64,000 nt of DNA from contig NZ_KE136473.1 of NCBI RefSeq assembly GCF_000407145.1, positions 124,001 through 188,000 of the forward strand, given 5' to 3'. Both the position numbers and the translations under genes were made by a program. This document shows, piece by piece, positions 1 through 64,000 of the stretch. Under the pieces are notes generated by a model. The model did not search any database. It saw nothing but the letters and a program-made list of their open reading frames with translations, and was not told the DNA's origin. Position 1 is the stretch's first letter; each line of letters opens with the position of its first letter. This DNA comes from Enterococcus caccae ATCC BAA-1240 (GTDB lineage Bacteria > Bacillota > Bacilli > Lactobacillales > Enterococcaceae).

Positions 1-238
1 AACGAAATTTGACGGACAAATCAAAGCAGATAGCGGTTGGACAGATATTTTTATTACCCCAGGCTACGAATTTAAAGTTGTACAAGCTTTTTCTACCAAT
101 TTTCATTTGCCAAAATCAACATTAGTGATGTTAGTCAGTGCATTTGCAGGAAGAGACCTAACGTTAGCTGCCTATCAACATGCGATCGACGAGCGTTATC
201 GCTTCTTTAGTTTTGGTGATGCAATGTTTGTAAAGTAA
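1..238 (+). CDS. queA: S-adenosylmethionine:tRNA ribosyltransferase-isomerase QueA, C-terminal fragment
   Basis: The open frame enters from the left edge (first full codon at 2) and stops with TAA at 236-238, giving 78 residues. The stretch [19 protein letters not shown] and the ending [13 protein letters not shown] are the conserved C-terminus of QueA, the enzyme that transfers and isomerises the ribosyl moiety of SAM onto preQ1-tRNA to make epoxyqueuosine in the wobble position. The start and most of the enzyme lie outside the window. Two other queuosine-pathway genes (queH at 16.8 kb, tgt at 34.5 kb) are in the window but not in the same operon. Identification is firm for the part seen. 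Confidence 0.95.
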
Positions 239-246
239 TTTAAATC

Positions 247-344
247 AAAAAACTCGTTTTTATTCTAACAGAGTTGAAGATAAATGACTGAATACATTTA
301 TCCTTCGTGCTCAAGTTTAGAAGCAAACGAGTTTTTTGTTTTTT
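247..344 (+). terminator. terminator-like inverted repeat after queA
   Basis: AAAAAACTCGTTT (247-259) pairs perfectly with AAACGAGTTTTTT (325-337) and more T residues follow. The loop is long (about 65 nt), so it is weaker than a compact hairpin. It sits between two convergent genes (queA and the Spx paralogue) and could serve both. Confidence 0.55.
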
Positions 345-364
345 GGGATTCGAGGTAGTAACAG

Positions 365-763
365 TTATAAGCCGCTTAAAAGTAGTGTTTGTGATAATTC
401 TCTTTTACGAACAGATCGTGGTAAGAAGCATCGGATTTCATCTTCATTAAAACCAATCTGAAGTCTTTTTTCGTCAATCATAATTGGACGGCGTAGCAAT
501 CCAGGGTTATCCTGTACTAATTCCAATAATACATGTAAAGGAAGTTCGTTAATATCTATATCTAGTTTTTGGAAGACTTTGGAACGAATGGAAATAATGT
601 CCTCTGTGCCTTCTTCTGTAAGAATCAATATATTTTTAAGTTCATCTAATGTAATAGGAGTCGTGCCAAAGTTCTTTTCTTCAAATGGAATATCATGATC
701 AATCAGCCAACGTCTTGCTTTTCTACATGATGTACAGCTATTTGTGGTATATAATTTTAACAT
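365..763 (-). CDS. spx: Spx/ArsC-family transcriptional regulator
   Basis: A 132-residue protein with the thioredoxin-fold Spx pattern: an N-terminal CTSC redox pair (Cys10, Cys13) in TTNSCTSCRKARRW, the RRPIMID segment near residue 90, and a C-terminal tail of the length usual for Spx. Spx binds the alpha C-terminal domain of RNA polymerase and redirects transcription under disulfide stress. The ATG is preceded on the minus strand by an AAAGGA ribosome site and, further up, a TATTATACT -10-like box. Enterococci and relatives often carry several Spx/ArsC paralogues, so this may be a paralogue and not the principal Spx. The family call is firm, the symbol less so. Confidence 0.85.
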   Translation of the reverse strand: MLKLYTTNSCTSCRKARRWLIDHDIPFEEKNFGTTPITLDELKNILILTEEGTEDIISIRSKVFQKLDIDINELPLHVLLELVQDNPGLLRRPIMIDEKRLQIGFNEDEIRCFLPRSVRKRELSQTLLLSGL

Positions 764-1030
764 ATTTTTTCAGATCCTTTCGAAAATATTGGTACATACC
801 TCTTAATAAGTATAATATACTAAAAGTAAAGAATTCACAAAATAAATGCTTACAAAATAGCTGATTATTTCAATCAAAAGGATGGAATAATCTTTAAAAT
901 AGAAAAAAATGTTATTTTTTTTGGATAAATATCATTGTTATCTTTACTTGTTGTGTGTAAGGATTGTTATGTATAGTTTTTAGTTAGGCAAGATTTTTTT
1001 AACAAGTGGATGCAAGCGATTTCGAAAATG

Positions 1031-1190
1031 AGGATGGGACAGAAGTGTTTAATCCCGAGAACCAAGTAGGTACTGCGCAACAATGTTTATCTGCGACGAG
1101 CCTTTAGCAAGAAAGCAACTTGTTCTTCGTTGTGTTTTACAGCAATTTCAGCTTATTTCCGAAAGGATTACTTCTGCTGCCATCGTTTAT
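1031..1190. repeat. dispersed intergenic repeat, copy 1
   Basis: The gap between the Spx gene and the MerR gene (764-1251) has no credible ORF. Inside it lies an element beginning GATGGGACAGAAGTGTTTAA and ending with an imperfect inverted copy of its start (ACTTCTGCTGCCATC, about 1175-1189). Its left end is similar to 15125-15160 (GATGGAATAGAGGTGTTTGA), and a shared core CCGA..AA..AAG is also seen at about 3755. It looks like a non-coding dispersed repeat of unknown function. Confidence 0.5.
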
Positions 1191-1214
1191 TCTACTCACT
1201 TTTTTAATAAATAC

Positions 1215-1245
1215 TTGACTGTAGGGCTACCTCATAGTTTATGCT
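1215..1245 (+). promoter_or_regulatory. MerR-type promoter with 19-bp spacer and dyad
   Basis: A -35 box TTGACT (1215-1220) and a -10 box TATGCT (1240-1245) are separated by 19 bp, longer than the usual 17. The spacer region holds an imperfect dyad (ACTGTAGGG against ACCTCATAGT, matching as ACT.T..GG / CC..A.AGT). The over-long spacer bridged by a dyad is the hallmark of promoters activated by MerR-family proteins through DNA distortion. The next gene is a MerR protein, so autoregulation is likely. Confidence 0.7.
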
Positions 1246-1251
1246 GTTAAT

Positions 1252-2112
1252 ATGAAATACAAAGACGCATTTTTTATAATAAAGAGAGCAGCTATACCTG
1301 AGTGTTGTGTTGTCAGGTTTAAACAAGTCTGTTCTATCTGGAGAGTGGAGGAGATTAAAATAGAATCCTATTTAACAATGGGGCAATTAGCGGAATTGAT
1401 GGCTATTTCCAAACACCAAATTCGTTATAACGAAGACAAAGGGTTGTTAGCACCAGCTTTTATAGACAGTAATGGTTACCATAAATACGGTGTTGATCAA
1501 GTATATCAGCTAGCAAATATACTTTTAATGAGAAGTCTAGGGATATCAACAGCGCAAATTGCCCAGTTTATGGAGAATCAGGACAATGTATGGGCTGAAA
1601 AAACTTTAAAGGAAACATTGAAAGCAACTGAAGAGAAAATTCAGCAATTCGTTTTTGCTAAAGAGAAAATTGAAGCCATTTTGCCAGAAATCGATCAAAA
1701 AGAGGAAGCGTATGTTAGCTTACCTGAAAGAAGGTTGAAAAAAATTTATTCATATCCAGTGACAGAATCTTTAAATATAGTGGCATTCTTTAAGACGTTT
1801 AAAAAAAATCAGCAGATGCTGTTTGAATCGCTTTACTATTTAGTCGAGGATCATCAGATCAATATTTACATTGAAGATCAGTTGTCAAAAGATAACGTGC
1901 TAAATGCAGGGGATTATTTAGTGAGACGAGTCTGGATAGAAGATGAGGCAGAGTTATCGGAAGCTGTTGACAGATTCAAAAAAGAGAACCAGAGTCCGTT
2001 TTTAAATGTGTCAGAAGTGATCATTAAAGAAGCAGCTTATTCCTCCATTTTAATGAATAACAAACTTTTATATGAACTGCAGTGTCTTATTTTGATGAGA
2101 GGAGCATACTAG
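1252..2112 (+). CDS. MerR-family transcriptional regulator
   Basis: The N-terminal DNA-binding domain is seen in TMGQLAELMAISKHQIRYNE with DKGLLAP after it, the winged helix-turn-helix of MerR proteins. A helical linker (about residues 115-150 of the long frame) and an effector-type C-terminal domain follow. The coordinate given is the longest frame, but its ATG at 1252 has no ribosome site and lies at the predicted transcription start. Translation more likely begins at a non-standard ATA at 1360, 6 nt after GGAGGAG (1347-1353), or at ATG 1378. It is followed immediately by the GNAT and hydrolase genes, which it probably controls. No ligand can be inferred. Confidence 0.8.
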   Translation: MKYKDAFFIIKRAAIPECCVVRFKQVCSIWRVEEIKIESYLTMGQLAELMAISKHQIRYNEDKGLLAPAFIDSNGYHKYGVDQVYQLANILLMRSLGISTAQIAQFMENQDNVWAEKTLKETLKATEEKIQQFVFAKEKIEAILPEIDQKEEAYVSLPERRLKKIYSYPVTESLNIVAFFKTFKKNQQMLFESLYYLVEDHQINIYIEDQLSKDNVLNAGDYLVRRVWIEDEAELSEAVDRFKKENQSPFLNVSEVIIKEAAYSSILMNNKLLYELQCLILMRGAY

Positions 2113-2721
2113 ATGATGAGTAGAATAGAAGTGGTCCATCGAGGACAGTTGAATCAGCAAGATGAAAGAGCTGTATTTCATTTATTGCTCGTTTCTTTTT
2201 CCACTAAATTTGCAAGGCTTCAGCTGACAGCACAAGAAAAACTGGATATTTTAGTGTACCTTGGACAGAAGTATTCTCACCAGACATCTTCGGTCGATTA
2301 TATCGCAAAAGAGGGGAATACAATCGTTGGTCTTTTAACTGTTTTGAGAAAAGCAGAAAATACGAAAAAATTCTGCTATCCATTTGAATTATCTAAAAAA
2401 TATGGTTTCTTTCCGATCTTCCATTATGTCTTATTATTAACGGCACTGGGCTATCAGCCTAGAGATAAAGAACGGTATATTGAAAATATTGCGGTGGATA
2501 AACAGTACCAAAAACAAGGAATCGCTAAGGAGTTGATTAAGGTAGCGCAAGAAAACATCGAAAGAGGCGAAAAACTTTCCCTTCTTGTTTCCGCTGAAAA
2601 TACACATGCATTACGATTATATTTAACGTGCGGTTTCTCAATCGTTCAAAGAAAAAGAACGTTTCTTTTAGGATTTTTAGCGAATGAACCAAATTGGATA
2701 GTTATGGAATGGAGCAGATGA
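2113..2721 (+). CDS. GNAT-family N-acetyltransferase
   Basis: A 202-residue protein with the acetyl-CoA-binding motif A of GNAT enzymes (IENIAVDKQYQKQGIAKELI, about residues 126-145) and a typical later segment SLLVSAENTHALRLYLTCGF. The start abuts the stop of the MerR gene (the sequence is TAGATGATG, so either ATG could serve), and the end overlaps the start of the next gene, which indicates translational coupling in a three-gene operon. The substrate is unknown. It could be a small amine, a drug or a peptide. Confidence 0.85.
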   Translation: MMSRIEVVHRGQLNQQDERAVFHLLLVSFSTKFARLQLTAQEKLDILVYLGQKYSHQTSSVDYIAKEGNTIVGLLTVLRKAENTKKFCYPFELSKKYGFFPIFHYVLLLTALGYQPRDKERYIENIAVDKQYQKQGIAKELIKVAQENIERGEKLSLLVSAENTHALRLYLTCGFSIVQRKRTFLLGFLANEPNWIVMEWSR

Positions 2722-2722
2722 A

Positions 2723-3727
2723 ATGAAACGATTCAGAAAATTAATCTTCGGATTTATAGGGTTATTTATGATTTTTGGCACGTTCATTTGTTACGAACAT
2801 CTTTATGATATGCAAGAATCAGTTGAATGGATTAAAACGTCTAAAGGAAAACTCTCAGCTGTGTTGACAAAGCCAAAAGGACGAAAAAGTAAGGGAATTG
2901 TTGTTTTAGTTCATGGTGATGCAGCGGTTGATGCAACAAATGAAGGCGGTTATAGACCGATGATGGAACAATTTGCCAAAGCAGGATTTACAACAGTTTC
3001 TTGGGCAAAACCAGGAGTAGCTGGATCAGAAGGAAACTGGTTATCGCAATCGATGGATGATCGAGCAAACGAAGTAACAGAAGTAATTCAGTGGGCTATG
3101 AAGCAACCAACATTGAATACAGAAAAAATTGTTTTATGGGGCGTAAGCCAAGGTGGATGGGTCGTACCGAAAGTAGCAGCTCAAAAGAAAGTCCCGATTT
3201 CTAAAGTGATCTTAGTGTCTCCTGCCATTGATTGGCTGAATCAAAATACGTATTATACAACACAAAAATTAAAACAGGAAGGAAAAACAAAGCAACAAAT
3301 CAAGTCTGCTTTGCAAAAAGAAGAGCAAATCATTAAGTTGATGAAAAAAAATGCTTCTTTTCAAGAATATCTAGCAAATACACCGGAACAAGAACCAATG
3401 TCAAAAGAGCGTTGGGATTTTGTTAAAAAAAATTTTCTGTCAGATAGCCGAACAGAGTTAGAAAAAATTGAAGTCCCTATTGACTTGATGCTAGCCGACC
3501 ATGATTTAAATGTAGATACTCAGGAGACTAAAAAAATATATTCAGAAAAACTATCACAGGAGTTATTGAATATTTTTACGATAAAAAATGCAGCGCATAG
3601 CATGGTATATTCAGATATTGCACAGTCAGAATGGTTAACTACAGCTGCTTATTTATTGGCTCCTAAAGATTTTTTGATCAACAAAGATTTTTTAAGACAA
3701 TCTTTTTTAGCTGTTAAAAATCATTAA
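2723..3727 (+). CDS. membrane-anchored alpha/beta hydrolase
   Basis: A 334-residue protein. An N-terminal hydrophobic segment (about residues 8-24) after a basic start suggests an uncleaved signal anchor, putting the domain outside the cell. The alpha/beta-hydrolase core shows VLVHGDA (oxyanion strand), the nucleophile elbow GVSQGG (Ser about residue 146), a late Asp in LADHDLNVD and the His in AAHSM. The closest general type is the YfhR/dienelactone-hydrolase-like serine hydrolases; the substrate cannot be read from the sequence. The gene overlaps the GNAT gene (TGAAATGA arrangement). It lies 219 nt before lanM but a hairpin separates them. Confidence 0.82.
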   Translation: MKRFRKLIFGFIGLFMIFGTFICYEHLYDMQESVEWIKTSKGKLSAVLTKPKGRKSKGIVVLVHGDAAVDATNEGGYRPMMEQFAKAGFTTVSWAKPGVAGSEGNWLSQSMDDRANEVTEVIQWAMKQPTLNTEKIVLWGVSQGGWVVPKVAAQKKVPISKVILVSPAIDWLNQNTYYTTQKLKQEGKTKQQIKSALQKEEQIIKLMKKNASFQEYLANTPEQEPMSKERWDFVKKNFLSDSRTELEKIEVPIDLMLADHDLNVDTQETKKIYSEKLSQELLNIFTIKNAAHSMVYSDIAQSEWLTTAAYLLAPKDFLINKDFLRQSFLAVKNH

Positions 3728-3739
3728 TGAGAAGAGAAT

Positions 3740-3840
3740 CAGGCCAGTTTAACTCCGATAAATAAGGGGAAGCTGTTTTTACTTCCATCGTTTTATGATA
3801 GGAGTAGATTCAAACAATTATCGCCTCTCCATTTTTTTGC
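3740..3840. repeat. dispersed intergenic repeat, copy 2 (partial)
   Basis: The stretch AGTTTAACTCCGATAAATAA (from about 3748) shares GTTTRA..CCGATAAATAAG with the element at 15121-15280. A small hairpin GGAAG..CTTCC follows at about 3769-3788 and could also help end the hydrolase transcript. No coding potential was seen here. Confidence 0.4.
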
Positions 3841-3863
3841 TGCGTGAGACGATTAGCTTTCAA

Positions 3864-3900
3864 AGACAAAATACTGTAGTATTTTGTCTACTTTTTTATT
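3864..3900 (+). terminator. hairpin ahead of lanM (terminator or attenuator)
   Basis: A perfect 12-bp inverted repeat AGACAAAATACT / AGTATTTTGTCT (3864-3875 and 3878-3889) is followed by ACTTTTTTATT. It has the shape of an intrinsic terminator. It lies only about 55 nt upstream of lanM, so it either ends the hydrolase transcript or attenuates read-through into lanM. I see no convincing promoter between it and lanM. Confidence 0.6.
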
Positions 3901-3925
3901 ATTATTGTTATTAAGAGGAGAAACT

Positions 3926-3949
3926 ATGCCAAAGGAGAGAAAGCGATGA
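3926..3949 (+). other. seven-codon upstream ORF overlapping the lanM start
   Basis: ATG at 3926 follows AGAGGAG and encodes MPKERKR. Its TGA (3947-3949) overlaps the ATGATG of lanM. The lanM ribosome site (AGGAGA, about 3933-3938) lies inside it. This is the geometry of a translationally coupling leader ORF, but it could be chance in an A/G-rich stretch. Confidence 0.35.
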
Positions 3950-6846
3950 TGGAAGAACTGACATATAGTTATGCCACCACAAGATCTGAAAGAATCCAAA
4001 GTTGGAAAAATCAAAAAATCGAAACAGAAGATCAAATCTACTTGAAGAACTGGCAAGCCCGTAAAAGCTTATTGAAAGAGTCAGATTATCCCAAGATATT
4101 TCAATATTATCAGTGGAATGAAGAGGCATTTATTAAAGGTCTGTTACCTTTTACCGAAGAACGGGCACGATCTTTAGTGCCGACTCTTGAAAAGAGTGAG
4201 TGGTTTCAATTACATCAGCACTTATTTACAGCTGAAATCCCTATAAAAGAACTGAATTTAACAGCTGGATTACGTTTTCATTTGCATTATTATGAAAACC
4301 ATATTCACAGTTTATTACAAAAATATCCGTCGATTCAACTGTCTGAAAATGTGGTCAAAGAACTAATTGAACAATTGTCTGATGAATTCTTTTTTATTGC
4401 TCAAAAAACACTGGTTTGGGATGTTCATCAAATGATTGAAGAATATCAGTTACAAGCTGAGTCCAGAGAAGCAGAATTTGCTAAGTATATTGAAGAATTT
4501 TTAGGGGATAAACAACGGACATATCTTTTTTATGGAGAATACCCTACCTTGGCCAGAGTTCTTGCGGTCCGCTTGAAATTTGCCTGTGAAATGATCGAAG
4601 AATTTATAGCCTCATTGGTCGATTCTAGCGAACAATTGATAGAAACGTTCTCTATTTCATCACCGATGACACTTACACAAATAAAACTAGGTCAAGGAGA
4701 TAGCCATGATCATGGGAAAACCGTGATCCAATTTCAAGTGCAAAAAAAAGACCTGATCTTTAAATTTAAAAACCTTGAAATAGGTGAACGTTTTAATGAG
4801 TTGTTGTCTTATCTGGAGGAACTAGACACAACGCTATCCTTTTATAAAGTTAAACGAATCGTCTTACCAACATTTACAATTGAGGAAAAAGTTGCGTATC
4901 AAGACTGTAAAGATGAGAGTGAGGTAACGATCTTTTATCGAAACTATGGTCACTTACTAGCAGTTGTTTATTGGTTAGGGTCAACAGATTTGCACATGGA
5001 AAATTTAATTGCTAGTGGCCCGTATCCAGTCTTGATCGATGTAGAAACGCTGATTCGTCCAGAGATGTTCAAACAAACACAAAAATTGTCACGACAAACT
5101 AGGATAGAAAAACAATCGGTACTCGTTTCAGGATTATTGCCGCAAAAAAAGCATTTGAAACGGGAATTAGAGATGGATGCCTTATCTGGTACCAAGCAAA
5201 AATTACCTAAAAAGGTTAGAAGATTGAGAAATAATGGCTCCAGTGATATCGCTTTTCAACTGGAAGAAGCATATATGGAAGGCGCTCAAAATATTCCTCG
5301 TTTAGCAGGGGAAGAGGTCGATTATCAATTATATCGTTACGTGATTCAAGAAGCTTTTCAAACAATGAACCAATTATTATTAAAAAATAAGGCTGCTTTT
5401 ATACAGAAAGTCAAAGAATTATTTTCTGATACAACGATTCGATTGATATACAGAGATACACAAGATTATGGGAATTTATTGAATTTCACCTTGCATACAG
5501 ATAGTATGTCAAACTATATTGAGCGAGAAAAAATCATTGAAAATTTATGGGCCAGTAACATTATTCCAGAAGCGTTGATTCCTTTTGAAGTACAGGCCAT
5601 GTTGGATCACGATATTCCTTTTGTTACGGCAAATACCTCTCTTTCTGACATCTATACTAATGGTCAAAAGCTATCTGGATTGTTAGCAAAGACTCCCTTG
5701 CAGGATACGGTGGAGCATATGGAGCAAATAACAGAAAAAACTAGTCGATTTTCTTATCTTTTATTAAAGGAAAGTTTAGGGACTTTAGAATATACTACGC
5801 AAAAAATAGTACTACCAGAGAAAAATAGGTTCATTGAGCAACCGCTATTACAAAAAGCCGCTGATATTGGGGATCAGATCGTCAATCAGCTTGTCGTGGA
5901 AAAGAATCTTGGAGAAGTAGATTGGGTTTTAGTTCTTCCAGAAGCAAATGATAAGGTAGGCGTTGCTTATCCAGGGATAGATCTTTATGAAGGGAGCGCA
6001 GGCATCTATTTATTCTTAGTTTATTTGAATCATTTTGTGCCAAAAGAGGCATATCAAGAAGTGATTGATATGTTAGAAAAAGAGATTTTTGAAAAACAGG
6101 AAGCCAAAAGTACATATGAAAGTGCCTTTTTTGATGATGGGATGCGTCTAACCGTTGCTTTTTTTGTAACGAGATTGCTTGATGATGAAAAACATCGTCT
6201 ATATTTGAAAAAAAGTGTACAAAATTTGAAATTGAACCGTGTATTGGAGTCAAACAAATCAGATGAGTGGCTCTATGGCAAAGCTAGCCTGTTGGCTGTT
6301 TTAGCAGCAGCCTATCAAGACGTTTCAAGTGATGAGATCTATGAATTACTTTCATACTACGCACAATCTATTGAGTGCAAAACTATGGAAGATAGTAGTT
6401 TTGCTCATGGTTATGCAGGTGTTTGTTATGGATTGTTTCAAGCAAATCAAATATTGCAAGATGCGACAATCGCAGAAAAGCTTGAGTGGTACCAAGAAAG
6501 AGTCCAAAAGAATCTTGAAAGGAAACCAAGACTCAACGGATCTTGGTGTCGTGGGAAAATAGGGATCGAAAAAATTTGTCAATTATTGAACCTGACTTTT
6601 GAGGAGGAATTCTTTGGAAAAGTTGTGGATTTAGGTACAGAAGATGATTGTTTATGCCATGGAAATTATGGAAATTCAGATGATTATTTGAATAACATTC
6701 ATACATTATTGGAGGATGTTATTAAACTGAAGACAGATTCAGCCAGTATTCCGATTGGTCTTTTCTGTGGATTATCTGGAATAGGCTACCAGATATTGAG
6801 GGCATATGATTCGTCCAGTGTTCGATCCTTGTTATTTATTAAGTGA
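3946..6846 (+). CDS. lanM: class II lanthipeptide synthetase LanM
   Basis: A 966-residue bifunctional enzyme, of usual LanM length. The N-terminal half is the kinase-like dehydratase (DUF4135) that phosphorylates and eliminates Ser/Thr of a precursor. It shows the HMENLIASGPYPVLIDVETL active-site segment around residues 351-370. The C-terminal half is the LanC-like cyclase, with HGYAGV (His about 821), WCRG (Cys about 868), CLCHG (Cys about 904, His about 905; zinc ligands together with Cys868) and a final GLFCGLSGIGY. All zinc ligands are present, so it should be active. The substrate is presumably the 57-codon precursor just downstream. No transporter/protease LanT or immunity gene is adjacent, which is unusual. 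Confidence 0.95.
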   Translation: MMEELTYSYATTRSERIQSWKNQKIETEDQIYLKNWQARKSLLKESDYPKIFQYYQWNEEAFIKGLLPFTEERARSLVPTLEKSEWFQLHQHLFTAEIPIKELNLTAGLRFHLHYYENHIHSLLQKYPSIQLSENVVKELIEQLSDEFFFIAQKTLVWDVHQMIEEYQLQAESREAEFAKYIEEFLGDKQRTYLFYGEYPTLARVLAVRLKFACEMIEEFIASLVDSSEQLIETFSISSPMTLTQIKLGQGDSHDHGKTVIQFQVQKKDLIFKFKNLEIGERFNELLSYLEELDTTLSFYKVKRIVLPTFTIEEKVAYQDCKDESEVTIFYRNYGHLLAVVYWLGSTDLHMENLIASGPYPVLIDVETLIRPEMFKQTQKLSRQTRIEKQSVLVSGLLPQKKHLKRELEMDALSGTKQKLPKKVRRLRNNGSSDIAFQLEEAYMEGAQNIPRLAGEEVDYQLYRYVIQEAFQTMNQLLLKNKAAFIQKVKELFSDTTIRLIYRDTQDYGNLLNFTLHTDSMSNYIEREKIIENLWASNIIPEALIPFEVQAMLDHDIPFVTANTSLSDIYTNGQKLSGLLAKTPLQDTVEHMEQITEKTSRFSYLLLKESLGTLEYTTQKIVLPEKNRFIEQPLLQKAADIGDQIVNQLVVEKNLGEVDWVLVLPEANDKVGVAYPGIDLYEGSAGIYLFLVYLNHFVPKEAYQEVIDMLEKEIFEKQEAKSTYESAFFDDGMRLTVAFFVTRLLDDEKHRLYLKKSVQNLKLNRVLESNKSDEWLYGKASLLAVLAAAYQDVSSDEIYELLSYYAQSIECKTMEDSSFAHGYAGVCYGLFQANQILQDATIAEKLEWYQERVQKNLERKPRLNGSWCRGKIGIEKICQLLNLTFEEEFFGKVVDLGTEDDCLCHGNYGNSDDYLNNIHTLLEDVIKLKTDSASIPIGLFCGLSGIGYQILRAYDSSSVRSLLFIK

Positions 6847-6865
6847 CACAATCTGAAAAAATAAC

Positions 6866-6894
6866 TTTACTTATTTGAGAGAACGGATTATAAT
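6866..6894 (+). promoter_or_regulatory. promoter of the lanthipeptide precursor gene
   Basis: TTTACT (6866-6871), a 17-bp spacer, then a perfect TATAAT (6889-6894). It lies between lanM and the precursor, so the precursor can be transcribed separately and more strongly than the enzyme, as is usual for lanthipeptides. Confidence 0.75.
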
Positions 6895-6927
6895 TTAGGT
6901 ATTAATGCAAGGGGGAGAGTTTATATC

Positions 6928-7101
6928 ATGAGAAAATTATCGATTGAAAAAATGGAAACAGCAAAAGATTTAAAAAAAGTTGATTCAGTTGTAGGAGCTT
7001 CATTTGAAAGAAGTAAAAATTCTGAAGAGACTGTGGATAGATCAGAAACGATTGTTGCGAATACAATTGGTGGATGGTCACGTATTATTTGTTTACCATA
7101 G
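6928..7101 (+). CDS. lanA: lanthipeptide precursor peptide LanA (57 aa, single Cys)
   Basis: ATG at 6928 follows GGGGGAGAG with 8 nt spacing and TAG ends the frame at 7101. The first 24 residues are charged and leader-like (MRKLSIEKMETAKDLKKVDS, then VVGA), matching the L..V..V.G-A/G end of class II leaders. The remaining 33 residues are rich in Ser/Thr but have only one Cys (Cys55). A second possible cleavage point, Gly48-Gly49, would release WSRIICLP, in which Ser51 and Cys55 could form one (methyl)lanthionine-type ring. Position next to lanM, own promoter, own terminator and leader shape support a real precursor. Which glycine pair is processed, and by which protease, is not known. Confidence 0.82.
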   Translation: MRKLSIEKMETAKDLKKVDSVVGASFERSKNSEETVDRSETIVANTIGGWSRIICLP

Positions 7102-7112
7102 GAAAACTAGAA

Positions 7113-7156
7113 AAAACTAGAAAAATGGATTATATCCATTTTTCTAGTTTTTTTTT
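7113..7156 (+). terminator. terminator of the precursor gene
   Basis: A near-perfect 18-bp stem (7113-7130 with 7134-7151; AAAACTAGAAAAATGGAT and its complement) closed by a 3-nt loop and followed by more T residues. A run of A on the other side means it can also end the convergent membrane-protein gene. Confidence 0.9.
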
Positions 7157-7158
7157 GA

Positions 7159-7491
7159 TTAAATTGATTTTTTCAAAATAAATATGCCAATTGCTTCTGT
7201 TCCAGATATGATCAATACAGCCAAGTTTAAAATCCATGAGTAGGAAACTTGATTATAAGAAGCAATATCATAAAATAAATTACTTAAGGCAAATAATAAA
7301 ATCATTGTGACAATGAAAGAAATGAAGCTTGCTGTTGAAATAATTTTCTTTCCCCGTTCATCTTTACCTTCTTTACTAAAGTAAAAGTAAAGTGAATAAA
7401 TAATAAAGATAATTGATAGTAAAGCAATCACTAAGGTAGACCAATGATTTGTTGGCAAGTTATCAAAAAAAGATTTAAGTGATTCAGTCAT
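7159..7491 (-). CDS. small three-helix membrane protein, partner of an HTH regulator
   Basis: A 110-residue protein with three hydrophobic segments (about residues 17-38, 52-70 and 83-105) and a charged KEGKDERGKKI stretch after the first helix. The DERGKKI pattern recalls small integral membrane proteins (DUF2178-like) that are commonly encoded right after a short Cro/C1-type regulator, as here. It starts 20 nt after the regulator stop. It may tune the regulator or act in immunity to the neighbouring lanthipeptide, but neither is shown by sequence. Confidence 0.7.
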   Translation of the reverse strand: MTESLKSFFDNLPTNHWSTLVIALLSIIFIIYSLYFYFSKEGKDERGKKIISTASFISFIVTMILLFALSNLFYDIASYNQVSYSWILNLAVLIISGTEAIGIFILKKSI

Positions 7492-7510
7492 AATTTATCC
7501 TTTCCTTCCG

Positions 7511-7765
7511 TTAGTCGGTTTCTTCGTTCGTTTGCTCGTCATCTGTTAATTTTTTGAAAGTGAAGATTTGTTCAATCGGCACTTCGAAAACGTCCGCTAT
7601 GTCATGAGCCAGTAAAAGGGAAGGATTGTACCTATTTCTTTCTAACTGAATGATTGTTTGTCTAGATACTCCTACCTTGTCAGCAAGTTCCTGTTGGGTC
7701 ATGCGTTTCATGGCTCTGTAGACGTGAATGGAACTCTCAAAAGATGAGTTCTTCTTTTTTGGCAA
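7511..7765 (-). CDS. Cro/C1-type (XRE) helix-turn-helix regulator
   Basis: An 84-residue protein whose centre, [20 protein letters not shown], is a clear XRE helix-turn-helix, followed by the usual [23 protein letters not shown] chose the TTG at 7765 as start because GGAGGG lies 7 nt upstream; the longer frame to 7780 begins inside that ribosome site. The C-terminus is acidic ([10 protein letters not shown]). It forms a two-gene unit with the downstream membrane protein and is convergent with the lanthipeptide genes. It may regulate them, but that is inference from proximity. Confidence 0.85.
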
Positions 7766-7865
7766 TGCAAATCCCTCCAATAGTCTAATTTATGTATTAA
7801 ATAAAAAGCGCATAGTCAATATACCATATCTTACTTTCACTTACAAATAACTTGCAAAGAAAATC

Positions 7866-8233
7866 AAAAGAAAAAAGCCAAGCTTCTCGACTAGCTTGGC
7901 TCTTGTTTCTGGAAGGAATCAGTGTATTGAATGATCATTTTTTACTTTTCGTTATACATGTAAAGTAATTAGTTGAATTTCTTGTTCATAAACCAAATCT
8001 TGTCTTCATTACATTTTCTACATTTCTTTTCTTAAAAATTTTTCAATCAAACTATCTTTATATGTGTTTTTTAGATGGATTACCCAATTTTTTACACATA
8101 TTCACTATTTTTTAAAGATGTTTTTACGATTTTTATACTTTACACATATATCTTGATGAAAGGTGAATCGTGTTCTGCTAACAATTTTGCGTTTATTCGT
8201 GTCTACTTCGAGAAATTCTTCAATACAACTGAT
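7866..8233 (-). pseudogene. orphan cre-controlled transcription unit with decayed reading frame
   Basis: The 682-bp gap 7781-8463 has no normal gene, but the minus strand has a full set of signals: promoter 8257-8285, ribosome site AAGGAGG (about 8238-8244), and a terminator at 7876-7901. After the ribosome site a frame of 42 codons opens with ATC (8233), not ATG, and stops at 8105 (it begins SCIEEFLEVDTNKRK after the first codon). Further short frames such as DSLIEKFLRKEM and RQDLVYEQEIQLITLHV follow, interrupted by stops. This looks like a decayed gene whose control signals survive, or a small RNA. No family was recognised. Confidence 0.45.
7876..7901 (-). terminator. terminator of the orphan minus-strand unit
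   Basis: AGCCAAGC and GCTTGGCT flank a 10-nt loop. On the minus strand the stem is followed by TTTTTTCTTTT, an intrinsic terminator. Confidence 0.75.
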
Positions 8234-8256
8234 TGTTCCTCCTTCCTTCTATAAGT

Positions 8257-8285
8257 ATAGTAACATGTTTGGTAAGCGTTTTCAA
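8257..8285 (-). promoter_or_regulatory. minus-strand promoter overlapped by a cre-like site
   Basis: Read on the minus strand: TTGAAA (8285-8280), 17-bp spacer, TACTAT (8262-8257). The minus-strand sequence TGAAAACGCTTACC (8284-8271) matches the CcpA operator consensus WGWAANCGNTNWCA at 13 of 14 positions and overlaps the -35 box, suggesting carbon catabolite repression of whatever lies downstream. Confidence 0.65.
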
Positions 8286-8382
8286 CTATAATGCTCCCCA
8301 ATAGGTACAACTTTTTTTTATTTAGTGGGAGCTCTGCTTTTGAAAAAAGTGGCTAGAAAAAATAAAAATTTAGCCATATTTA

Positions 8383-8412
8383 TTGAAGTTTGAAAAAAAA
8401 ACATGGTATAGT
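8383..8412 (+). promoter_or_regulatory. promoter of the P-type ATPase gene
   Basis: TTGAAG (8383-8388), 18-bp spacer, TATAGT (8407-8412), about 50 nt ahead of the ATPase start codon. A small GGCTA/TAGCC inverted repeat lies just upstream (about 8351-8375). Confidence 0.6.
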
Positions 8413-8463
8413 GAATATAGATACTATATTAATAGAAGGAAAAAATAAGAATGGGGGGATAGG

Positions 8464-11100
8464 ATGGAAGCATACAAACAACCTATCGAGACAATTATTA
8501 AAGAAGTGAACACAAATAAAGAGCAAGGATTAACGGGACAAGAGGTAAAAAAGCGACTTACTGAACAAGGCGCTAATAAATTCCATGAGGCCAAGAAAGA
8601 GTCAATATTCAAGAAGTTTCTTCATAGCTTATCCGATTTTACAACAATCATTTTATTAGTTGCGGCAGCCATTTCATTTTACACAGCAATTGCAACTGAT
8701 CATGGGGATTATTTTGAAGGAATCTTGATTATCGCTATTGTGATTATCAACGCCGTATTAGCCATCGTTCAAGAGGGAAATGCTGAAAAATCGTTGGCGG
8801 CGTTACAAGATATGAATAAACAAAGTAGCTCGGTTTTACGTGACGGAAAAGTTGAGACTATCGATGCAGAAGATGTTGTTGTTGGCGATATACTTGTATT
8901 AGAATCAGGGTCAATGATTACAGCAGATGCTCGTTTGATCCAATCATCGCAACTTAGAGTAGAAGAATCCGCACTTACTGGAGAAAGTGAGCCTATTGAG
9001 AAAGATTCGGAGTACATAGGAAAACAAGATGCACCGATCGGCGACCAAATCAATATGGTCTTTAAAGGCTGTACGGTAGCAAATGGTCGTGGACGAGCAA
9101 TTGTTACAGCAACAGGGATGCAAACTGAAATGGGAAAAATCGCCGGCTTGTTAAATGACGATGTGACCCAGCAAACACCACTACAAAAACGTTTGAACCA
9201 ATTAGGGAAGAGGATCAGCCTCATTGCTTTAGGTGCTGCAGCATTAGTCTTTGTTATTGGTGAGTTACAAGGTGAACCAATGTTAGAGATGTTTATGACG
9301 GCGGTATCATTAGCTGTTGCAGCGGTACCTGAAACCTTGATGGTAATCGTAACATTGACATTGGCTTACGGTGTCCAGAAAATGGCAAAGAAGCATGCCA
9401 TCATTCGTCGCTTACCGGCTGTTGAAACACTGGGCACTGCTAATGTAATTTGTTCTGATAAGACTGGAACCTTGACGCAAAATAAAATGCGGGTCAGACG
9501 TGTTTGGTCACGTGGAGATGAAGTAACAGATACTGAAGATGCGATGACAGATGAAGCGATGGAAGTCTTGAAAATGGCTTCTCTTTGTACAGATGTTATT
9601 GTAGATAAAGATGGGGATGATCTAGTCATCCAAGGAAATCCAACGGAAGCAGCTATCGTGCGTGCAGTGGAAGAAAACTATCATACGAAAGCTGAATTAG
9701 AAGAAAAATACCCAAGAATCGGAGAAATTCCATTTGATTCTGAACGAAAAATGATGACGACCGTTCACAAAATGGGGAAAAAGTATATTTCTGTAACCAA
9801 GGGTGCTTTTGATGTTCTATTGACTCGTTTCCGTTTTGGTGATGTTGAACAAGCGGCTGTGGTAAATGATCGCTTCGGAAAACGTGCTTTACGAGTGATT
9901 GCGGTCGGTTATGCCATTTATGATGAAGAACCCACTGACATCACTTCAGGGGCGTTAGAGAAGAACTTACGGCTATTAGGATTGATTGGCATGATTGATC
10001 CCCCAAGACCAGAGAGTAAAGGGGCCATTGCTAGAGCGAAAAAAGCAGGAATCAAAACAGTCATGATTACAGGAGACCATGTAGTGACAGCAGGCGCCAT
10101 TGCCAAGGAGTTGGGGATTTTAACAGATAAAAATGAAGCCCTGACAGGATCGGAATTGCAAAAAATGTCTGATGAAGAGCTAGATTCACGAGTGAAATCA
10201 CTCTCTGTCTATGCTCGAGTAACGCCAGAAGATAAAATCCGTATTGTGAAATCTTGGCAACGAACTGGTGCAGTTGTTGCAATGACAGGGGACGGAGTCA
10301 ATGATGCTCCTGCCTTAAAAGCGAGTGACGTAGGTTGCGCCATGGGAATTACTGGAACAGACGTGGCACAAGGTGCAGCAGATATGATTTTGACGGATGA
10401 CAATTTTGCAACAATCGTAGATGCCGTTGCCCAAGGTCGGGCTGTTTATCGCAATATCCGTAAAGCAGTCAACTTTTTGTTAAGCTGTAATATTTCGGAG
10501 ATATTTATTGTATTGATTGCTATGTTGCTTGGTTGGGGAGCACCCTTTACGGCGGTTCAATTACTGTTTGTAAACGTCGTTGCAGACGGTCTACCTGGTT
10601 TTGCACTAGGGAAAGAACCAGCAGAAAAAGGAATCATGGATGAAGCTCCAATTCCAAGAAATGAAGGGATTTTTGCACGTGGTTTATGGCAAAAAATTGG
10701 GATCAATGCTTTTGTCTTTACAGTAATCACTTTGTTTGGATTCTATTTAGGCGCAAATGTTGATTCAGTTTCTTATTTTTTTGAAGCAAGTCATGAAATT
10801 GGTCAAACAGTAGCATTCTTAATTCTAGCTTATTCATCGATTCTACATGTTTTCAATGTGAGAAGTACAGAATCGATTTTTAGAGTAAAATTATCAACAA
10901 ATAAATCATTGTTTGAAATGGCGGTGTTGGCTGTGATTATTACGACAGTCATTGCGTTGTTACCATTCACACAAGAATTGTTTGGCTTAGTTCCGATTGG
11001 GATGAATCATTGGTTATTAGTCATGGGGCTATCGATTGTACCGATTTTTGTCAATGAAATGATCAAATTCCACTATTCATCAGAAGAAGATGCCGAATAA
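8464..11100 (+). CDS. cation-transporting P-type ATPase (P2 type, probably calcium)
   Basis: An 878-residue membrane pump. In order it shows the N-terminal cation-ATPase domain, TGESEP (actuator), VAAVPETLMVIVTLTLAYGV (M4 ion site with Glu), ICSDKTGTLTQNKM (phosphorylated Asp), the nucleotide-binding domain, MTGDGVNDAPALKASDVG (hinge), and C-terminal helices with NVVADGLPGFALGKEP. These place it with P2-type Ca2+ (SERCA/PMCA-like) pumps of Firmicutes. M4 has PET where PEG is common, and M6 has NVVADG where NLVTDG is common. Those changes keep the acidic ligands but may shift ion specificity, and Mn2+ is an alternative cargo. The ribosome site is GGGGGGAT just before the ATG. Confidence 0.9.
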   Translation: MEAYKQPIETIIKEVNTNKEQGLTGQEVKKRLTEQGANKFHEAKKESIFKKFLHSLSDFTTIILLVAAAISFYTAIATDHGDYFEGILIIAIVIINAVLAIVQEGNAEKSLAALQDMNKQSSSVLRDGKVETIDAEDVVVGDILVLESGSMITADARLIQSSQLRVEESALTGESEPIEKDSEYIGKQDAPIGDQINMVFKGCTVANGRGRAIVTATGMQTEMGKIAGLLNDDVTQQTPLQKRLNQLGKRISLIALGAAALVFVIGELQGEPMLEMFMTAVSLAVAAVPETLMVIVTLTLAYGVQKMAKKHAIIRRLPAVETLGTANVICSDKTGTLTQNKMRVRRVWSRGDEVTDTEDAMTDEAMEVLKMASLCTDVIVDKDGDDLVIQGNPTEAAIVRAVEENYHTKAELEEKYPRIGEIPFDSERKMMTTVHKMGKKYISVTKGAFDVLLTRFRFGDVEQAAVVNDRFGKRALRVIAVGYAIYDEEPTDITSGALEKNLRLLGLIGMIDPPRPESKGAIARAKKAGIKTVMITGDHVVTAGAIAKELGILTDKNEALTGSELQKMSDEELDSRVKSLSVYARVTPEDKIRIVKSWQRTGAVVAMTGDGVNDAPALKASDVGCAMGITGTDVAQGAADMILTDDNFATIVDAVAQGRAVYRNIRKAVNFLLSCNISEIFIVLIAMLLGWGAPFTAVQLLFVNVVADGLPGFALGKEPAEKGIMDEAPIPRNEGIFARGLWQKIGINAFVFTVITLFGFYLGANVDSVSYFFEASHEIGQTVAFLILAYSSILHVFNVRSTESIFRVKLSTNKSLFEMAVLAVIITTVIALLPFTQELFGLVPIGMNHWLLVMGLSIVPIFVNEMIKFHYSSEEDAE

Positions 11101-11118
11101 ACGTATATTAAAGCCAAC

Positions 11119-11170
11119 GCTTAACGTGTTGATTTCTACCACGAAATCAACACGTTAAGCTCTTTTTTTC
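11119..11170 (+). terminator. strong terminator after the ATPase gene
   Basis: A perfect 18-bp stem (GCTTAACGTGTTGATTTC and its complement, 11119-11136 and 11143-11160) followed by TCTTTTTTT. Confidence 0.95.
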
Positions 11171-11333
11171 ATATCTCTTGATTGGGTGAAAGGATCTCTT
11201 GAAAATAGTATTGAATTTATTTACATAAAAGACTTGCTAAAATGTTGAAGGAGTATTATAGTTGTTAACAAAATCAGTTGTTTTATTTTTTTTAGCTGGT
11301 ATTTTTTTAAATTAATTATAACTAACAACCGAT

Positions 11334-11361
11334 ATTTTTATTTGGAAGCCCAAATAAAAAT
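11334..11361 (+). other. perfect hairpin directly upstream of the riboswitch
   Basis: ATTTTTATTTGG, a 4-nt loop AAGC, then the exact complement (11350-11361). It abuts the 5' strand of the aptamer P1 stem. It may shield the transcript 5' end or stack on the aptamer. It has no T tract, so it is not a terminator. Confidence 0.5.
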
Positions 11362-11452
11362 CTTAGGGGAGTAGCAACATAGTTTATCTATGTTTTTAGA
11401 TCAACAGCAAGTGTGTAAACACTGGTCTAAGAATGAAATTGCGAGACCTAAG
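11362..11452 (+). ncRNA. yybP-ykoY family (manganese-sensing type) riboswitch aptamer
   Basis: The 5' side CTTAGG-GGAGTAGC and the 3' side GCGAGACC-TAAG match the signature ends of the yybP-ykoY aptamer (GGGGAGUAGC ... GCAAGACC), with P1 closed by CTTAGG/CCTAAG. Between them are a hairpin (AACATAG/CTATGTT, about 11376-11394) and an arm with the conserved ATCAACAGC internal loop closed by an AGTGT-GTAA-ACACT cap and TTAGATC/GGTCTAA base. The family senses Mn2+. The 3' P1 strand is reused by the downstream terminator, so ligand binding would favour transcription. Confidence 0.82.
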
Positions 11453-11494
11453 TGTAAGGGCCAAGTGTCGTTTCACTTAGGTCTCTTGTTTTAC
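11443..11494 (+). terminator. riboswitch expression platform (terminator)
   Basis: GAGACCTAAGTG (11443-11454) pairs with CACTTAGGTCTC (11474-11485), followed by TTGTTTT. The left strand contains the P1 3' strand of the aptamer, so aptamer and terminator are mutually exclusive: an ON switch. Confidence 0.85.
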
Positions 11495-11599
11495 TTAAAA
11501 AGCGGAATTGGGTTGAAGAGAAGTTCTGATAAGTGGTTTTTTTATTTTTCAGTCAGAGCAGGACGAGCCCCTTATGCTTTTAAATTGGAGGAGAATTTT

Positions 11600-13609
11600 G
11601 TGGTAGAGAAGTCGAAAATTTCGCATCATCAGAAATTGACCGCTGCGGGTCTTTTAGTAGCAATGGGGGTCGTTTATGGTGATATCGGAACAAGCCCGCT
11701 TTATGTAATGAAAGCGATCGTTGGAGATAACGGCGGTCTTCGAAATGTTTCGGAGAGTTTCATTCTTGGCGCGGTATCATTGATTTTTTGGACATTAACG
11801 ATTTTAACAACGATCAAATACGTTGTGATTGCTTTAAACGCCGATAATCATGGTGAGGGAGGCATCTTCTCTTTATACACACTTGTGCGTAAAAAAGGGA
11901 AATACTTGATTATTCCAGCTATGATTGGAGGAGCAGCATTACTCGCCGATGGTGTGTTGACTCCAGCTGTGACTGTGACTACTGCAATCGAAGGATTGCG
12001 GGGGATTCCTGTGTTCTTTGAACGGTTCGGCAGTGATCAAAACATTATCGTGATGATTACATTGGCTATTATACTTATTTTATTTTCTGTTCAACGTTTT
12101 GGAACAGATGCAGTTGGAAAAGCGTTTGGACCGATTATGTTTGCTTGGTTTACCTTCCTAGGCGTGATGGGGCTGATCAATTTTGGACAAGATTGGACAG
12201 TTCTTCGTGCGTTGAACCCTTATTATGCAGTTCACTTACTGCTTAGTCCTGAAAATAAACTAGGAATCTTCGTTTTAGGGAATGTCTTCTTAGCAACAAC
12301 TGGGGCAGAAGCCTTATATTCTGACTTGGGTCACGTTGGTAAACATAATATTCGTGCTAGTTGGCCGTATATTAAAATTTGTCTGATTCTCAATTATTTA
12401 GGACAAGCAGCTTGGATCTTGAGTGCTAAAAATGATCCGTCGATTTTAGCAATCGAGAATTTAAACCCATTCTTTCAAATGATGCCAAATAGTATCATGC
12501 TTATCGGGGTAGTGTTTGCTACGGTCGCTGCAGTAATTGCTTCCCAAGCTTTGATTTCAGGCTCATTTACATTAGTTTCAGAAGCAATCAAATTAAAATT
12601 ATTGCCAAGATTGAAAATCATTTATCCAGGTGCGAATATTGGTCAAATGTATATTCCAGCTGTGAATATGATGTTATGGATCGTCTGTTCGTTAATCGTC
12701 ATTACGTTTAGAACTTCTACGCATATGGAAGCAGCATACGGCCTTTCAATTACAGTAACAATGCTGATGACGACTATTCTGTTGATGTTTTACCTATTGC
12801 AAAAAGGTGCACCGCGCTGGGTTGCTTATCTTATTACTTTATTCTTTGGTAGTATTGAGTCGATCTTCTTTGTCTCAAGTATTGCGAAATTCTTCCATGG
12901 CGGTTATGTAGCTGTTGGTATCGCATTATTGATTTTAGCTGTGATGACCATTTGGGAGTGGGGCAATATTATTAAAGAGAAGACATCTGATACAGTTCCG
13001 CTTAAACAATATGTAGAGCAGTTACGGATGTTAAAAGATGATACGACGGTTCCTAAATCACAAACGAACGTTGTTTTCATGACACCAGATACGATCGGAG
13101 ACGAAATTGGTCGTCAAATCATTTACTCAATTTTAGATAAACAACCGAAAAGAGCAAATGTTTACTGGTTTGTAAACGTTGAAGTAACGGATGAACCATT
13201 TACGAAAGAGTATTCTGTAGATATGATGGGCACTGATTTTATCGTACAGGTTCAGTTGTATCTTGGGTTTCATGTAGCGCAAGAGGTCAATGTTTATATT
13301 CGTCAAATCGTTTATGATTTAATGAAAGAAGGACGTTTACCTAAACAGCCACAGAAATATTCATTGACACCAGGTCGTGAAGTTGGGGATTTCCAATTTA
13401 TTATTATTCGGGAAGAGCTATCCAAGGTAACAGAGTTGAAGAAATGGGATCGTCAAATCATGCAATTAAAATTGGCAATCAAAAAAAGAACGACTACGCC
13501 AGAAAACTGGTTTGGTTTGGAATATAGTGAAGTGAAATATGAATCTGTTCCATTGATTATCGGTGATACAAGAAAGACAAGATTAAGAGAACGAAAAGTT
13601 TTAACATAA
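11600..13609 (+). CDS. kup: Kup-family potassium uptake protein
   Basis: A 669-residue polytopic membrane protein. The N-terminal [20 protein letters not shown] is the diagnostic Kup signature, followed by about twelve hydrophobic helices and a soluble C-terminal domain with [19 protein letters not shown]. Kup proteins take up K+ coupled to protons. The open frame extends to 11390 but that part is the riboswitch; GTG at 11600 with GGAGGAG (11587-11593) is the only start that fits both the family length and a ribosome site. Expression should depend on the upstream yybP-ykoY-type riboswitch, an unexpected control for a potassium carrier. Confidence 0.93.
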
Positions 13610-13719
13610 AAAAAGAGGGTGAAATCGAAATGTAACGTAGTTGTTGCTTCGGTTTCAACCGTGTATACAAATGTAAAGCGACTGAGATATAGCTCGAAGA
13701 GTTATGCCTCAGTCGCTTT
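13610..13719. repeat. intergenic hairpin repeats after kup
   Basis: Two stems occupy this gap: GGTGAAATCGAA against TTCGGTTTCAACC (about 13618-13661), and GCGACTGAG / CTCAGTCGC (13678-13686 and 13708-13716). The second encloses GCTCGAAGAGTTATG. The loop motif GAAGAGTTATGCC recurs in a hairpin at about 15230-15270. The stems may also end the kup transcript. Confidence 0.55.
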
Positions 13720-13821
13720 AAGCTATCAATAATTTCATAAAGGAATAGCTCTTATTAGCGCTATAGCTAAAGGACACGTATAATGTAACATAGAATAATA
13801 AGGAAAAATGAGGTGTAAAGA

Positions 13822-15120
13822 ATGCTTATAATAAATTTTTTAATATTACTTTTAATGATTGCGATCACTGCATTTTTTGTGGCAAGTGAATTTGCATTAG
13901 TGAAAATTCGAATGTCACGATTGGAGCAGTTAAAAAATGACGGCGTAAAAAATGCGGAATTAGCGATTCATGTGACACACCATTTAGACGCATATTTATC
14001 TACAAGCCAACTAGGCATTACTTTGACAGGGTTGATCATTGGTTGGGTAGGTGAAGGATCAGTTGCTGCGTTACTACATCCAATAGTAGGCGATCTGCCA
14101 ATCAGTGGAGCGTTAAGCAGCACGATTTCTATTGTTTTAGGATTTGTAATTGTAACGTATGTTGTGGTTGTTGTAGGGGAATTGTTTCCTAAAAGTTACA
14201 GTATCGCTAAGCCTGAAAAAGTTGTTCTAGCCATTGTTAAACCATTGCATTATTTTTATAAGATAATGTATCCGTTTATTTGGTTGCTGAATCATTCTGC
14301 AGCTAAATTGGGACAGTTGTTTGGAATTAGACTAGTATCTGAAGGGGAAGAAACATTAACCCAAGAAGAATTATTGTATGTAGCAGATGATTCCTATAAA
14401 AAAGGGGAACTGACCAAAGAAGAGTATCATTATATGGAAAATATTTTTGAATTTGACGATACACTTGCCAAAGAAATTCAGGTCGATCGAACCTCTATGG
14501 AGGTTTTCGAAGCCGACGAAACGGTAGCACAAGCAATTCAGCATTCTTTAAAACGGGGACATACGCGCTATCCAGTTATTGAAGAGTCAAAAGATAATGT
14601 ATTAGGTTATGTAACGTTGCCGGCTTTAATAAAAGAATCATTTATCAATAATCAAAGAAACGTCAGCGAACTAGTTGAAGAGCCTATTATCGTGTTAGCG
14701 ACAATTCCAATCAAGAGTTTACTAACGATGATGCGAAAAGAAGGGAAACATATTGCGATTTTAAAAGATGAATATGGTGGAACTACAGGGATGGTAACCA
14801 TTGAGGATATTCTAGAAGAATTAGTAGGTGACATTAGAGATGAAACAGATTTAGAAAATGCTCTGATTGCCAAAGAATCTGATAATTCGTATATCGTTTC
14901 TGGTAAAATCACACTTGATGATTTTGAACGGTACTTTAAAGTGAAAATTCCAATATTTGAAGAGTCTGAAATGTCTACATTAGCTGGTTTTATTGTGGAA
15001 CAACAGAAGAATCAAATTACTGTTGGAGACCAAATCAAGATTGATAAGTTTATTTTTGAAGTAATGGACTATGAGCATGCACATATTGATTACTTTAAAA
15101 TCACATTAAATCAGGTGTAA
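13822..15120 (+). CDS. CNNM/CorC-type membrane protein (hemolysin-C family)
   Basis: A 432-residue protein with an N-terminal DUF21/CNNM membrane domain (about residues 1-190, including ASEFALVKIRMSRLEQL and VVVGELFPKSYSIA), a pair of CBS domains (about residues 210-340, with RTSMEVFEADETVAQAI and GHTRYPVI, and DEYGGTTGMVTIEDILEEL) and a C-terminal CorC/HlyC transporter-associated domain. Family members are linked to Mg2+ efflux or homeostasis; the hemolysin name is historical. It sits between Kup and metabolic genes, apparently monocistronic. The ribosome site is GAGGTG about 12 nt upstream. Confidence 0.88.
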   Translation: MLIINFLILLLMIAITAFFVASEFALVKIRMSRLEQLKNDGVKNAELAIHVTHHLDAYLSTSQLGITLTGLIIGWVGEGSVAALLHPIVGDLPISGALSSTISIVLGFVIVTYVVVVVGELFPKSYSIAKPEKVVLAIVKPLHYFYKIMYPFIWLLNHSAAKLGQLFGIRLVSEGEETLTQEELLYVADDSYKKGELTKEEYHYMENIFEFDDTLAKEIQVDRTSMEVFEADETVAQAIQHSLKRGHTRYPVIEESKDNVLGYVTLPALIKESFINNQRNVSELVEEPIIVLATIPIKSLLTMMRKEGKHIAILKDEYGGTTGMVTIEDILEELVGDIRDETDLENALIAKESDNSYIVSGKITLDDFERYFKVKIPIFEESEMSTLAGFIVEQQKNQITVGDQIKIDKFIFEVMDYEHAHIDYFKITLNQV

Positions 15121-15280
15121 AAAGATGGAATAGAGGTGTTTGACACCGATAAATAAGTGCTGGCATAATGATGCTTTAGTACTTAGAGATTGCTTCTGAT
15201 TCTGCCATTTATTTGAATTTCAGGTGAGCGAAGTTAGGTATGACTTGAAGAGTTATGCCCAACCTCACTCACTTAATTTT
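15121..15280. repeat. dispersed intergenic repeat, copy 3, with hairpin tail
   Basis: It starts GATGGAATAGAGGTGTTTGA, similar to the left end of the element at 1031, and carries CACCGATAAATAAG as at about 3755. The right part forms an inverted repeat around GACTTGAAGAGTTATGCCC (about 15225-15275) resembling the hairpin at 13690. It is non-coding and of unknown function. Confidence 0.55.
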
Positions 15281-15288
15281 TTATAAAA

Positions 15289-15735
15289 TCAATTTCTATG
15301 ATAAGTAAAATCGGTTGTTGCAAAAGTTGTTCCTGAAATAGATAGTTGAGAAAAATTTGTTAAATCAATATCATGTACAGTCAACGTATAGTCATTCGAT
15401 GGGGAACGATTGCCATCTGGATCATAGGCTTCATTTGTGATAAGCAGACGTTGAGTTTGTTCATTCCAATTCAAAGAACTAATTTTAAAATTTAAAGTAC
15501 TTCCCACTCCTTGAGTAGGTCCAATTGTAGCGTAAGTATCTGTAAAAGCAGCTAACCAAGGAATGCCATTAGAGTCATTTTCTGTAGAAATCCAATTTCC
15601 TAATAATGAATTATAAATTGTTTGTGGATCTTTATCAGATTCTTTAGAAGTAGTAGTCTGATTAGAAGAATTGCTTGTTTCAGAAGACTGAGTTGAATTT
15701 GTTTGAGTTTCCGTATCTGAACGTGCTGCAGCAAA
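15289..15735 (-). pseudogene. 5'-truncated secreted/lipoprotein gene remnant
   Basis: A minus-strand frame of about 148 codons runs from just after an in-frame TAA (plus-strand 15736-15738) to its stop at 15289. It begins FAAARSDTETQTNSTQSS, a Ser/Thr/Asn-rich linker typical of the region after a lipoprotein signal. A compact domain follows with LLGNWISTENDSNGIPWL and ending FTYHRN. No usable start or signal peptide precedes it. Another frame just upstream reads LLFILLICCST, which resembles a signal peptide and lipobox, so a frameshift near 15735 probably broke the gene. An internal GTG at 15507 could give 72 residues but lacks a secretion signal. Confidence 0.6.
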
Positions 15736-15806
15736 TTAAAAGGATAAAAAGAAGGTTGACCAGTACGCTATATTCAGCTAGGATTAAATAAAAAGGATGT
15801 GTTTAA

Positions 15807-16724
15807 ATGCATAAGGTGGGGATTATCGGTTTAGGTCACGTGGGTGCAACACTTGCGTATACATTGGTCACTGAAAATTTAGTTGATGAGCTTGTTTTGA
15901 TCGATAAAAATGAAGAATTAGCTGTTTCTGAAGAATATGATTTGTTAGATGCTGAGGTTTTTTTAACTGGGAAAACTAAGATTATCATCCAAGATTATCA
16001 AGCGTTAAAAGACGCTTCTATTATTGTTTTTTGTGCAGGTCAAATCAGTGCATTAGGAGAAGATGGCGATCGGTTGAAAGAACTTGAGATCACGAGCAAA
16101 ATCGTAGAAGCAACTGCCCCTAAAATCAAGGCATCGGGATTTAAGGGTATTATTTTAACGATTACGAATCCATGTGATGTAATTGCAGCATATATGCAAA
16201 AGTTAACAGGGTTTGAGCCTAATAAAGTATTTGGGACAGGAACGATGCTTGATACCGCTCGGATGAAACAGGCGGTGAGTCGTAATTTAGCCATTGATAG
16301 TAGAAATGTCGGTGGGTATGTGTACGGTGAACATGGAGATTCTCAATTTGTTGCTTGGTCGACCGTCACAGTCGGTGATCGACCACTCTTAGCTTGGGAT
16401 CAAACACTTGATTTAGAAAAGCTTGATGCTGCTGTTCGAGCAGGTGGTTGGAAGGCTTTCGCAGGAAAAGGTTATACAAGTTATGGTATTGCAACCTGTG
16501 CGGCACGCTTAGTGAGGATGATGTTAAATGACTCAAAAACGATTGTTTCGGTTTCGGCCTATAATCAACAAGCTGATGTTTATTATGGACAACCTGTTGT
16601 AATTGGTAAAAATGGAGTAGAATCGCTTATCGATTGTCCACTGACAAAAAAAGAAAATGAGTTACGGGAAAAATCTCTTCAAATTATTAAAACAGCACTA
16701 GCAAAATTGCCTATCAAGAAGTAA
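15807..16724 (+). CDS. L-2-hydroxyacid (lactate / 2-hydroxyisocaproate) dehydrogenase
   Basis: A 305-residue NAD-dependent enzyme of the LDH/MDH superfamily: an N-terminal Rossmann GIIGLGHVGATLAYTL, TITNPCDVIAAYM, a catalytic region with LDTARM, and the active-site His in GEHGDSQFVAW. The Gln after GEHGDS and divergence from housekeeping LDH point to the L-2-hydroxyisocaproate dehydrogenase branch, which reduces branched 2-oxoacids. Lactate remains possible. It is monocistronic, starting 17 bp after AAAAAGGATG. The family is secure, the substrate not. Confidence 0.85.
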   Translation: MHKVGIIGLGHVGATLAYTLVTENLVDELVLIDKNEELAVSEEYDLLDAEVFLTGKTKIIIQDYQALKDASIIVFCAGQISALGEDGDRLKELEITSKIVEATAPKIKASGFKGIILTITNPCDVIAAYMQKLTGFEPNKVFGTGTMLDTARMKQAVSRNLAIDSRNVGGYVYGEHGDSQFVAWSTVTVGDRPLLAWDQTLDLEKLDAAVRAGGWKAFAGKGYTSYGIATCAARLVRMMLNDSKTIVSVSAYNQQADVYYGQPVVIGKNGVESLIDCPLTKKENELREKSLQIIKTALAKLPIKK

Positions 16725-16761
16725 AATAGTAACGGTGATTTAAAACAATGGAGGCAATTTG

Positions 16762-17487
16762 GTGATAAATTTAACAGAAATAACGGAGAAAATGTCTCCT
16801 AATCAAAAAATCAATTATGATCGTGTATTACAAAAAGTTATTGCAGAATGGGAAAAATCAGCGATACGTCCGACTATTTTGTTGCATAGCTGTTGCGCAC
16901 CTTGTAGTACTTACTCACTTGAATATTTGACGCAATATGCAGATGTTACGATTTTTTTTGCTAATTCAAATATCCATCCAAGATCAGAGTATCATCGTAG
17001 AGAAATCGTGCAACAAAAATTTGTAGAGGATTTTAATAAACAGACAAAGAATCAAGTCCAATTTTTATCTGCTCCATATGAACCGAATAAATTTATCAAA
17101 ATGGTTCAGGAAAAAGAATTGACAGAAGAACCAGAAGGTGGCAAACGTTGTTCGGCCTGTTTTCAGATGCGCTTAGATATCGTTGCGGAAAAAGCACAAG
17201 AGTTAGGCTATGACTATTTTGGAAGTGCGTTAACGCTATCGCCAAAGAAAAATAGTCAATTGATCAATGAAATTGGGATCGATATTCAAAAATTTTATGC
17301 GATTAATTATTTGCCAAGTGATTTTAAGAAAAACAATGGCTATAAGCGTTCAATTGAGTTATGTAAAGAATATGATGTCTACCGTCAATGTTATTGTGGT
17401 TGTATGTTTGCAGCAACCAAGCAAGGTATTGACTTAAAATCTGTCAACAAGGAAGCAAAAGAATTTTTGGCAGAACAAGAAAAATAA
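16762..17487 (+). CDS. queH: epoxyqueuosine reductase QueH
   Basis: About 242 residues with the QueH (former DUF208) pattern: LLHSCCAPCSTYSLEYL (tandem Cys), ANSNIHPRSEYHRR, RCSACFQMRL and a C-terminal CYCGC, which supply the iron-sulfur and metal ligands. It performs the last step of queuosine synthesis, reducing epoxyqueuosine in tRNA. GTG at 16762 lies 8 nt after GGAGG; a TTG at 16759 is the alternative start. The pathway partners queA (left edge) and tgt (34.5 kb) are also in this window but unlinked. Confidence 0.93.
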   Translation: MINLTEITEKMSPNQKINYDRVLQKVIAEWEKSAIRPTILLHSCCAPCSTYSLEYLTQYADVTIFFANSNIHPRSEYHRREIVQQKFVEDFNKQTKNQVQFLSAPYEPNKFIKMVQEKELTEEPEGGKRCSACFQMRLDIVAEKAQELGYDYFGSALTLSPKKNSQLINEIGIDIQKFYAINYLPSDFKKNNGYKRSIELCKEYDVYRQCYCGCMFAATKQGIDLKSVNKEAKEFLAEQEK

Positions 17488-17490
17488 TAA

Positions 17491-17535
17491 AAAAGAGAGT
17501 GATCTTCAGGTAACAGGAGATCATTCTCTTTTTTG
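17491..17535 (+). terminator. terminator after queH
   Basis: AAAAGAGAGTGATCT pairs with AGATCATTCTCTTTT across a short loop, followed by T residues. Confidence 0.92.
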
Positions 17536-17541
17536 CTATGT

Positions 17542-17560
17542 ATATAGTTTAAAACTATAT
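17542..17560 (+). promoter_or_regulatory. MET-box operator upstream of metE
   Basis: A perfect 19-bp palindrome ATATAGTTTAAAACTATAT. It matches the MET-box (TATAGTTtnAAACTATA) recognised by MtaR/MetR-type LysR regulators of methionine genes in Lactobacillales. It lies just upstream of, and touching, the -35 region of a promoter with -10 TATACT (17582-17587), the usual place for an activator. Confidence 0.85.
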
Positions 17561-17592
17561 TTAATGATAGAAAATAAGTGTTATACTATGTA

Positions 17593-17610
17593 ACTTTATC
17601 ATGATAAAGT
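17593..17610 (+). promoter_or_regulatory. 18-bp palindrome in the metE leader
   Basis: ACTTTATCATGATAAAGT is a perfect palindrome a few bases after the predicted transcription start and 30 nt before the metE start codon. It could be a second operator or a small RNA hairpin; no known binding protein was recognised. Confidence 0.5.
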
Positions 17611-17639
17611 AGTTGAAATACCTTTGAAGGAGGAAAAGT

Positions 17640-19904
17640 ATGAAGACATCGATTATTGGGTTCCCACGTGTGGGAGAGTTGAGAGAACTAAAATTTGCGA
17701 CAGAAAAGTATTTTAGGAAAGAAATATCGGCAGAAGAATTAGAAGCAACAGGAAAAGAGTTGCGCAAAAAACATTGGCAGTTATTGGTCGATCAGGGAAT
17801 CGATTTTATTCCAAGTGGTGATTTTTCCTTTTTTGATACGACATTGGATGCAGCAGTTTTATTAAATATCGTGCCTAAAAAGTACCAAGCGTTACAATTA
17901 TCACCATTAGAAACTTATTTTGCTTTAGCAAGAGGTTATCAAGGTGCCTCAGGAGATGTGACGGCATTGGCGATGAAGAAATGGTTTAATACGAATTACC
18001 ATTATATGGTTCCGGAAATCGATGATGATACTGAACTAAAACTTGTTGGAGAGAAACTATTTACCACTTTCAAGGAAGCAAAAGAAGCTGGTATCAATAC
18101 GAGACCAACAATAATAGGGCCGTTTACTTTATTGAAATTAGCAACCTATCATGGAACTAAACAAGCAGTTGATTTTTATGAGGATGCGATTATCGCCTAT
18201 GCTCAGATTTTTGATCGCTTGGCAGAAGCTGGTTGTCAATGGCTTCAAATCGATGAGCCAGCTTTAGTTTTAGATTTATCGCCAGCTGAAGTTCAACAAT
18301 TTAAGAACGTATATCAAAAATTATTGGTTAAAAAAAGCACTCTAAAGATATTAGTTCAAACGTATTTTGGAGACGTTCGAGATGCGTACAAAGAATTGAT
18401 CGATTTAGCATTTGATGGAATTGGTTTAGATTTTGTAGAAGGAAGAAAAACACTAAGATTACTTGAAAAATATGGTTTTCCTGAAAACAAAATATTATTT
18501 GCTGGAATTGTAAACGGAAAAAATATCTGGAAAAATAATTATAAAGAAACTTTAACGCTACTTGAGAAACTTCAATCATTTGGTGAGATCGTATTGAACA
18601 CTTCCTGCTCATTGCTTCATGTGCCGTTTACATTGGTAAATGAAACAGGATTAACAAAGAAAGTGACAGACCATTTTGCATTTGCTGTAGAAAAATTAAC
18701 TGAATTAAATGATTTAAAGCAAATCATTGCAAATAAAGATGAAAACCAACCATTATTAAAAGCGAATCTTGACCTATTTGCTCAAGAACGTTTCTCTAAA
18801 AATGACCATGTTTTACAGCAAATCAACGCGTTGACAGAACAAGATTTTATTCGCGTGCCGTCACTAACGGAACGTGCAGTTGTTCAAAAAGATACATTGA
18901 AACTACCGATTTTGCCGACCACAACGATTGGCTCTTTCCCCCAAACAAACGAAGTCAAACAAAATCGGGCAAAATTTAAAAAAGGTGAAATCACTGAAGC
19001 GCAATATACAGAGTTCAATAAAATAAAAATCGCAGAATGTGTCGCTTTTCAAGAAGGAATCGGGTTAGATGTTTTAGTTCATGGTGAATTTGAGCGTAAT
19101 GATATGGTGGAATATTTTGGCGAAAGTTTAGATGGTTATTTGTTTACTGAGAAAGCATGGGTTCAATCATATGGCACTCGCTGCGTAAAACCACCAATTA
19201 TTTGGGGAGATATTTCACGCTCAAATCCAATTACTGTGGCGTATTCAACCTATGCCCAAACGTTAACTGATAAACCGATGAAAGGAATGTTGACAGGACC
19301 TGTAACAATTTTGAATTGGTCATTTCCTCGTGAAGATATCAGTATAAGAGAGTCAACGTTGCAATTAGCTTTAGCTATTCAAGAAGAAGTACTGGATTTG
19401 GAAGCCAATGGAATCGAAATTATTCAAATCGACGAAGCAGCATTGCGAGAAAAACTACCATTACGTCAAACTGACTGGCATTCTGAGTATTTAGACTGGG
19501 CAATACCAGCTTTCCGTTTGGTTCATAGTAAAGTACAACCAACGACACAAATTCATACACATATGTGTTATAGCGAATTTGCGGATATTATTCAAGATAT
19601 CGATAATATGGATGCTGATGTTATTTCATTTGAAGCTTCCCGTTCAAATTTTAAAATATTAGATGCTTTAAAAGCAATCGATTTTCAAACCCAAGTAGGG
19701 CCTGGGGTTTATGATATCCATTCACCGCGTATTCCTTCGGTAGAGGAAATCGAAACCACGCTTCGCAATATTTTAAGTAAATTATCTGTTGAAAAAGTGT
19801 GGGTTAATCCTGATTGTGGACTAAAAACACGTGGTGTGTTAGAAACAGAAGCTAGTTTGAAAAATTTAGTCCTCGCAGCAAAAAAGGTACGTGGAGGGGT
19901 GTAA
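17640..19904 (+). CDS. metE: cobalamin-independent methionine synthase MetE
   Basis: A 754-residue enzyme transferring the methyl group of methyl-tetrahydropteroyl-glutamate to homocysteine. The N-terminal domain starts [20 protein letters not shown]. The C-terminal catalytic domain has [10 protein letters not shown], the zinc-binding [10 protein letters not shown] (His and Cys) and [10 protein letters not shown] (Cys). Length and motifs are full. It is followed directly by metF, which supplies its methyl donor, and both are preceded by a MET-box. Note [10 protein letters not shown], the usual substrate loop. Confidence 0.97.
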
Positions 19905-20771
19905 ATGAGAACAGATACCTTGTTCAAAGAAAAGACTGTCTTTTCCTATGAAATTTTTCCACCTAGACGAACAGCACCGATTGATACGATTTACCATACA
20001 TTGGATCGTTTGAAAGGACAGCAACCTGATTTTATCAGTGTGACGTTAGGGGCTGGTGGAGCGGGTGCTAACTTGAGTACTGCGGATATTGCGCAAAAAA
20101 TTCAAGACGAGCAATTTTTACCAAGTGTGGCGCATTTGCCAGCTGTAAATTTTTCAAAAGATGAGATCCTAGTTATTTTAGAAGAGTTAAAACAAAAAAA
20201 GGTAGAAAATATTTTAGCGTTAAGAGGGGATCTTTTGCCGGAGAAGGAACCTAAAAAAGACTTTTCCTATGCGAATGATTTAGTCACTTTTATTCAGGAA
20301 CAAGGGGATTTTAACATTATTGGCGCTTGTTATCCAGAAACTCATAGTGATGCAGCCAGTTCTGTTGAAGATATCAGAAATTTGAAAAGGAAAGTTGATT
20401 GTGGAACAAATCAATTAATCACACAATTGTTTTTTGATAATAACTATTTTTACACATTCAAAGAAAAGTGTGATATTGCTGCTATCGAAGTACCAATTCA
20501 AGCTGGAATCATGCCAGTTGTTAATAAAAAGCAAATTGAACGTATGGTCATGATGTCTAATGTGACGTTGCCAACGAAATTTTTAAAAATGATGGAGCGC
20601 TATGAGCATAATCCAGAAGCTATTCGGGATGCAGGTATTGCGTATGCTATCAATCAAATTGTTGATTTAGTTGCACAAGGAGCAGATGGTATCCATCTGT
20701 ATACGATGAATAATCCGTACGTAGCACAAAAAATCAGAGAAGCAACGCGGAGCTTATTTGATGCATCATAG
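19905..20771 (+). CDS. metF: 5,10-methylenetetrahydrofolate reductase MetF
   Basis: A 288-residue flavoprotein with FSYEIFPPR at the N-terminus, FISVTLGAGG, NILALRGD and ITQLFFDNNYF, all conserved in MetF. It reduces methylene-THF to 5-methyl-THF for MetE. ATG follows the metE stop immediately, and its ribosome site (GGAGGGG) lies inside the metE 3' end, so the two genes are translationally linked. Confidence 0.97.
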   Translation: MRTDTLFKEKTVFSYEIFPPRRTAPIDTIYHTLDRLKGQQPDFISVTLGAGGAGANLSTADIAQKIQDEQFLPSVAHLPAVNFSKDEILVILEELKQKKVENILALRGDLLPEKEPKKDFSYANDLVTFIQEQGDFNIIGACYPETHSDAASSVEDIRNLKRKVDCGTNQLITQLFFDNNYFYTFKEKCDIAAIEVPIQAGIMPVVNKKQIERMVMMSNVTLPTKFLKMMERYEHNPEAIRDAGIAYAINQIVDLVAQGADGIHLYTMNNPYVAQKIREATRSLFDAS

Positions 20772-20803
20772 ATAATAATTCTTATGATGATTGGTTAGAT
20801 TTA

Positions 20804-20850
20804 GAGTGTGACTCAAAACAGATTCTTAGTTTTGGGTCACACTCTTTTTT
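20804..20850 (+). terminator. terminator after metF
   Basis: GAGTGTGACTCAAAAC pairs with GTTTTGGGTCACACTC (20829-20844), followed by TTTTTT. The rest of the 560-bp gap to 21333 is AT-rich and holds only the promoter of the next operon. Confidence 0.95.
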
Positions 20851-21170
20851 ATTTTCACAAGATCATTATGTGGACTATGATCGAATTGATTTTAAAACAA
20901 TTGGTGGATGATTAAAATGTTCCCTATTGTTTTTTTGAAAATTAATTAAATAACATTTCGTTTATGAAGTTGTTTTATGGACTTTGAAAACAATTATTTT
21001 TTTTTTTTGAATAAACCACCGGGTGTATTTATTTATTTTGTTATATATATGTGTAAAACATTGATTTTAAAGGTTTTTTAGCTTTTTATCTCAATGAAAA
21101 AAATCGTGATAAGTTTTTTTATTTTTTCTAATTTAGTAAAAAGAATTATATTTGAAAAATATAAAATTTA

Positions 21171-21199
21171 TTGACATGAAAAATAACAATAGGTATAGT
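21171..21199 (+). promoter_or_regulatory. promoter of the SipW/matrix operon
   Basis: A consensus TTGACA (21171-21176), exactly 17 bp, and TATAGT (21194-21199). The leader to the first start codon is about 130 nt. The strength of this promoter suggests that control, if any, is by repression or in the leader. Confidence 0.85.
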
Positions 21200-21333
21200 T
21201 TACATATGGGTGAAAATAGTATTTTAAAACACACATATATATTTCAGTTCTTTTATCTATTTATATTAAGAATAATGAGTGAATTAAAAGAGGTCAAAGA
21301 CGCTAATATTGAAGAAGTGAAAGGAGATTGTCT

Positions 21334-22251
21334 ATGCCAAAAAAAACGCCTGTCCGAAAGAATGGTCGTTCTAAATACGAAAAGGCTGGGCGGAGTAATT
21401 CCAGACGCTCTCGAGATCAGACATATGCAGAACCCAAAAGGCTATATCTGGATAACGAAAGATATGATGAACGTGTTGTTCGAAAGCGACCACGGCCGAA
21501 AATACGAAATTCTCATAATGATTTTTATGAAGAGTCTGGACCTAGACGTTTGGAATATCAAGAGGCTCCTCGTCCTCAGCAAACTCGTCGTCCGATTCCA
21601 ACAAGGAGAATGAGTGATGAGTATAATAGGCGACCTCGCTCACAGCCTGTTGCTAAAAGCCCAGGTGTCTTGGTGTTTTCTTTTATAAGTAATTTAGTAT
21701 TTTATGGTGTTACGATCGGGATTGTCTTGATGGCCGTTATGTTCTCGTTTAGTTCAAAGTCGACAGCATCGATTTTTGGTTATCGATTTTACACAGTTTT
21801 GACTAATTCTATGGTTCCTCAAGAAAATGGCCCAAAAGGTGGCTTTTATGCAGGGGATGTCGTCATTGTTAAACTTATGGATGGTGATAAGGTCAAAAAA
21901 GACGACATTGTAACATTTGCTGTCGGTGATGGTTCACGCTATTTGACTCATAGAATGGTAGAACGTATGGATGAATTGAATGGAAAAAAAGGCAATTATT
22001 TAGTTACTAAAGGTGATGCTAATAAAAGCAATGATCCGCCCATAACTTCAGATCGTGTATTGGGTAAGGTAGTCTTTGCGGTGCCAAAGATAGGTAGTGC
22101 TATCGAGTTTGCTCGAGAAGAATTTTGGGCTTGTCTAGTTTGTATTCTTTCATTGTATGGATTCTTTTTAGTATTGAAGTCCTATCTATTTACATCGGAT
22201 GAAGATTTAAATGAGAGAAGAAAAAAGAGACGAGCACTATACGAAAGATAA
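21334..22251 (+). CDS. sipW: SipW-like type I signal peptidase
   Basis: A 305-residue membrane peptidase. The catalytic core has LTNSMVP (Ser nucleophile), YAGDVVIVK, and LTHRMVERM, where His replaces the usual Lys, as in the ER-type/SipW group. Transmembrane segments lie at about 112-140 and near the C-terminus (about 270-290). The first 105 residues form an unusual Arg/Pro-rich, presumably cytoplasmic extension. I start at ATG 21334, which has AAAGGAG at proper distance; a TTG two codons earlier sits too close. SipW-type peptidases process the special signal peptides of TasA/CalY/BsaA matrix proteins, several of which are encoded next. Confidence 0.9.
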   Translation: MPKKTPVRKNGRSKYEKAGRSNSRRSRDQTYAEPKRLYLDNERYDERVVRKRPRPKIRNSHNDFYEESGPRRLEYQEAPRPQQTRRPIPTRRMSDEYNRRPRSQPVAKSPGVLVFSFISNLVFYGVTIGIVLMAVMFSFSSKSTASIFGYRFYTVLTNSMVPQENGPKGGFYAGDVVIVKLMDGDKVKKDDIVTFAVGDGSRYLTHRMVERMDELNGKKGNYLVTKGDANKSNDPPITSDRVLGKVVFAVPKIGSAIEFAREEFWACLVCILSLYGFFLVLKSYLFTSDEDLNERRKKRRALYER

Positions 22252-22323
22252 TATTAACACTTAGCTTTATCTTACAAAGCAAGTGAGAATATACATTAAT
22301 TTTAAGTAGGAGGATTATTAAAG

Positions 22324-23574
22324 ATGAAAAAAAACAAAAAGAAAAAGTTGGTGGCAGCTTCTGGATTGGCTTTACTAGCCTTTCTCGCAGGTACTTTTGC
22401 TTGGATTAACTCGCAAGATCAAAAGATTAACCGTGTGAGTGCATCTGCATTCAAAGATGACAGCGTGAGCGTAGAAGAGAATTGGAGCCCTGTAGATATC
22501 ATTCCAGGAACCGAAACAACTAAAGAAGTAACGGTTAAAAATACCGGAAGTGGACCAGTATTTGTCCGCATATCTTATGAAGAAGTATTGAAACATTTGA
22601 AGGGAAAAGGTGATGTGACAAACCGAGACACAGGCTGGACAGCTAGCGCAACACCGAATCCATTAGCAGATGATGTTCCTGTGGGATATGACGGGGCTAA
22701 GTATGTAAATGGCACAAGTAACTATAAAGATGTGACAAGCAAGGTAAAAGATGCTCAAGGAGCTGCTTTACCAGCTGGTGTAAAAGTCTATGCAAAAGGT
22801 TCAGTTACTAAAAACCCTGTGACAAATTCAGAGGTTACTACATTCAATTATTCAGCATTTTTTGAATATGCAACTGGAAAATACCAAGCAATGGAAACAG
22901 ATGTATCTGTATCAGGCGGAAATAGTGAAAATTCTCTAGTGGAAAATTGGGATTTTGTTATGTCCAAAGCTAAATATTCCGTTTATAGTGGTGGATACAA
23001 ATATGTTGTAACAAACTGGGCGGCATCTTCTCTAGAAGGGGCATCAGAAGAGGCGACAAAAGTAAAAGCTTCTTTATTGGGAAGTGCAGGTAAAAAATAT
23101 GATATAGAATATGACTATACAAAAGCAGCATTAGGTCTTTCGGAGATTCCAGCTGTAACAGTAGCGACAGCCGCTGACCAAATTCCAGTAGCTAACTCAG
23201 ATAGAAAAGGCGTTCAAGCAGATAAGGCAGCTTTAGATGTTAGTGGGATAAATATTGAATATGGTACAGAAATTGGAACGACTAAAGATTTGAAGAATGA
23301 TAAATGGGTTTATAACAATGAAGACGGCTATTTCTATTTTAGTAGTCCACTTAACTCTGGCGAATCGACACCACAGTTATTGAAAAAATTAGTATTTACA
23401 AATGAGATTGGAAAAGAATATACAAATGCAACCTATGATTTGATTGTCAAAATGGAATCTATTCAAGCAACTAAAGAAGCTTTATCTGATAGTACTGGTT
23501 GGAATTTGAACGGAGCAGATGGCTCAGAAACTAAAAAAATCGCAACATATTTAGATGGACAAGCAGTAAGCTAA
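22324..23574 (+). CDS. SipW-dependent biofilm-matrix protein, BsaA/TasA-like
   Basis: A 416-residue exported protein. The N-terminus has a Lys-rich start, LVAASGLALLAFLAGTFAWI, then NSQDQKINRVSAS, the SipW-type signal with F/YAW(I/F) near the cleavage region. The mature part opens EENWSPVDIIPGTETTKEVT and VKNTGSGPVFVRISYEEV, a beta-sandwich pattern shared with BsaA-type matrix proteins. It is the largest of the matrix-like proteins and probably the main subunit. RBS AGGAGG is 10 nt before ATG. Function in biofilm or surface fibres is inference from the family and the adjacent peptidase. Confidence 0.82.
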   Translation: MKKNKKKKLVAASGLALLAFLAGTFAWINSQDQKINRVSASAFKDDSVSVEENWSPVDIIPGTETTKEVTVKNTGSGPVFVRISYEEVLKHLKGKGDVTNRDTGWTASATPNPLADDVPVGYDGAKYVNGTSNYKDVTSKVKDAQGAALPAGVKVYAKGSVTKNPVTNSEVTTFNYSAFFEYATGKYQAMETDVSVSGGNSENSLVENWDFVMSKAKYSVYSGGYKYVVTNWAASSLEGASEEATKVKASLLGSAGKKYDIEYDYTKAALGLSEIPAVTVATAADQIPVANSDRKGVQADKAALDVSGINIEYGTEIGTTKDLKNDKWVYNNEDGYFYFSSPLNSGESTPQLLKKLVFTNEIGKEYTNATYDLIVKMESIQATKEALSDSTGWNLNGADGSETKKIATYLDGQAVS

Positions 23575-23615
23575 TTTTTAATTGATATGAATAAGAAACA
23601 GGAAGGGGAAAAACG

Positions 23616-24341
23616 ATGCAGCAACAATCAATGCGAAAACGTCTATTAGTTCTGGTTTTGTATAGTTTTTCAAGTATTTTCATCACCTTTACCAGCGGAA
23701 CGCTACTAGCTGTTGCCAGTCAAACCCTTCCTCCAGGAGTGATTATTGGCGATGAGACTGGGATATCTGCTTCTTCTGAAGGAGAGTACTATGTTGACTT
23801 GCCAAATGTCCTACCTGGAGAAAGTTATGAAAAGACCATCACGATTCGTAGTATGGATGTAAAAGAGCCTTTTGAGTTAGGATTAGTGGTTACTCCAGAT
23901 TCAAGCAAAGGAGCAATCGATTTTAGCAAACAAATAAACTTAACTTTGTCTCTGGATGGAAAAAAATTGTATCAGGGTCCATTATTAGGGAACGAAGAAT
24001 TTGATTGGACTGTCCAGCCATTGATAATAGGAGTTTGTGAATATGGTAAAGATCAAATTTTAACTGCCACATTTGAAGTAGATAAAGATCTGACACTTGC
24101 AGATCATAAAGAAGAAAGCCAGTTGCTTTATCATTGGACGTTTGTTGCAACAAAGAATCAGCCTAAGTCAACTGATAGCAGTACAATCTCACCAGAGAAA
24201 CCAAAATCTACCGGCATTTTTCCGATGACAGGTGAAGAAGTCAAAAATTTGATCTATAAAACATTAACTGGACTTTTGTTAGTATTAATTACGATTTTAT
24301 TATGGAAAAAACGTAAAGAAGAACAAGGTAAAGTAGATTAG
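23616..24341 (+). CDS. secreted protein with sortase-type anchor (FPMTG)
   Basis: 241 residues: an N-terminal signal peptide (about 1-34, ending LAVASQ), a beta-rich domain beginning LPPGVIIGDETGISASSEGE, a Ser/Thr/Pro-rich stalk, and a C-terminal cell-wall sorting signal with FPMTGE followed by a hydrophobic helix and KKRKEE. FPMTG departs from LPXTG at the first residue but keeps the TG core. It probably tethers the matrix made by its operon partners to the cell wall. No sortase gene lies in the window. Confidence 0.8.
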   Translation: MQQQSMRKRLLVLVLYSFSSIFITFTSGTLLAVASQTLPPGVIIGDETGISASSEGEYYVDLPNVLPGESYEKTITIRSMDVKEPFELGLVVTPDSSKGAIDFSKQINLTLSLDGKKLYQGPLLGNEEFDWTVQPLIIGVCEYGKDQILTATFEVDKDLTLADHKEESQLLYHWTFVATKNQPKSTDSSTISPEKPKSTGIFPMTGEEVKNLIYKTLTGLLLVLITILLWKKRKEEQGKVD

Positions 24342-24357
24342 AGGAAGGGGGAAGCAA

Positions 24358-25200
24358 ATGAGTAGAGGGAAAAAATTATTGAAAATAATTAATCAAAATA
24401 AACCTTTTTTGGCAGTATTTTCTTTATTTTTAAGTCTATTGCTTGTAGTAGGAAGTACTTACTCGTGGATTACCTATAGTGATGAGAAAATCAACACCAG
24501 TAAGTCAAATGCTAAAAAGCTTTCCGCAATAATTGAGGAAACTTTTACTCCAAATCTACAATGGGTACCTGGCAAAACAACAACAAATGAATTATCAGTA
24601 AAAAATAACGGACAAATACCAGCTATAGTTCGCATCTCTTTGTATGAGTTCTTTGCTCAGTTTGAACTTGACATGACTGATTCTGCAGGTAATGGCAGTA
24701 GGAAAATTGTAAATCATTCAAGCGGTTCTGATATGCAGGTAGAGGATGTTTCAACTTGGGCAAAAAAGAATACATATAAAGTAGCTTCTGGGAAATATTT
24801 TACAGCCTCAGAGGTCTATAAGGGAGACATAAGCAATCCAAATACAGCGTATGTTTATAAGGGGAATCGACGGGTCGATAGTCTTAGCTATCTAACGATT
24901 CAGTTTAATGATAAAGATATTTATGATGAGAAAAATAAGCCGATATCTGGGAGAAAAAACTACTGGTATTATTCTGATGGCTATTTTTATTATTCAGAAG
25001 TATTGCAGCCTAAAGAAAAAACCAAACAATTGGTTCAAAGTGTCGTGTTAGAGAAAAATATACCTAATCAGTACAAAGGTTCTTTATATCAGTTAATTCC
25101 TGTTATGGATGCTCATGATAGTACAACGTCTCTATTAAAGGATTGGAAAATTACTTCCAACTCGTATGTAGAAACGATGTATCGTGGAAAAGTTCATTAG
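24358..25200 (+). CDS. SipW-dependent secreted protein (minor matrix subunit)
   Basis: 280 residues with a SipW-type signal (FLSLLLVVGSTYSWITYSDE), then AIIEETFTPNLQWVPGKTTT and SVKNNGQIPAIVRISLYEF, the same E-W-PG-T...V.N.G..P..VRIS layout as the 416-residue protein upstream, so it is a paralogue. The C-terminal half has DGYFYYSEVLQPKEKTKQLV, again matching the larger protein (DGYFYFSSPLNSGEST). It lies 16 nt after the anchor-protein gene with RBS GGAAGGGGG. Confidence 0.8.
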   Translation: MSRGKKLLKIINQNKPFLAVFSLFLSLLLVVGSTYSWITYSDEKINTSKSNAKKLSAIIEETFTPNLQWVPGKTTTNELSVKNNGQIPAIVRISLYEFFAQFELDMTDSAGNGSRKIVNHSSGSDMQVEDVSTWAKKNTYKVASGKYFTASEVYKGDISNPNTAYVYKGNRRVDSLSYLTIQFNDKDIYDEKNKPISGRKNYWYYSDGYFYYSEVLQPKEKTKQLVQSVVLEKNIPNQYKGSLYQLIPVMDAHDSTTSLLKDWKITSNSYVETMYRGKVH

Positions 25201-25212
25201 GAGGGACTCAAG

Positions 25213-25833
25213 ATGAAACACAAGAAAAAGTTTGGACATATTTTCTGGATAGTGCCTGTGATAGTTGGATGCTTAGTTATAGGTAGTGTTGTAGCGTATG
25301 CTGCGATGATGGTAAGAGAAGAGAAAGTAGATCTTTTACAGATTGGAGACCTTCAAACGAAAGTGAGTGAAGTTTTTAGTGAACCAATAACAATTTTACC
25401 AGGAACCTCAATTGAAAAAAAAGTAGCTGTAGAAAATACAGGAACAATCAACCAATTTGTTCGAATAATGGTCCAACCAGAAATTCGTTTAGAAAGTAGT
25501 GAAAGTACTCGTTTATTCCCTTCAAAAATTGGGTCGGAAATCCTTTTAGACTTGAATAGTCCTTATTGGAAATTAGGAGAAGACGGGTATTATTATTATT
25601 TAGAAGCGTTAAAACCAGGTAGATCGAATAGTACAGAAACCTTATTTAAGCAAGTAACTTTGAAAAAGGAATTAGGAGCAGAATACCATAAAGCAACTGT
25701 TAGTTTGTTGGTGAAAGTTGAAGCGATTAATTGCACAAGATATGCTTATCGTGATGCTTGGTGGCAAGGAATTGTCCCTAGTAATGGAGAACTGCGAGTG
25801 ATCGACAATCAATTAGCTAATAAAGCAGAGTAA
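25213..25833 (+). CDS. SipW-dependent secreted protein (short matrix-like paralogue)
   Basis: 206 residues: an N-terminal hydrophobic segment (about 10-32), then KVSEVFSEPITILPGTSIEK and VAVENTGTINQFVRIMVQPE, the E-PGT-VxNTG-FVRI pattern shared with the two paralogues upstream. The later GYYYYLEALKPGRSNSTETL again follows the family. RBS GGAGGG precedes ATG. It is the third matrix-type protein of the operon and may be a minor or capping subunit, which I infer only from size and order. Confidence 0.75.
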   Translation: MKHKKKFGHIFWIVPVIVGCLVIGSVVAYAAMMVREEKVDLLQIGDLQTKVSEVFSEPITILPGTSIEKKVAVENTGTINQFVRIMVQPEIRLESSESTRLFPSKIGSEILLDLNSPYWKLGEDGYYYYLEALKPGRSNSTETLFKQVTLKKELGAEYHKATVSLLVKVEAINCTRYAYRDAWWQGIVPSNGELRVIDNQLANKAE

Positions 25834-25950
25834 GATAGGCGCATGGAATATTCATTCCGTGCTGGCCTTTTTACGTTCAATACGCATGAAATGAGTGTTT
25901 TCAATGAAGAAATCATTGATTTGATGAGTATTGAAAAGAAGGGGGATAAA

Positions 25951-28485
25951 ATGAAAAAAAAAGGACGAAAATATAATAGAAAATGGTTGTTGGCATTGTC
26001 ACTAGTAGTAGTAACGTTGATTCTTGGGTATTTTTTTATGAGTAGAAACAAACTTAAAGCATCTACTGTGGTGACGAGTGGTGATTTTAGGTTAACAGCA
26101 GAAAATAAATGGAGTCAAAAAGACCGAAAAAATTATGCGGCTTTAAAATGGGATAAAATCAATGATTTGAGTCAATCAGGCTATCAATTATATCAATCTG
26201 AGGATGGTAAAACATGGAATAACCGTTCTCTTAATTACGGGAAGCCAATAAAAGTTTTGAATTTGTATCCTGATCAAATCAGGTCTAATACGTTAAAAGG
26301 TTGGATGGATAGCTTAAATTTAAAAGCATCAGATGGTTCTAACTTGATTCAGGTTACGCCAGTAACCTTAAGTGATTATAACGCCAATCCGAATGCTTAT
26401 TTGAAAGACGATGCAGGTGTATATCAGTATGATGTATTGATGTTTGGTTCATGGGATACAAATAATGCGAAAGATATCAGTAAAAATGCCGCTGAAGAAA
26501 CAATAACATATCTTGATACAGGACGAGGCGTGTTATTTGGTCATGACACAGTAAGTGATTATAGTACAAGAGCTGAATTTTATTCACATTTTAAAGACTT
26601 ATTAGGGGTAGGTCGGCGTCAAACAAATTCTATGACTGGTTCTGCTGAAGTTCGATTAATTAATAATGGATACTTAATGAAATTTCCTTTTGAATTAGAA
26701 AATGATGTCGTTTTGAACATTCCTTATGCTCATAATGTTGAATTGCAAGATACAACGGTTGGAACAACGTGGCTTGAATTTATCAATCCTACCGCTCCTT
26801 GGCCCAATCCAATTTTAGTAGATGGGAATTGGCGCGGAGGTTGGTACTTAAAGACTAATAACAATGTTGGAATGATTCAAACGGGACACTCTCAAGGGAA
26901 TTCAAATTTGGATGAAAGAAAGATTATTGCAAATACGTTGTATAATTTGGCACAAGTATCGCTAGATAACTTTGCTAATGACCAGACTGTTAAAGATGAT
27001 CAAGCACCAAATAAGCCTAATACAAATATCAGTTGTGGTAAAGGAGGAAACTTCAATATTGAGATAGATGCTTCTGATGAAGGAAAAGAATATCAATGGT
27101 ATATCGAAGCACATACTAAATCATCAGGCAAAAAAAAATCAGATATTGTGAAAGAAGTTATCGTAAGTAATATTGAAGGTTACTTTTATGAAGTAACGAA
27201 TTCACCAAAATCAAATTTGAAAGAAAAAGTTGAAGGGTATAAAGATTCATATGGCAGAATAGATCCAGAAAAATATGATTTGTATGTCGCCCCAAATGAA
27301 GATTCTGTCGAATATGATACGAAAAGTACTTTTTCGATTCAAGAAAGTAAAAATTCAGAAAAATATCTACATGTTTTAGCTGTGGATCGTGCTAGTAATA
27401 TTTCGTCAGTAAATAGTCAGCGCATCAAAGACTTAAACCGGAACATTGATTTTAACGTTGAACGTACGGAAAATGAAGTTAAATTAATTGAATTGAATTT
27501 AGATAACACTCTAAATAAAAAAATGGATTCATTGGAAATACGTATCCCTAAAAATACAGTGATTAAAGATTTTAGTTCCTTAGTACTGCCTGAGAAGTGG
27601 ACAGTTAAGGAAGGCAATACTGAGACGGAATATAACGATTTTACATTTGCTATCAAAGAAAATAACGACTTGCTAGTAATTACGAACTTTATCAATCAAC
27701 TGAGATTTTCAATTAATGATCCGGTTGACCAAAAAGGTGAAATTAAAATAGTTTTTTATGAAAAGGATAAAAATGAAGCTTCATCAAGCAAAGTAACGAA
27801 CGTTTGTTGGGCAGAAGACATACCTCAAAAAGTTATATTGAAAGCATATGATGAAATGAACAATGCAATTCCTTCAGCTGATATACTGTTAGATCAGAAG
27901 TTAACAATTGCTAAGACGGAAAGTATAACTCCTAAAAAAATGGAGTTTTATGATTTTGTTAAGCTAGTAAGTACTGAAGGGAATCAAATAACACCAGTTG
28001 AGTGGACGATTACAAATGAAGTTCAAGAAGGTCACTTGATTTATAGACTTCGGAAGTTGACAGTTCATAGTAGACAAGTTGTGAATAATGCTAATAATCA
28101 AGTTGTTGTACCTAAAAGAGGGTTTGGTACGTTAACTAGCGGAAATACGCTAGGGGAAAAGAAAGATGAGTTCTCATTAAATATGAACTCCACAGTAGAT
28201 AACGGATCAGCTTTTGACACTTATATTATTCGTTATCAAATCAAGGAACCATTGTATACCTTTATATCCAAAATTCCGATGAATTATGAGTTGATTGGAT
28301 ATGTATTGACGACTGACAAGGGCCAACATCTATCTAGTAACAGTTCGCAAACACCGATTCAAGTTGATGTATCAAAGAACCCTGAGTTTTGGTTGACGAC
28401 GTATATCAAACCAGTGACACTTCAGCCTACATTTCACCATTGGGAATACAAAGAAAATAAACTAGGAACAATCCAGAACGAATAA
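25951..28485 (+). CDS. large secreted DUF5057-like protein
   Basis: 844 residues when started at ATG 25951 (ribosome site GGGGGAT); the longer frame from 25843 overlaps upstream sequence without a ribosome site. An N-terminal anchor/signal (WLLALSLVVVTLILGYFFM) is followed by VLNLYPDQ and a domain of about 300 residues with DVLMFGSWDTNNAKD and GVLFGHDTVSDYS. Then DAVDR-type beta repeats such as YLHVLAVDRASNISSVN resemble DUF5057 proteins found beside SipW systems. It has no C-terminal sorting signal. It is probably the adhesive or enzymatic partner of the matrix, with no proven activity. Confidence 0.72.
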   Translation: MKKKGRKYNRKWLLALSLVVVTLILGYFFMSRNKLKASTVVTSGDFRLTAENKWSQKDRKNYAALKWDKINDLSQSGYQLYQSEDGKTWNNRSLNYGKPIKVLNLYPDQIRSNTLKGWMDSLNLKASDGSNLIQVTPVTLSDYNANPNAYLKDDAGVYQYDVLMFGSWDTNNAKDISKNAAEETITYLDTGRGVLFGHDTVSDYSTRAEFYSHFKDLLGVGRRQTNSMTGSAEVRLINNGYLMKFPFELENDVVLNIPYAHNVELQDTTVGTTWLEFINPTAPWPNPILVDGNWRGGWYLKTNNNVGMIQTGHSQGNSNLDERKIIANTLYNLAQVSLDNFANDQTVKDDQAPNKPNTNISCGKGGNFNIEIDASDEGKEYQWYIEAHTKSSGKKKSDIVKEVIVSNIEGYFYEVTNSPKSNLKEKVEGYKDSYGRIDPEKYDLYVAPNEDSVEYDTKSTFSIQESKNSEKYLHVLAVDRASNISSVNSQRIKDLNRNIDFNVERTENEVKLIELNLDNTLNKKMDSLEIRIPKNTVIKDFSSLVLPEKWTVKEGNTETEYNDFTFAIKENNDLLVITNFINQLRFSINDPVDQKGEIKIVFYEKDKNEASSSKVTNVCWAEDIPQKVILKAYDEMNNAIPSADILLDQKLTIAKTESITPKKMEFYDFVKLVSTEGNQITPVEWTITNEVQEGHLIYRLRKLTVHSRQVVNNANNQVVVPKRGFGTLTSGNTLGEKKDEFSLNMNSTVDNGSAFDTYIIRYQIKEPLYTFISKIPMNYELIGYVLTTDKGQHLSSNSSQTPIQVDVSKNPEFWLTTYIKPVTLQPTFHHWEYKENKLGTIQNE

Positions 28486-28597
28486 ACCCATAGGAAAATA
28501 ATCTTAAGGTTGGCAGTAACTAGAGAAATTGGTTTTTAGAGTACCATTGATTAGGCTAAAGGAAAACTCTAAATCTAATGGATAGGAATGAGGGACA

Positions 28598-28801
28598 ATG
28601 TATTTACTATTGGCGGCTTTAGGGAGTATCATTTTTATTCATAGCATTCTACTTATTTTCATCATCCGAAAAAATACGGAAATAACAAATAGGCTTGATC
28701 AGCTCACTAGGAGAAAGCCTTCTTCTAGGATGAATAGACAATCCGTTTCTTCAAAAAAAGAAATAAGTAGGAATAATGAACAGTCTATGACTGAAAATTA
28801 A
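28598..28801 (+). CDS. small single-span membrane protein
   Basis: A 67-residue protein with one hydrophobic helix at the N-terminus (LLLAALGSIIFIHSILLIFI) followed by a basic, Ser/Arg-rich cytoplasmic tail. Ribosome site AATGAGGG is about 8 nt before ATG. It lies between the DUF5057-like gene and the resolvase-like gene in the same direction, after a 112-nt gap with an imperfect inverted repeat (CCATTGATTAG / CTAAATCTAATGG). No family was recognised. Confidence 0.6.
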   Translation: MYLLLAALGSIIFIHSILLIFIIRKNTEITNRLDQLTRRKPSSRMNRQSVSSKKEISRNNEQSMTEN

Positions 28802-28828
28802 ACTGATGAGACGAGGAAGTAGGGAACG

Positions 28829-29530
28829 ATGAATCTAGGTTATGCTCATGGCAATAGATTAAATCAGCAATTTGACTTTTTGGAGGATTATGAAGTAGAA
28901 GAAATTTTTTCAGATGACACTCAAAGCTATGGAGTGTTTCAAGATCCAGAAAGTGATTATCAACGGATGTTGGATTACACAGAACCAGGTGATTGTATAG
29001 TGATTGCTTTTTTAGAAGTGATTTCAAGAGACTATCAAGTGCTACTCAAGTTTTTTAATGAATTGGAAGATTTAGAACTAGATTTGATTGTATTAACCTC
29101 CCCAGAATTGACTTTATTAGAGTGGCGGGAAGTTCTTTTGTGGATTGATAGAAATGACCGATTAGTGCATCCACGGTTGATTAAATTAAAACTGAAGCAA
29201 GAAAAAAGTCGAAATAAAGAAACGTATTCTGCATTCAGCAAAGATAGCGAGGCTAAACGACTATACCGTGGAGTGATGTGGCAATTACTTGGAAAACAAA
29301 AATTGAGGACAATCGCTGAGCAAAAAGGTGTTCCAATTGAGACGATTTATCGGATTCAACAAGAGTTCAAAAGAGTGAAATTAGCAGGTATTTTGGCTAT
29401 TTGTTTCTTTTTGGCGATTGCGACTCTTAAAATAACGGAGAATTTTTCAGATAATTTATGGATTCAGATAGTCGTTTGTGTTGTTACCACACTTGCTATT
29501 CTTTATAATACTTTAGCAGATGATGAGTAG
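28829..29530 (+). CDS. membrane-anchored protein with inactivated serine-resolvase domain and HTH
   Basis: 233 residues. The N-terminal 110 residues follow the serine-recombinase fold (LGYAHGNRLNQQFDFLEDYE, then EPGDCIVIAFLEVISRD), but the catalytic residues are lost: the RVS motif reads HGN, and the DRL.R motif reads EVISR. A helix-turn-helix (LRTIAEQKGVPIETIYRIQQ, about 159-178) follows as in resolvases. Then come two hydrophobic helices (about 187-203 and 209-227) that should fix it in the membrane. It therefore cannot recombine DNA but could bind it, and may be a membrane-bound regulator of the matrix operon it terminates. The function is inferred. Confidence 0.75.
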   Translation: MNLGYAHGNRLNQQFDFLEDYEVEEIFSDDTQSYGVFQDPESDYQRMLDYTEPGDCIVIAFLEVISRDYQVLLKFFNELEDLELDLIVLTSPELTLLEWREVLLWIDRNDRLVHPRLIKLKLKQEKSRNKETYSAFSKDSEAKRLYRGVMWQLLGKQKLRTIAEQKGVPIETIYRIQQEFKRVKLAGILAICFFLAIATLKITENFSDNLWIQIVVCVVTTLAILYNTLADDE

Positions 29531-29572
29531 TTAGGATAAAAGTTGCTGAGAAAAAATAGATTGCATATAAAA

Positions 29573-29622
29573 ATAGTTTTGTTTTCCCTTATGAGTAGAT
29601 AGGGGGAAACAAAACCATTTTT
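29573..29622. terminator. bidirectional terminator between convergent genes
   Basis: TAGTTTTGTTTTCCC on the left pairs with GGGGGAAACAAAACCA on the right, with A/T runs on both sides. It serves the matrix operon (+) and the aminotransferase (-). Confidence 0.85.
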
Positions 29623-30773
29623 TAGAAGCTCATTTTTTCGATTCGATCAAATGCTTCTTTTAATATCGTTATATCTTGGGTCGCTGCTAAACGCACATAA
29701 TTATCTCCAGTTGTTTCACCAAAAGCTTTACCGGGAATCATCAGTACATTGGTTTCTTTCAAAACTTTTTCAACAAAAGGCACTGAGGTAAGTCCTGTTT
29801 TAGAAATATTGATGAAAGCATACATGCTGCCTTTAACTGGATGTAATGAAAGAAACGGAATAGATGCGATTCGTTGTTCCAGATATTCTAGTCGTTCTTT
29901 AAAAATGGAAACGACTGCTGGTACTAATGTTTCAGCATGATTTAAAGCATAAATACCGGCTTGTTGAGAGGGGCTTGGTGCAGAGTAAGTAATACTTTCA
30001 TTGATTAATTTTGCTGCCTCATTGATATAATCAGGTGCAATCATGTAACCGATGCGCCAACCAGTCATCGCAAACGCTTTTGAGAAGCTACTGAACGTGA
30101 TCGTATTTTCAGGAGCAAAGGTTGCCATTGGAACAAAGTCATCGTAGAAGCAGAAGGCTTCGTAAACTTCGTCAGAGAGAATATAAAAATCGTGTTCAAT
30201 AGCCAAATCAGCAATTGCTTTAAACGTTTCAGGAGAAAAAACAGCGCCTGTTGGGTTATTTGGCGAATTGATAATAATGGCTTTTGTTTTATCTGTAATG
30301 GCAGCTTTCAATACATCGATATTAATTTGAAAACCATCTTCTTCATAAGTTGGGATAAATACTGGTTTACCGCCAGCAAAAATCACTTGATCTTTATAAG
30401 GTGAGAAGTACGGTTCGTGAATGATGACTTCATCTTCTGGATCTAATAAAACTTGTAAAGTCAAATACATACCGTGTAAGGCTCCGACTGTAGCACGTAC
30501 TTGGTTTGGATCAAAGTTTAGACCGTATTGTTTTTGATAAAACGCAACGACAGTATCAATAAATTCTTGGCTACCGCCAGAAGCAGTATACTTTGTATGG
30601 CCGTTTTTTGCATCTGTAAAGGCGGCATCGATAATTCGCTCGTCTGTAATTAAATCGGGATCACCTATTGATAAATCTAGTAAATCTGGTACTTGTTTTG
30701 CTAAGGTAGCAATATCCATTAAGATATTTTCAGCAGGTTGTTGATGTTTTTTTGCCATGTTTGAACGATCCAT
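29622..30773 (-). CDS. PLP-dependent class I aminotransferase
   Basis: 383 residues of the fold-type I aspartate-aminotransferase family. Seen are LDLSIGDPDL near the N-terminus, IIINSPNNPTGAVFS (substrate/PLP contact), DEVYEAF, the PLP lysine in FSSFSKAFAMTGWRIGYM, and the late YVRLAATQD. The enzyme probably handles aromatic, branched or N-acetyl-diaminopimelate-type substrates; the exact one cannot be told. RBS GGAGGG lies just before the ATG on the minus strand. It follows the amino-acid ABC transporter genes but an inverted repeat separates them. Confidence 0.88.
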   Translation of the reverse strand: MDRSNMAKKHQQPAENILMDIATLAKQVPDLLDLSIGDPDLITDERIIDAAFTDAKNGHTKYTASGGSQEFIDTVVAFYQKQYGLNFDPNQVRATVGALHGMYLTLQVLLDPEDEVIIHEPYFSPYKDQVIFAGGKPVFIPTYEEDGFQINIDVLKAAITDKTKAIIINSPNNPTGAVFSPETFKAIADLAIEHDFYILSDEVYEAFCFYDDFVPMATFAPENTITFSSFSKAFAMTGWRIGYMIAPDYINEAAKLINESITYSAPSPSQQAGIYALNHAETLVPAVVSIFKERLEYLEQRIASIPFLSLHPVKGSMYAFINISKTGLTSVPFVEKVLKETNVLMIPGKAFGETTGDNYVRLAATQDITILKEAFDRIEKMSF

Positions 30774-30817
30774 GTTGTTCCCTCCAATTACTTATTACTC
30801 TATTTATTTTATACCAT

Positions 30818-30867
30818 TTTTTTAAGAGGACAAAGCAAGTTTTTATACTTACTTTGTCCTCTTAAAC
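30818..30867. terminator. long inverted repeat between ABC operon and aminotransferase
   Basis: TTTAAGAGGACAAAG and its complement CTTTGTCCTCTTAAA flank a short loop. The stem is near perfect, but neither strand has a clear T tract after it, so it is only a probable terminator or a structured barrier. Confidence 0.5.
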
Positions 30868-30870
30868 GTT

Positions 30871-31593
30871 TTACAAAACTTTTCTTAAAAAATCTTGTGT
30901 TCTTGGATTTTTTGGTTGACCAAAAATTTCTTCTGGGGTGCCTTCTTCTTGAATAATTCCAGCATCCATGAAAATCACACGATCGGCAACTTCACGAGCG
31001 AAGCCCATTTCATGTGTTACAACGACCATCGTCATTCCTTCAACTGCTAAAGCTTTCATAACGGCTAATACTTCACCGACCATTTCTGGGTCAAGTGCCG
31101 AAGTTGGTTCATCAAATAGCATCACATCTGGATTCATCGCTAATGCACGCGCAATTGCTACCCGTTGTTGCTGTCCGCCAGATAGACTGGAAGGGTAGCT
31201 AGAAGCTTTATCTTTTAAGCCAACTTGTTCTAACAGAGCTAGCGCTTTTTCTTTTGCAGCTTCGGTTGTTTCTTTTTTGACTTTGATTGGACTGATCGTT
31301 AAATTATCTAAGACTGTTTTATGAGGAAATAAATTGAAATTTTGGAATACCATCCCCATTTTTTGGCGAAGAGCATCGATATCTGTATCTTTATCCAACA
31401 AATTTTTTCCTTCAAATTCGATCGTTCCGTCTGTTGGCTGTTCTAATAAGTTCAAACAACGTAGAAAAGTACTTTTCCCACTGCCGGAAGGACCGATGAT
31501 CACGACCACTTCACCAGCGTTTACATCTAGATCGATTCCTTTTAGGACTTCGTTTTTCCCGAAGGTTTTGTGTAAGTTTTTTATATTAATCAC
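30871..31593 (-). CDS. glnQ: polar amino acid ABC transporter ATP-binding protein
   Basis: 240 residues with Walker [11 protein letters not shown]-loop [10 protein letters not shown], signature [15 protein letters not shown], Walker [13 protein letters not shown] and switch His in [10 protein letters not shown]. The NFNLFPH and [13 protein letters not shown] stretches are typical of the glutamine/polar-amino-acid subgroup. It overlaps the 3' end of the fused receptor-permease gene by 8 nt and completes the transporter. The symbol follows the GlnQ type; the substrate is unproven. Confidence 0.92.
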
Positions 31594-33049
31594 TAGTACT
31601 CATTCTCCTTTCAGCAACACCTAGTAGGCGAGAAATAGTAAAGGTTAAAACAAAGTAAATCAATGATACCACAAGGTATGGTAAGAACGGTTTAAAGCTT
31701 GCGCCTTGAACATTGCCGGCTTGGAAAATCAGCTCTGAAACCCCAATAACGGAAACCACAGATGATTCTTTGATTACCGTTACAAATTCATTTCCTAAAG
31801 CAGGTAAGATATTTTTGATTGCCTGAGGTAAAATGATATAACGCATCGCTTGTGGTTGGTTCATTCCAAGAGAACGAGCTGCTTCTAATTGTCCTTTGTT
31901 GACAGCGTTGATACCAGCACGGACGATTTCTGCGACATAAGCCCCACTGTTTAATGCAAGAGCAATACAACCAGCAGCGATTTTCGATAAATCAAGACCT
32001 AAAACCCCTGTACCAAAATAAACAATAAAGATTTGTACTAATAACGGAGTGCCGCGAACGTATTCAATATAGCAAATGGCAATACCGCGTAAGATTTTTG
32101 ACTTAGACAATTTCATTAAAGCAAGTAAACCACCTAAAATTGCACCGAATAATACCCCCATAAAGGCTAAGAAAATCGTATAACCAGCACCGCTGATATA
32201 GAATTTGCCGTATTTTCCAAGGAAGCTTTCATCATCTGTAAACATTAATTTGCCTGCTTCTTTTTTGTAGCCATCTAATAGATTATTATCATTGATTGTT
32301 TTGATCGAAGCGTTGACTTTTTCTTCTAAGATAGGTGCATTTTTAGGAATTGCAACAGCTGCATCTTTTTCGCCTTGTTCAAATGTCACATCAGCAAATG
32401 TCAATTCTTTATCACGGTCCACATAAGCTTCCGCGACAGGGCCTTCTAAAACAGCAGCATCCACTTTTTTATTTTTTAAGTTCATAATGATGTCTGGGAC
32501 TTTTTGTAAAGAAGTTGGAATCGAACCGACAAGTTCTGTCTTTGCTAATTCTTCTTGTGTCGTTTGTTTTTGAACGCCAACTTTTACATCGTTGAAATCT
32601 TTAGTTGACTGGAATTGATCTTTGTCTGCTTTTCTAACGACGACTTTTTGTTGGACGGTCATATAAGGAGTTGAAAAATTCACTTCTTTCAGTCGCTCAG
32701 GTGTTGGTGCCATCCCTGAAATGATCAGGTCGATCTTACCTGTTTTCAATGCTCCTAATAATGCATCAAAACCCAATTCTTCGATTTTTAATTTAACGCC
32801 TAGGTCATCTGCGATTTTTTGTGCGATCGAGATATCAAAACCAACAACTTGGTCTTTCCCATCAACGTCTGCATGAAATTCATACGGTGCATAATCAGCA
32901 GATAAGCCAACGATCAGCTCTCCACGTTTCATGATACTCTCATAGACAGGATCTGGTTCTTCTGCGATTGCTGTGGCTACAGGGATAAAAGTGAGTAGTA
33001 CCAGCAAGATGGGAATAATAAGAGCTAAAGTTTTTTTACATAAGTTCAT
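31586..33049 (-). CDS. glnP: amino acid ABC transporter, fused substrate-binding and permease protein
   Basis: 487 residues combining a signal sequence (about 1-28), one periplasmic-type binding domain (about 35-275; [43 protein letters not shown]) and a permease domain (about 285-480) with the EAA-type loop [20 protein letters not shown]. Such fusions are the GlnP type of lactic acid bacteria, where the receptor stays tethered to the channel. Only one binding domain is present, against two in classical GlnP. RBS AAAGGAG precedes ATG on the minus strand. Confidence 0.92.
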
Positions 33050-33197
33050 TTGCTTTTCTCCTTTATATTGGATTGGTAACAGTCAAAAAAATCTAACTGT
33101 TTTGGTTTTCGATAAATATTCTAAAAAACGTGTATAAATGTATAAAAATTTATTGTTTTTGGATGTGTTTTATCATATCATAGATTAAGGGAAAGGA

Positions 33198-33239
33198 AAA
33201 GTGAATTTTATCAAAGAATTTACAAAAGTTCACTTTTGC
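33198..33239. other. inverted repeat in the intergenic region before the Fe-ADH gene
   Basis: GAAAAGTGAA and TTCACTTTTG are separated by about 20 nt, a candidate operator in the divergent promoter region (33050-33273) between glnP and the dehydrogenase. No regulator was recognised. Confidence 0.35.
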
Positions 33240-33273
33240 ATAAAAATTAGTAAAAAATGAAAGGTCGAGAAGA

Positions 33274-34362
33274 ATGAATCAATCATTAATCGTAAGAGGA
33301 GCACCCCAAGAATATGAATGCCGAGTTGGCGCGTGGGATGACTTAGAAGAACATTTAAATAGAAGAAAAATCAAACGTGTTATGATTTTACATGGGAAAG
33401 ACTCATGGGAAGCGGCGAAACCGTATTTTCCTTCTTTAGTGAATATAGATGCATTTTTTATTGAGTATGGTGGGGAGTGTACCGATGAGAAGACATCTGA
33501 ATTGAAAAAGATCTTTGACCAAAAAGAGCTAGAAGGAATCATAGCCGTTGGTGGTGGAAAGATTGCAGATTTAGGGAAAGCAGTAGCCAATCAATGTAAC
33601 ACGCCTATCTTGATTTTACCAACATTAGCTGCAACTTGTGCGGCGTATACTCCACTAAGTGTGATATATAAAATGGACGGTTCTATGGATCGTTATGATG
33701 TATTTCCGCAAAGTAATGCCTTAGTGTTGATCGAGCCTAACGTTATATTAGCTTCACCGATTGATCTGATGATTGCAGGAATCGGAGATACTGTGGCTAA
33801 ATGGTATGAAGCAGATGCAATGATCTCACAATTAGAGATACAGCCAATTGAGATCCAAGTCTCTGCATTTGCAGCAAAAAAATGTCGGGATGTTTTGCTT
33901 ACAGATAGTCAAGAAGCGCTTAATGCTATGAGAGAACAAGAAATGAATCAAGCCTTTTTAAATGTAGTAGAGACGAATATTTTACTTGGCGGAATGGTGG
34001 GTGGCTTTGGTGATGATTACGGTCGTACGGCAGGCGCTCATTCCATACATGATGCGCTGACGATTTTACCTGAGAGTCACCAACAGTTACATGGTAATAA
34101 AGTTGCTTACGGTGTTTTGGTTCAGTTAGTCATTGAAAATAAATGGTCAGAAATTGAGCAACTTATTCCGTTTTATCATAGTTTAGATTTACCAATTTCC
34201 TTAAAAGAGATGAAAATGAATTTATCAGAAGATGAATATAACCGAGTTGCAGAACGTGCTGCCGAGCCTCATGAAACTATTCATTATATGAAAGAAACGA
34301 TTACATCAGAAATTGTCAAAACAGCCATGATGGAACTTGAAACAGCCATGAGCAACAAATAA
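33274..34362 (+). CDS. iron-containing alcohol dehydrogenase family protein (GldA/HdxA-like)
   Basis: 362 residues. It shows GIIAVGGGKIADLGKAVA (NAD-binding), LPTLAATCAAYTPLSVIY, and metal ligands in GIGDTVAKWYEAD (Asp), GAHSIHDAL (His) and LHGNKVAYG (His). It fits the glycerol-dehydrogenase branch, close in pattern to the YbdH/HdxA hydroxycarboxylate dehydrogenases and not to true GldA. It is monocistronic, flanked by a terminator, with RBS AAAGGTCGAGAAG ahead of ATG. The substrate is uncertain. Confidence 0.82.
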   Translation: MNQSLIVRGAPQEYECRVGAWDDLEEHLNRRKIKRVMILHGKDSWEAAKPYFPSLVNIDAFFIEYGGECTDEKTSELKKIFDQKELEGIIAVGGGKIADLGKAVANQCNTPILILPTLAATCAAYTPLSVIYKMDGSMDRYDVFPQSNALVLIEPNVILASPIDLMIAGIGDTVAKWYEADAMISQLEIQPIEIQVSAFAAKKCRDVLLTDSQEALNAMREQEMNQAFLNVVETNILLGGMVGGFGDDYGRTAGAHSIHDALTILPESHQQLHGNKVAYGVLVQLVIENKWSEIEQLIPFYHSLDLPISLKEMKMNLSEDEYNRVAERAAEPHETIHYMKETITSEIVKTAMMELETAMSNK

Positions 34363-34384
34363 GTGAAGTTGAAAAAATAAAAAG

Positions 34385-34424
34385 AACTGGAGACAAAAGA
34401 TTTTTTTATCTTGTCTCCAGTTTT
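34385..34424 (+). terminator. terminator after the Fe-ADH gene
   Basis: AACTGGAGACAAAAGAT pairs with ATCTTGTCTCCAGTT, followed by TT. Confidence 0.88.
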
Positions 34425-34529
34425 AATGTCTAAGGATATGCTAAAGAAAGCCCGTAAAACCTTGCAAATACGAACAAAAAAAAGTATGATGAGGAAAGTG
34501 TAAATTTACAAAAGAAAGTAGGAGAATGA

Positions 34530-35675
<1,146 letters not shown>

Positions 35676-35757
35676 AAAAGTGATCAAAAGACTAGTGTTG
35701 TACACGAAATTTTGTTACAGTAAACTAGTGATTATACGATAGAGAGGTGAATAGATA

Positions 35758-36120
35758 ATGGGCGGAGGACTTTCGTTTATTTTACCATTAATTCTTTTAG
35801 CAGGAATGATGTTTTTTATGACACGTTCGCAAAAGAAACAACAAAATGAACGTCAAACACTTTTAGATGCAATGAAAGTGGGCGATGAAGTTGTAACGAT
35901 TGGCGGATTACACGGTGTAATTTCTGAAATCGATACTGACAAAAGAACTGTATTGATCGATTGCGAAGGAATTATCCTTGAATTTGATCGTGCAGCGATC
36001 AAAACAGTAAAACCAGGTACTGTTGTTACAAATGACAGTGACGTAACGGTTGTTGAAACGAAAGAAACAGTCGTTGAAGAACCAACAACAATTTCTGAAA
36101 ACGATGAAACGAAAGAATAA
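35758..36120 (+). CDS. yajC: preprotein translocase accessory subunit YajC
   Basis: 120 residues: one N-terminal membrane helix (FILPLILLAGMMFFM), then TRSQKKQQNERQTLLDAMKV and GDEVVTIGGLHGVI, the conserved YajC core. The tail is acidic, rich in Thr/Val/Glu. It associates with SecDF at the Sec translocon. RBS GAGAGGTG is about 8 nt upstream. The position directly after tgt is typical. Confidence 0.95.
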   Translation: MGGGLSFILPLILLAGMMFFMTRSQKKQQNERQTLLDAMKVGDEVVTIGGLHGVISEIDTDKRTVLIDCEGIILEFDRAAIKTVKPGTVVTNDSDVTVVETKETVVEEPTTISENDETKE

Positions 36121-36121
36121 A

Positions 36122-36147
36122 TTCCAGCTTGCTGGGATTTTTTCTTT
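36122..36147 (+). terminator. short terminator after yajC
   Basis: TTCCAGC-TT-GCTGGGA followed by TTTTTTC; a compact but plausible intrinsic terminator. Confidence 0.7.
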
Positions 36148-36201
36148 CTAACATAACGAAGAAATCCACATAGATTATTCTTTGGAAAGAGGGGGAGAAC
36201 C

Positions 36202-36483
36202 ATCGAAAAGCTGTCATGGCACCAAAAGTTCTTGTTGAAAAAAGAATTAAAAAGCAAATGCCAATCTTTTCAGCAACTTGGTTATTCATCAGTCAATGAG
36301 GCGGAATTGATGAACTACCTCGTTTCTTATCGTTGGAAAAAACAATCTCCAGCATCGATCAAGGAATGCAAGGAAGATATTCTACATATTGAACCAAATG
36401 AATTTTTTGATTATCAACAATTACTTGCACAAACAAGTAGTTTAAAGATCAAAGATTGGCATGATTTAACGGACCTATTCTAA
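36202..36483 (+). CDS. ComN-like post-transcriptional regulator, ATC start proposed
   Basis: About 93 residues beginning (M)EKLSWHQKFLLKKELKSK, with the family core LGYSSVNEAELMNYLVSYRW and DILHIEPNEFFDYQQLL. It matches the small ComN-type post-transcriptional regulator proteins encoded near yajC/secDF in Firmicutes. No ATG, GTG or TTG with a ribosome site fits: TTG 36232 has none. GGGGGAG (36191-36197) stands just before an in-frame ATC at 36202, a rare start codon known mainly from infC. The exact start is therefore a proposal. Confidence 0.65.
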   Translation: MEKLSWHQKFLLKKELKSKCQSFQQLGYSSVNEAELMNYLVSYRWKKQSPASIKECKEDILHIEPNEFFDYQQLLAQTSSLKIKDWHDLTDLF

Positions 36484-36504
36484 TGGTGAATAGGTCTTTT
36501 TTTC
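36472..36504 (+). terminator. terminator overlapping the comN-like stop codon
   Basis: GACCTATTC and GAATAGGTC flank the stop codon TAA, followed by seven T residues. Confidence 0.88.
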
Positions 36505-36516
36505 TTTTTGTAAGAT

Positions 36517-36530
36517 AGAAAGCGCTTATC
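36517..36530 (+). promoter_or_regulatory. cre-like CcpA site upstream of adhE
   Basis: AGAAAGCGCTTATC matches the cre consensus WGWAANCGNTNWCA at 12 of 14 positions. It lies about 55 bp upstream of the adhE -35 box, so CcpA might activate or roadblock. Confidence 0.5.
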
Positions 36531-36584
36531 TATGTTGCGGTGAAAAAAACTTAATTAAATGTGAAAAAAATCACAATAAAACTA

Positions 36585-36634
36585 TTTACAAGAAAAAAAT
36601 AATGTTGTATGATGTGTATGTGAAATAGTTAACA
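36585..36634 (+). promoter_or_regulatory. adhE promoter with Rex-like operator
   Basis: TTTACA (36585-36590), 17-bp spacer, TATGAT (36608-36613). TGTGAAATAGTTAACA (36619-36634) fits the Rex operator pattern TGTGAA/TGTTAA..n4..TTAACA and overlaps the transcription start. Rex senses NADH/NAD+, and adhE is its classical target. Confidence 0.75.
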
Positions 36635-36672
36635 AACAAAAATAAATCATTTATTTTTCTAGGAGGATCACA

Positions 36673-39270
36673 ATGGCTAAAACAATGAAGAAAGAAGATA
36701 CCAAAATGACTGATGTATCAGCAATGATCGACGAGTTAGCAAAAAAAGCAAATGTTGCTTTAAAAGAAATGGAAGACTTCGATCAAGAAAAAGTTGACCA
36801 CATTGTGCACCAAATGGCAATGGCCGCATTAGACCAACATATGCCTTTAGCGAAAATGGCAGTTGAGGAAACTGGCCGTGGAATTTACGAAGATAAAGCA
36901 ATCAAAAATATGTACGCTTCAGAATATATTTGGAACAGTATCAAACATGATAAAACAGTAGGCGTTATCAACAAAGATGACCAAACAGGATTAATCGAAA
37001 TCGCTGAACCAGTGGGTGTAGTTTGTGGTGTTACACCAACAACAAACCCAACATCAACAACAATCTTTAAAGCATTGATCTCAATCAAAACACGTAACCC
37101 GATCGTCTTTGCTTTCCATCCAAGTGCGCAAAAATGTTCTGCAGAAGCTGCTCGTATCGTTCGTGATGCCGCAATCAAAGCAGGCGCTCCTGAAAACTGT
37201 GTACAATGGATCGAACAACCTTCATTGGAAGCCACTTCAGGTTTGATGAATCATCCTGGAATCGCTATTGTTTTAGCCACTGGTGGTGCTGGTATGGTGA
37301 AATCAGCTTACTCAACTGGTAAACCAGCGCTAGGTGTTGGACCAGGTAACGTTCCTTCATATATTGAAAAAACGGCAAAAATCAAACGTGCAGTCAATGA
37401 CTTGATCGTTTCTAAATCATTCGATAATGGGATGATTTGTGCCTCTGAGCAAGCTGTGATCGTAGATAAAGAAGTTTATGCAGCTGTCAAAGCTGAATTT
37501 GAAGCACATCAAGTGTATTTCATTAAACCAAACGAATTACAAAAATTAGAAGATGCTGTTATGAATGAAGGCAAATATGCAGTTAATCCAGCAATCGTTG
37601 GGTACTCAGCTGAACATATCGCTGACTTAGCAGGAATCAAAGTACCAAAAGGCACTAAAATCTTAGTTGCTGAAATCGAAGGTGCAGGAGCTGAATACCC
37701 ACTTTCACGCGAAAAATTATCACCAGTATTAGCGATGATGAAAGCGAAAAACACAGATCATGCATTTGATTTATGTGAAGCAATGCTTGAATTAGGTGGT
37801 TTAGGTCACACAGCTGTGATTCATACAGAAGATGAAGATCTACAAGTGAAATTTGGTTTACGTATGAAAGCTTGCCGTATCTTGGTGAACTCTCCATCAG
37901 CAGAAGGTGGAATCGGTAATATCTATAACGAAATGATTCCTTCATTAACATTAGGTTGCGGATCTTACGGTAAAAACTCAGTGTCTAAAAACGTATCTGC
38001 TGTTAACTTGATCAACGTCAAAACTGTAGCGAAACGGAGAAATAATATGCAATGGTTTAAATTACCGCCAAAAATTTTCTTTGAAAAAAATTCATTACAA
38101 TATCTACAAAAAATGGAAAACGTTGAACGTGTGATGATCGTTTGTGACCCAGGAATGGTTCAATTCGGCTATGCTGATACGGTTCGTAAAGAATTACAAA
38201 AACGTAAAAACGACGTTCAAATCGAAGTATTCTCAGCTGTAGAACCTAATCCTTCTACAAATACAGTTTACGCTGGAACAAAAGTCATGGTTGATTTTGA
38301 ACCAGATACAATCATTGCTTTAGGTGGCGGATCTGCAATGGACGCGGCTAAAGGCATGTGGATGTTCTATGAACACCCAGATACAGAATTCTTTGGCGCG
38401 AAACAAAAATTCTTAGATATCCGTAAACGTACGTACAAAATCGACAAAGCTGTTAAAACACAATTTGTATGTATTCCAACAACATCAGGTACAGGTTCAG
38501 AAGTAACACCATTTGCGGTTATTACAGATAGCGATACACATGTAAAATACCCATTAGCTGATTACGCATTGACTCCAGACGTTGCGATCATTGATCCACA
38601 ATTTGTGATGTCAGTTCCAGCTTCTGTAACGGCTGATACTGGTATGGATGTATTGACACATGCAATTGAGTCTTACGTTTCAGTAATGGCTTCTGATTAC
38701 ACGCGTGGATTAAGTTTACAAGCAATTAAATTAGTCTTTGAACACTTAGAAAACTCAGTGAAACGTCCAGATGCTGAAAGTCGTGAAAAAATGCATAACG
38801 CATCAACAATGGCTGGTATGGCTTTTGCCAACGCATTCTTGGGAATTTGTCACTCAGTAGCACATAAAATTGGTGGAGAATATGGGATTCCTCACGGACG
38901 TACTAATGCGATTTTATTACCGCATATCATCCGTTACAATGCCAAAGATCCTTCAAAACATGCTATGTTCCCTAAATATGACTACTTCCGTGCCGACACA
39001 GATTACGCTGATATTGCGAAATTCTTAGGTCTTAAAGGAAAAAATACAGCAGAGCTAGTAGATGCATTAGCAACAGCTGTTTACGATTTAGGTGTATCTG
39101 TTGGAATCGATATGAACTTGAAAGCACAAGGTGTTACACAAGAAATTCTTGATTCAACAGTTGATCATATGGCAGAACTTGCTTATGAAGATCAATGTAC
39201 TACAGCTAATCCAAAAGAACCATTGATCAGTGAATTAAAACAAATCATCATCGATGCCTACAATGGTTAA
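36673..39270 (+). CDS. adhE: bifunctional acetaldehyde-CoA / alcohol dehydrogenase AdhE
   Basis: 865 residues. The N-terminal half is the CoA-acylating aldehyde dehydrogenase (GVVCGVTPTTNPTSTTIFKA; catalytic Cys about 256 in NGMICASEQ). The C-terminal half is the iron alcohol dehydrogenase (IALGGGSAMDAAKGMW, PTTSGTGSEVTPFAVIT, and metal His in HAIESYVS and GICHSVAHKIGGEYGIPHGR). It turns acetyl-CoA into ethanol, regenerating two NAD+. RBS AGGAGG is 7 nt before ATG. The enzyme forms long filaments (spirosomes) in known cases. Confidence 0.97.
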   Translation: MAKTMKKEDTKMTDVSAMIDELAKKANVALKEMEDFDQEKVDHIVHQMAMAALDQHMPLAKMAVEETGRGIYEDKAIKNMYASEYIWNSIKHDKTVGVINKDDQTGLIEIAEPVGVVCGVTPTTNPTSTTIFKALISIKTRNPIVFAFHPSAQKCSAEAARIVRDAAIKAGAPENCVQWIEQPSLEATSGLMNHPGIAIVLATGGAGMVKSAYSTGKPALGVGPGNVPSYIEKTAKIKRAVNDLIVSKSFDNGMICASEQAVIVDKEVYAAVKAEFEAHQVYFIKPNELQKLEDAVMNEGKYAVNPAIVGYSAEHIADLAGIKVPKGTKILVAEIEGAGAEYPLSREKLSPVLAMMKAKNTDHAFDLCEAMLELGGLGHTAVIHTEDEDLQVKFGLRMKACRILVNSPSAEGGIGNIYNEMIPSLTLGCGSYGKNSVSKNVSAVNLINVKTVAKRRNNMQWFKLPPKIFFEKNSLQYLQKMENVERVMIVCDPGMVQFGYADTVRKELQKRKNDVQIEVFSAVEPNPSTNTVYAGTKVMVDFEPDTIIALGGGSAMDAAKGMWMFYEHPDTEFFGAKQKFLDIRKRTYKIDKAVKTQFVCIPTTSGTGSEVTPFAVITDSDTHVKYPLADYALTPDVAIIDPQFVMSVPASVTADTGMDVLTHAIESYVSVMASDYTRGLSLQAIKLVFEHLENSVKRPDAESREKMHNASTMAGMAFANAFLGICHSVAHKIGGEYGIPHGRTNAILLPHIIRYNAKDPSKHAMFPKYDYFRADTDYADIAKFLGLKGKNTAELVDALATAVYDLGVSVGIDMNLKAQGVTQEILDSTVDHMAELAYEDQCTTANPKEPLISELKQIIIDAYNG

Positions 39271-39282
39271 TTGAATAAATTG

Positions 39283-39317
39283 AGAAGAGCGACGTAAAAG
39301 TTGCTCTTCTTTTTTTA
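39283..39317 (+). terminator. terminator after adhE
   Basis: AGAAGAGCGAC pairs with GTTGCTCTTCT across a short loop, followed by seven T residues. Confidence 0.93.
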
Positions 39318-39360
39318 TTTAGAGGTATAATAAAGTCAAAACAAATGGGAGTGATACCAA

Positions 39361-39789
39361 ATGACCATCAGAGAGGCCAAGTTAGAAGATGCAGAAGTAA
39401 TCAATCAATTAAATACCTATCCGTTGAATCACGACTATCCATTAGAAGAAACTAGAAATCAATTAAACTATCTATTATCTTCACCAGTGAATAAAGTATT
39501 TGTAAGGATTGTTGATGAAAGAGTAGTTGGTTATATCCAGCTAAGTGAATATGTTTGTACTTATGGACCTAAGCTGATGAATGTGATGGCGCTAGTGGTA
39601 GATGAAAATATACACGGTCAAGGTGCAGGCAAATCCTTACTTAACCATGCAGAGCAATGGGCAAAAGAAAATGGAGCAAAAGGTATTCGGCTAAATTCAG
39701 GTGTTGAAAGAACCGAAGCGCATAAATTTTATGAGCATCAAGGCTATGAAAGAGTGAAGAATCAAGTGAACTTCAGAAAATTATTTTAA
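39361..39789 (+). CDS. GNAT-family N-acetyltransferase
   Basis: 142 residues with motif A VMALVVDENIHGQGAGKSLL (Q/R-x-x-G-x-G/A pattern, about 78-97) and the late IRLNSGVERTEAHKFYEHQG, the conserved GNAT closing segment. RBS GGGAGTG precedes ATG. A probable small cytoplasmic acetyltransferase of unknown substrate, in the same direction as map and 34 nt before it. Confidence 0.87.
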   Translation: MTIREAKLEDAEVINQLNTYPLNHDYPLEETRNQLNYLLSSPVNKVFVRIVDERVVGYIQLSEYVCTYGPKLMNVMALVVDENIHGQGAGKSLLNHAEQWAKENGAKGIRLNSGVERTEAHKFYEHQGYERVKNQVNFRKLF

Positions 39790-39823
39790 TCAAAATAAAT
39801 CGAATCAGGAAAAGAGGCAACAA

Positions 39824-40588
39824 ATGATTGCATTAAAATCAAACAGAGAAATAGATATGATGGCGAAGTCAGGTGCATTATTAGCGGATGTACACAAGCA
39901 ATTGCGGACATTTATCAAGCCTGGAATTACAAGTTGGGATATCGAAGTATTTGTTCGTAATTATATCGAGAGTCACGGAGGTGTGGCGGCTCAAATTGGT
40001 TTTGAAGAGTATGAGTATGCAACGTGTTGTAGTATCAATGATGAAATCTGTCATGGTTTTCCGAGGAAAAAAATATTAAAAGATGGAGACTTGATCAAAG
40101 TCGATATGTGTATTGACCTGAATGGCGCAATTTCAGATTCTTGCTGGGCTTATTCAGTAGGCAAAGCGACAGATGAAACGAAACATTTAATGAACGTTAC
40201 TAAAAAAGCTTTATATTTAGGCATTGAGCAAGCTCAAGTTGGCAAACGTGTTGGCGATATCGGTCATGCCATTCAAACGTATGTGGAATCTGAAGGTTAT
40301 AGTGTTGTTCGTGATTTTATTGCCCACGGCATTGGTCCAACGATTCATGAAGAACCATTTTTTGCCCATTATGGAGAATCTGGTAAAGGGTTGCGATTAA
40401 AAGAGGGAATGACAATAACAATAGAGCCCATGGTAAATGTCGGTTCGTGGCAAATGGAAATGGAATCAGATGGCTGGACTGCCAAGACAAGAGACGGTAG
40501 CTTGAGTTGTCAATATGAACATAGTTTAGCCATTACCAAAGAAGGACCAGTGATTTTAACTTCACAAGGAGAAGAAGGCAGTTACTGA
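39824..40588 (+). CDS. map: methionine aminopeptidase, type I
   Basis: 254 residues with the pita-bread fold and the five metal ligands in context: SINDEICHGFP (substrate His), KVDMCIDLNGAISDSCW (two Asp), FIAHGIGPTIHEEPFF (His), TITIEPMVN (Glu) and QYEHSLAIT (Glu). It removes initiator Met from nascent proteins. Type I MAPs are usually about 250 residues, as here. RBS AAGAGG lies about 9 nt before ATG. This may be a second MAP in the genome, because the housekeeping copy is often beside ribosomal protein genes. Confidence 0.93.
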   Translation: MIALKSNREIDMMAKSGALLADVHKQLRTFIKPGITSWDIEVFVRNYIESHGGVAAQIGFEEYEYATCCSINDEICHGFPRKKILKDGDLIKVDMCIDLNGAISDSCWAYSVGKATDETKHLMNVTKKALYLGIEQAQVGKRVGDIGHAIQTYVESEGYSVVRDFIAHGIGPTIHEEPFFAHYGESGKGLRLKEGMTITIEPMVNVGSWQMEMESDGWTAKTRDGSLSCQYEHSLAITKEGPVILTSQGEEGSY

Positions 40589-40702
40589 GATAAAACATCG
40601 TTCAAAAATAATCAGGAGCATGGCTTTTTCAAATAACTCATTTGATGTATATAATAGGGTCAAAGTATTTGATTTATTCTATTTCAGAAAGGATGAGCAA
40701 AG

Positions 40703-41563
40703 ATGTCCAAATTTTCTCCATGTTTATGGTTTGATGGAAAAGTAGAAGAAGCAGCTGAGTTTTATGTGAACGCATTTGAACAAAGTAAAATCAATAAGGT
40801 TGATTACTATGTAGATAGTGAACATCAACCTAAAGGATCAGTTTTGACAATCTCATTGACACTTGCTGGACAGGAAGTTATTTTGCTGAATGGGGGTCCT
40901 GAATTTAATTTTACACCTGCAATTTCATTTTTTGTAGAATGTGAGACGGAAGCGCAAATCGACGAGTTGTGGGAAACATTAAGTCATAATGGTGAAGTTT
41001 TGATGGAATTTGGGTCTTATCCTTTCAGCAAGAAATACGGGTGGTTAAAAGACCAGTATGGTGTTTCGTGGCAATTAGTCTTATCTGAAACACCGCAATC
41101 TATTGCACCGAGTTTCTTGTTTGTTGGAGAGCAGTTTGGAAAAGCAGAAGAGGCAATGAACCAATGGATCGAGATTTTCGGTGAAGGTAAGGTAGAATAT
41201 GTCCAAAAAAATCCAGATGGGACTGTCGCGCAAGCTCTATTTACAATGCATGGACAACCATTTCGGGTGATGGATAGTGGCGAGGCACATGATTTTACTT
41301 TTACGATGGCCACTTCGTTTTATATTTATTGTAAAGATCAAGCAGAGATCGATCGCTTATGGGATGCGGTCACAGCTAAAGGGAAAGAATGGCCCTGTGG
41401 TTGGATGGAAGATGAATATGGCGTGTGTTGGCAAACTGTTACAAAGGATATGGATAAATTATTCGATAATTCTGATCCTGATAGGGCGTATCGCGTAATG
41501 CAGGAATTGTATAAAATGAAACGGATTGATATAGCGGCATTGAGAAAAGCATATGAAGGGTAA
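40703..41563 (+). CDS. two-domain VOC/PhnB-like protein
   Basis: 286 residues formed by two PhnB-like (3-demethylubiquinone methyltransferase-type glyoxalase fold) repeats. Repeat one starts SPCLWFDGKVEEAAEFYVNA and has GPEFNFTPAISFFVEC. Repeat two starts APSFLFVGEQFGKAEEAMNQ and has SFYIYCKDQAEIDRLWDAV. Each ends with W..DQ/EYGVSWQ. The fold commonly binds metals or small ligands; no catalytic role can be assigned. RBS AAAGGATG precedes ATG. Confidence 0.85.
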   Translation: MSKFSPCLWFDGKVEEAAEFYVNAFEQSKINKVDYYVDSEHQPKGSVLTISLTLAGQEVILLNGGPEFNFTPAISFFVECETEAQIDELWETLSHNGEVLMEFGSYPFSKKYGWLKDQYGVSWQLVLSETPQSIAPSFLFVGEQFGKAEEAMNQWIEIFGEGKVEYVQKNPDGTVAQALFTMHGQPFRVMDSGEAHDFTFTMATSFYIYCKDQAEIDRLWDAVTAKGKEWPCGWMEDEYGVCWQTVTKDMDKLFDNSDPDRAYRVMQELYKMKRIDIAALRKAYEG

Positions 41564-41611
41564 ACGAAGAAAATCAAGTAAGTTCTTTTTCTAAAACTAA
41601 AATGATTTTGA

Positions 41612-41797
41612 AACGCTATTCATTTGTTTGAAGAAATAGGCTTTAGCCTAAATGTAGGTGAGTTTATTGGGAAAGCTGAAAAGCATTGGGTTTCTCCGCA
41701 ATATTCTGCTTTATCACAACATAACATCGGCTATTTTTATGTTTGCACATTGGCTGATAGGATTGCAGTTCCACTGGAAAAAGAACCGATGCGCTAG
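41612..41797 (+). pseudogene. NUDIX hydrolase C-terminal remnant
   Basis: An open stretch without a start codon encodes AIHLFEEIGFSLNVGEFIG, which matches the second half of a NUDIX box (usually AIHRELFEEIG; two residues are lost), then KAEKHWVSPQYSA and NIGYFYVCTL, and stops with TAG at 41795. It is the relic of a NUDIX gene deleted at its 5' end. A second unplaced fragment (GVFGNRRGKTISGTPSIHVK, stop at 41884-41886) follows. The gap 41564-41910 holds nothing else. Confidence 0.65.
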
Positions 41798-41910
41798 GTG
41801 TCTTTGGAAATCGTAGAGGAAAAACTATTTCAGGAACACCATCTATACATGTTAAAGAAAACATTGTATTAAAATTACTTGATTAAAAAGGAAGAACTTT
41901 TTCAACAAAA

Positions 41911-41957
41911 AAACTGTATAAGCAGGTCAGATAGACTACCTGCTTATACAGTTTTTT
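41911..41957. terminator. bidirectional terminator of the mevalonate operon
   Basis: AAACTGTATAAGCAGGT and its complement (41938-41954) flank a 10-nt loop, with A and T runs on the two sides. It ends fni on the minus strand. Confidence 0.93.
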
Positions 41958-41959
41958 GT

Positions 41960-43006
41960 TTATTTACTTCTCTTAGCAAACGGCTGATAAGCAATTCCGC
42001 GACTTTCGCACCAATGAATGATCTCACTAGAAAAAATAATATCTGTTGTTGCCAGTTCAGTAGTTGTTTTCTTTCCAAGCAATGTATACATCATTTTAAG
42101 CTCATTTTCCCATTGTTGAACAAGTTCGATTGTTTCATCTACACTGTTTGTCATCAGTTGATTTAAAATGGTTCCTGCAACACCAACACTTTTAGCACCT
42201 AAACTAAGTGCTTTGACAATATCCAACGACTGACGAACACCGCCAGAGGCTAAAATAGTTAAGTCGCGTTGCCAATTCGATGATTCTAAAAGCGAAAGAA
42301 CAGTGGATTGTCCCCAATCAGCTAAAAAGCCTAACTCTCGTTTTTTACGACGTGCATTTTCGATTTGTGTAAAGCTGGTTCCACCTTGACCGCTGACATC
42401 GACCGCTTTTACACCACGCAAGATTAATTGTTCAATCGTTTCACTACTCATGCCAAAACCAACTTCTTTTACAATAACTGGAACAGACAGATGGGAAACA
42501 ATATCTTCAATATTATCTAGCCAACCATGAAAATTTCGATCCCCTTCAGGCATTACTAACTCTTGCGGAACATTTACATGGATTTGCAATCCATCAGCAT
42601 GAAAAAGATCAACAGCTCTTTTGGCTTCTTCTAAAGAAAGCCCTGCGCCGATGTTAGCTAAAATCACGCCATCAGGATTTTCTTTGCGCATGATTTGATA
42701 CGTATCTGCTAGGTCAGGCGCTTTTAATGCCGCATTGACGGAACCTGTAGCGACCATCACACCAGTTTCTCTAGCGATAATTCCTAACTGTTGATTGATG
42801 TCTTTCGCTCGTTCACTACCACCTGTCATCGCATTGATATAAAAGGGTTGCTTTAAGGAAAAATCAAGAAAAGACGTTGAAATATCGACGTCATCCATCG
42901 CTATTTCTGAAAATGAGTGATGGACAAAACGAATTTGATCGAAGTCATTCGCTTTTTCTTTATGAAAGGCTTTCGCCAAAGAGATATGCTCATCTTTTCG
43001 GTTCAT
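41960..43006 (-). CDS. fni: isopentenyl-diphosphate delta-isomerase, type 2 (FMN-dependent)
   Basis: About 348 residues starting at ATG 43004-43006 (AGGAAAAAA upstream). The longer frame to 43036 overlaps mvaK2 more and lacks a ribosome site. Conserved features are [63 protein letters not shown] and [12 protein letters not shown] (phosphate/FMN site). It interconverts IPP and DMAPP, closing the mevalonate route. The start overlaps the 3' end of mvaK2. Confidence 0.96.
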
Positions 43007-44087
43007 TTTTTTCCTGCTTTCCGTAAAAATATACATGTAATGGTAAAGGCGTGATGCCTTCTTTTTCCCAAGAGCTCATCAAAGGCAAAATACCAGATTT
43101 TTGTTTGAAAATCACAATGCCACAGTCACCGCCGCCAGCTCCAGATGATTTTGCAGCACCACTACAAGTCTGAGCAAAATTACACAATTTTTTTAGGGCT
43201 GGCGTTTCGATTGTTACACCTGTAATTGATGTTAGTTGTTGAAGCAGTTGACGATTTTTCCGAATTTGGGTTTGGATTAATGAAATATTGTCAGAGTTGA
43301 AACCTGCAATCATTGTTTCAACGCAAGCCTTGCTATCATCCAAAAATTGTTGATAGGCTGTTTCCTGTACTTCTTTTGATTGATTAACTTGATCTACTAA
43401 ATCAGAAGTAGAAGCAGGGCTGCCTGTCCAACCAATCAATAGGCGTAATTTTTTAGGAACAGTCAGTGGTTGGATCATTAACTTGGGCCATGTTGCTTGA
43501 AGTAGTTCAGTCAATGTTTGTTTTTGAGCTTGGTCGTTTACCCATTGGTGGTCAAAGGTTGAAAAGGCGATCCAGCCACCGTAGCAACTAGCTGCGATGT
43601 CTCCACAAGAACCATTTCCTTGAACTTCTAAGTGAGCCAGTGCAGAAAGCTTAAAAATTTCTTCTTCAGTTAATCCTAAACCATAAAAGAGACTTAACGC
43701 CTTGACAGTCGCCACAGTCACAGCTCCGCTAGAGCCTAAACCGTATTTTCGACCATTTGAGTTATCCAGTTCACTGGTTACTTTTAAATGATAAAAAGAT
43801 AGCTCATGGTGTTGTTCTTGGGCATACTTTTCCGTCAAACGAATAGCTGCTAGAACGTAATGAAAAGGATTTTCACGAATATCTAACACAAGCTCGTTAT
43901 TTCTTCTTGTCCAGCGCACGGGTAGGGAACTGTATTGAGCAGATTGTATACTCCCAACATTTTCTGCTGATTCAACGGTAACCGTCACAAATTGATCCAC
44001 TGCCACGATAATAGCTGGATGTCCAGGCTCAACAACTGCATACTCACCAGCAATAAACAATTTGCCAGGTGTGGAAACTTCTATCAT
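42990..44087 (-). CDS. mvaK2: phosphomevalonate kinase
   Basis: 365 residues of the GHMP kinase superfamily: N-terminal [20 protein letters not shown], the ATP loop [19 protein letters not shown] and the C-terminal [13 protein letters not shown]. It converts mevalonate-5-phosphate to the diphosphate. Its stop region overlaps fni, and its start overlaps the mvaD stop by 4 nt, so translation is coupled along the operon. Confidence 0.96.
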
Positions 44088-45082
44088 AATTCTTCCGACC
44101 TTTCTACAGGCATCAAGGTAATTCCTGGACCTGCGTACGCTGTAATCAGCTTTTCTTCAGATAAATGATCTGCTAAAAAATTCTTTAAAGCAGTCAGATT
44201 TTTCTTTTCGACTAAAATTTTAACATTCGGTCCAGCATCCATTGTAAAGTAACAAGCTAGACCTTGTTTTCGTGCCGCACGTACTAATTGCATAACGTTC
44301 AAGCTTTCAGGTGACCAATAAGTAAATGGTGGAACTGCCCCAAGTGTTGTTCCGTGCATTCGTAAGCCATTTGCTTCAGTGACTTCACCTAATTTATTAA
44401 AATCTTTTTTGGCAATTGCTTGTTTAGCAGTTGCTAAGTCTGCGTCAATGGTTTCCAACCAACCAGAGTAAAAACTGGATGTTTCTACTGTACGTTTCAT
44501 ACCATCACGGCTTGAAATATCTTTGACACCATCATCAACTAAAACAAAAAGCATAGCTAGCTCATTTTCCCAACCATCAGCTGGAATTGCTTGAGCAAAA
44601 GAGCTTTGATCAGAATCTCCTTTTTGCCATTCAGCAAATCCACCAAATATACTACGACAAGCTGAACCGGAACCCCGGCGAGCTAAACGGGATAATTCTG
44701 TTTCATCCAACGGTAGCTCTAATGCAGCACTACAAGCTCCTGCAAGAGCGGCTAATCCACTAGCAGATGATGCTAGACCAGCAGCTGTTGGGACAAAATT
44801 TTGGCTTTCAACCTTGGCGAATAAAGAAAACTTATACTGTTGGCGGACAAGATCCAAGAATTTAGATACTTTAGCTGTTTGCTTTGCGTCTTGCAATGTG
44901 CCATCTAAGGAAAATGAATCCTCTATGAATGATTCATCAAAAATTACACTGGTTTCTGTATAAAAGGCATCTAACGTCAAGGAAAGACTGTTATTCATTG
45001 GTAAAATCAATTGTTCATTTTTTTTGCCCCAATATTTGATTAAGGCGATATTTGTATAGGCTCGTGCTTTTCCAGCGTACAT
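44084..45082 (-). CDS. mvaD: diphosphomevalonate decarboxylase
   Basis: 332 residues with ARAYTNIALIKYWGKKNEQL at the N-terminus, VPTAAGLASSASGLAALAGA (ATP-binding loop), RRGSGSACRSIFGGFAEWQK and TMDAGPNVKILVE, all diagnostic for MvaD. It makes isopentenyl diphosphate with loss of CO2. The start overlaps the last base of mvaK1. Confidence 0.97.
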   Translation of the reverse strand: MYAGKARAYTNIALIKYWGKKNEQLILPMNNSLSLTLDAFYTETSVIFDESFIEDSFSLDGTLQDAKQTAKVSKFLDLVRQQYKFSLFAKVESQNFVPTAAGLASSASGLAALAGACSAALELPLDETELSRLARRGSGSACRSIFGGFAEWQKGDSDQSSFAQAIPADGWENELAMLFVLVDDGVKDISSRDGMKRTVETSSFYSGWLETIDADLATAKQAIAKKDFNKLGEVTEANGLRMHGTTLGAVPPFTYWSPESLNVMQLVRAARKQGLACYFTMDAGPNVKILVEKKNLTALKNFLADHLSEEKLITAYAGPGITLMPVERSEEL

Positions 45083-46026
45083 TAATTGTTCACTCCTAAT
45101 GATTGGATCCAGGTCGCTACTGCGCCGTTATTTTTTAAAGATGCTGCGATTTTTTCTGCTTGTTCTTTCGAGTCAGCAAGGGAGATCATACAGCCTCCGC
45201 GACCGCCACCAGTTAATTTTGCACCTATCGCGCCATTTTCGCGCGCTGTTTTGACCAAGTGATCTAATTGCTCGTTGCTGACAGATAATGCTTTAAGTTC
45301 TCCTTGTGCTTGGTTCATAACATGACCCAAGGTGTGAACGTCGTCTGCTAAAATTGCTTGTTTAGCAAGTTTAGTTAACTGTCCTAACGCGGTAATATGT
45401 TGAGAGATGTTTGATTTATCTTGTTCAAAAAGCATAGCTACATCGCTGACAGCAGCTCGTGTTTGCCCTTTAATGCCTGTATCAGCCACAATCAAAAAAG
45501 CATTAGAAACATTCATTGGAAATGATTCTAATGGATGTCCTTTTATGAAAAATAAAGAGTCATTTCCACTAGTTGCTGCGGCATCAATGCCACTAGGGTT
45601 TCCATGGGCAATTTTTTCTGCACGATTGACTAAAGGAAGCAATACATCTTGGGTACAAGAGACATCGAAATAATCAAATAAAGCGCGAACGATAGAAACT
45701 GCGGCAGCAGCACTAGAACCCATGCCTCGTTCAGCGGGAATCGTACTCGTAATCGTGATTTTTAATGTCGTATTTTCCTGATGAAGTGCAATAAGCGTTT
45801 GATTGACAACCTCTTTGATGCTTTTTAATTGCACTGGAACATCTGCAAGATTTCCTGAAAAGTAATGACAATATAATGTCATAGTAATGCTAGGTTCCAC
45901 TGTTGTTGAAATAAACGTTTCTTGAAATGGAAAAGCAATTGCAGGTTCACCATAAACAACCGAATGTTCCCCCATCAGAATGATTTTTCCAGATGCTTGT
46001 CCTTTACCTATTTTTTCTTTATTCAT
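45082..46026 (-). CDS. mvaK1: mevalonate kinase
   Basis: 314 residues of the GHMP family: GQASGKIILMGEHSVVYGEP, IPAERGMGSSAAAAVSIVRA (ATP loop), NPSGIDAAATS and the C-terminal KLTGGGRGGCMISL. It phosphorylates mevalonate. It is the first of four mevalonate-pathway genes and starts 17 nt after the TctA-like permease gene, without a visible promoter in between. Confidence 0.97.
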   Translation of the reverse strand: MNKEKIGKGQASGKIILMGEHSVVYGEPAIAFPFQETFISTTVEPSITMTLYCHYFSGNLADVPVQLKSIKEVVNQTLIALHQENTTLKITITSTIPAERGMGSSAAAAVSIVRALFDYFDVSCTQDVLLPLVNRAEKIAHGNPSGIDAAATSGNDSLFFIKGHPLESFPMNVSNAFLIVADTGIKGQTRAAVSDVAMLFEQDKSNISQHITALGQLTKLAKQAILADDVHTLGHVMNQAQGELKALSVSNEQLDHLVKTARENGAIGAKLTGGGRGGCMISLADSKEQAEKIAASLKNNGAVATWIQSLGVNN

Positions 46027-46043
46027 TTTAATAAACAGTCCTT

Positions 46044-47402
46044 TTATTTAAATATCAGATGTGTCGTGATCCAAGGTGCTGCGTAGAGAATCATGAACTG
46101 AACGCCATAATTTACGCCCATCTTATTAAGAGTACCACAAACGATTCCTACGAGCAAAACACCAAAAATATTGATCAAACCAGCATCCATATAAGCTAGT
46201 AATAAAATAAACCCGATAAATAATCCTAAAATTGCTTCATGAGGAATCTTTTTCAAAACGAAAGCTGTCATCTGACGAGCATATTTCATCGCAATGAAGT
46301 ATGTAATAGCTGAAGCCAAGATCCCCGCAAAAAGAATCGCCAAAACAAATTCTCCTCTACTTAATAAATGATGGAGGTTATGTTCTAAGGTAAAAACAGG
46401 CGGAGCATTGAATAAAGCATTGGCAGGTCCAACCGCCACTGGTGACAAAGGAATGCCCAAAGCAATCAGCGGGATGATCACGCCAGAAAGATAGGTTGCA
46501 TGTGATAAAGCACTCATTGAGGTGATTGCCATACTTGCTTTCTTTACAGGATCTTTTTCCTTATTTGCTACTGCTTCACCAAATAAAATCGTCAAGCCGA
46601 CTGGGCTTAAAAAAAAGAGGAAGTTTGAAAGTAGGGAAACAATAATACTTGTACTCGCTTCTTTTTTCGTTATTGTTTGGAATGGATGAAGTGAAGCTTG
46701 GTGTTCATCGGATTTGCTTAGTTTGATCTGTTTTTTTTCATGTCGTGGCAGAGCATCTCGTTGTTGTTTATTTAATAGACCTAATAAAGCAACAAGCAAA
46801 GGACCGATCGTGATGCCTAAGAAGAAAGAGACCGTTACTGTTTTTTCTTTAGGCACAACGCCGATACCCCAGTAAAGATAACGTAAACCTTGGAATAGTA
46901 AACCCAAGGGGATAATGCTGATCAAAGCTAATAGTTTATTTTTTCCAATCAACGATAAAAAAATCGCACCAAAAACAAATAGTAATGGCGCATAGGCTTT
47001 CACGGAATCGGAAAAAGGCGCTAAAATATTTGCTAAAAGTAAACTTACAGGTATAGCAACGGCAGTTCCAATAATCGAACCTGTTGCCATTTTTTTGATG
47101 CTCGTTGCAGCTAAGCCACGTTCTTTTAAATATAAGGCATGTTCGATCATCGGTGTGGACATGACACCACCTGGTAATCCAACTAATGCAGTGGGAATAG
47201 CATTCATCAAATTTAAAGTCGTAATTGCGGAGATAAAGAACGTTAACACCACAATTGGTTGAACACCAGCTAAAACGACTGCTAAAGTAACAGGCATTAA
47301 AACAGAGGTTTCATCTGTTCCTGGTACAAAGCCGATAAATGTATATAAAACAATCGCACCAATCACAGCTAACAACATTTGAAAGAGTAATCCAATATCC
47401 AT
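46044..47402 (-). CDS. TctA-family (tripartite tricarboxylate transporter type) permease
   Basis: 452 residues with about eleven hydrophobic helices. The N-terminal region PTALVGLPGGVMSTPMIEHALYLK recalls the TctA signature, where a GxPG loop is followed by a basic KxxG element. TctA permeases move carboxylates with a periplasmic receptor (TctC) and a small subunit (TctB). Here a 75-residue two-helix protein precedes it, but no TctC is nearby. It runs straight into mvaK1 (17-nt gap), so it is probably co-transcribed with the mevalonate genes. A carboxylated isoprenoid precursor such as mevalonate is a reasonable but unproven cargo. Confidence 0.75.
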   Translation of the reverse strand: MDIGLLFQMLLAVIGAIVLYTFIGFVPGTDETSVLMPVTLAVVLAGVQPIVVLTFFISAITTLNLMNAIPTALVGLPGGVMSTPMIEHALYLKERGLAATSIKKMATGSIIGTAVAIPVSLLLANILAPFSDSVKAYAPLLFVFGAIFLSLIGKNKLLALISIIPLGLLFQGLRYLYWGIGVVPKEKTVTVSFFLGITIGPLLVALLGLLNKQQRDALPRHEKKQIKLSKSDEHQASLHPFQTITKKEASTSIIVSLLSNFLFFLSPVGLTILFGEAVANKEKDPVKKASMAITSMSALSHATYLSGVIIPLIALGIPLSPVAVGPANALFNAPPVFTLEHNLHHLLSRGEFVLAILFAGILASAITYFIAMKYARQMTAFVLKKIPHEAILGLFIGFILLLAYMDAGLINIFGVLLVGIVCGTLNKMGVNYGVQFMILYAAPWITTHLIFK

Positions 47403-47629
47403 TAGTCGTCGTCCTCCATGATCACATTTCGTTTTGGTTTAATTAAAAAGGTACTAATAATGAAACCCAAAACAGCACCACCTAAGCCAAAAAATAGTTG
47501 TTTCGTTGTATTTTGTGCAGGTGCTAAAAAGAAACTTCCCATCGTTGTCACACTGCAAATAACAATTGCTATGACCAAATCTTTCAAATCTACTAAGTCA
47601 CCCCAAAGCGCAATCAAATTCTTTTTCAT
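47402..47629 (-). CDS. small two-helix membrane protein, partner of the TctA-like permease
   Basis: 75 residues with helices at about 17-36 and 46-63 and an acidic end (VIMEDDD). Its stop codon overlaps the start of the TctA-like gene. A two-helix protein in this place would correspond to a reduced TctB subunit (normally four helices). This is inferred from gene order, since the sequence itself is not diagnostic. RBS GGGGGATTTTAA lies before the ATG. Confidence 0.65.
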   Translation of the reverse strand: MKKNLIALWGDLVDLKDLVIAIVICSVTTMGSFFLAPAQNTTKQLFFGLGGAVLGFIISTFLIKPKRNVIMEDDD

Positions 47630-47761
47630 TTAAAATCCCCCTAATTGACTAAGTGAGAACAATTATCAAGCTACAATAGTGTACCAAAAAAGTAAATGAA
47701 GTAAAATGTTTAGATTCTGTTTAATAAAAAAATTAACTTCTTATTAATAATTTTTGCAAGA

Positions 47762-47812
47762 AAAAAAGAACGATCGGCACACGCAACAAGTGCTGCTTCG
47801 AAGGTTCTCTCA
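47762..47812 (-). terminator. terminator of the pentapeptide-protein gene
   Basis: On the minus strand AGAACCTTCGAAGCAGCAC can fold with GTGTGCCGATCGTTCT and is followed by TTTTTTT. Confidence 0.7.
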
Positions 47813-47820
47813 TTTATTCC

Positions 47821-48456
47821 TTATTCATCAATCACTAAACCGAGTCCTGCTGCAATCGTGATTGCTTGTTCTTGGGTTACTTTCAACCCTTTAAGCAATT
47901 CTTGGGAGAGAGCAATTTTTTCAAAAGTATTCTTCGTTAAGTCTAAACTTGCCAATTTTGTATGGAACCAATTACTACCAGTTAAGGAACAGCTTTCCAA
48001 CGAAAGGTTATTCCAAGTAACTTCAACAAATTCAGTATCATTTAAGCTTGTGTGTTGAAAGTGTACAACTTTTTGATTTGTTGAGCTAAAGGAGGAATAG
48101 TCGGCCAAACAATCTTCAAAGAGACAATCTCGCAAGTAGCTTTCAGCAAAATTTGTTCCAGTCAACTTACATTGACGAAAATGAACTTGATGGAAACTAG
48201 CCCCAATCCATTCTGTATTGGAAAGATCACAATGATCAAAAATCACATTACTACAGTCAAAACGCTCTAAATGATTTCGATTCATTGTGATTTTTTCAAA
48301 CTTGCATTCTCTAAAAACTAAATTTCGTATATCTTGATAGCTAAGATCTTGATCCTTTAATACGAAACCTTCTATAATGATTTCATCATCTAGTGAAATA
48401 AAATCAGTCTCTGTTAGCTTAGGTAATAAGGGAGCAATAGGCTTTTTGATTTTCAT
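47821..48456 (-). CDS. pentapeptide-repeat protein
   Basis: About 211 residues from ATG 48456 (GGAGGG 8 nt upstream; the longer frame begins inside that site). The body is built of A(D/N)LXX-type five-residue repeats: FDCSNVIFDHCDLSNTEWIG, HFRQCKLTGTNFAESYLRDC, SLESCSLTGSNWFHTKLASL. These form a right-handed quadrilateral beta helix. Some members mimic DNA and protect gyrase, but nothing here proves that. The role is unknown. Confidence 0.85.
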   Translation of the reverse strand: MKIKKPIAPLLPKLTETDFISLDDEIIIEGFVLKDQDLSYQDIRNLVFRECKFEKITMNRNHLERFDCSNVIFDHCDLSNTEWIGASFHQVHFRQCKLTGTNFAESYLRDCLFEDCLADYSSFSSTNQKVVHFQHTSLNDTEFVEVTWNNLSLESCSLTGSNWFHTKLASLDLTKNTFEKIALSQELLKGLKVTQEQAITIAAGLGLVIDE

Positions 48457-48495
48457 AGATAAACCCTCCACGATTATAGGACAGACTAGCCGCCA

Positions 48496-49554
48496 TTATT
48501 CTATTTCTTTATCCAAATTCTCATTCAATTGATAAGCGCGATTATAAAATTTCAAGCAAGTCGTCAATACAAAAGCGCCTAAAAGCCCCAAAAGACTCCC
48601 TAAGACGATACCGATCAACCGATAATTCAACAAACTTACCAAATATTGATGACGAGCTAAATTCGCTAATAATAAAGACATTGGTGTTGTGAAAAAATTG
48701 GCGATCGTATAATTTCGTTTGATGAAGAACTCCACGGTCAAAAAGAAAAAGCAGATCAGAAAAATGGTTTCCAGAGAAGTAAATGTAATACTCAATAAAA
48801 GCGCAGCAATCAACAATCCAATCATGGTACCTAAGATTCGCTGTATATTACGATGCATAACTGCTCGTAAATTGTCACCTTGCAAAACAGCAGCACAAGA
48901 AACAATCATCCAATAAGCATTGGTCAAATGTAGTGATTGGCTGATATACGTTGCTAAAAATAAAATAGCAGCATAGTGCAGAGCGTCAAGAAGTGCCGCA
49001 GGATCTGTATAAAGTCGTTCCTGTAAAGATATTTTTTTTTGCGGTACTGGAGATTCACCTTCAATAAAGTATAAGATGACAGCCACTACAAGTGACGTTA
49101 GAACACCTAATAAAACATAGCTCATCATGACGGGAACTTTGTCCAAAGGAATTTTAGTTCCACTGCCCATAGCTGTTACCATGACAATAAAAAAAGCCCC
49201 TGGCTTAGCTATCCTGTATAACCTAAAAATAATTCGAGCACTAAAGCTGATCAAAGCAATCACAATTGGAATCAACCATGGAATATGGGTGCTAAGAACA
49301 CCAACGAGATTTCCAAAAAGTAAAAAAGCACCGACTGAACTTAAAAGGGTCAACAACTCCTTCAACGGAAGCGTTTGATAATAAAGAAAAGTAAAAATCC
49401 CTAGAGAACCAAAACTGCCAATCAATAAATTATTAGAGAAATAACCAATGAATAATGGCACTGCCATACAAATCCCCGCACCAATCAGGCGAAAAGGTGC
49501 TTTTTGAGGCTTATGAAATGTAGTTAATTCTTTGAAAAAAGATGAACGATGCAT
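48496..49554 (-). CDS. FUSC-type membrane protein (aromatic-acid exporter-like)
   Basis: About 352 residues from the ATG of MHRSSFFKELTTF (AAGGAG 8 nt upstream), with two blocks of membrane helices. The second block has NAYWMIVSCAAVLQGDNLRA and HRNIQRILGTMIGLLIAALL, the signature of fusaric-acid-resistance/YccS-type proteins. A polar loop (about 180-210) separates the blocks. It probably exports organic acids or other toxic solutes, with no direct evidence for a substrate. Confidence 0.8.
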   Translation of the reverse strand: MHRSSFFKELTTFHKPQKAPFRLIGAGICMAVPLFIGYFSNNLLIGSFGSLGIFTFLYYQTLPLKELLTLLSSVGAFLLFGNLVGVLSTHIPWLIPIVIALISFSARIIFRLYRIAKPGAFFIVMVTAMGSGTKIPLDKVPVMMSYVLLGVLTSLVVAVILYFIEGESPVPQKKISLQERLYTDPAALLDALHYAAILFLATYISQSLHLTNAYWMIVSCAAVLQGDNLRAVMHRNIQRILGTMIGLLIAALLLSITFTSLETIFLICFFFLTVEFFIKRNYTIANFFTTPMSLLLANLARHQYLVSLLNYRLIGIVLGSLLGLLGAFVLTTCLKFYNRAYQLNENLDKEIE

Positions 49555-49725
49555 CTGATCACTCCTTTTTAATAATATGAAATGGGACAAATCGTTTTCA
49601 ACTCACCTGTTGGAAACCGTCAAGTAAAAGAGCCCTGTTTGCGACTGTCAAATTATTTTTTCTTCTATATACTAATCTAACATATTTTTTTATAAGAAGA
49701 CAATCGCTTTTTACCCAATATAGCC

Positions 49726-49828
49726 TTTTGGAAAAAGAAAACCTCTGATGGTATAAAAAGTTTTCCCATCGTGTTTTCCTGTTTTTCAGTTAGAACGGAC
49801 TAAGCCTATTCAGCTTTCTATGGCTATT
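49726..49828. repeat. structured repeat element upstream of oppA (related to 56.3-56.7 kb repeats)
   Basis: TTGGAAAAAGAAAA, a small stem (GATGG / CCATC around TATAAAAAG), TTTTCCTGTTTTTCAGT and AAGCCTATTCAGCTTTCTAT line up with the tandem units between oppF and the TnpB-like gene (GGAAAAAAGATAAAA, TTTTCCTATTTTTCAGT, GAGCCCGCTCAGCTTTTTAT). It is non-coding. The rest of the gap 49555-50002 holds the oppA promoter. Confidence 0.7.
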
Positions 49829-49896
49829 TCTAAGAAATCACTTCTAAGGAAGATAAAATTTAATGATGCGAGTATTAAGAAAGAATAAGATTATTC

Positions 49897-49925
49897 TTGA
49901 TTTTTTAATTTAAAAATTGTAAACT
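49897..49925 (+). promoter_or_regulatory. oppA promoter
   Basis: TTGATT (49897-49902), 17-bp spacer, TAAACT (49920-49925), with a leader of about 70 nt to the oppA ATG. The spacer contains TTTAA twice, a plausible target-adjacent motif for a TnpB-derived repressor. Confidence 0.7.
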
Positions 49926-50002
49926 ATACCTCAGTACAATAAATAATTATTAAATTCTGATTTTTCAGAAAATACTCAGGGTCTTTTAGGGAGGAAAAAA
50001 GA

Positions 50003-51679
50003 ATGAAGTTAAAGAAATCATTTGCTTTTGGATTCATCACTTTATTTAGTTTAACACTCGCAGCGTGCGGTAATGGCGGTGGAAATACAGACGATTCAGG
50101 CAGCTCAAAAAAGGCTGATGGCAAAGCAAGCGGAGAACAAATTTTCCGTATTAATGAACAACAAGAAATGCCAAGTGCTGATCCATCATTAGCAACTGAT
50201 GAGGTTAGTTTTACAGCTTTGAATAATGTTTATGAAGGAATTTACCGTTTAGATGAAAAAAATAAACCACAACCAGCTGGTGCTGCTGAAAAAGCAGAAA
50301 TGAGTGAAGATGGTCTTGTTTACAAAATCAAGTTAAACGAAGATGCTAAATGGTCTGACGGAAAACCTGTAAAAGCAGAAGATTATGTTTATGGATGGCA
50401 ACGTACCGTTGATCCTGCAACAGCTTCAGAATATGCTTCCCTTTACAGTGCTGTTAAAAATGGTCAAGACATCATGGATGGCAAGAAAGACAAATCTGAA
50501 TTAGGAATCAAAGCAGTTGGTGATTATGAATTAGAAGTCACTTTAGAGCAAGTAACACCGTTCATGGATTACTTATTTGCATTCCCTTCATTCTTCCCAC
50601 AAAGAAAAGACGTTGTGGAAAAATATGGTGCTAAATTTGCGGCAAACAGCGAAAATGCAGTATATAATGGGCCGTTTACTTTAGCCGATTTTGACGGACC
50701 AGGAACGGATACAGAATGGTCTCTTAAAAAGAATAAAGACTATTGGGATAACAAGACTGTTAAATTAGACGAAGTTAAAGTAAGTGTTGTGAAAGAAGCG
50801 CCTACATCATTGAATCTTTTCCAAGATGGTCAAGTAGATGAAGTGGTATTAAGTGGCGAGCTAGCACAACAAATGGCGAGTGACCCAGAATTCGTTATTG
50901 AAAAAGAAGCATCAACTCAATATATGGAATTAAATCAACGTGAGGCAAATTCACCATTTAAAAATGAAAACCTAAGAAAAGCAATTTCGTATTCAATCGA
51001 TCGCAAATCATTAGTTGATTCAATCTTAGGAGATGGTTCAATAGAACCAAAAGGTCTTGTTCCAGCAGATATGTCAACAAGTCCTAAAGGAGATAAAGAT
51101 TTTGCTGATGAAGCAGGAAATGTGATTGCACATGACGAGAAAAAAGCAAAAGAGTATTGGGAAAAAGCGAAAAAAGAATTGGGTATCACTAAGCTAGATA
51201 TGGACATTCTTTCTTCAGATACAGATTCTTCTAAGAAAACAGTTGAGTATCTACAAGGCGCTATTCAATCTACATTAGATGGTGTAAAAGTTACTGTTAG
51301 TCCCGTACCATTTGCTGTTCGTTTAGATCGTTCAAACAAAGGCGACTTTACAACAACAATCGGCGGTTGGGGAGCAGACTATGCTGATCCAAGTAGTTTC
51401 TTGAATCTATTTGAAACAGGAAATTCGTATAACCGTGGTCACTATAGTAGCCCTGAATACGATAAAAATGTTAAAGCAGCAGCGACAACAAATGCCAATG
51501 ATCCTGAAAAACGTTGGGATAATATGATCGATGCTGAAAAGGTTATTATGGATGATATGGGTGTTGTTCCACTTTACCAAAGAGCTCAAGCTCGTATGCG
51601 TTCAGAAAAAGTTAAAGGGATTGCATTCCACCCAGCTGGACCAAAATTTGATTACAAATGGGCTTATATCTCAGAATAA
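50003..51679 (+). CDS. oppA: oligopeptide ABC transporter substrate-binding lipoprotein OppA
   Basis: 558 residues. The lipoprotein signal has the lipobox LAAC (Cys about 22), followed by a Gly/Ser linker. The SBP_bac_5 domain shows EGIYRLDEKNKPQPAGA, YKIKLNEDAKWSDGKPVKAE (typical family signature), YGWQRTVDPATASEYASLY and LRKAISYSIDRKSLVD. It captures peptides (possibly including pheromones) for OppBCDF. RBS GGGAGG is 9 nt before ATG. It is separated from oppB by a terminator and an antisense gene, so it can be expressed in excess. Confidence 0.96.
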   Translation: MKLKKSFAFGFITLFSLTLAACGNGGGNTDDSGSSKKADGKASGEQIFRINEQQEMPSADPSLATDEVSFTALNNVYEGIYRLDEKNKPQPAGAAEKAEMSEDGLVYKIKLNEDAKWSDGKPVKAEDYVYGWQRTVDPATASEYASLYSAVKNGQDIMDGKKDKSELGIKAVGDYELEVTLEQVTPFMDYLFAFPSFFPQRKDVVEKYGAKFAANSENAVYNGPFTLADFDGPGTDTEWSLKKNKDYWDNKTVKLDEVKVSVVKEAPTSLNLFQDGQVDEVVLSGELAQQMASDPEFVIEKEASTQYMELNQREANSPFKNENLRKAISYSIDRKSLVDSILGDGSIEPKGLVPADMSTSPKGDKDFADEAGNVIAHDEKKAKEYWEKAKKELGITKLDMDILSSDTDSSKKTVEYLQGAIQSTLDGVKVTVSPVPFAVRLDRSNKGDFTTTIGGWGADYADPSSFLNLFETGNSYNRGHYSSPEYDKNVKAAATTNANDPEKRWDNMIDAEKVIMDDMGVVPLYQRAQARMRSEKVKGIAFHPAGPKFDYKWAYISE

Positions 51680-51696
51680 TCGAAATGGATAGTCAA

Positions 51697-51753
51697 TAGC
51701 AAAAAGGACCTTTGCCCTCTTTGAATAAAAAGGCAACGGTCCTCTTGCTATCT
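51697..51753. terminator. bidirectional terminator between oppA and the antisense gene
   Basis: TAGCAAAAAGGACC and GGTCCTCTTGCTA with inner TTGCC/GGCAA form a long imperfect stem at the convergent ends of oppA (+) and the DUF3899-like gene (-). Confidence 0.8.
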
Positions 51754-51757
51754 TTGC

Positions 51758-52105
51758 TCATAAAAAGTAAAATAATAAAGAAACAATAGCGACAATCAGT
51801 AAAATACCCCCAGTTTCAAGCCAGTAAAGCTGATGAGCTTTGCCGATTTCTGAAAATGGGATGAATTCTTTCGGTTCATTTTTCTTTTTAAAGCGAAAAT
51901 GCATTTTCATAAAACGTTGGAAATTATCAAAAAAACCTGAGGACATAATCCATAAGGCTAGACCGATAATCAGAAAGAATAATGAAACAATGAAGAAGGT
52001 ATCAGATACAGAACGGATAGTTAGTGATTGATTTATCACTAGGTAAGTGAAAATACCGATGCTTGAGACCGCTGAGGTAATCAAGGGCCATTTAAAGTTT
52101 TTCAT
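51758..52105 (-). CDS. DUF3899-like membrane protein
   Basis: 115 residues with three hydrophobic helices (about 8-24, 36-54 and 96-114) and a charged central loop FMKMHFRFKKKNEPKEF. The family is small membrane proteins of Firmicutes with no known role. It is encoded antisense in the gap between oppA and oppB and shares a terminator region with oppA. RBS AAGGATGAG precedes its ATG on the minus strand. Confidence 0.75.
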   Translation of the reverse strand: MKNFKWPLITSAVSSIGIFTYLVINQSLTIRSVSDTFFIVSLFFLIIGLALWIMSSGFFDNFQRFMKMHFRFKKKNEPKEFIPFSEIGKAHQLYWLETGGILLIVAIVSLLFYFL

Positions 52106-52186
52106 GTGCTCATCCTTACTTAATTTTCTATCCTTACTTTATCGAAAAAAGCTGATGAAGTCAAAATAATCTCGGAGGTGTCATTC

Positions 52187-53128
52187 TTGAACAGTTTTGG
52201 AAAATATTTTCTTAAACGGGTCTTCTTTATGATCATCACATTGTGGTTGATCGCAACGATTACGTTTTTCTTAATGCAATTATTACCAGGTACTCCTTAT
52301 ACCAACCAAGAAAAACTTAGTCCAGAAACAATTGCTATGTTGAATAAGCAATCTGGTTTAGATAAACCCGTGATCGTTCAATATGGAATTTACTTAAAAA
52401 ATCTGCTAGTTGGTGACTTTGGTATTTCATTCCAATTCAAAAATCAACCAGTAGCAAAACTTTTGGCAGGTCGTATTGGACCGTCAGTTCAATTAGGGGC
52501 GCAAGCCATTATCTTTGGTACACTAGTCGGTATTTTACTAGGAATCATTGCAGCGATGCGCCAAAATACATGGGTAGATACATTAGCGACATTAATGGCA
52601 ATTTTAGGACGTTCAATTCCTAACTTCGTCTTTGCCGTATTGTTACAGTATATCTTTGCCATGAAATTAAAAGTATTACCAATCGCAATGTGGAATGGTT
52701 TTGCTTATACGATTCTACCAACGATTGCTCTGGCGATGAGTCCGATGGCCGATTCTGCCAGGTTTATACGAACCGAGATGGTTGAAGTTTTACATAGTGA
52801 CTATGTAGAGTTAGCTCGTGCCAAAGGTTTGAGTCGTTGGCAAGTGGCTGTGAGACACGGACTTAGAAACAGTTTGATTCCTTTGATCACATTACTCGGC
52901 CCATTAGCTGTTGGGTTGATGACAGGATCTTTAGTTGTTGAAAATATTTTTGCTATCCCAGGTATTGGAGAACAGTTTGTAAAATCAATTATGACGAATG
53001 ACTATCCAACAATCATGGCTGTAACGATTTTATATTCTGCTTTACTAGTATTTGTTATTTTGATCGTTGATTTACTTTATGGATTGATCGATCCAAGAAT
53101 TCGTGTTTCAGGAGGTGCCAAAGGTTAA
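52187..53128 (+). CDS. oppB: oligopeptide ABC transporter permease OppB
   Basis: About 313 residues with six helices. The N-terminus FGKYFLKRVFFMIITLW and the EAA loop EVLHSDYVELARAKGLSRWQ are typical of DppB/OppB. TTG at 52187 is taken as start because GGAGG (52174-52178) is 8 nt upstream; the GTG at 52178 lies inside that site. It overlaps oppC by one base. Confidence 0.94.
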   Translation: MNSFGKYFLKRVFFMIITLWLIATITFFLMQLLPGTPYTNQEKLSPETIAMLNKQSGLDKPVIVQYGIYLKNLLVGDFGISFQFKNQPVAKLLAGRIGPSVQLGAQAIIFGTLVGILLGIIAAMRQNTWVDTLATLMAILGRSIPNFVFAVLLQYIFAMKLKVLPIAMWNGFAYTILPTIALAMSPMADSARFIRTEMVEVLHSDYVELARAKGLSRWQVAVRHGLRNSLIPLITLLGPLAVGLMTGSLVVENIFAIPGIGEQFVKSIMTNDYPTIMAVTILYSALLVFVILIVDLLYGLIDPRIRVSGGAKG

Positions 53129-54180
53129 TGGAAACAGTTGACTTAAACAATGTCCCAGATAAAATCAAAGAAATACCTGCAAAAGAATTCCAACCTTTGG
53201 ATACATCAACAACCAAGGAACGTGAACGAATTGCAACACCGTCATTGAGTTTTTTACAAGATTCTTGGCGTCGTTTGAAAAAGAATAAAGCTGCTGTGAT
53301 TTCTTTGATTTTACTCGGAATCATCATCTTTATTTCGATTATCACTATTTGGGTCTCACCTCATGACCCAACACAACAAAATGTAGCATACATCAACTTA
53401 CCACCGCGTATTCCATTTTTAGATAGTATCAATGGATTTAACGGTACAGCTAACGTTGCTGGTAAAATGGTAGACAAATACGCCCAAGCCAATGTTCCTG
53501 ATAATGTAAACTTTTATCTTGGAACTGATGGACTAGGTCGTGATGTATTAAGTCGCTTATTCATGGGAACGCGTATCTCATTATTGATCGCATTTATCGC
53601 AGCTTTACTTGATATTACGATCGGTGTAACATACGGTTTGATTTCAGGACTATTAGGTGGACGTGTGGATACAGTGATGCAACGTATCTTGGAAGTTCTT
53701 TCTGGAATTCCTAACCTTGTTGTCATGATCTTAATGCTAACTGTTTTTGATCCAGGTATTTTGTCAATCGTATTAGCGATGGTGATTACTAACTGGATTT
53801 CAATGGCCAGAATTGTTCGGGCTCAAACGTTGAAACTAAAAGATCAAGAATTTGTTTTAGCTGCCCAAACATTAGGGGAATCTCGTTTGAAGATTGCCGT
53901 AAAACATATTTTACCGAATATTTCGAGTGTGATCATTGTTCAAATGATGTTCAGTATCCCATCAGCAATTTTCTTCGAAGCGTTTCTAAGTTTCATTGGT
54001 TTAGGATTAAGACCGCCGACCGCTTCACTTGGAACATTATTAAATGAAGGATATAAAACGTTCCGCTTCCTTCCATATTTGATGTGGATTCCTGCCGTAA
54101 CACTGTCAGTCGTAATGATTTGTTTCAACTTGTTAGCTGACGGACTACGTGATGCCTTCGATCCTAAGATGAAAGAGTAG
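53128..54180 (+). CDS. oppC: oligopeptide ABC transporter permease OppC
   Basis: 350 residues. A long N-terminal cytoplasmic part (about 1-45) is followed by a first helix, an extracytoplasmic loop, and the permease domain with YLGTDGLGRDVLSRLFMGTR and the EAA-type loop QEFVLAAQTLGESRLKIAVK. It pairs with OppB to form the pore. ATG 53128 overlaps the oppB TAA, showing coupling. Confidence 0.95.
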   Translation: METVDLNNVPDKIKEIPAKEFQPLDTSTTKERERIATPSLSFLQDSWRRLKKNKAAVISLILLGIIIFISIITIWVSPHDPTQQNVAYINLPPRIPFLDSINGFNGTANVAGKMVDKYAQANVPDNVNFYLGTDGLGRDVLSRLFMGTRISLLIAFIAALLDITIGVTYGLISGLLGGRVDTVMQRILEVLSGIPNLVVMILMLTVFDPGILSIVLAMVITNWISMARIVRAQTLKLKDQEFVLAAQTLGESRLKIAVKHILPNISSVIIVQMMFSIPSAIFFEAFLSFIGLGLRPPTASLGTLLNEGYKTFRFLPYLMWIPAVTLSVVMICFNLLADGLRDAFDPKMKE

Positions 54181-54185
54181 AGTGA

Positions 54186-55247
54186 ATGACTATGGAAAAA
54201 GTATTAGAAGTAAAAGACTTACAGATTTCTTTTGATACGTTTGCTGGAAAAGTAAATGCTATTCGTGGCGTTAGCTTTGAGCTGTTCAAAGGGGAAACAC
54301 TTGCGATCGTAGGAGAGTCTGGTAGTGGTAAATCAGTGACTACTAGAAGTATCATGCGATTATTGAGCAGTAATGCAAACATCGATAATGGAGAAATCCT
54401 GTTTAAAGGTGAAGATATCGTACACAAAACGGAAAAACAAATGCAAACCATTCGTGGAAAAGAAATTGCAATGATTTTCCAAGACCCAATGACATCATTG
54501 GACCCAACAATGCCGATTGGCAAGCAAGTTGCGGAATCGTTAATCAAACACAATAAAGTCTCTAAAAAAGAAGGCTTGGATCAAGCGTTAGAATTATTGA
54601 AATTAGTAGGGATTCCAAACGCTGAAAAACGTTTGAAAAATTACCCTCACCAATTTTCAGGTGGACAACGTCAACGTATCGTGATTGCGATTGCTTTGAT
54701 CTGTTACCCAGAAGTTCTGATTGCCGATGAACCAACAACCGCTTTGGATGTTACGATCCAAGCGCAAATTTTAGAACTATTGAAAGATTTACAACAAAAA
54801 ATCAGCACATCGATCATCTTTATCACCCATGATCTAGGTGTGGTAGCAAACGTGGCTGACCGTGTAGCGGTAATGTACGGTGGACGTTTAGTTGAAGTGG
54901 GAACATCAGAAGAAATCTTCTACAATCCACAACATCCATACACATGGGGCTTATTAGGCTCAATGCCGACAATGGAAGGAACAGAAGATAAGCTATACGC
55001 GATTCCTGGTTCACCTCCCGATTTGTTAGATCCACCAAAAGGAGATGCTTTCTATCCGCGTAATGAATTTGCGATGAAGATCGATGCAGAAGAAGCACCA
55101 CCGTATTTTGAAGTATCACCAACTCATAAAGCTGCAACGTGGTTATTAGCACCGCAAGCACCAAAAATCACTCCTCCAGCTGAGATTGTAAGACGTTGGG
55201 CGATTTACGCTGAGCGCCATAATACGACTGCAGGAGGCGTTAAATAA
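54186..55247 (+). CDS. oppD: oligopeptide ABC transporter ATPase OppD
   Basis: 353 residues: Walker [14 protein letters not shown]-loop FQDPMTSLDP, signature [15 protein letters not shown], Walker B VLIADEPTTALD and switch His THDLGVV. The C-terminal Opp/Dpp extension (PGSPPDLLDPPKGDAFYPRN) lacks the cysteines that bind the iron-sulfur cluster in some homologues. It overlaps oppF by the ATGA arrangement (TAATGA). Confidence 0.96.
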   Translation: MTMEKVLEVKDLQISFDTFAGKVNAIRGVSFELFKGETLAIVGESGSGKSVTTRSIMRLLSSNANIDNGEILFKGEDIVHKTEKQMQTIRGKEIAMIFQDPMTSLDPTMPIGKQVAESLIKHNKVSKKEGLDQALELLKLVGIPNAEKRLKNYPHQFSGGQRQRIVIAIALICYPEVLIADEPTTALDVTIQAQILELLKDLQQKISTSIIFITHDLGVVANVADRVAVMYGGRLVEVGTSEEIFYNPQHPYTWGLLGSMPTMEGTEDKLYAIPGSPPDLLDPPKGDAFYPRNEFAMKIDAEEAPPYFEVSPTHKAATWLLAPQAPKITPPAEIVRRWAIYAERHNTTAGGVK

Positions 55248-56206
55248 TGAGTGAAAAAAGAAAAGTACTTTTAGATGTTAAAGGACTAAAACAATATTTT
55301 AACGTTGGACGTCCTGATGAAGTAAGAGCGGTTGATGATATCAGTTTCCATATCTATGAAGGCGAAACCTTCGGGTTGGTTGGAGAATCTGGTAGTGGTA
55401 AATCAACGACAGGTCGCAGTGTAATTCGTTTATATGACCCAACCGATGGCGAAATCATTTTTGATGGGGATGATATCAGTAAAATTCGTTCAAAATCAGC
55501 AATGCAAGCATTTCGTCGTGAAGTGCAAATGATTTTCCAAGATCCTTATGCTTCGTTGAATCCTAGAATGAAAGTCAATGATATTATTGCAGAAGGAATC
55601 GACATCAATCATTTAGCGAAAGATGCAGCTGAACGCGAATCAAAAGTCAACGAATTACTAAAAGTCGTTGGTCTTGATCCAAGTCATGGTACACGTTATC
55701 CACATGAGTTTTCAGGTGGACAACGTCAACGTATCGGGATTGCAAGAGCATTAGCTGTTGATCCACGCTTCATCATTTGTGATGAGCCAATTTCAGCATT
55801 GGACGTTTCAATCCAAGCGCAAGTCGTTAATTTATTGCAAGACTTACAAAAAGATGCTGGCCTGACTTACTTGTTTATTGCCCATGATTTATCCATGGTG
55901 AAACATATCAGTGACCGTATCGGCGTGATGCATAGCGGTAGATTATTGGAAATGGGGTCAAGTGATGATGTGTATAACTTTGGTGTACATCCGTATACTG
56001 AAAGTTTACTATCAGCTATCCCATTGCCTGATCCAGATTATGAGCGTACACGTAAACGTATCGTTTATAAACCACAACCAGAAGACAACAAAGAACGTAA
56101 ACTAAGAGAAATCACACCTGAGCATTATGTGTATTGTTCGGAAGATGAAGTTGACGTTTACCGTAAGAAAATTGAAGAGAAAAAAGCCCAAGCGAATCAC
56201 GAGTAG
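55247..56206 (+). CDS. oppF: oligopeptide ABC transporter ATPase OppF
   Basis: 319 residues: Walker [14 protein letters not shown]-loop [12 protein letters not shown], signature [15 protein letters not shown], Walker [12 protein letters not shown], and [17 protein letters not shown]. It forms the second nucleotide-binding subunit with OppD. It is the last gene of the opp operon and is followed by a terminator, tandem repeats and the nuclease-dead TnpB homologue, the gene order reported for oppF-associated TldR systems. Confidence 0.96.
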
Positions 56207-56223
56207 TCCCTTGGAAAACAAAA

Positions 56224-56272
56224 GACTAGCTAAGAAAAGAAATCATTTTTTCTTAGCTAGAATTTTTAAAAC
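56224..56272 (+). terminator. opp operon terminator
   Basis: CTAGCTAAGAAAA and TTTTCTTAGCTAG flank a short loop, followed by AATTTTTA. Confidence 0.9.
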
Positions 56273-56289
56273 ATTAGATGAATGAATCA

Positions 56290-56745
56290 GTTTTCATTCT
56301 GACGTAATGATTTTAGATGGCTTTATGAGACAACGCTCTCAGTAAGTTAGGTGTCTCATTCAGCTTTTTATCTAGTCTAGCTTCACGGGCTAGCACCTCG
56401 GAAAAAAGATAAAATAAGAGTGAGACAAAAAGCGTCTCAATCGTAATTTCCTATTTTTCAGTCGGTGCTGAACGAGCCCGCTCAGCTTTTTATCTAGTCT
56501 AGCTTCGCAGGCTAGTCTCTCGGAAAAAAGATAAAATCTAAATGAGGCAAAAAGCACCTCAGTTAGATTTTCCTATTTTTCAGTCGAGACTAAACGAGCC
56601 CGCTCAGCTTTTTATTCAATCTAGCTTCATGAGACAGCTCTCTCGGCAAGTAGATAAATATATTGAAAGATAAAAAGCATCTTTCAATATATTTCCTAAC
56701 TTGCTCAAGAGCTAAACGTCTCATTCAGCTTTTTATTGGTAGGGT
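56290..56745. repeat. tandem structured repeats with covarying stems
   Basis: About three and a half units of roughly 125 bp. Each has CGGAAAAAAGAT-like sequence, a stem with loop AAAAAGC, TTTCCTATTTTTCAGTC, then GAGCCCGCTCAGCTTTTTAT and CTAGTCTAGCTTC. Inner stems differ but stay paired: TGAGAC/GTCTCA (56421-56439), a 13-bp stem (56535-56547 with 56557-56569), and a perfect 16-bp stem (56656-56671 with 56679-56694). Outer arms also change together: AGCACC/GGTGCT, AGTCTC/GAGACT, AGCTCT/AGAGCT. Paired change with constant loops indicates selection on structure. No ORF was seen. Confidence 0.8.
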
Positions 56746-56754
56746 GGTATTCAA

Positions 56755-57876
56755 ATGAAGGTATTAAAGGCTTATAAATACAGGCTTTACCCTACGGCAT
56801 CACAAGAAGAATTTATTAAAAAAACTTTTTCTTGTGTAAGGCTTGTGCATAATCTTTTATTACAGGAACGGATTAAGTTGTATAAGCAACTGAAAGAGGA
56901 CCCTAATTTAAAAGTTAAGTTACCGACACCTGCTCAATATAAAAAAGAGTATCCTTGTTTAAAGGAAGTGGATAGTTTAGCTTTATCGAATGCGCAAGTT
57001 TATTTGGATCGAGCATTTAAAAAATTTCACAGAGAAAAGTCAATTGGTTTTCCCAAATTGAAACAGAAAAAAGATTCTGTTTGCTCTTATACAACGAATA
57101 ATCAAAATGGTACAGTGAAAATTATTGATGAAAAATATTTAAAAGTACCTAAATTAAAATCGTTAGTGAGAATGAAGATGCATCGTCCAGTAATAGGGAA
57201 AATAAAGTCAGCAACGATTTCTTTGGCTCCCAGTAACAAATATTTTGTTTCAATCTTATGTGAAGAGGAAATTCCAACGATCGAGAAGACCTATTCGGCG
57301 GTTGGCATAACCTTAGGTGCTTCTGAATTTGCGATATTATCAAACGGTAGACGTATCGACAATGATAAATTTACGAAAGAATTCGAGCAGCGAATCACGA
57401 GAGAAGAAAGAAAACTGACACGTCGTAAAGAAATTGCAAAAGCAAAAGGGACGGATCTTTCCCAACAAAAGAATTACCAGAAACAAAAATTGAAAGTAGC
57501 GAAAATGCGGGAAAAGCTGATGAATCAACGAATCGATTTTCTTAATAAGATCACGACAGAAATTGTTCGAAAGTACGATTTGATTTGCATAGAAGATATT
57601 CATCAAGCTGATTTTTATAGAAATAGTAAGTTACATCGTGGCATCTCAGATGTTTCTTGGGCTTTATTTGTTTCAAAGCTTGAATATAAAGCTACATGGT
57701 ATAACAAAAGAGTGATCAAGGTTTTAGCTTGCGGAAAATGTTCTGAACATTCAGAAAATAACGTGAGTCAAATTTTTACTCAAGATATCAATGAGCAAAA
57801 AGGACTGCAAGATCCTGAGACTGCTGCTAGTATCAACGTATTGATCCAAGGACTGAAAGAAACAACAGGCAATTAA
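56755..57876 (+). CDS. tldR: TnpB-like nuclease-dead protein (TldR type, oppF-associated)
   Basis: 373 residues of the IS200/IS605 TnpB (OrfB) family. The N-terminus VLKAYKYRLYPTASQEEFIKK is typical. The RuvC core is altered: the first motif, normally VGIDLG, reads VGITLG (Thr186); the second keeps Glu280 (ICIEDIHQAD); the third, normally DRDINAA, reads DPETAAS (Glu355). The zinc finger keeps CGKC but lacks the second Cys pair. Two catalytic acids are thus changed, so cleavage should be lost while RNA-guided binding may remain. It has no TnpA partner and sits downstream of oppF, as in known TldR repressors. A decaying TnpB is the alternative, but the frame is intact. Confidence 0.85.
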   Translation: MKVLKAYKYRLYPTASQEEFIKKTFSCVRLVHNLLLQERIKLYKQLKEDPNLKVKLPTPAQYKKEYPCLKEVDSLALSNAQVYLDRAFKKFHREKSIGFPKLKQKKDSVCSYTTNNQNGTVKIIDEKYLKVPKLKSLVRMKMHRPVIGKIKSATISLAPSNKYFVSILCEEEIPTIEKTYSAVGITLGASEFAILSNGRRIDNDKFTKEFEQRITREERKLTRRKEIAKAKGTDLSQQKNYQKQKLKVAKMREKLMNQRIDFLNKITTEIVRKYDLICIEDIHQADFYRNSKLHRGISDVSWALFVSKLEYKATWYNKRVIKVLACGKCSEHSENNVSQIFTQDINEQKGLQDPETAASINVLIQGLKETTGN

Positions 57877-58023
57877 CAAAGTAAAGAACTGTAGGGACTA
57901 CAGGGATAGCCTAGGGCATATAAGATAGATATAGCGTTTAGTCGATCATTTATCTTTTTCTAGGAAATTTCTAGTTAATAGAAATAGTTCACTAATTATT
58001 AGTTAATGAAAAATAAAAAATTG
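57877..58023 (+). ncRNA. candidate guide RNA (omega-RNA-like) region after the TnpB-like gene
   Basis: TnpB guide RNAs derive from the 3' end of the gene and the element right end. Here a G-rich structured stretch (ACTGTAGGGACTACAGGGAT and GCCTAGGGC, about 57888-57918) follows the stop codon, then AT-rich sequence up to a terminator at 58024-58084. The scaffold/guide boundary cannot be fixed from one sequence. I found no convincing match longer than chance to the oppA promoter region. Its existence is inferred from the family. Confidence 0.45.
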
Positions 58024-58084
58024 AACTTTATTCCTCTTAATTCAAGCAACCAATAGTTTGGATAAGATAGAATAAAGTTTTTTG
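58024..58084 (+). terminator. terminator of the TnpB-like gene / guide RNA transcript
   Basis: AACTTTATTC (58024-58033) pairs with GAATAAAGTT (58070-58079), with an inner CCAA/TTGG stem, followed by TTTTT. Confidence 0.75.
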
Positions 58085-58143
58085 TTGTATCCGTTAAAAA
58101 TATAGTACAATAATAGTAAATAAAGGTGAAGAAAAGGGGCCGC

Positions 58144-58929
58144 ATGAAGGAGTATAAAGCACTTGTTTTCTTTGATTTAGATGGAACATTACTAGATAAA
58201 GAGTCAAAAATACCAAAAGAGAATCATGAAGTCATTTTGAAGTTAAAGGAAAAAAATATTTTACCATTGATTGCCAGTGGGCGATCGCCAAAGGAAATCA
58301 GACAAATCACAAAAGATACACCAATCAATTCTTATATAAGTTTAAATGGTCAATTCAATGTTGCTGAAAATCGAGTCATCTCAAAGCATACAATTCCATT
58401 AGAATTGATTGAAGAATTGATGGCTCTCACTGAGAATTTAGGACATTCTTTGGCTTTTTATACAGAAACAGAATATGCTGCTCGCTATTCTAATAAAACT
58501 ATGGAAAAATTGTATCATTTGGATAATGCGCCAATGCCAATGATTTCAACCGAATTTCACAAGAAACATGATATATATATGCTGTATCTTTTTTCAGAAG
58601 AGCAAGAAAAAGATACAATGTATCGAGTAGCTTTTGCTGATCGGCTTACCTTTTTCAGGGACAGTCCATATTCAATGGCAGTTGTTTTAAACGGTCAGTC
58701 AAAAAAAGCAGGTATCCAGCAAGTAATCGAAAACTTGAAACTAAACCATGTACCGACCTACGCGTTTGGTGATGGAGAAAATGATTTAGGGATGTTTGAT
58801 GCTGTACAAACGGCAATTGCAATGGACAATGCTTCGGAACACGTAAAAAGTCAGGCAGATTTTATCACCAAATCACATGTGGATAATGGGGTCTGGTTTG
58901 GATTGCACCATTTTGGACTATTAGACTGA
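58144..58929 (+). CDS. Cof-type HAD-family phosphatase
   Basis: About 261 residues from ATG 58144 (AAAAGGGG upstream; the frame extends to a GTG at 58126 inside the ribosome-site region). The HAD motifs are FFDLDGTLLD (nucleophile Asp), IASGRSPKE (motif II Ser/Thr area), Lys in SKKAGI, and FGDGENDLGMFD (motif IV). The Cof/YidA type hydrolyses sugar phosphates or nucleotides. It lies 14 nt before a second Cof-type gene, probably co-transcribed. Confidence 0.88.
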   Translation: MKEYKALVFFDLDGTLLDKESKIPKENHEVILKLKEKNILPLIASGRSPKEIRQITKDTPINSYISLNGQFNVAENRVISKHTIPLELIEELMALTENLGHSLAFYTETEYAARYSNKTMEKLYHLDNAPMPMISTEFHKKHDIYMLYLFSEEQEKDTMYRVAFADRLTFFRDSPYSMAVVLNGQSKKAGIQQVIENLKLNHVPTYAFGDGENDLGMFDAVQTAIAMDNASEHVKSQADFITKSHVDNGVWFGLHHFGLLD

Positions 58930-58943
58930 AAGGAAGTAGAAGA

Positions 58944-59744
58944 ATGACAGTAAAAATGATTGCAGTAGACATGGACGGAACGTTTTTGAACAGTCAACAA
59001 GATTATGATCGTAAAAGTTTCAATCAATTGTACAAACAAATGAAACAACAAAATGTTCGTTTTGTTGTGGCTAGCGGGAATCAATATTATCAACTTAAAT
59101 CTTTCTTTCCAGAAATTGCAGAGGAATTGTCATTTGTAGCAGAAAACGGCGCTTATGTGGTGAGTGAAGGGAAAGAGATATTTACAGGTGAAATCGATTC
59201 AAGCACTATTCATGAAGTACTTACTATTTTAGCTGATTTTAAAGAGGGGCACACGATTTTGTGCGGTAAAAATAGTGCGTATGTTGCTGAATCTGAACCT
59301 GATTCTTTTGTCGAACACGGCAAGAAATATTACCATCGATTAAAAAAAGTACCTAATTTATTCGAAGTAAAAGATGATACTCTATTCAAGTTTGCTTTGA
59401 GTTTTCCAGTTGAGCAAGTAGGAGAAGTGCTCGATCAATTACATCAAGCATTGGGTGATAAAGTAACTCCTGTTTCTAGTGGACATGGCGATGTGGATCT
59501 AATCATTCCGGGAATTCATAAAGCGCATGGATTGTTACAACTTCAAGAATTATGGGGCATAAAAAAACATGAAGTAGCTGCTTTTGGTGATAGCGGTAAT
59601 GATTTAGAAATGTTAAAGCATGCGGAATATAGTTATGCAATGCGTAATGGACAACCCAAAGTGAAAGTAGCCGCCAAAGAAATTATTCTATCCAATGATG
59701 AAAATGGTGTGCTTGTGAAAATAGCAGAGCTACTTGGGAACTAA
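58944..59744 (+). CDS. Cof-type HAD-family phosphatase
   Basis: 266 residues with MIAVDMDGTFLNSQ, VVASGNQYYQL, KAHGLLQLQEL and AFGDSGNDLEMLKHAEYSYAM. It resembles the YwpJ/SupH-like sugar phosphatases, where Ser/Thr/Asn after the second Asp vary. RBS AAAGGAAG precedes ATG. A paralogue of the gene immediately upstream; the physiological substrate is not evident. Confidence 0.88.
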   Translation: MTVKMIAVDMDGTFLNSQQDYDRKSFNQLYKQMKQQNVRFVVASGNQYYQLKSFFPEIAEELSFVAENGAYVVSEGKEIFTGEIDSSTIHEVLTILADFKEGHTILCGKNSAYVAESEPDSFVEHGKKYYHRLKKVPNLFEVKDDTLFKFALSFPVEQVGEVLDQLHQALGDKVTPVSSGHGDVDLIIPGIHKAHGLLQLQELWGIKKHEVAAFGDSGNDLEMLKHAEYSYAMRNGQPKVKVAAKEIILSNDENGVLVKIAELLGN

Positions 59745-59764
59745 AAAATAGGAACAAAAAAGCT

Positions 59765-59802
59765 TAAAACAGAAGTGATCAATTCCTCATTTCTGTTTTA
59801 AC
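59765..59802 (+). terminator. terminator after the HAD pair
   Basis: AAAACAGAA and TTTCTGTTTT flank a loop of about 15 nt; the T run is short. Confidence 0.7.
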
Positions 59803-59812
59803 TAACAAAGCA

Positions 59813-59841
59813 TTGACAAAAGCAAATAAATAGCATATACT
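59813..59841 (+). promoter_or_regulatory. infC operon promoter
   Basis: Consensus TTGACA (59813-59818), 17-bp spacer, TATACT (59836-59841). Confidence 0.88.
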
Positions 59842-59847
59842 GTTAAA

Positions 59848-60050
59848 GTTGAGAAATGAAAGCAGAAGCACCCGCTTCTCGCCTTAGCTGACAACGTCAC
59901 TGGGCTGGATATTGGATTCCTTATATCAATTGATATGAGTCCGAAAATCGCGGGGTCTGTATAACAGAGCCTGTTTTTTATTGTGTTTTTCACAATAACA
60001 GACTTTGGGAATAAGCGTTTCAGCATTGATTTTCTCTTAAAAAACTTGGA
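59848..60050 (+). ncRNA. L20-type ribosomal protein leader with attenuator
   Basis: A leader of about 200 nt before infC contains CACCCGCTTCTCGCC, AACGTCACTGGGCTG and a terminator-like stem GGGTCTG / CAGAGCC (59953-59971) followed by TTTTTT. Infc-rpmI-rplT operons of Firmicutes are controlled by L20 binding to such a leader, which leads to premature termination. The assignment rests mainly on position and layout; the structure was not computed. Confidence 0.65.
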
Positions 60051-60055
60051 GGTGA

Positions 60056-60577
60056 ATGACCATAGCAAAGGATATGATGGTGAACGACGGCATTCGTGCA
60101 CGCGAGTTACGTTTGATCGGACAAGACGGAGAACAATTAGGAGTAAAAACAAAAGTAGAAGCATTACAAATTGCTGAAACTGCCAATTTGGATTTAGTTC
60201 TAGTAGCGCCTACTGCGAAACCTCCTGTTGCGCGAATTATGGATTACGGGAAATTCCGTTTCGAAACGCAAAAGAAAGAACGTGAAGCTCGTAAGAAACA
60301 AAAAGTGATCAACGTAAAAGAAGTTCGTTTAAGTCCAACAATTGACGTAAATGATTTCAATACAAAACTTCGTAATGCACGTAAATTCTTAGAAAAAGGG
60401 GACAAAGTGAAAGCTTCGATCCGTTTCAAAGGCCGTGCCATTACCCACAAAGAAATTGGTCAGAAAGTTCTTGATCGCTTAGCGGAAGAAACTGCAGATA
60501 TTGCTACAGTGGAACAAAAAGCGAAAATGGACGGACGCAGCATGTTTCTAACGCTGGCACCGAAGAATGAAAATTAA
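60056..60577 (+). CDS. infC: translation initiation factor IF-3
   Basis: 173 residues: [40 protein letters not shown] and [15 protein letters not shown], followed by the C-domain [18 protein letters not shown]-type stretch and [14 protein letters not shown]-3 binds the 30S subunit and proofreads initiation. ATG 60056 is used, but it lies only 3 nt after GGAGG. An in-frame ATA at 60062, 9 nt away, may be the real start, in line with the atypical AUU/AUC/AUA starts through which IF-3 controls itself. First gene of infC-rpmI-rplT. Confidence 0.97.
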
Positions 60578-60624
60578 GCTAACAAGCTGATAACTAGTAT
60601 GAAAATGTAGGAGGAAAATTAGTC

Positions 60625-60825
60625 ATGCCAAAACAAAAAACACACCGCGGATCAGCAAAACGTTTCAAACGTACTGGTAACGGCGGGTTAAAAAGATTCC
60701 GTGCGTTTACAAGTCACCGTTTCCACGGTAAAACAAAGAAACAACGCCGTCAATTGCGTAAAGCAGGAATGGTATCAGCAGGCGATTTCAAACGTATTCG
60801 TCAACAATTAGCAAGAATGAAGTAA
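60625..60825 (+). CDS. rpmI: 50S ribosomal protein L35
   Basis: 66 residues, very basic: [20 protein letters not shown] and the ending [14 protein letters not shown] are the L35 pattern. RBS AGGAGGA is 10 nt before ATG. Second gene of the infC operon. Confidence 0.98.
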
Positions 60826-60922
60826 AAAGCTTGCTTGATTTGAGAGAGCTGAAAAGATTCTTGTTACAACTTAGCAATTAAAATAACTCATAGAGACAAC
60901 AGATATTTAGGAGGAATTAACC

Positions 60923-61282
60923 ATGGCACGTGTTAAAGGTGGCGTAGTAAGCCGTAAACGTCGTAAAAAGATCCTTAAGTTAGCGAAAGGCTATTACGGA
61001 TCAAAACATACTTTATTTAGAACAGCAAAAGAACAAGTAATGAAATCTTATAGTTATGCATACAGAGATCGTCGTCAAAAGAAACGTGATTTCCGTAAAT
61101 TATGGATTGCGCGTATCAACGCAGCAGCTCGTATGAATGGCTTGAGCTATTCTAAATTAATGCACGGTTTGAAATTGGCAGAGATTGATATCAACCGCAA
61201 AATGTTAGCTGAATTAGCTGTTAACGATGCAGCAGCATTTACTGCATTGGCTGACCAAGCTAAAGGTGCTTTAAGCAAATAA
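60923..61282 (+). CDS. rplT: 50S ribosomal protein L20
   Basis: 119 residues, starting [20 protein letters not shown] with [20 protein letters not shown] and [20 protein letters not shown], all invariant L20 segments. It binds 23S rRNA early in assembly and probably represses its own operon through the leader upstream of infC. RBS AGGAGG precedes ATG. Confidence 0.98.
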
Positions 61283-61310
61283 TTTTAAAAACATTGCTAT
61301 AACAATGTCT

Positions 61311-61340
61311 AACCTTACTCATTTGAGTAAGGTTTTTTTG
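61311..61340 (+). terminator. infC operon terminator
   Basis: AACCTTACTCA-TT-TGAGTAAGGTT followed by TTTTTG. Confidence 0.95.
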
Positions 61341-61522
61341 TCTCGCTAGATTTATTAGAAGCCTTCCTTTAACTTCTAACAGTGCGAACAAGTTATGAAT
61401 GAAATCATACAGTTTGCGCAGGAAACGTTTTCAATAAGAGCCTTGCTGGATATAATCTTGTTGTAATTAGAGAATTAATTGACGATAAATCAATACTCTC
61501 TAAAGAGCAAGGAGGAAAAGAT

Positions 61523-64000
61523 GTGAAAAAGCTAAAAATGACTAAAAAGAAATGGGCAATACTGGGAGGATGGCTTGCGATTGTCGCCTTTATTTATCTT
61601 TATTTATTTAATCATGGCAAAGCGAGTGGAAGTAATCCGTCATTTGGGATCAATGTCCAATTTTTAGTTGGCTGGATAACGAAAATCATTCTCGTATTGG
61701 CAATCTCTTTAGTCGCCTATTCTATCTATAGAATTGTCAAAATTCGCAAAACAAGGAAGATTTTGTATGCTCTATCCTGTTTATTGTTAGTTGTGCTAGT
61801 TATTTTCAATGTAGCAGTGAATCAATATGCAATGATTATCAATACTTATTTTTCCGCTTCACAAATCAATCAATCGGAAGTAAAGAAAACGAAAGAACAA
61901 GCCATGGCTTTAACTGAAAAAGTGGCAGGAGAAGGCTCTGTTCTTTTAGAAAACAAAAACGAAGTATTACCCTTACAAGGAAAAAATATAAACATATTTG
62001 GCTATGCATCTAGAAATGTTGTTTATGGCGGAACTGGTTCTGGCGGCGGTAAAGAAGATAACAATATCGATCTACAAAAAGGACTAGAAAATGCTGGCTT
62101 CAAAGTAAACGATCAACTAACAAAATTCTACGATGAGCGATATGTTCCTAGAGAAAAAATCAATATTCATAAATTAGTCGGTGGTGATTTCAATATTCAT
62201 GAGCCAAAAGTGAGTGAATACAGTGAATCATTAATGACATCAGCAAAAGAATTTAGCGATACAGCCTTAGTCGTTTTTTCTAGAAATAGCGGTGAAGGTG
62301 CTGATATTACAAATGAAATGAAAGATTACACGGGCGGAACAAAAGGGAAACATTATCTAGAACTTTCAGAGGATGAATCAGCTACCCTTGATTTAGCGAA
62401 AGAAAATTTTGATAAAGTTGTCGTGATTCTAAACTCATCATTCCCGATGGAACTTGGCTTTTTAGAAGATGAAAAAGTTGACGCTGCCCTTTGGATCGGC
62501 GGTCCTGGTTCAACTGGGTTTAATGCAGTAGGCGAAATTCTATCTGGAGAGATCAATCCATCTGGCCGATTAGTCGACACATATGCGTATGATGAAACAA
62601 GCGCACCTTCTTTTAATAACATTGGAGAATTTCCATATTCTAATTCAGAATTTGATTACGAAAAAAATACTTGGCATTATAAATATGTAGACTATGCCGA
62701 ATCTATCTATGTAGGCTATCGTTATTATGAAACACGTTACATCAACAATGAGACTGGAAAAATGGACGAAGCAGCTTATGAAAAAGCAGTCCAATATCCA
62801 TTTGGCTATGGTTTATCCTATACAGATTTCAAACAGGAAATCTCAGATTTTAAAGTAGATGGTAAGGAAATCAACATGTCGGTCAAGGTGACCAATACAG
62901 GGAAACATTCAGGAAAAGATGTCGTACAATTATATTACACGCCGCCTTACACGATTGGTGGACTTGAAAAATCCCATGTTGTATTATCTGGATTTGCCAA
63001 AACGAAGGAATTAGCCCCAAATGAGACAGAAGAAGTCAACCTTTCTTTTGATGTAGAAGATATGGCTAGCTATGATGAAACACAGCATAAAGCTTATGTT
63101 CTTGAAAAAGGAACGTACAACATTAATTTAATGAACAATGCGCATGATATTATTGATTCAAAAAATTATGAAGTAGCAAAAGATGTTATCTTTAATAAAG
63201 AAAACAAGCGTGAAAGCGATCAACGTTCCGCAACGAATCAATTTGAGGATGCCAAAGGTGATGTCCAATATGTATCGCGTTGGGATTGGGAAGGCACGAT
63301 GCCTAAAGAAATGGCAAAACCAAAAACGGCTTCTAAAGAATTATTAAAAGCGTTGAAAGATCAAAGCGTAAAAGAAGGAAAAGCGGATCCAATCAAATTT
63401 AAAAAATACGGGTTAGAACTATACGATTTAAAAGGTGTTGATTATAATGATCCAAAATGGGATCAGTTACTAGAACAATTATCTGTAAAAGATATGGAGA
63501 ACCTAATCACGTATGGCGGTTTCCAAACACCAGCTATTAATTCGGTGAAAAAACCAGCTACGATCGACGCAGATGGACCTGCCGGAATCAATCATTTAGT
63601 AAGTCAAGCGCATGGTAATCAATATACTAGTGAAGTAGTTGTGGCTTCTACTTGGAATACAAAATTAGTAGAGGAAATGGGTGAAAGTCTTGGCAAGGAA
63701 GCAAAAGCTTCCAATATTACCGGTTTATATTTACCTGGTGTAAATATCCATCGTTCTCCGTTTGGCGGGCGAAATTTTGAGTATTACTCAGAAGATGCAT
63801 TATTATCTGGAAAAATAGGCTCTAGCTTGTCAAAAGGAGCGATGAATCAAGGTAGTTATGTCTTTATGAAACATTTTGCGATGTATGATCAAGAAACCAG
63901 AAGATATGAATTCCCAACAGGGGCTGCGACTTGGTCGACAGAACAGGCGATGAGAGAAGTGTTTTTAAAACCATTTGAAATTGCCGTGAAAGATTCAGGA
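61523..64000 (+). CDS. membrane-anchored glycoside hydrolase family 3 protein with permuted domains (3' end beyond window)
   Basis: GTG 61523 follows GGAGGAAAAGAT; the frame is open to the window edge (826 codons seen). Two hydrophobic segments (about 12-28 and 50-95) anchor it in the membrane. Then comes a GH3 C-terminal (alpha/beta sandwich) domain with LLENKNEVLPLQGKNINIFG and LWIGGPGSTGFNAVGEILSG, a fibronectin-III-like domain (YPFGYGLSYTDF, VKVTNTGKHSGKDVVQLYY), and only afterwards the GH3 N-terminal TIM barrel (DADGPAGINH, LYLPGVNIHRSPFGGRNFEYYSED, FMKHFAMYDQE). This order is the reverse of classical beta-glucosidases. The nucleophile Asp should lie beyond the edge. Confidence 0.9.
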   Translation, partial: MKKLKMTKKKWAILGGWLAIVAFIYLYLFNHGKASGSNPSFGINVQFLVGWITKIILVLAISLVAYSIYRIVKIRKTRKILYALSCLLLVVLVIFNVAVNQYAMIINTYFSASQINQSEVKKTKEQAMALTEKVAGEGSVLLENKNEVLPLQGKNINIFGYASRNVVYGGTGSGGGKEDNNIDLQKGLENAGFKVNDQLTKFYDERYVPREKINIHKLVGGDFNIHEPKVSEYSESLMTSAKEFSDTALVVFSRNSGEGADITNEMKDYTGGTKGKHYLELSEDESATLDLAKENFDKVVVILNSSFPMELGFLEDEKVDAALWIGGPGSTGFNAVGEILSGEINPSGRLVDTYAYDETSAPSFNNIGEFPYSNSEFDYEKNTWHYKYVDYAESIYVGYRYYETRYINNETGKMDEAAYEKAVQYPFGYGLSYTDFKQEISDFKVDGKEINMSVKVTNTGKHSGKDVVQLYYTPPYTIGGLEKSHVVLSGFAKTKELAPNETEEVNLSFDVEDMASYDETQHKAYVLEKGTYNINLMNNAHDIIDSKNYEVAKDVIFNKENKRESDQRSATNQFEDAKGDVQYVSRWDWEGTMPKEMAKPKTASKELLKALKDQSVKEGKADPIKFKKYGLELYDLKGVDYNDPKWDQLLEQLSVKDMENLITYGGFQTPAINSVKKPATIDADGPAGINHLVSQAHGNQYTSEVVVASTWNTKLVEEMGESLGKEAKASNITGLYLPGVNIHRSPFGGRNFEYYSEDALLSGKIGSSLSKGAMNQGSYVFMKHFAMYDQETRRYEFPTGAATWSTEQAMREVFLKPFEIAVKDSG

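Follow-up and report, generated by a model that had tools for sequence, protein, structure and literature searches.

What could a transposon-derived gene do when it is kept next to an oligopeptide uptake operon? This question is raised by the 64,000-nucleotide stretch of Enterococcus caccae DNA analyzed here (the window), in which an open reading frame of 373 codons with an ATG start (tldR, 56755..57876, plus strand) lies 3' of oppABCDF. The initial annotation, made from the letters of the sequence, had proposed that it encodes a nuclease-dead TnpB homologue of the TldR type, exapted as an RNA-guided transcription factor. We hold it to be highly probable that tldR and the RNA adjoining its 3' end constitute an RNA-guided transcription repressor, derived from the tnpB and the right-end RNA of an IS200/IS605 element, that would lower oligopeptide uptake and probably also act in trans.

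We thus analyzed the protein. The frame is a real one in the list of open reading frames, and its homology with TnpB was confirmed by Pfam and PDB searches. The 373-residue product matched HTH_OrfB_IS605 (2.6e-17) and OrfB_IS605 (2.1e-15), while its C-terminal match to Cas12f1-like_TNB stayed below the Pfam cut-off. Its top PDB relatives by sequence search were an AI-designed RNA-guided nuclease together with the TnpB entries 8h1j and 8bf8 (ISDra2 TnpB), with an alignment over residues 5-324. When aligned with intact TnpBs from the family to which the bacterium belongs, the predicted RuvC positions are occupied by Thr186 and Glu355, where the intact proteins have Asp, and by the retained Glu280, just as the initial annotation had read them. 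In the window protein and the 20 orthologues fetched from the genus (21/21), the first position is occupied by Thr or Ser, and the second and third are both Glu. The zinc ribbon has indeed lost one half: the second CxxC is absent from all 21 orthologues, and the first is present in most of them and lost in some. In other genera, both RuvC Asp are absent from 44/44 readable TldRs (out of 46, two being left out for a start-coordinate problem), the middle Glu is retained in 32/44, and the C-terminal part of the protein is absent.

Such losses could also be expected from a decaying transposon remnant whose acids disappeared by drift and whose neighboring RNA is the fossil of a right end. The TnpB ancestry is clear, and no TnpA is seen alongside, the absence claimed by the initial annotation being borne out in the 48-62 kb listing, where no TnpA-like open reading frame was recognized by eye, without a family model. 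The partial erosion of the zinc ribbon, the missing C-terminal part in other genera and the shortened gene match in one genome (G049, 225 residues) are also compatible with decay. However, the frame is maintained despite the loss of the acids, as had been claimed: dN/dS relative to the window was 0.05-0.095 for 15 of the 20 genus orthologues, those with an estimable dS, the five others being saturated. Judged by these ratios, tldR is under purifying selection. In addition, all 21 genus genomes that carry tldR have a single match in a fixed synteny, the RNA scaffold displays compensatory changes and the target site is tied to the presence of the gene, as detailed below. A remnant is thus already contradicted, and we consider it extremely unlikely. 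An active IS200/IS605 TnpB does not fit the window gene either, which lacks the Asp/Glu/Asp triad, a full zinc ribbon and a tnpA element and is not multicopy, the TldR protein finding only one match in its own genome.

In the genus, 21 of 22 genomes possess tldR, with one match each at a threshold of 1e-40, and in 21/21 it lies 3' of oppABCDF; the only genome without it, G072, is also devoid of Ref70, the RNA described below, and of an OppB match at 1e-100. Over the whole family, 105 genomes were searched and 73 have tldR: 21 belong to the genus, 46 come from outside it and possess an opp locus, and there are six others. Outside the genus, it comes after oppF in 46 of 65 opp operons. The six others were first classed as opp-less on the lack of an OppB match at 1e-100. 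Three of them, G037, G039 and G041 (loci L244-L246), retain TldR and the guide RNA without a close OppB; there, tldR adjoins an acetyltransferase-like gene, as read by eye from the open reading frames. For G063-G065 this classification was rejected and the three were counted apart, since their tldR lies downstream of a divergent OppF-like gene.

In the window, the initial annotation had reported a full oppABCDF set, and this was confirmed at 50003-56206, all on the plus strand: oppA (50003..51679), oppB (52178..53128), oppC (53128..54180), oppD (54186..55247) and oppF (55247..56206). A hairpin resembling an intrinsic terminator follows oppF (56226..56260, plus strand), and tandem 122-bp units with hairpins occupy 56353-56736, between this terminator and tldR. 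The distance from oppF to tldR is about 8-76 nt in 37/46 loci outside the genus, so that co-transcription with opp and negative feedback are likely there. Within the genus it amounts to 61-897 nt and is filled in the window by the terminator and the hairpin repeats; tldR may therefore depend on its own promoter or on read-through. The interval between oppA and oppB (51690-52105) contains a strong hairpin as well as an oppositely oriented DUF3899 gene, and oppBCDF may thus be expressed separately from oppA. The oppA sequences of the genus (50003-51679 in the window; L052-L071) fall into two allele classes, with 91-98% and 71-79% identity to that of the window. These classes do not track oppB-oppF, which suggests an exchange of oppA alone. 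Further along the window, an L20 leader match at 59854-59987 falls slightly short of its gathering score (54.3 against 58.7 bits), upstream of infC-rpmI-rplT-like open reading frames.

An RNA-guided repressor would need a guide, and a candidate adjoins tldR. A full-length match to Ref70 (Rfam RF02841) covers positions 57883-58004 with 135.6 bits, against a gathering score of 115. Its scaffold (57883..57992, plus strand) has three main hairpins and ends with AGTTCAC, after which TAATTATT opens the putative guide (57993..58004, plus strand, TAATTATTAGTT up to the limit of the Ref70 model). Beyond the guide, an inverted repeat with a T run (58013..58090, plus strand) is a candidate terminator of this RNA. 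Ref70 was found directly 3' of tldR in 21/21 genus genomes with tldR, scoring above the gathering score in 17. In the alignment of the 21 genomes, AGTTCAC is invariant and is followed by TAATTATTA in 20/21 and by TAATTATAA in L061, the sequence being variable beyond. RNAalifold applied to 21 distinct scaffolds proposed 27 pairs, nine of them with a double change; the exceptions were three unpaired cells in the last hairpin and two pairs absent from four rows.

The start of the guide could be placed by comparison with the closest active relatives, which include seven copies in G055 and share 55-57% protein identity with TldR. These relatives have both CxxC and the third Asp intact (L073, which was examined for it, has the full Asp/Glu/Asp triad), and they are IS200/IS605 elements, the sequence upstream of tnpB reading by eye as tnpA. 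Because the right ends of the active copies carry the same terminal AGTTCAC and diverge after it, we set the start of the guide at 57993. The Ref70 model also matches the 3' ends of three active elements below the gathering score (E 0.0048, 0.014 and 0.31). The IS200/IS605 TnpBs of Enterococcaceae (L022, L072-L077) have the RNA 3' end and the TTTAA motif of tldR loci, but unlike TldR they retain the third Asp and the two CxxC, are multicopy and have a tnpA-like sequence directly upstream, as judged by eye. In Rfam, Ref70 is described as an Enterococcus sRNA gene with no role stated; we read it here as the guide RNA of TldR.

The motif TTTAA precedes the apparent left end in 7/7 copies of one active element of G055, and we take it as the TAM. 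In the window, TTTAA followed by an 8-nt match to the guide (TAATTATT) is found on the minus strand at 49942..49954 (TTTAA at plus coordinates 49950-49954), roughly 50-60 nt before oppA begins, and is the predicted target; nucleotides 1-8 of the guide match it, and nucleotides 1-6 are kept across the family. A reading of the guide on the plus strand, with a 9-nt match (TAATTATTA) at 49944-49952, was dropped because TTTAA, which flanks the active copies, is present only on the minus-strand side. The oppA promoter that the initial annotation had placed at 49897..49925 (plus strand) corresponds to a conserved TTGATT-17-TAAACT pair, though a consensus scan did not report it. Downstream, at 49960..49974 (plus strand), lies a CodY-like box (ATTTTTCAGAAAATA) with two mismatches to the consensus; a similar box (TTCTGAAAAT) also exists in opp promoters without tldR.

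TTTAA plus nucleotides 1-8 of the guide occurs once in the 64 kb (0.03 expected; three of 100 shuffled sequences had one). The same 13-mer occurs twice in the 3.55 Mb genome, as does its reversed control, and the 11-mer TTTAATAATTA, that is TTTAA plus nucleotides 1-6, occurs six times against 13 for the reversed control. There is no genome-wide enrichment of the motif, and the sites are distinguished by their location, not by their number. Absent from the initial annotation were the guide RNA and the TAM, as well as the precise target (49942-49954) and the additional targets described below.

We then compared the presence of the gene with that of the site in 86 opp loci (65 fetched outside the genus and 21 of the genus). 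A locus was counted as lacking tldR when the sequence retrieved 3' of oppF gave no match, which was the case for 19 loci, one of them being the second opp operon of G007, whose other operon carries tldR. TTTAA followed by TAATTA was present upstream of oppA in 67/67 loci with tldR and in 0/19 without it, so that gene and site agree in 86/86. Four apparent exceptions among the loci with tldR (G059-G061 and G096) were rejected, the site being upstream of the first oppA in each: G059-G061 have a tandem second oppA upstream, with the site before the first one, and the G096 stretch had been truncated. Outside the genus, the guide was readable in 45 of the 46 opp loci with tldR, the exception being the shortened G049 locus. 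The agreement between guide and target is short, only 6-9 nt in AT-rich DNA and usually with differences beyond. The association has a Fisher p of 1.8e-19 for loci that are related to each other; on a tree of OppC and OppD, either trait undergoes only three transitions, all concordant (3/3; sign test p 0.25, not significant).

This small number of independent transitions leaves some room for another interpretation, in which TTTAATAATTA belongs to the promoter or is bound by a different regulator, the guide match being incidental or copied. The site does lie in or beside promoters with a CodY-like box adjoining, and a livJ site persists in G072, which is without tldR. Nevertheless, the 19 opp promoters without tldR are devoid of the site, although those of them that were aligned keep the promoter and the CodY-like box. 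Moreover, among the 6-mers that follow TTTAA in these promoters, TAATTA (67/67) is far ahead of the next best (15/67). A third argument against another regulator is that the site occurs at two non-equivalent positions and on both strands. We consequently judge this interpretation to be quite unlikely.

These positions were established by aligning 28 chosen promoters, including eight without tldR, in which the promoter and the CodY-like box are kept and the site is absent. In 15/15 aligned promoters with tldR from genera other than those of the window and of G001, the site fills the spacer between -35 and -10 on the plus strand, as in TTGCTT-TTTTAATAATTATTCAT-TAAACT. The genus of the window and G001 show a degenerate spacer instead, the site being located about 40 bp further on, downstream of the -10, on the minus strand. 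Counted by strand, 45 of the 46 loci with tldR outside the genus have a plus-strand site, G001 being the exception. As read from this alignment, the oppA site has moved between genera, and since it sits in the spacer on one strand and downstream on the other, two separate origins with an identical seed are probable.

The same alignment bears on the idea that Ref70 is an ordinary antisense sRNA acting on the oppA mRNA, TldR being merely its chaperone. In the genus of the window this would be plausible, the guide being complementary to the presumed 5' leader of oppA through the minus-strand site downstream of the -10. The spacer occupied by the 15 plus-strand sites, however, is not transcribed from that promoter, which argues against pairing with the mRNA as the mechanism. 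At livJ, too, the plus strand carries the site, and the TTTAA beside the match is conserved, whereas it would be required for DNA targeting and not for mRNA pairing. A purely antisense action therefore appears very unlikely to us.

Altogether, the window locus displays the features of TldRs, namely TnpB homology, loss of RuvC acids in a maintained frame, a guide RNA at the 3' end, a promoter match beside a TAM and a stable linkage outside any transposon. The sequence-level predictions of the initial annotation that could be tested (acid loss, selection, a 3' guide RNA locus and a TAM-flanked match at oppA) all came out as expected and support its view of the gene as a putative TldR-type RNA-guided repressor.

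Oligopeptide uptake may not be the only function concerned. Of the six TAM+6-nt sites of the genome itself, three are within open reading frames and three lie before oppA, before another oligopeptide ABC operon (opp2, beside an acpP-like gene) and before the gene of a livJ-like binding protein (livJ), the last site being on the plus strand. The opp2 site is present in 9/17 genus genomes having both tldR and opp2 (G000, G073, G076, G078, G080, G082, G083, G084 and G089) and absent from G072. The livJ site exists in 18/22 genus genomes, including G072, and is missing from 4/21 members with tldR (G071, G075, G082 and G085). For G086-G091, the opp2 and livJ calls come from the list of 13-mers and from alignments. 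The idea of livJ as a family-wide target was rejected: among 56 genomes fetched out of the 65 outside the genus with a LivJ match, 0/32 with tldR and 0/24 without it have the site. A perfect CodY-like box precedes livJ, and a sequence resembling the 122-bp units is also found upstream of this gene. As CodY-like boxes adjoin the oppA target and precede livJ, TldR and CodY may share targets.

The six genomes with tldR and without a close OppB provided a further view of possible targets. They contain 41 sites, all of which were read; ten are inside open reading frames and 18 precede amino-acid or peptide genes, according to Pfam and NCBIfam labels on the downstream neighbors: seven family-5 binding proteins, four family-3 binding proteins, two amino-acid permeases, three leuA, one argG and one DcuC-family gene, a YfcC-like antiporter below the NCBIfam cut-off. 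The remaining sites precede other genes (e.g. SIR2, xanthine/uracil-type permease, HGD-D, MupG) or unlabelled ones. In each of G063-G065, one site most likely marks the promoter of the divergent opp operon to which tldR itself belongs, since tldR comes there after the divergent OppF-like gene. Without these three sites, the proportion is 15/38, and it is 9/17 in the true orphans G037, G039 and G041. As a control, we read 39 of the 72 sites of six genomes without tldR: 0/39 precede amino-acid or peptide transport or biosynthesis genes, 19 are inside open reading frames and seven have no assigned gene. Compared with these 39, the Fisher p values, uncorrected for relatedness and based on control genomes from other genera and mechanical gene calls, are 4.4e-6 (15/38) and 3.2e-6 (9/17).

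From the losses of Asp, the purifying selection, the position and covariation of the RNA, the TAM, the guide match tied to tldR and the sites in trans, all of them features of sequence, we infer binding to RNA and DNA, repression, feedback and a physiological role. The TldR protein would bind the Ref70 scaffold, and nucleotides 1-6 to 1-8 of the guide (TAATTATT) would pair with the DNA beside TTTAA, just downstream of the -10 of oppA. Being unable to cut, the complex would block RNA polymerase, and oligopeptide uptake would decrease. A site in the spacer would be expected to block initiation, and a site downstream of the -10, early elongation. Where oppF and tldR lie close together, a negative feedback would be expected, and in the window genome the same short guide, which fits the sites before opp2 and livJ, would probably also act in trans on the supply of peptides and amino acids.

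Enterococcal TldRs associated with oppF are reportedly the subject of a 2024 Nature paper by Wiegand et al., which is said to describe TnpB-like proteins with lost RuvC acids, a gene 3' of oppF, a 3' guide RNA and the oppA promoter as target. These traits are those of the window locus; described here are the locus of this species, the Ref70 identity, the shift of the site to another position and strand, and the opp2, livJ and amino-acid sites. A literature search whose coverage left out most subscription papers returned nothing on opp TldRs, the Ref70 identity, a moving site or a wider regulon, and a term look-up in the main texts of enterococcal sRNA papers gave no mention of Ref70. The oppF-TldR group is already known, whereas the identification of Ref70 and the broader regulon appear to be new.

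Parallels can be drawn with TldRs of other bacteria. PMC13418256 confirms the TldR concept and describes the FliC-associated TldR of Enterobacter prophages as a nuclease-dead TnpB repressor with a gRNA and a promoter target, repressive with 6-nt guides, a 6-nt seed being sufficient. By comparison, the window TldR is chromosomal and has been retained next to a nutrient operon across the genus, and its sites suggest several targets per guide. According to PMC13418256, the csrA-linked TldRs of Oscillibacter are likewise host-encoded, and several homologues are the predicted cross-targets of their guides; these TldRs differ from the present case by several guides and fliC targets, against one seed and amino-acid or peptide genes here. 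A term look-up for enterococci in PMC13418256 gave no mention.

On balance, we lean towards a broader proposal, in which TldR and Ref70, its guide, would act in trans as an RNA-guided regulator that controls the supply of amino acids and peptides across the Enterococcaceae. One 6-nt seed would be nearly fixed in the family, and targets would be gained and lost as the TTTAATAATTA site moves before opp, livJ, transporters of polar or branched-chain amino acids and leuA, in the way the sites of protein repressors evolve. Peptide uptake by Opp also matters for enterococcal signalling. If this is true, an RNA-guided protein would have left its transposon and been retained in much of a bacterial family as a nutrient regulator, recognizing DNA through a TAM together with about six bases of the guide, and a small RNA of unstated role would receive a function. 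The system would also offer a directly testable regulon and a model for the evolution of target sets of natural CRISPRi-like regulators, in which the site moves and the guide stays. In enterococci, TldR and its small RNA appear to be a switch that lowers the import of peptides and amino acids.
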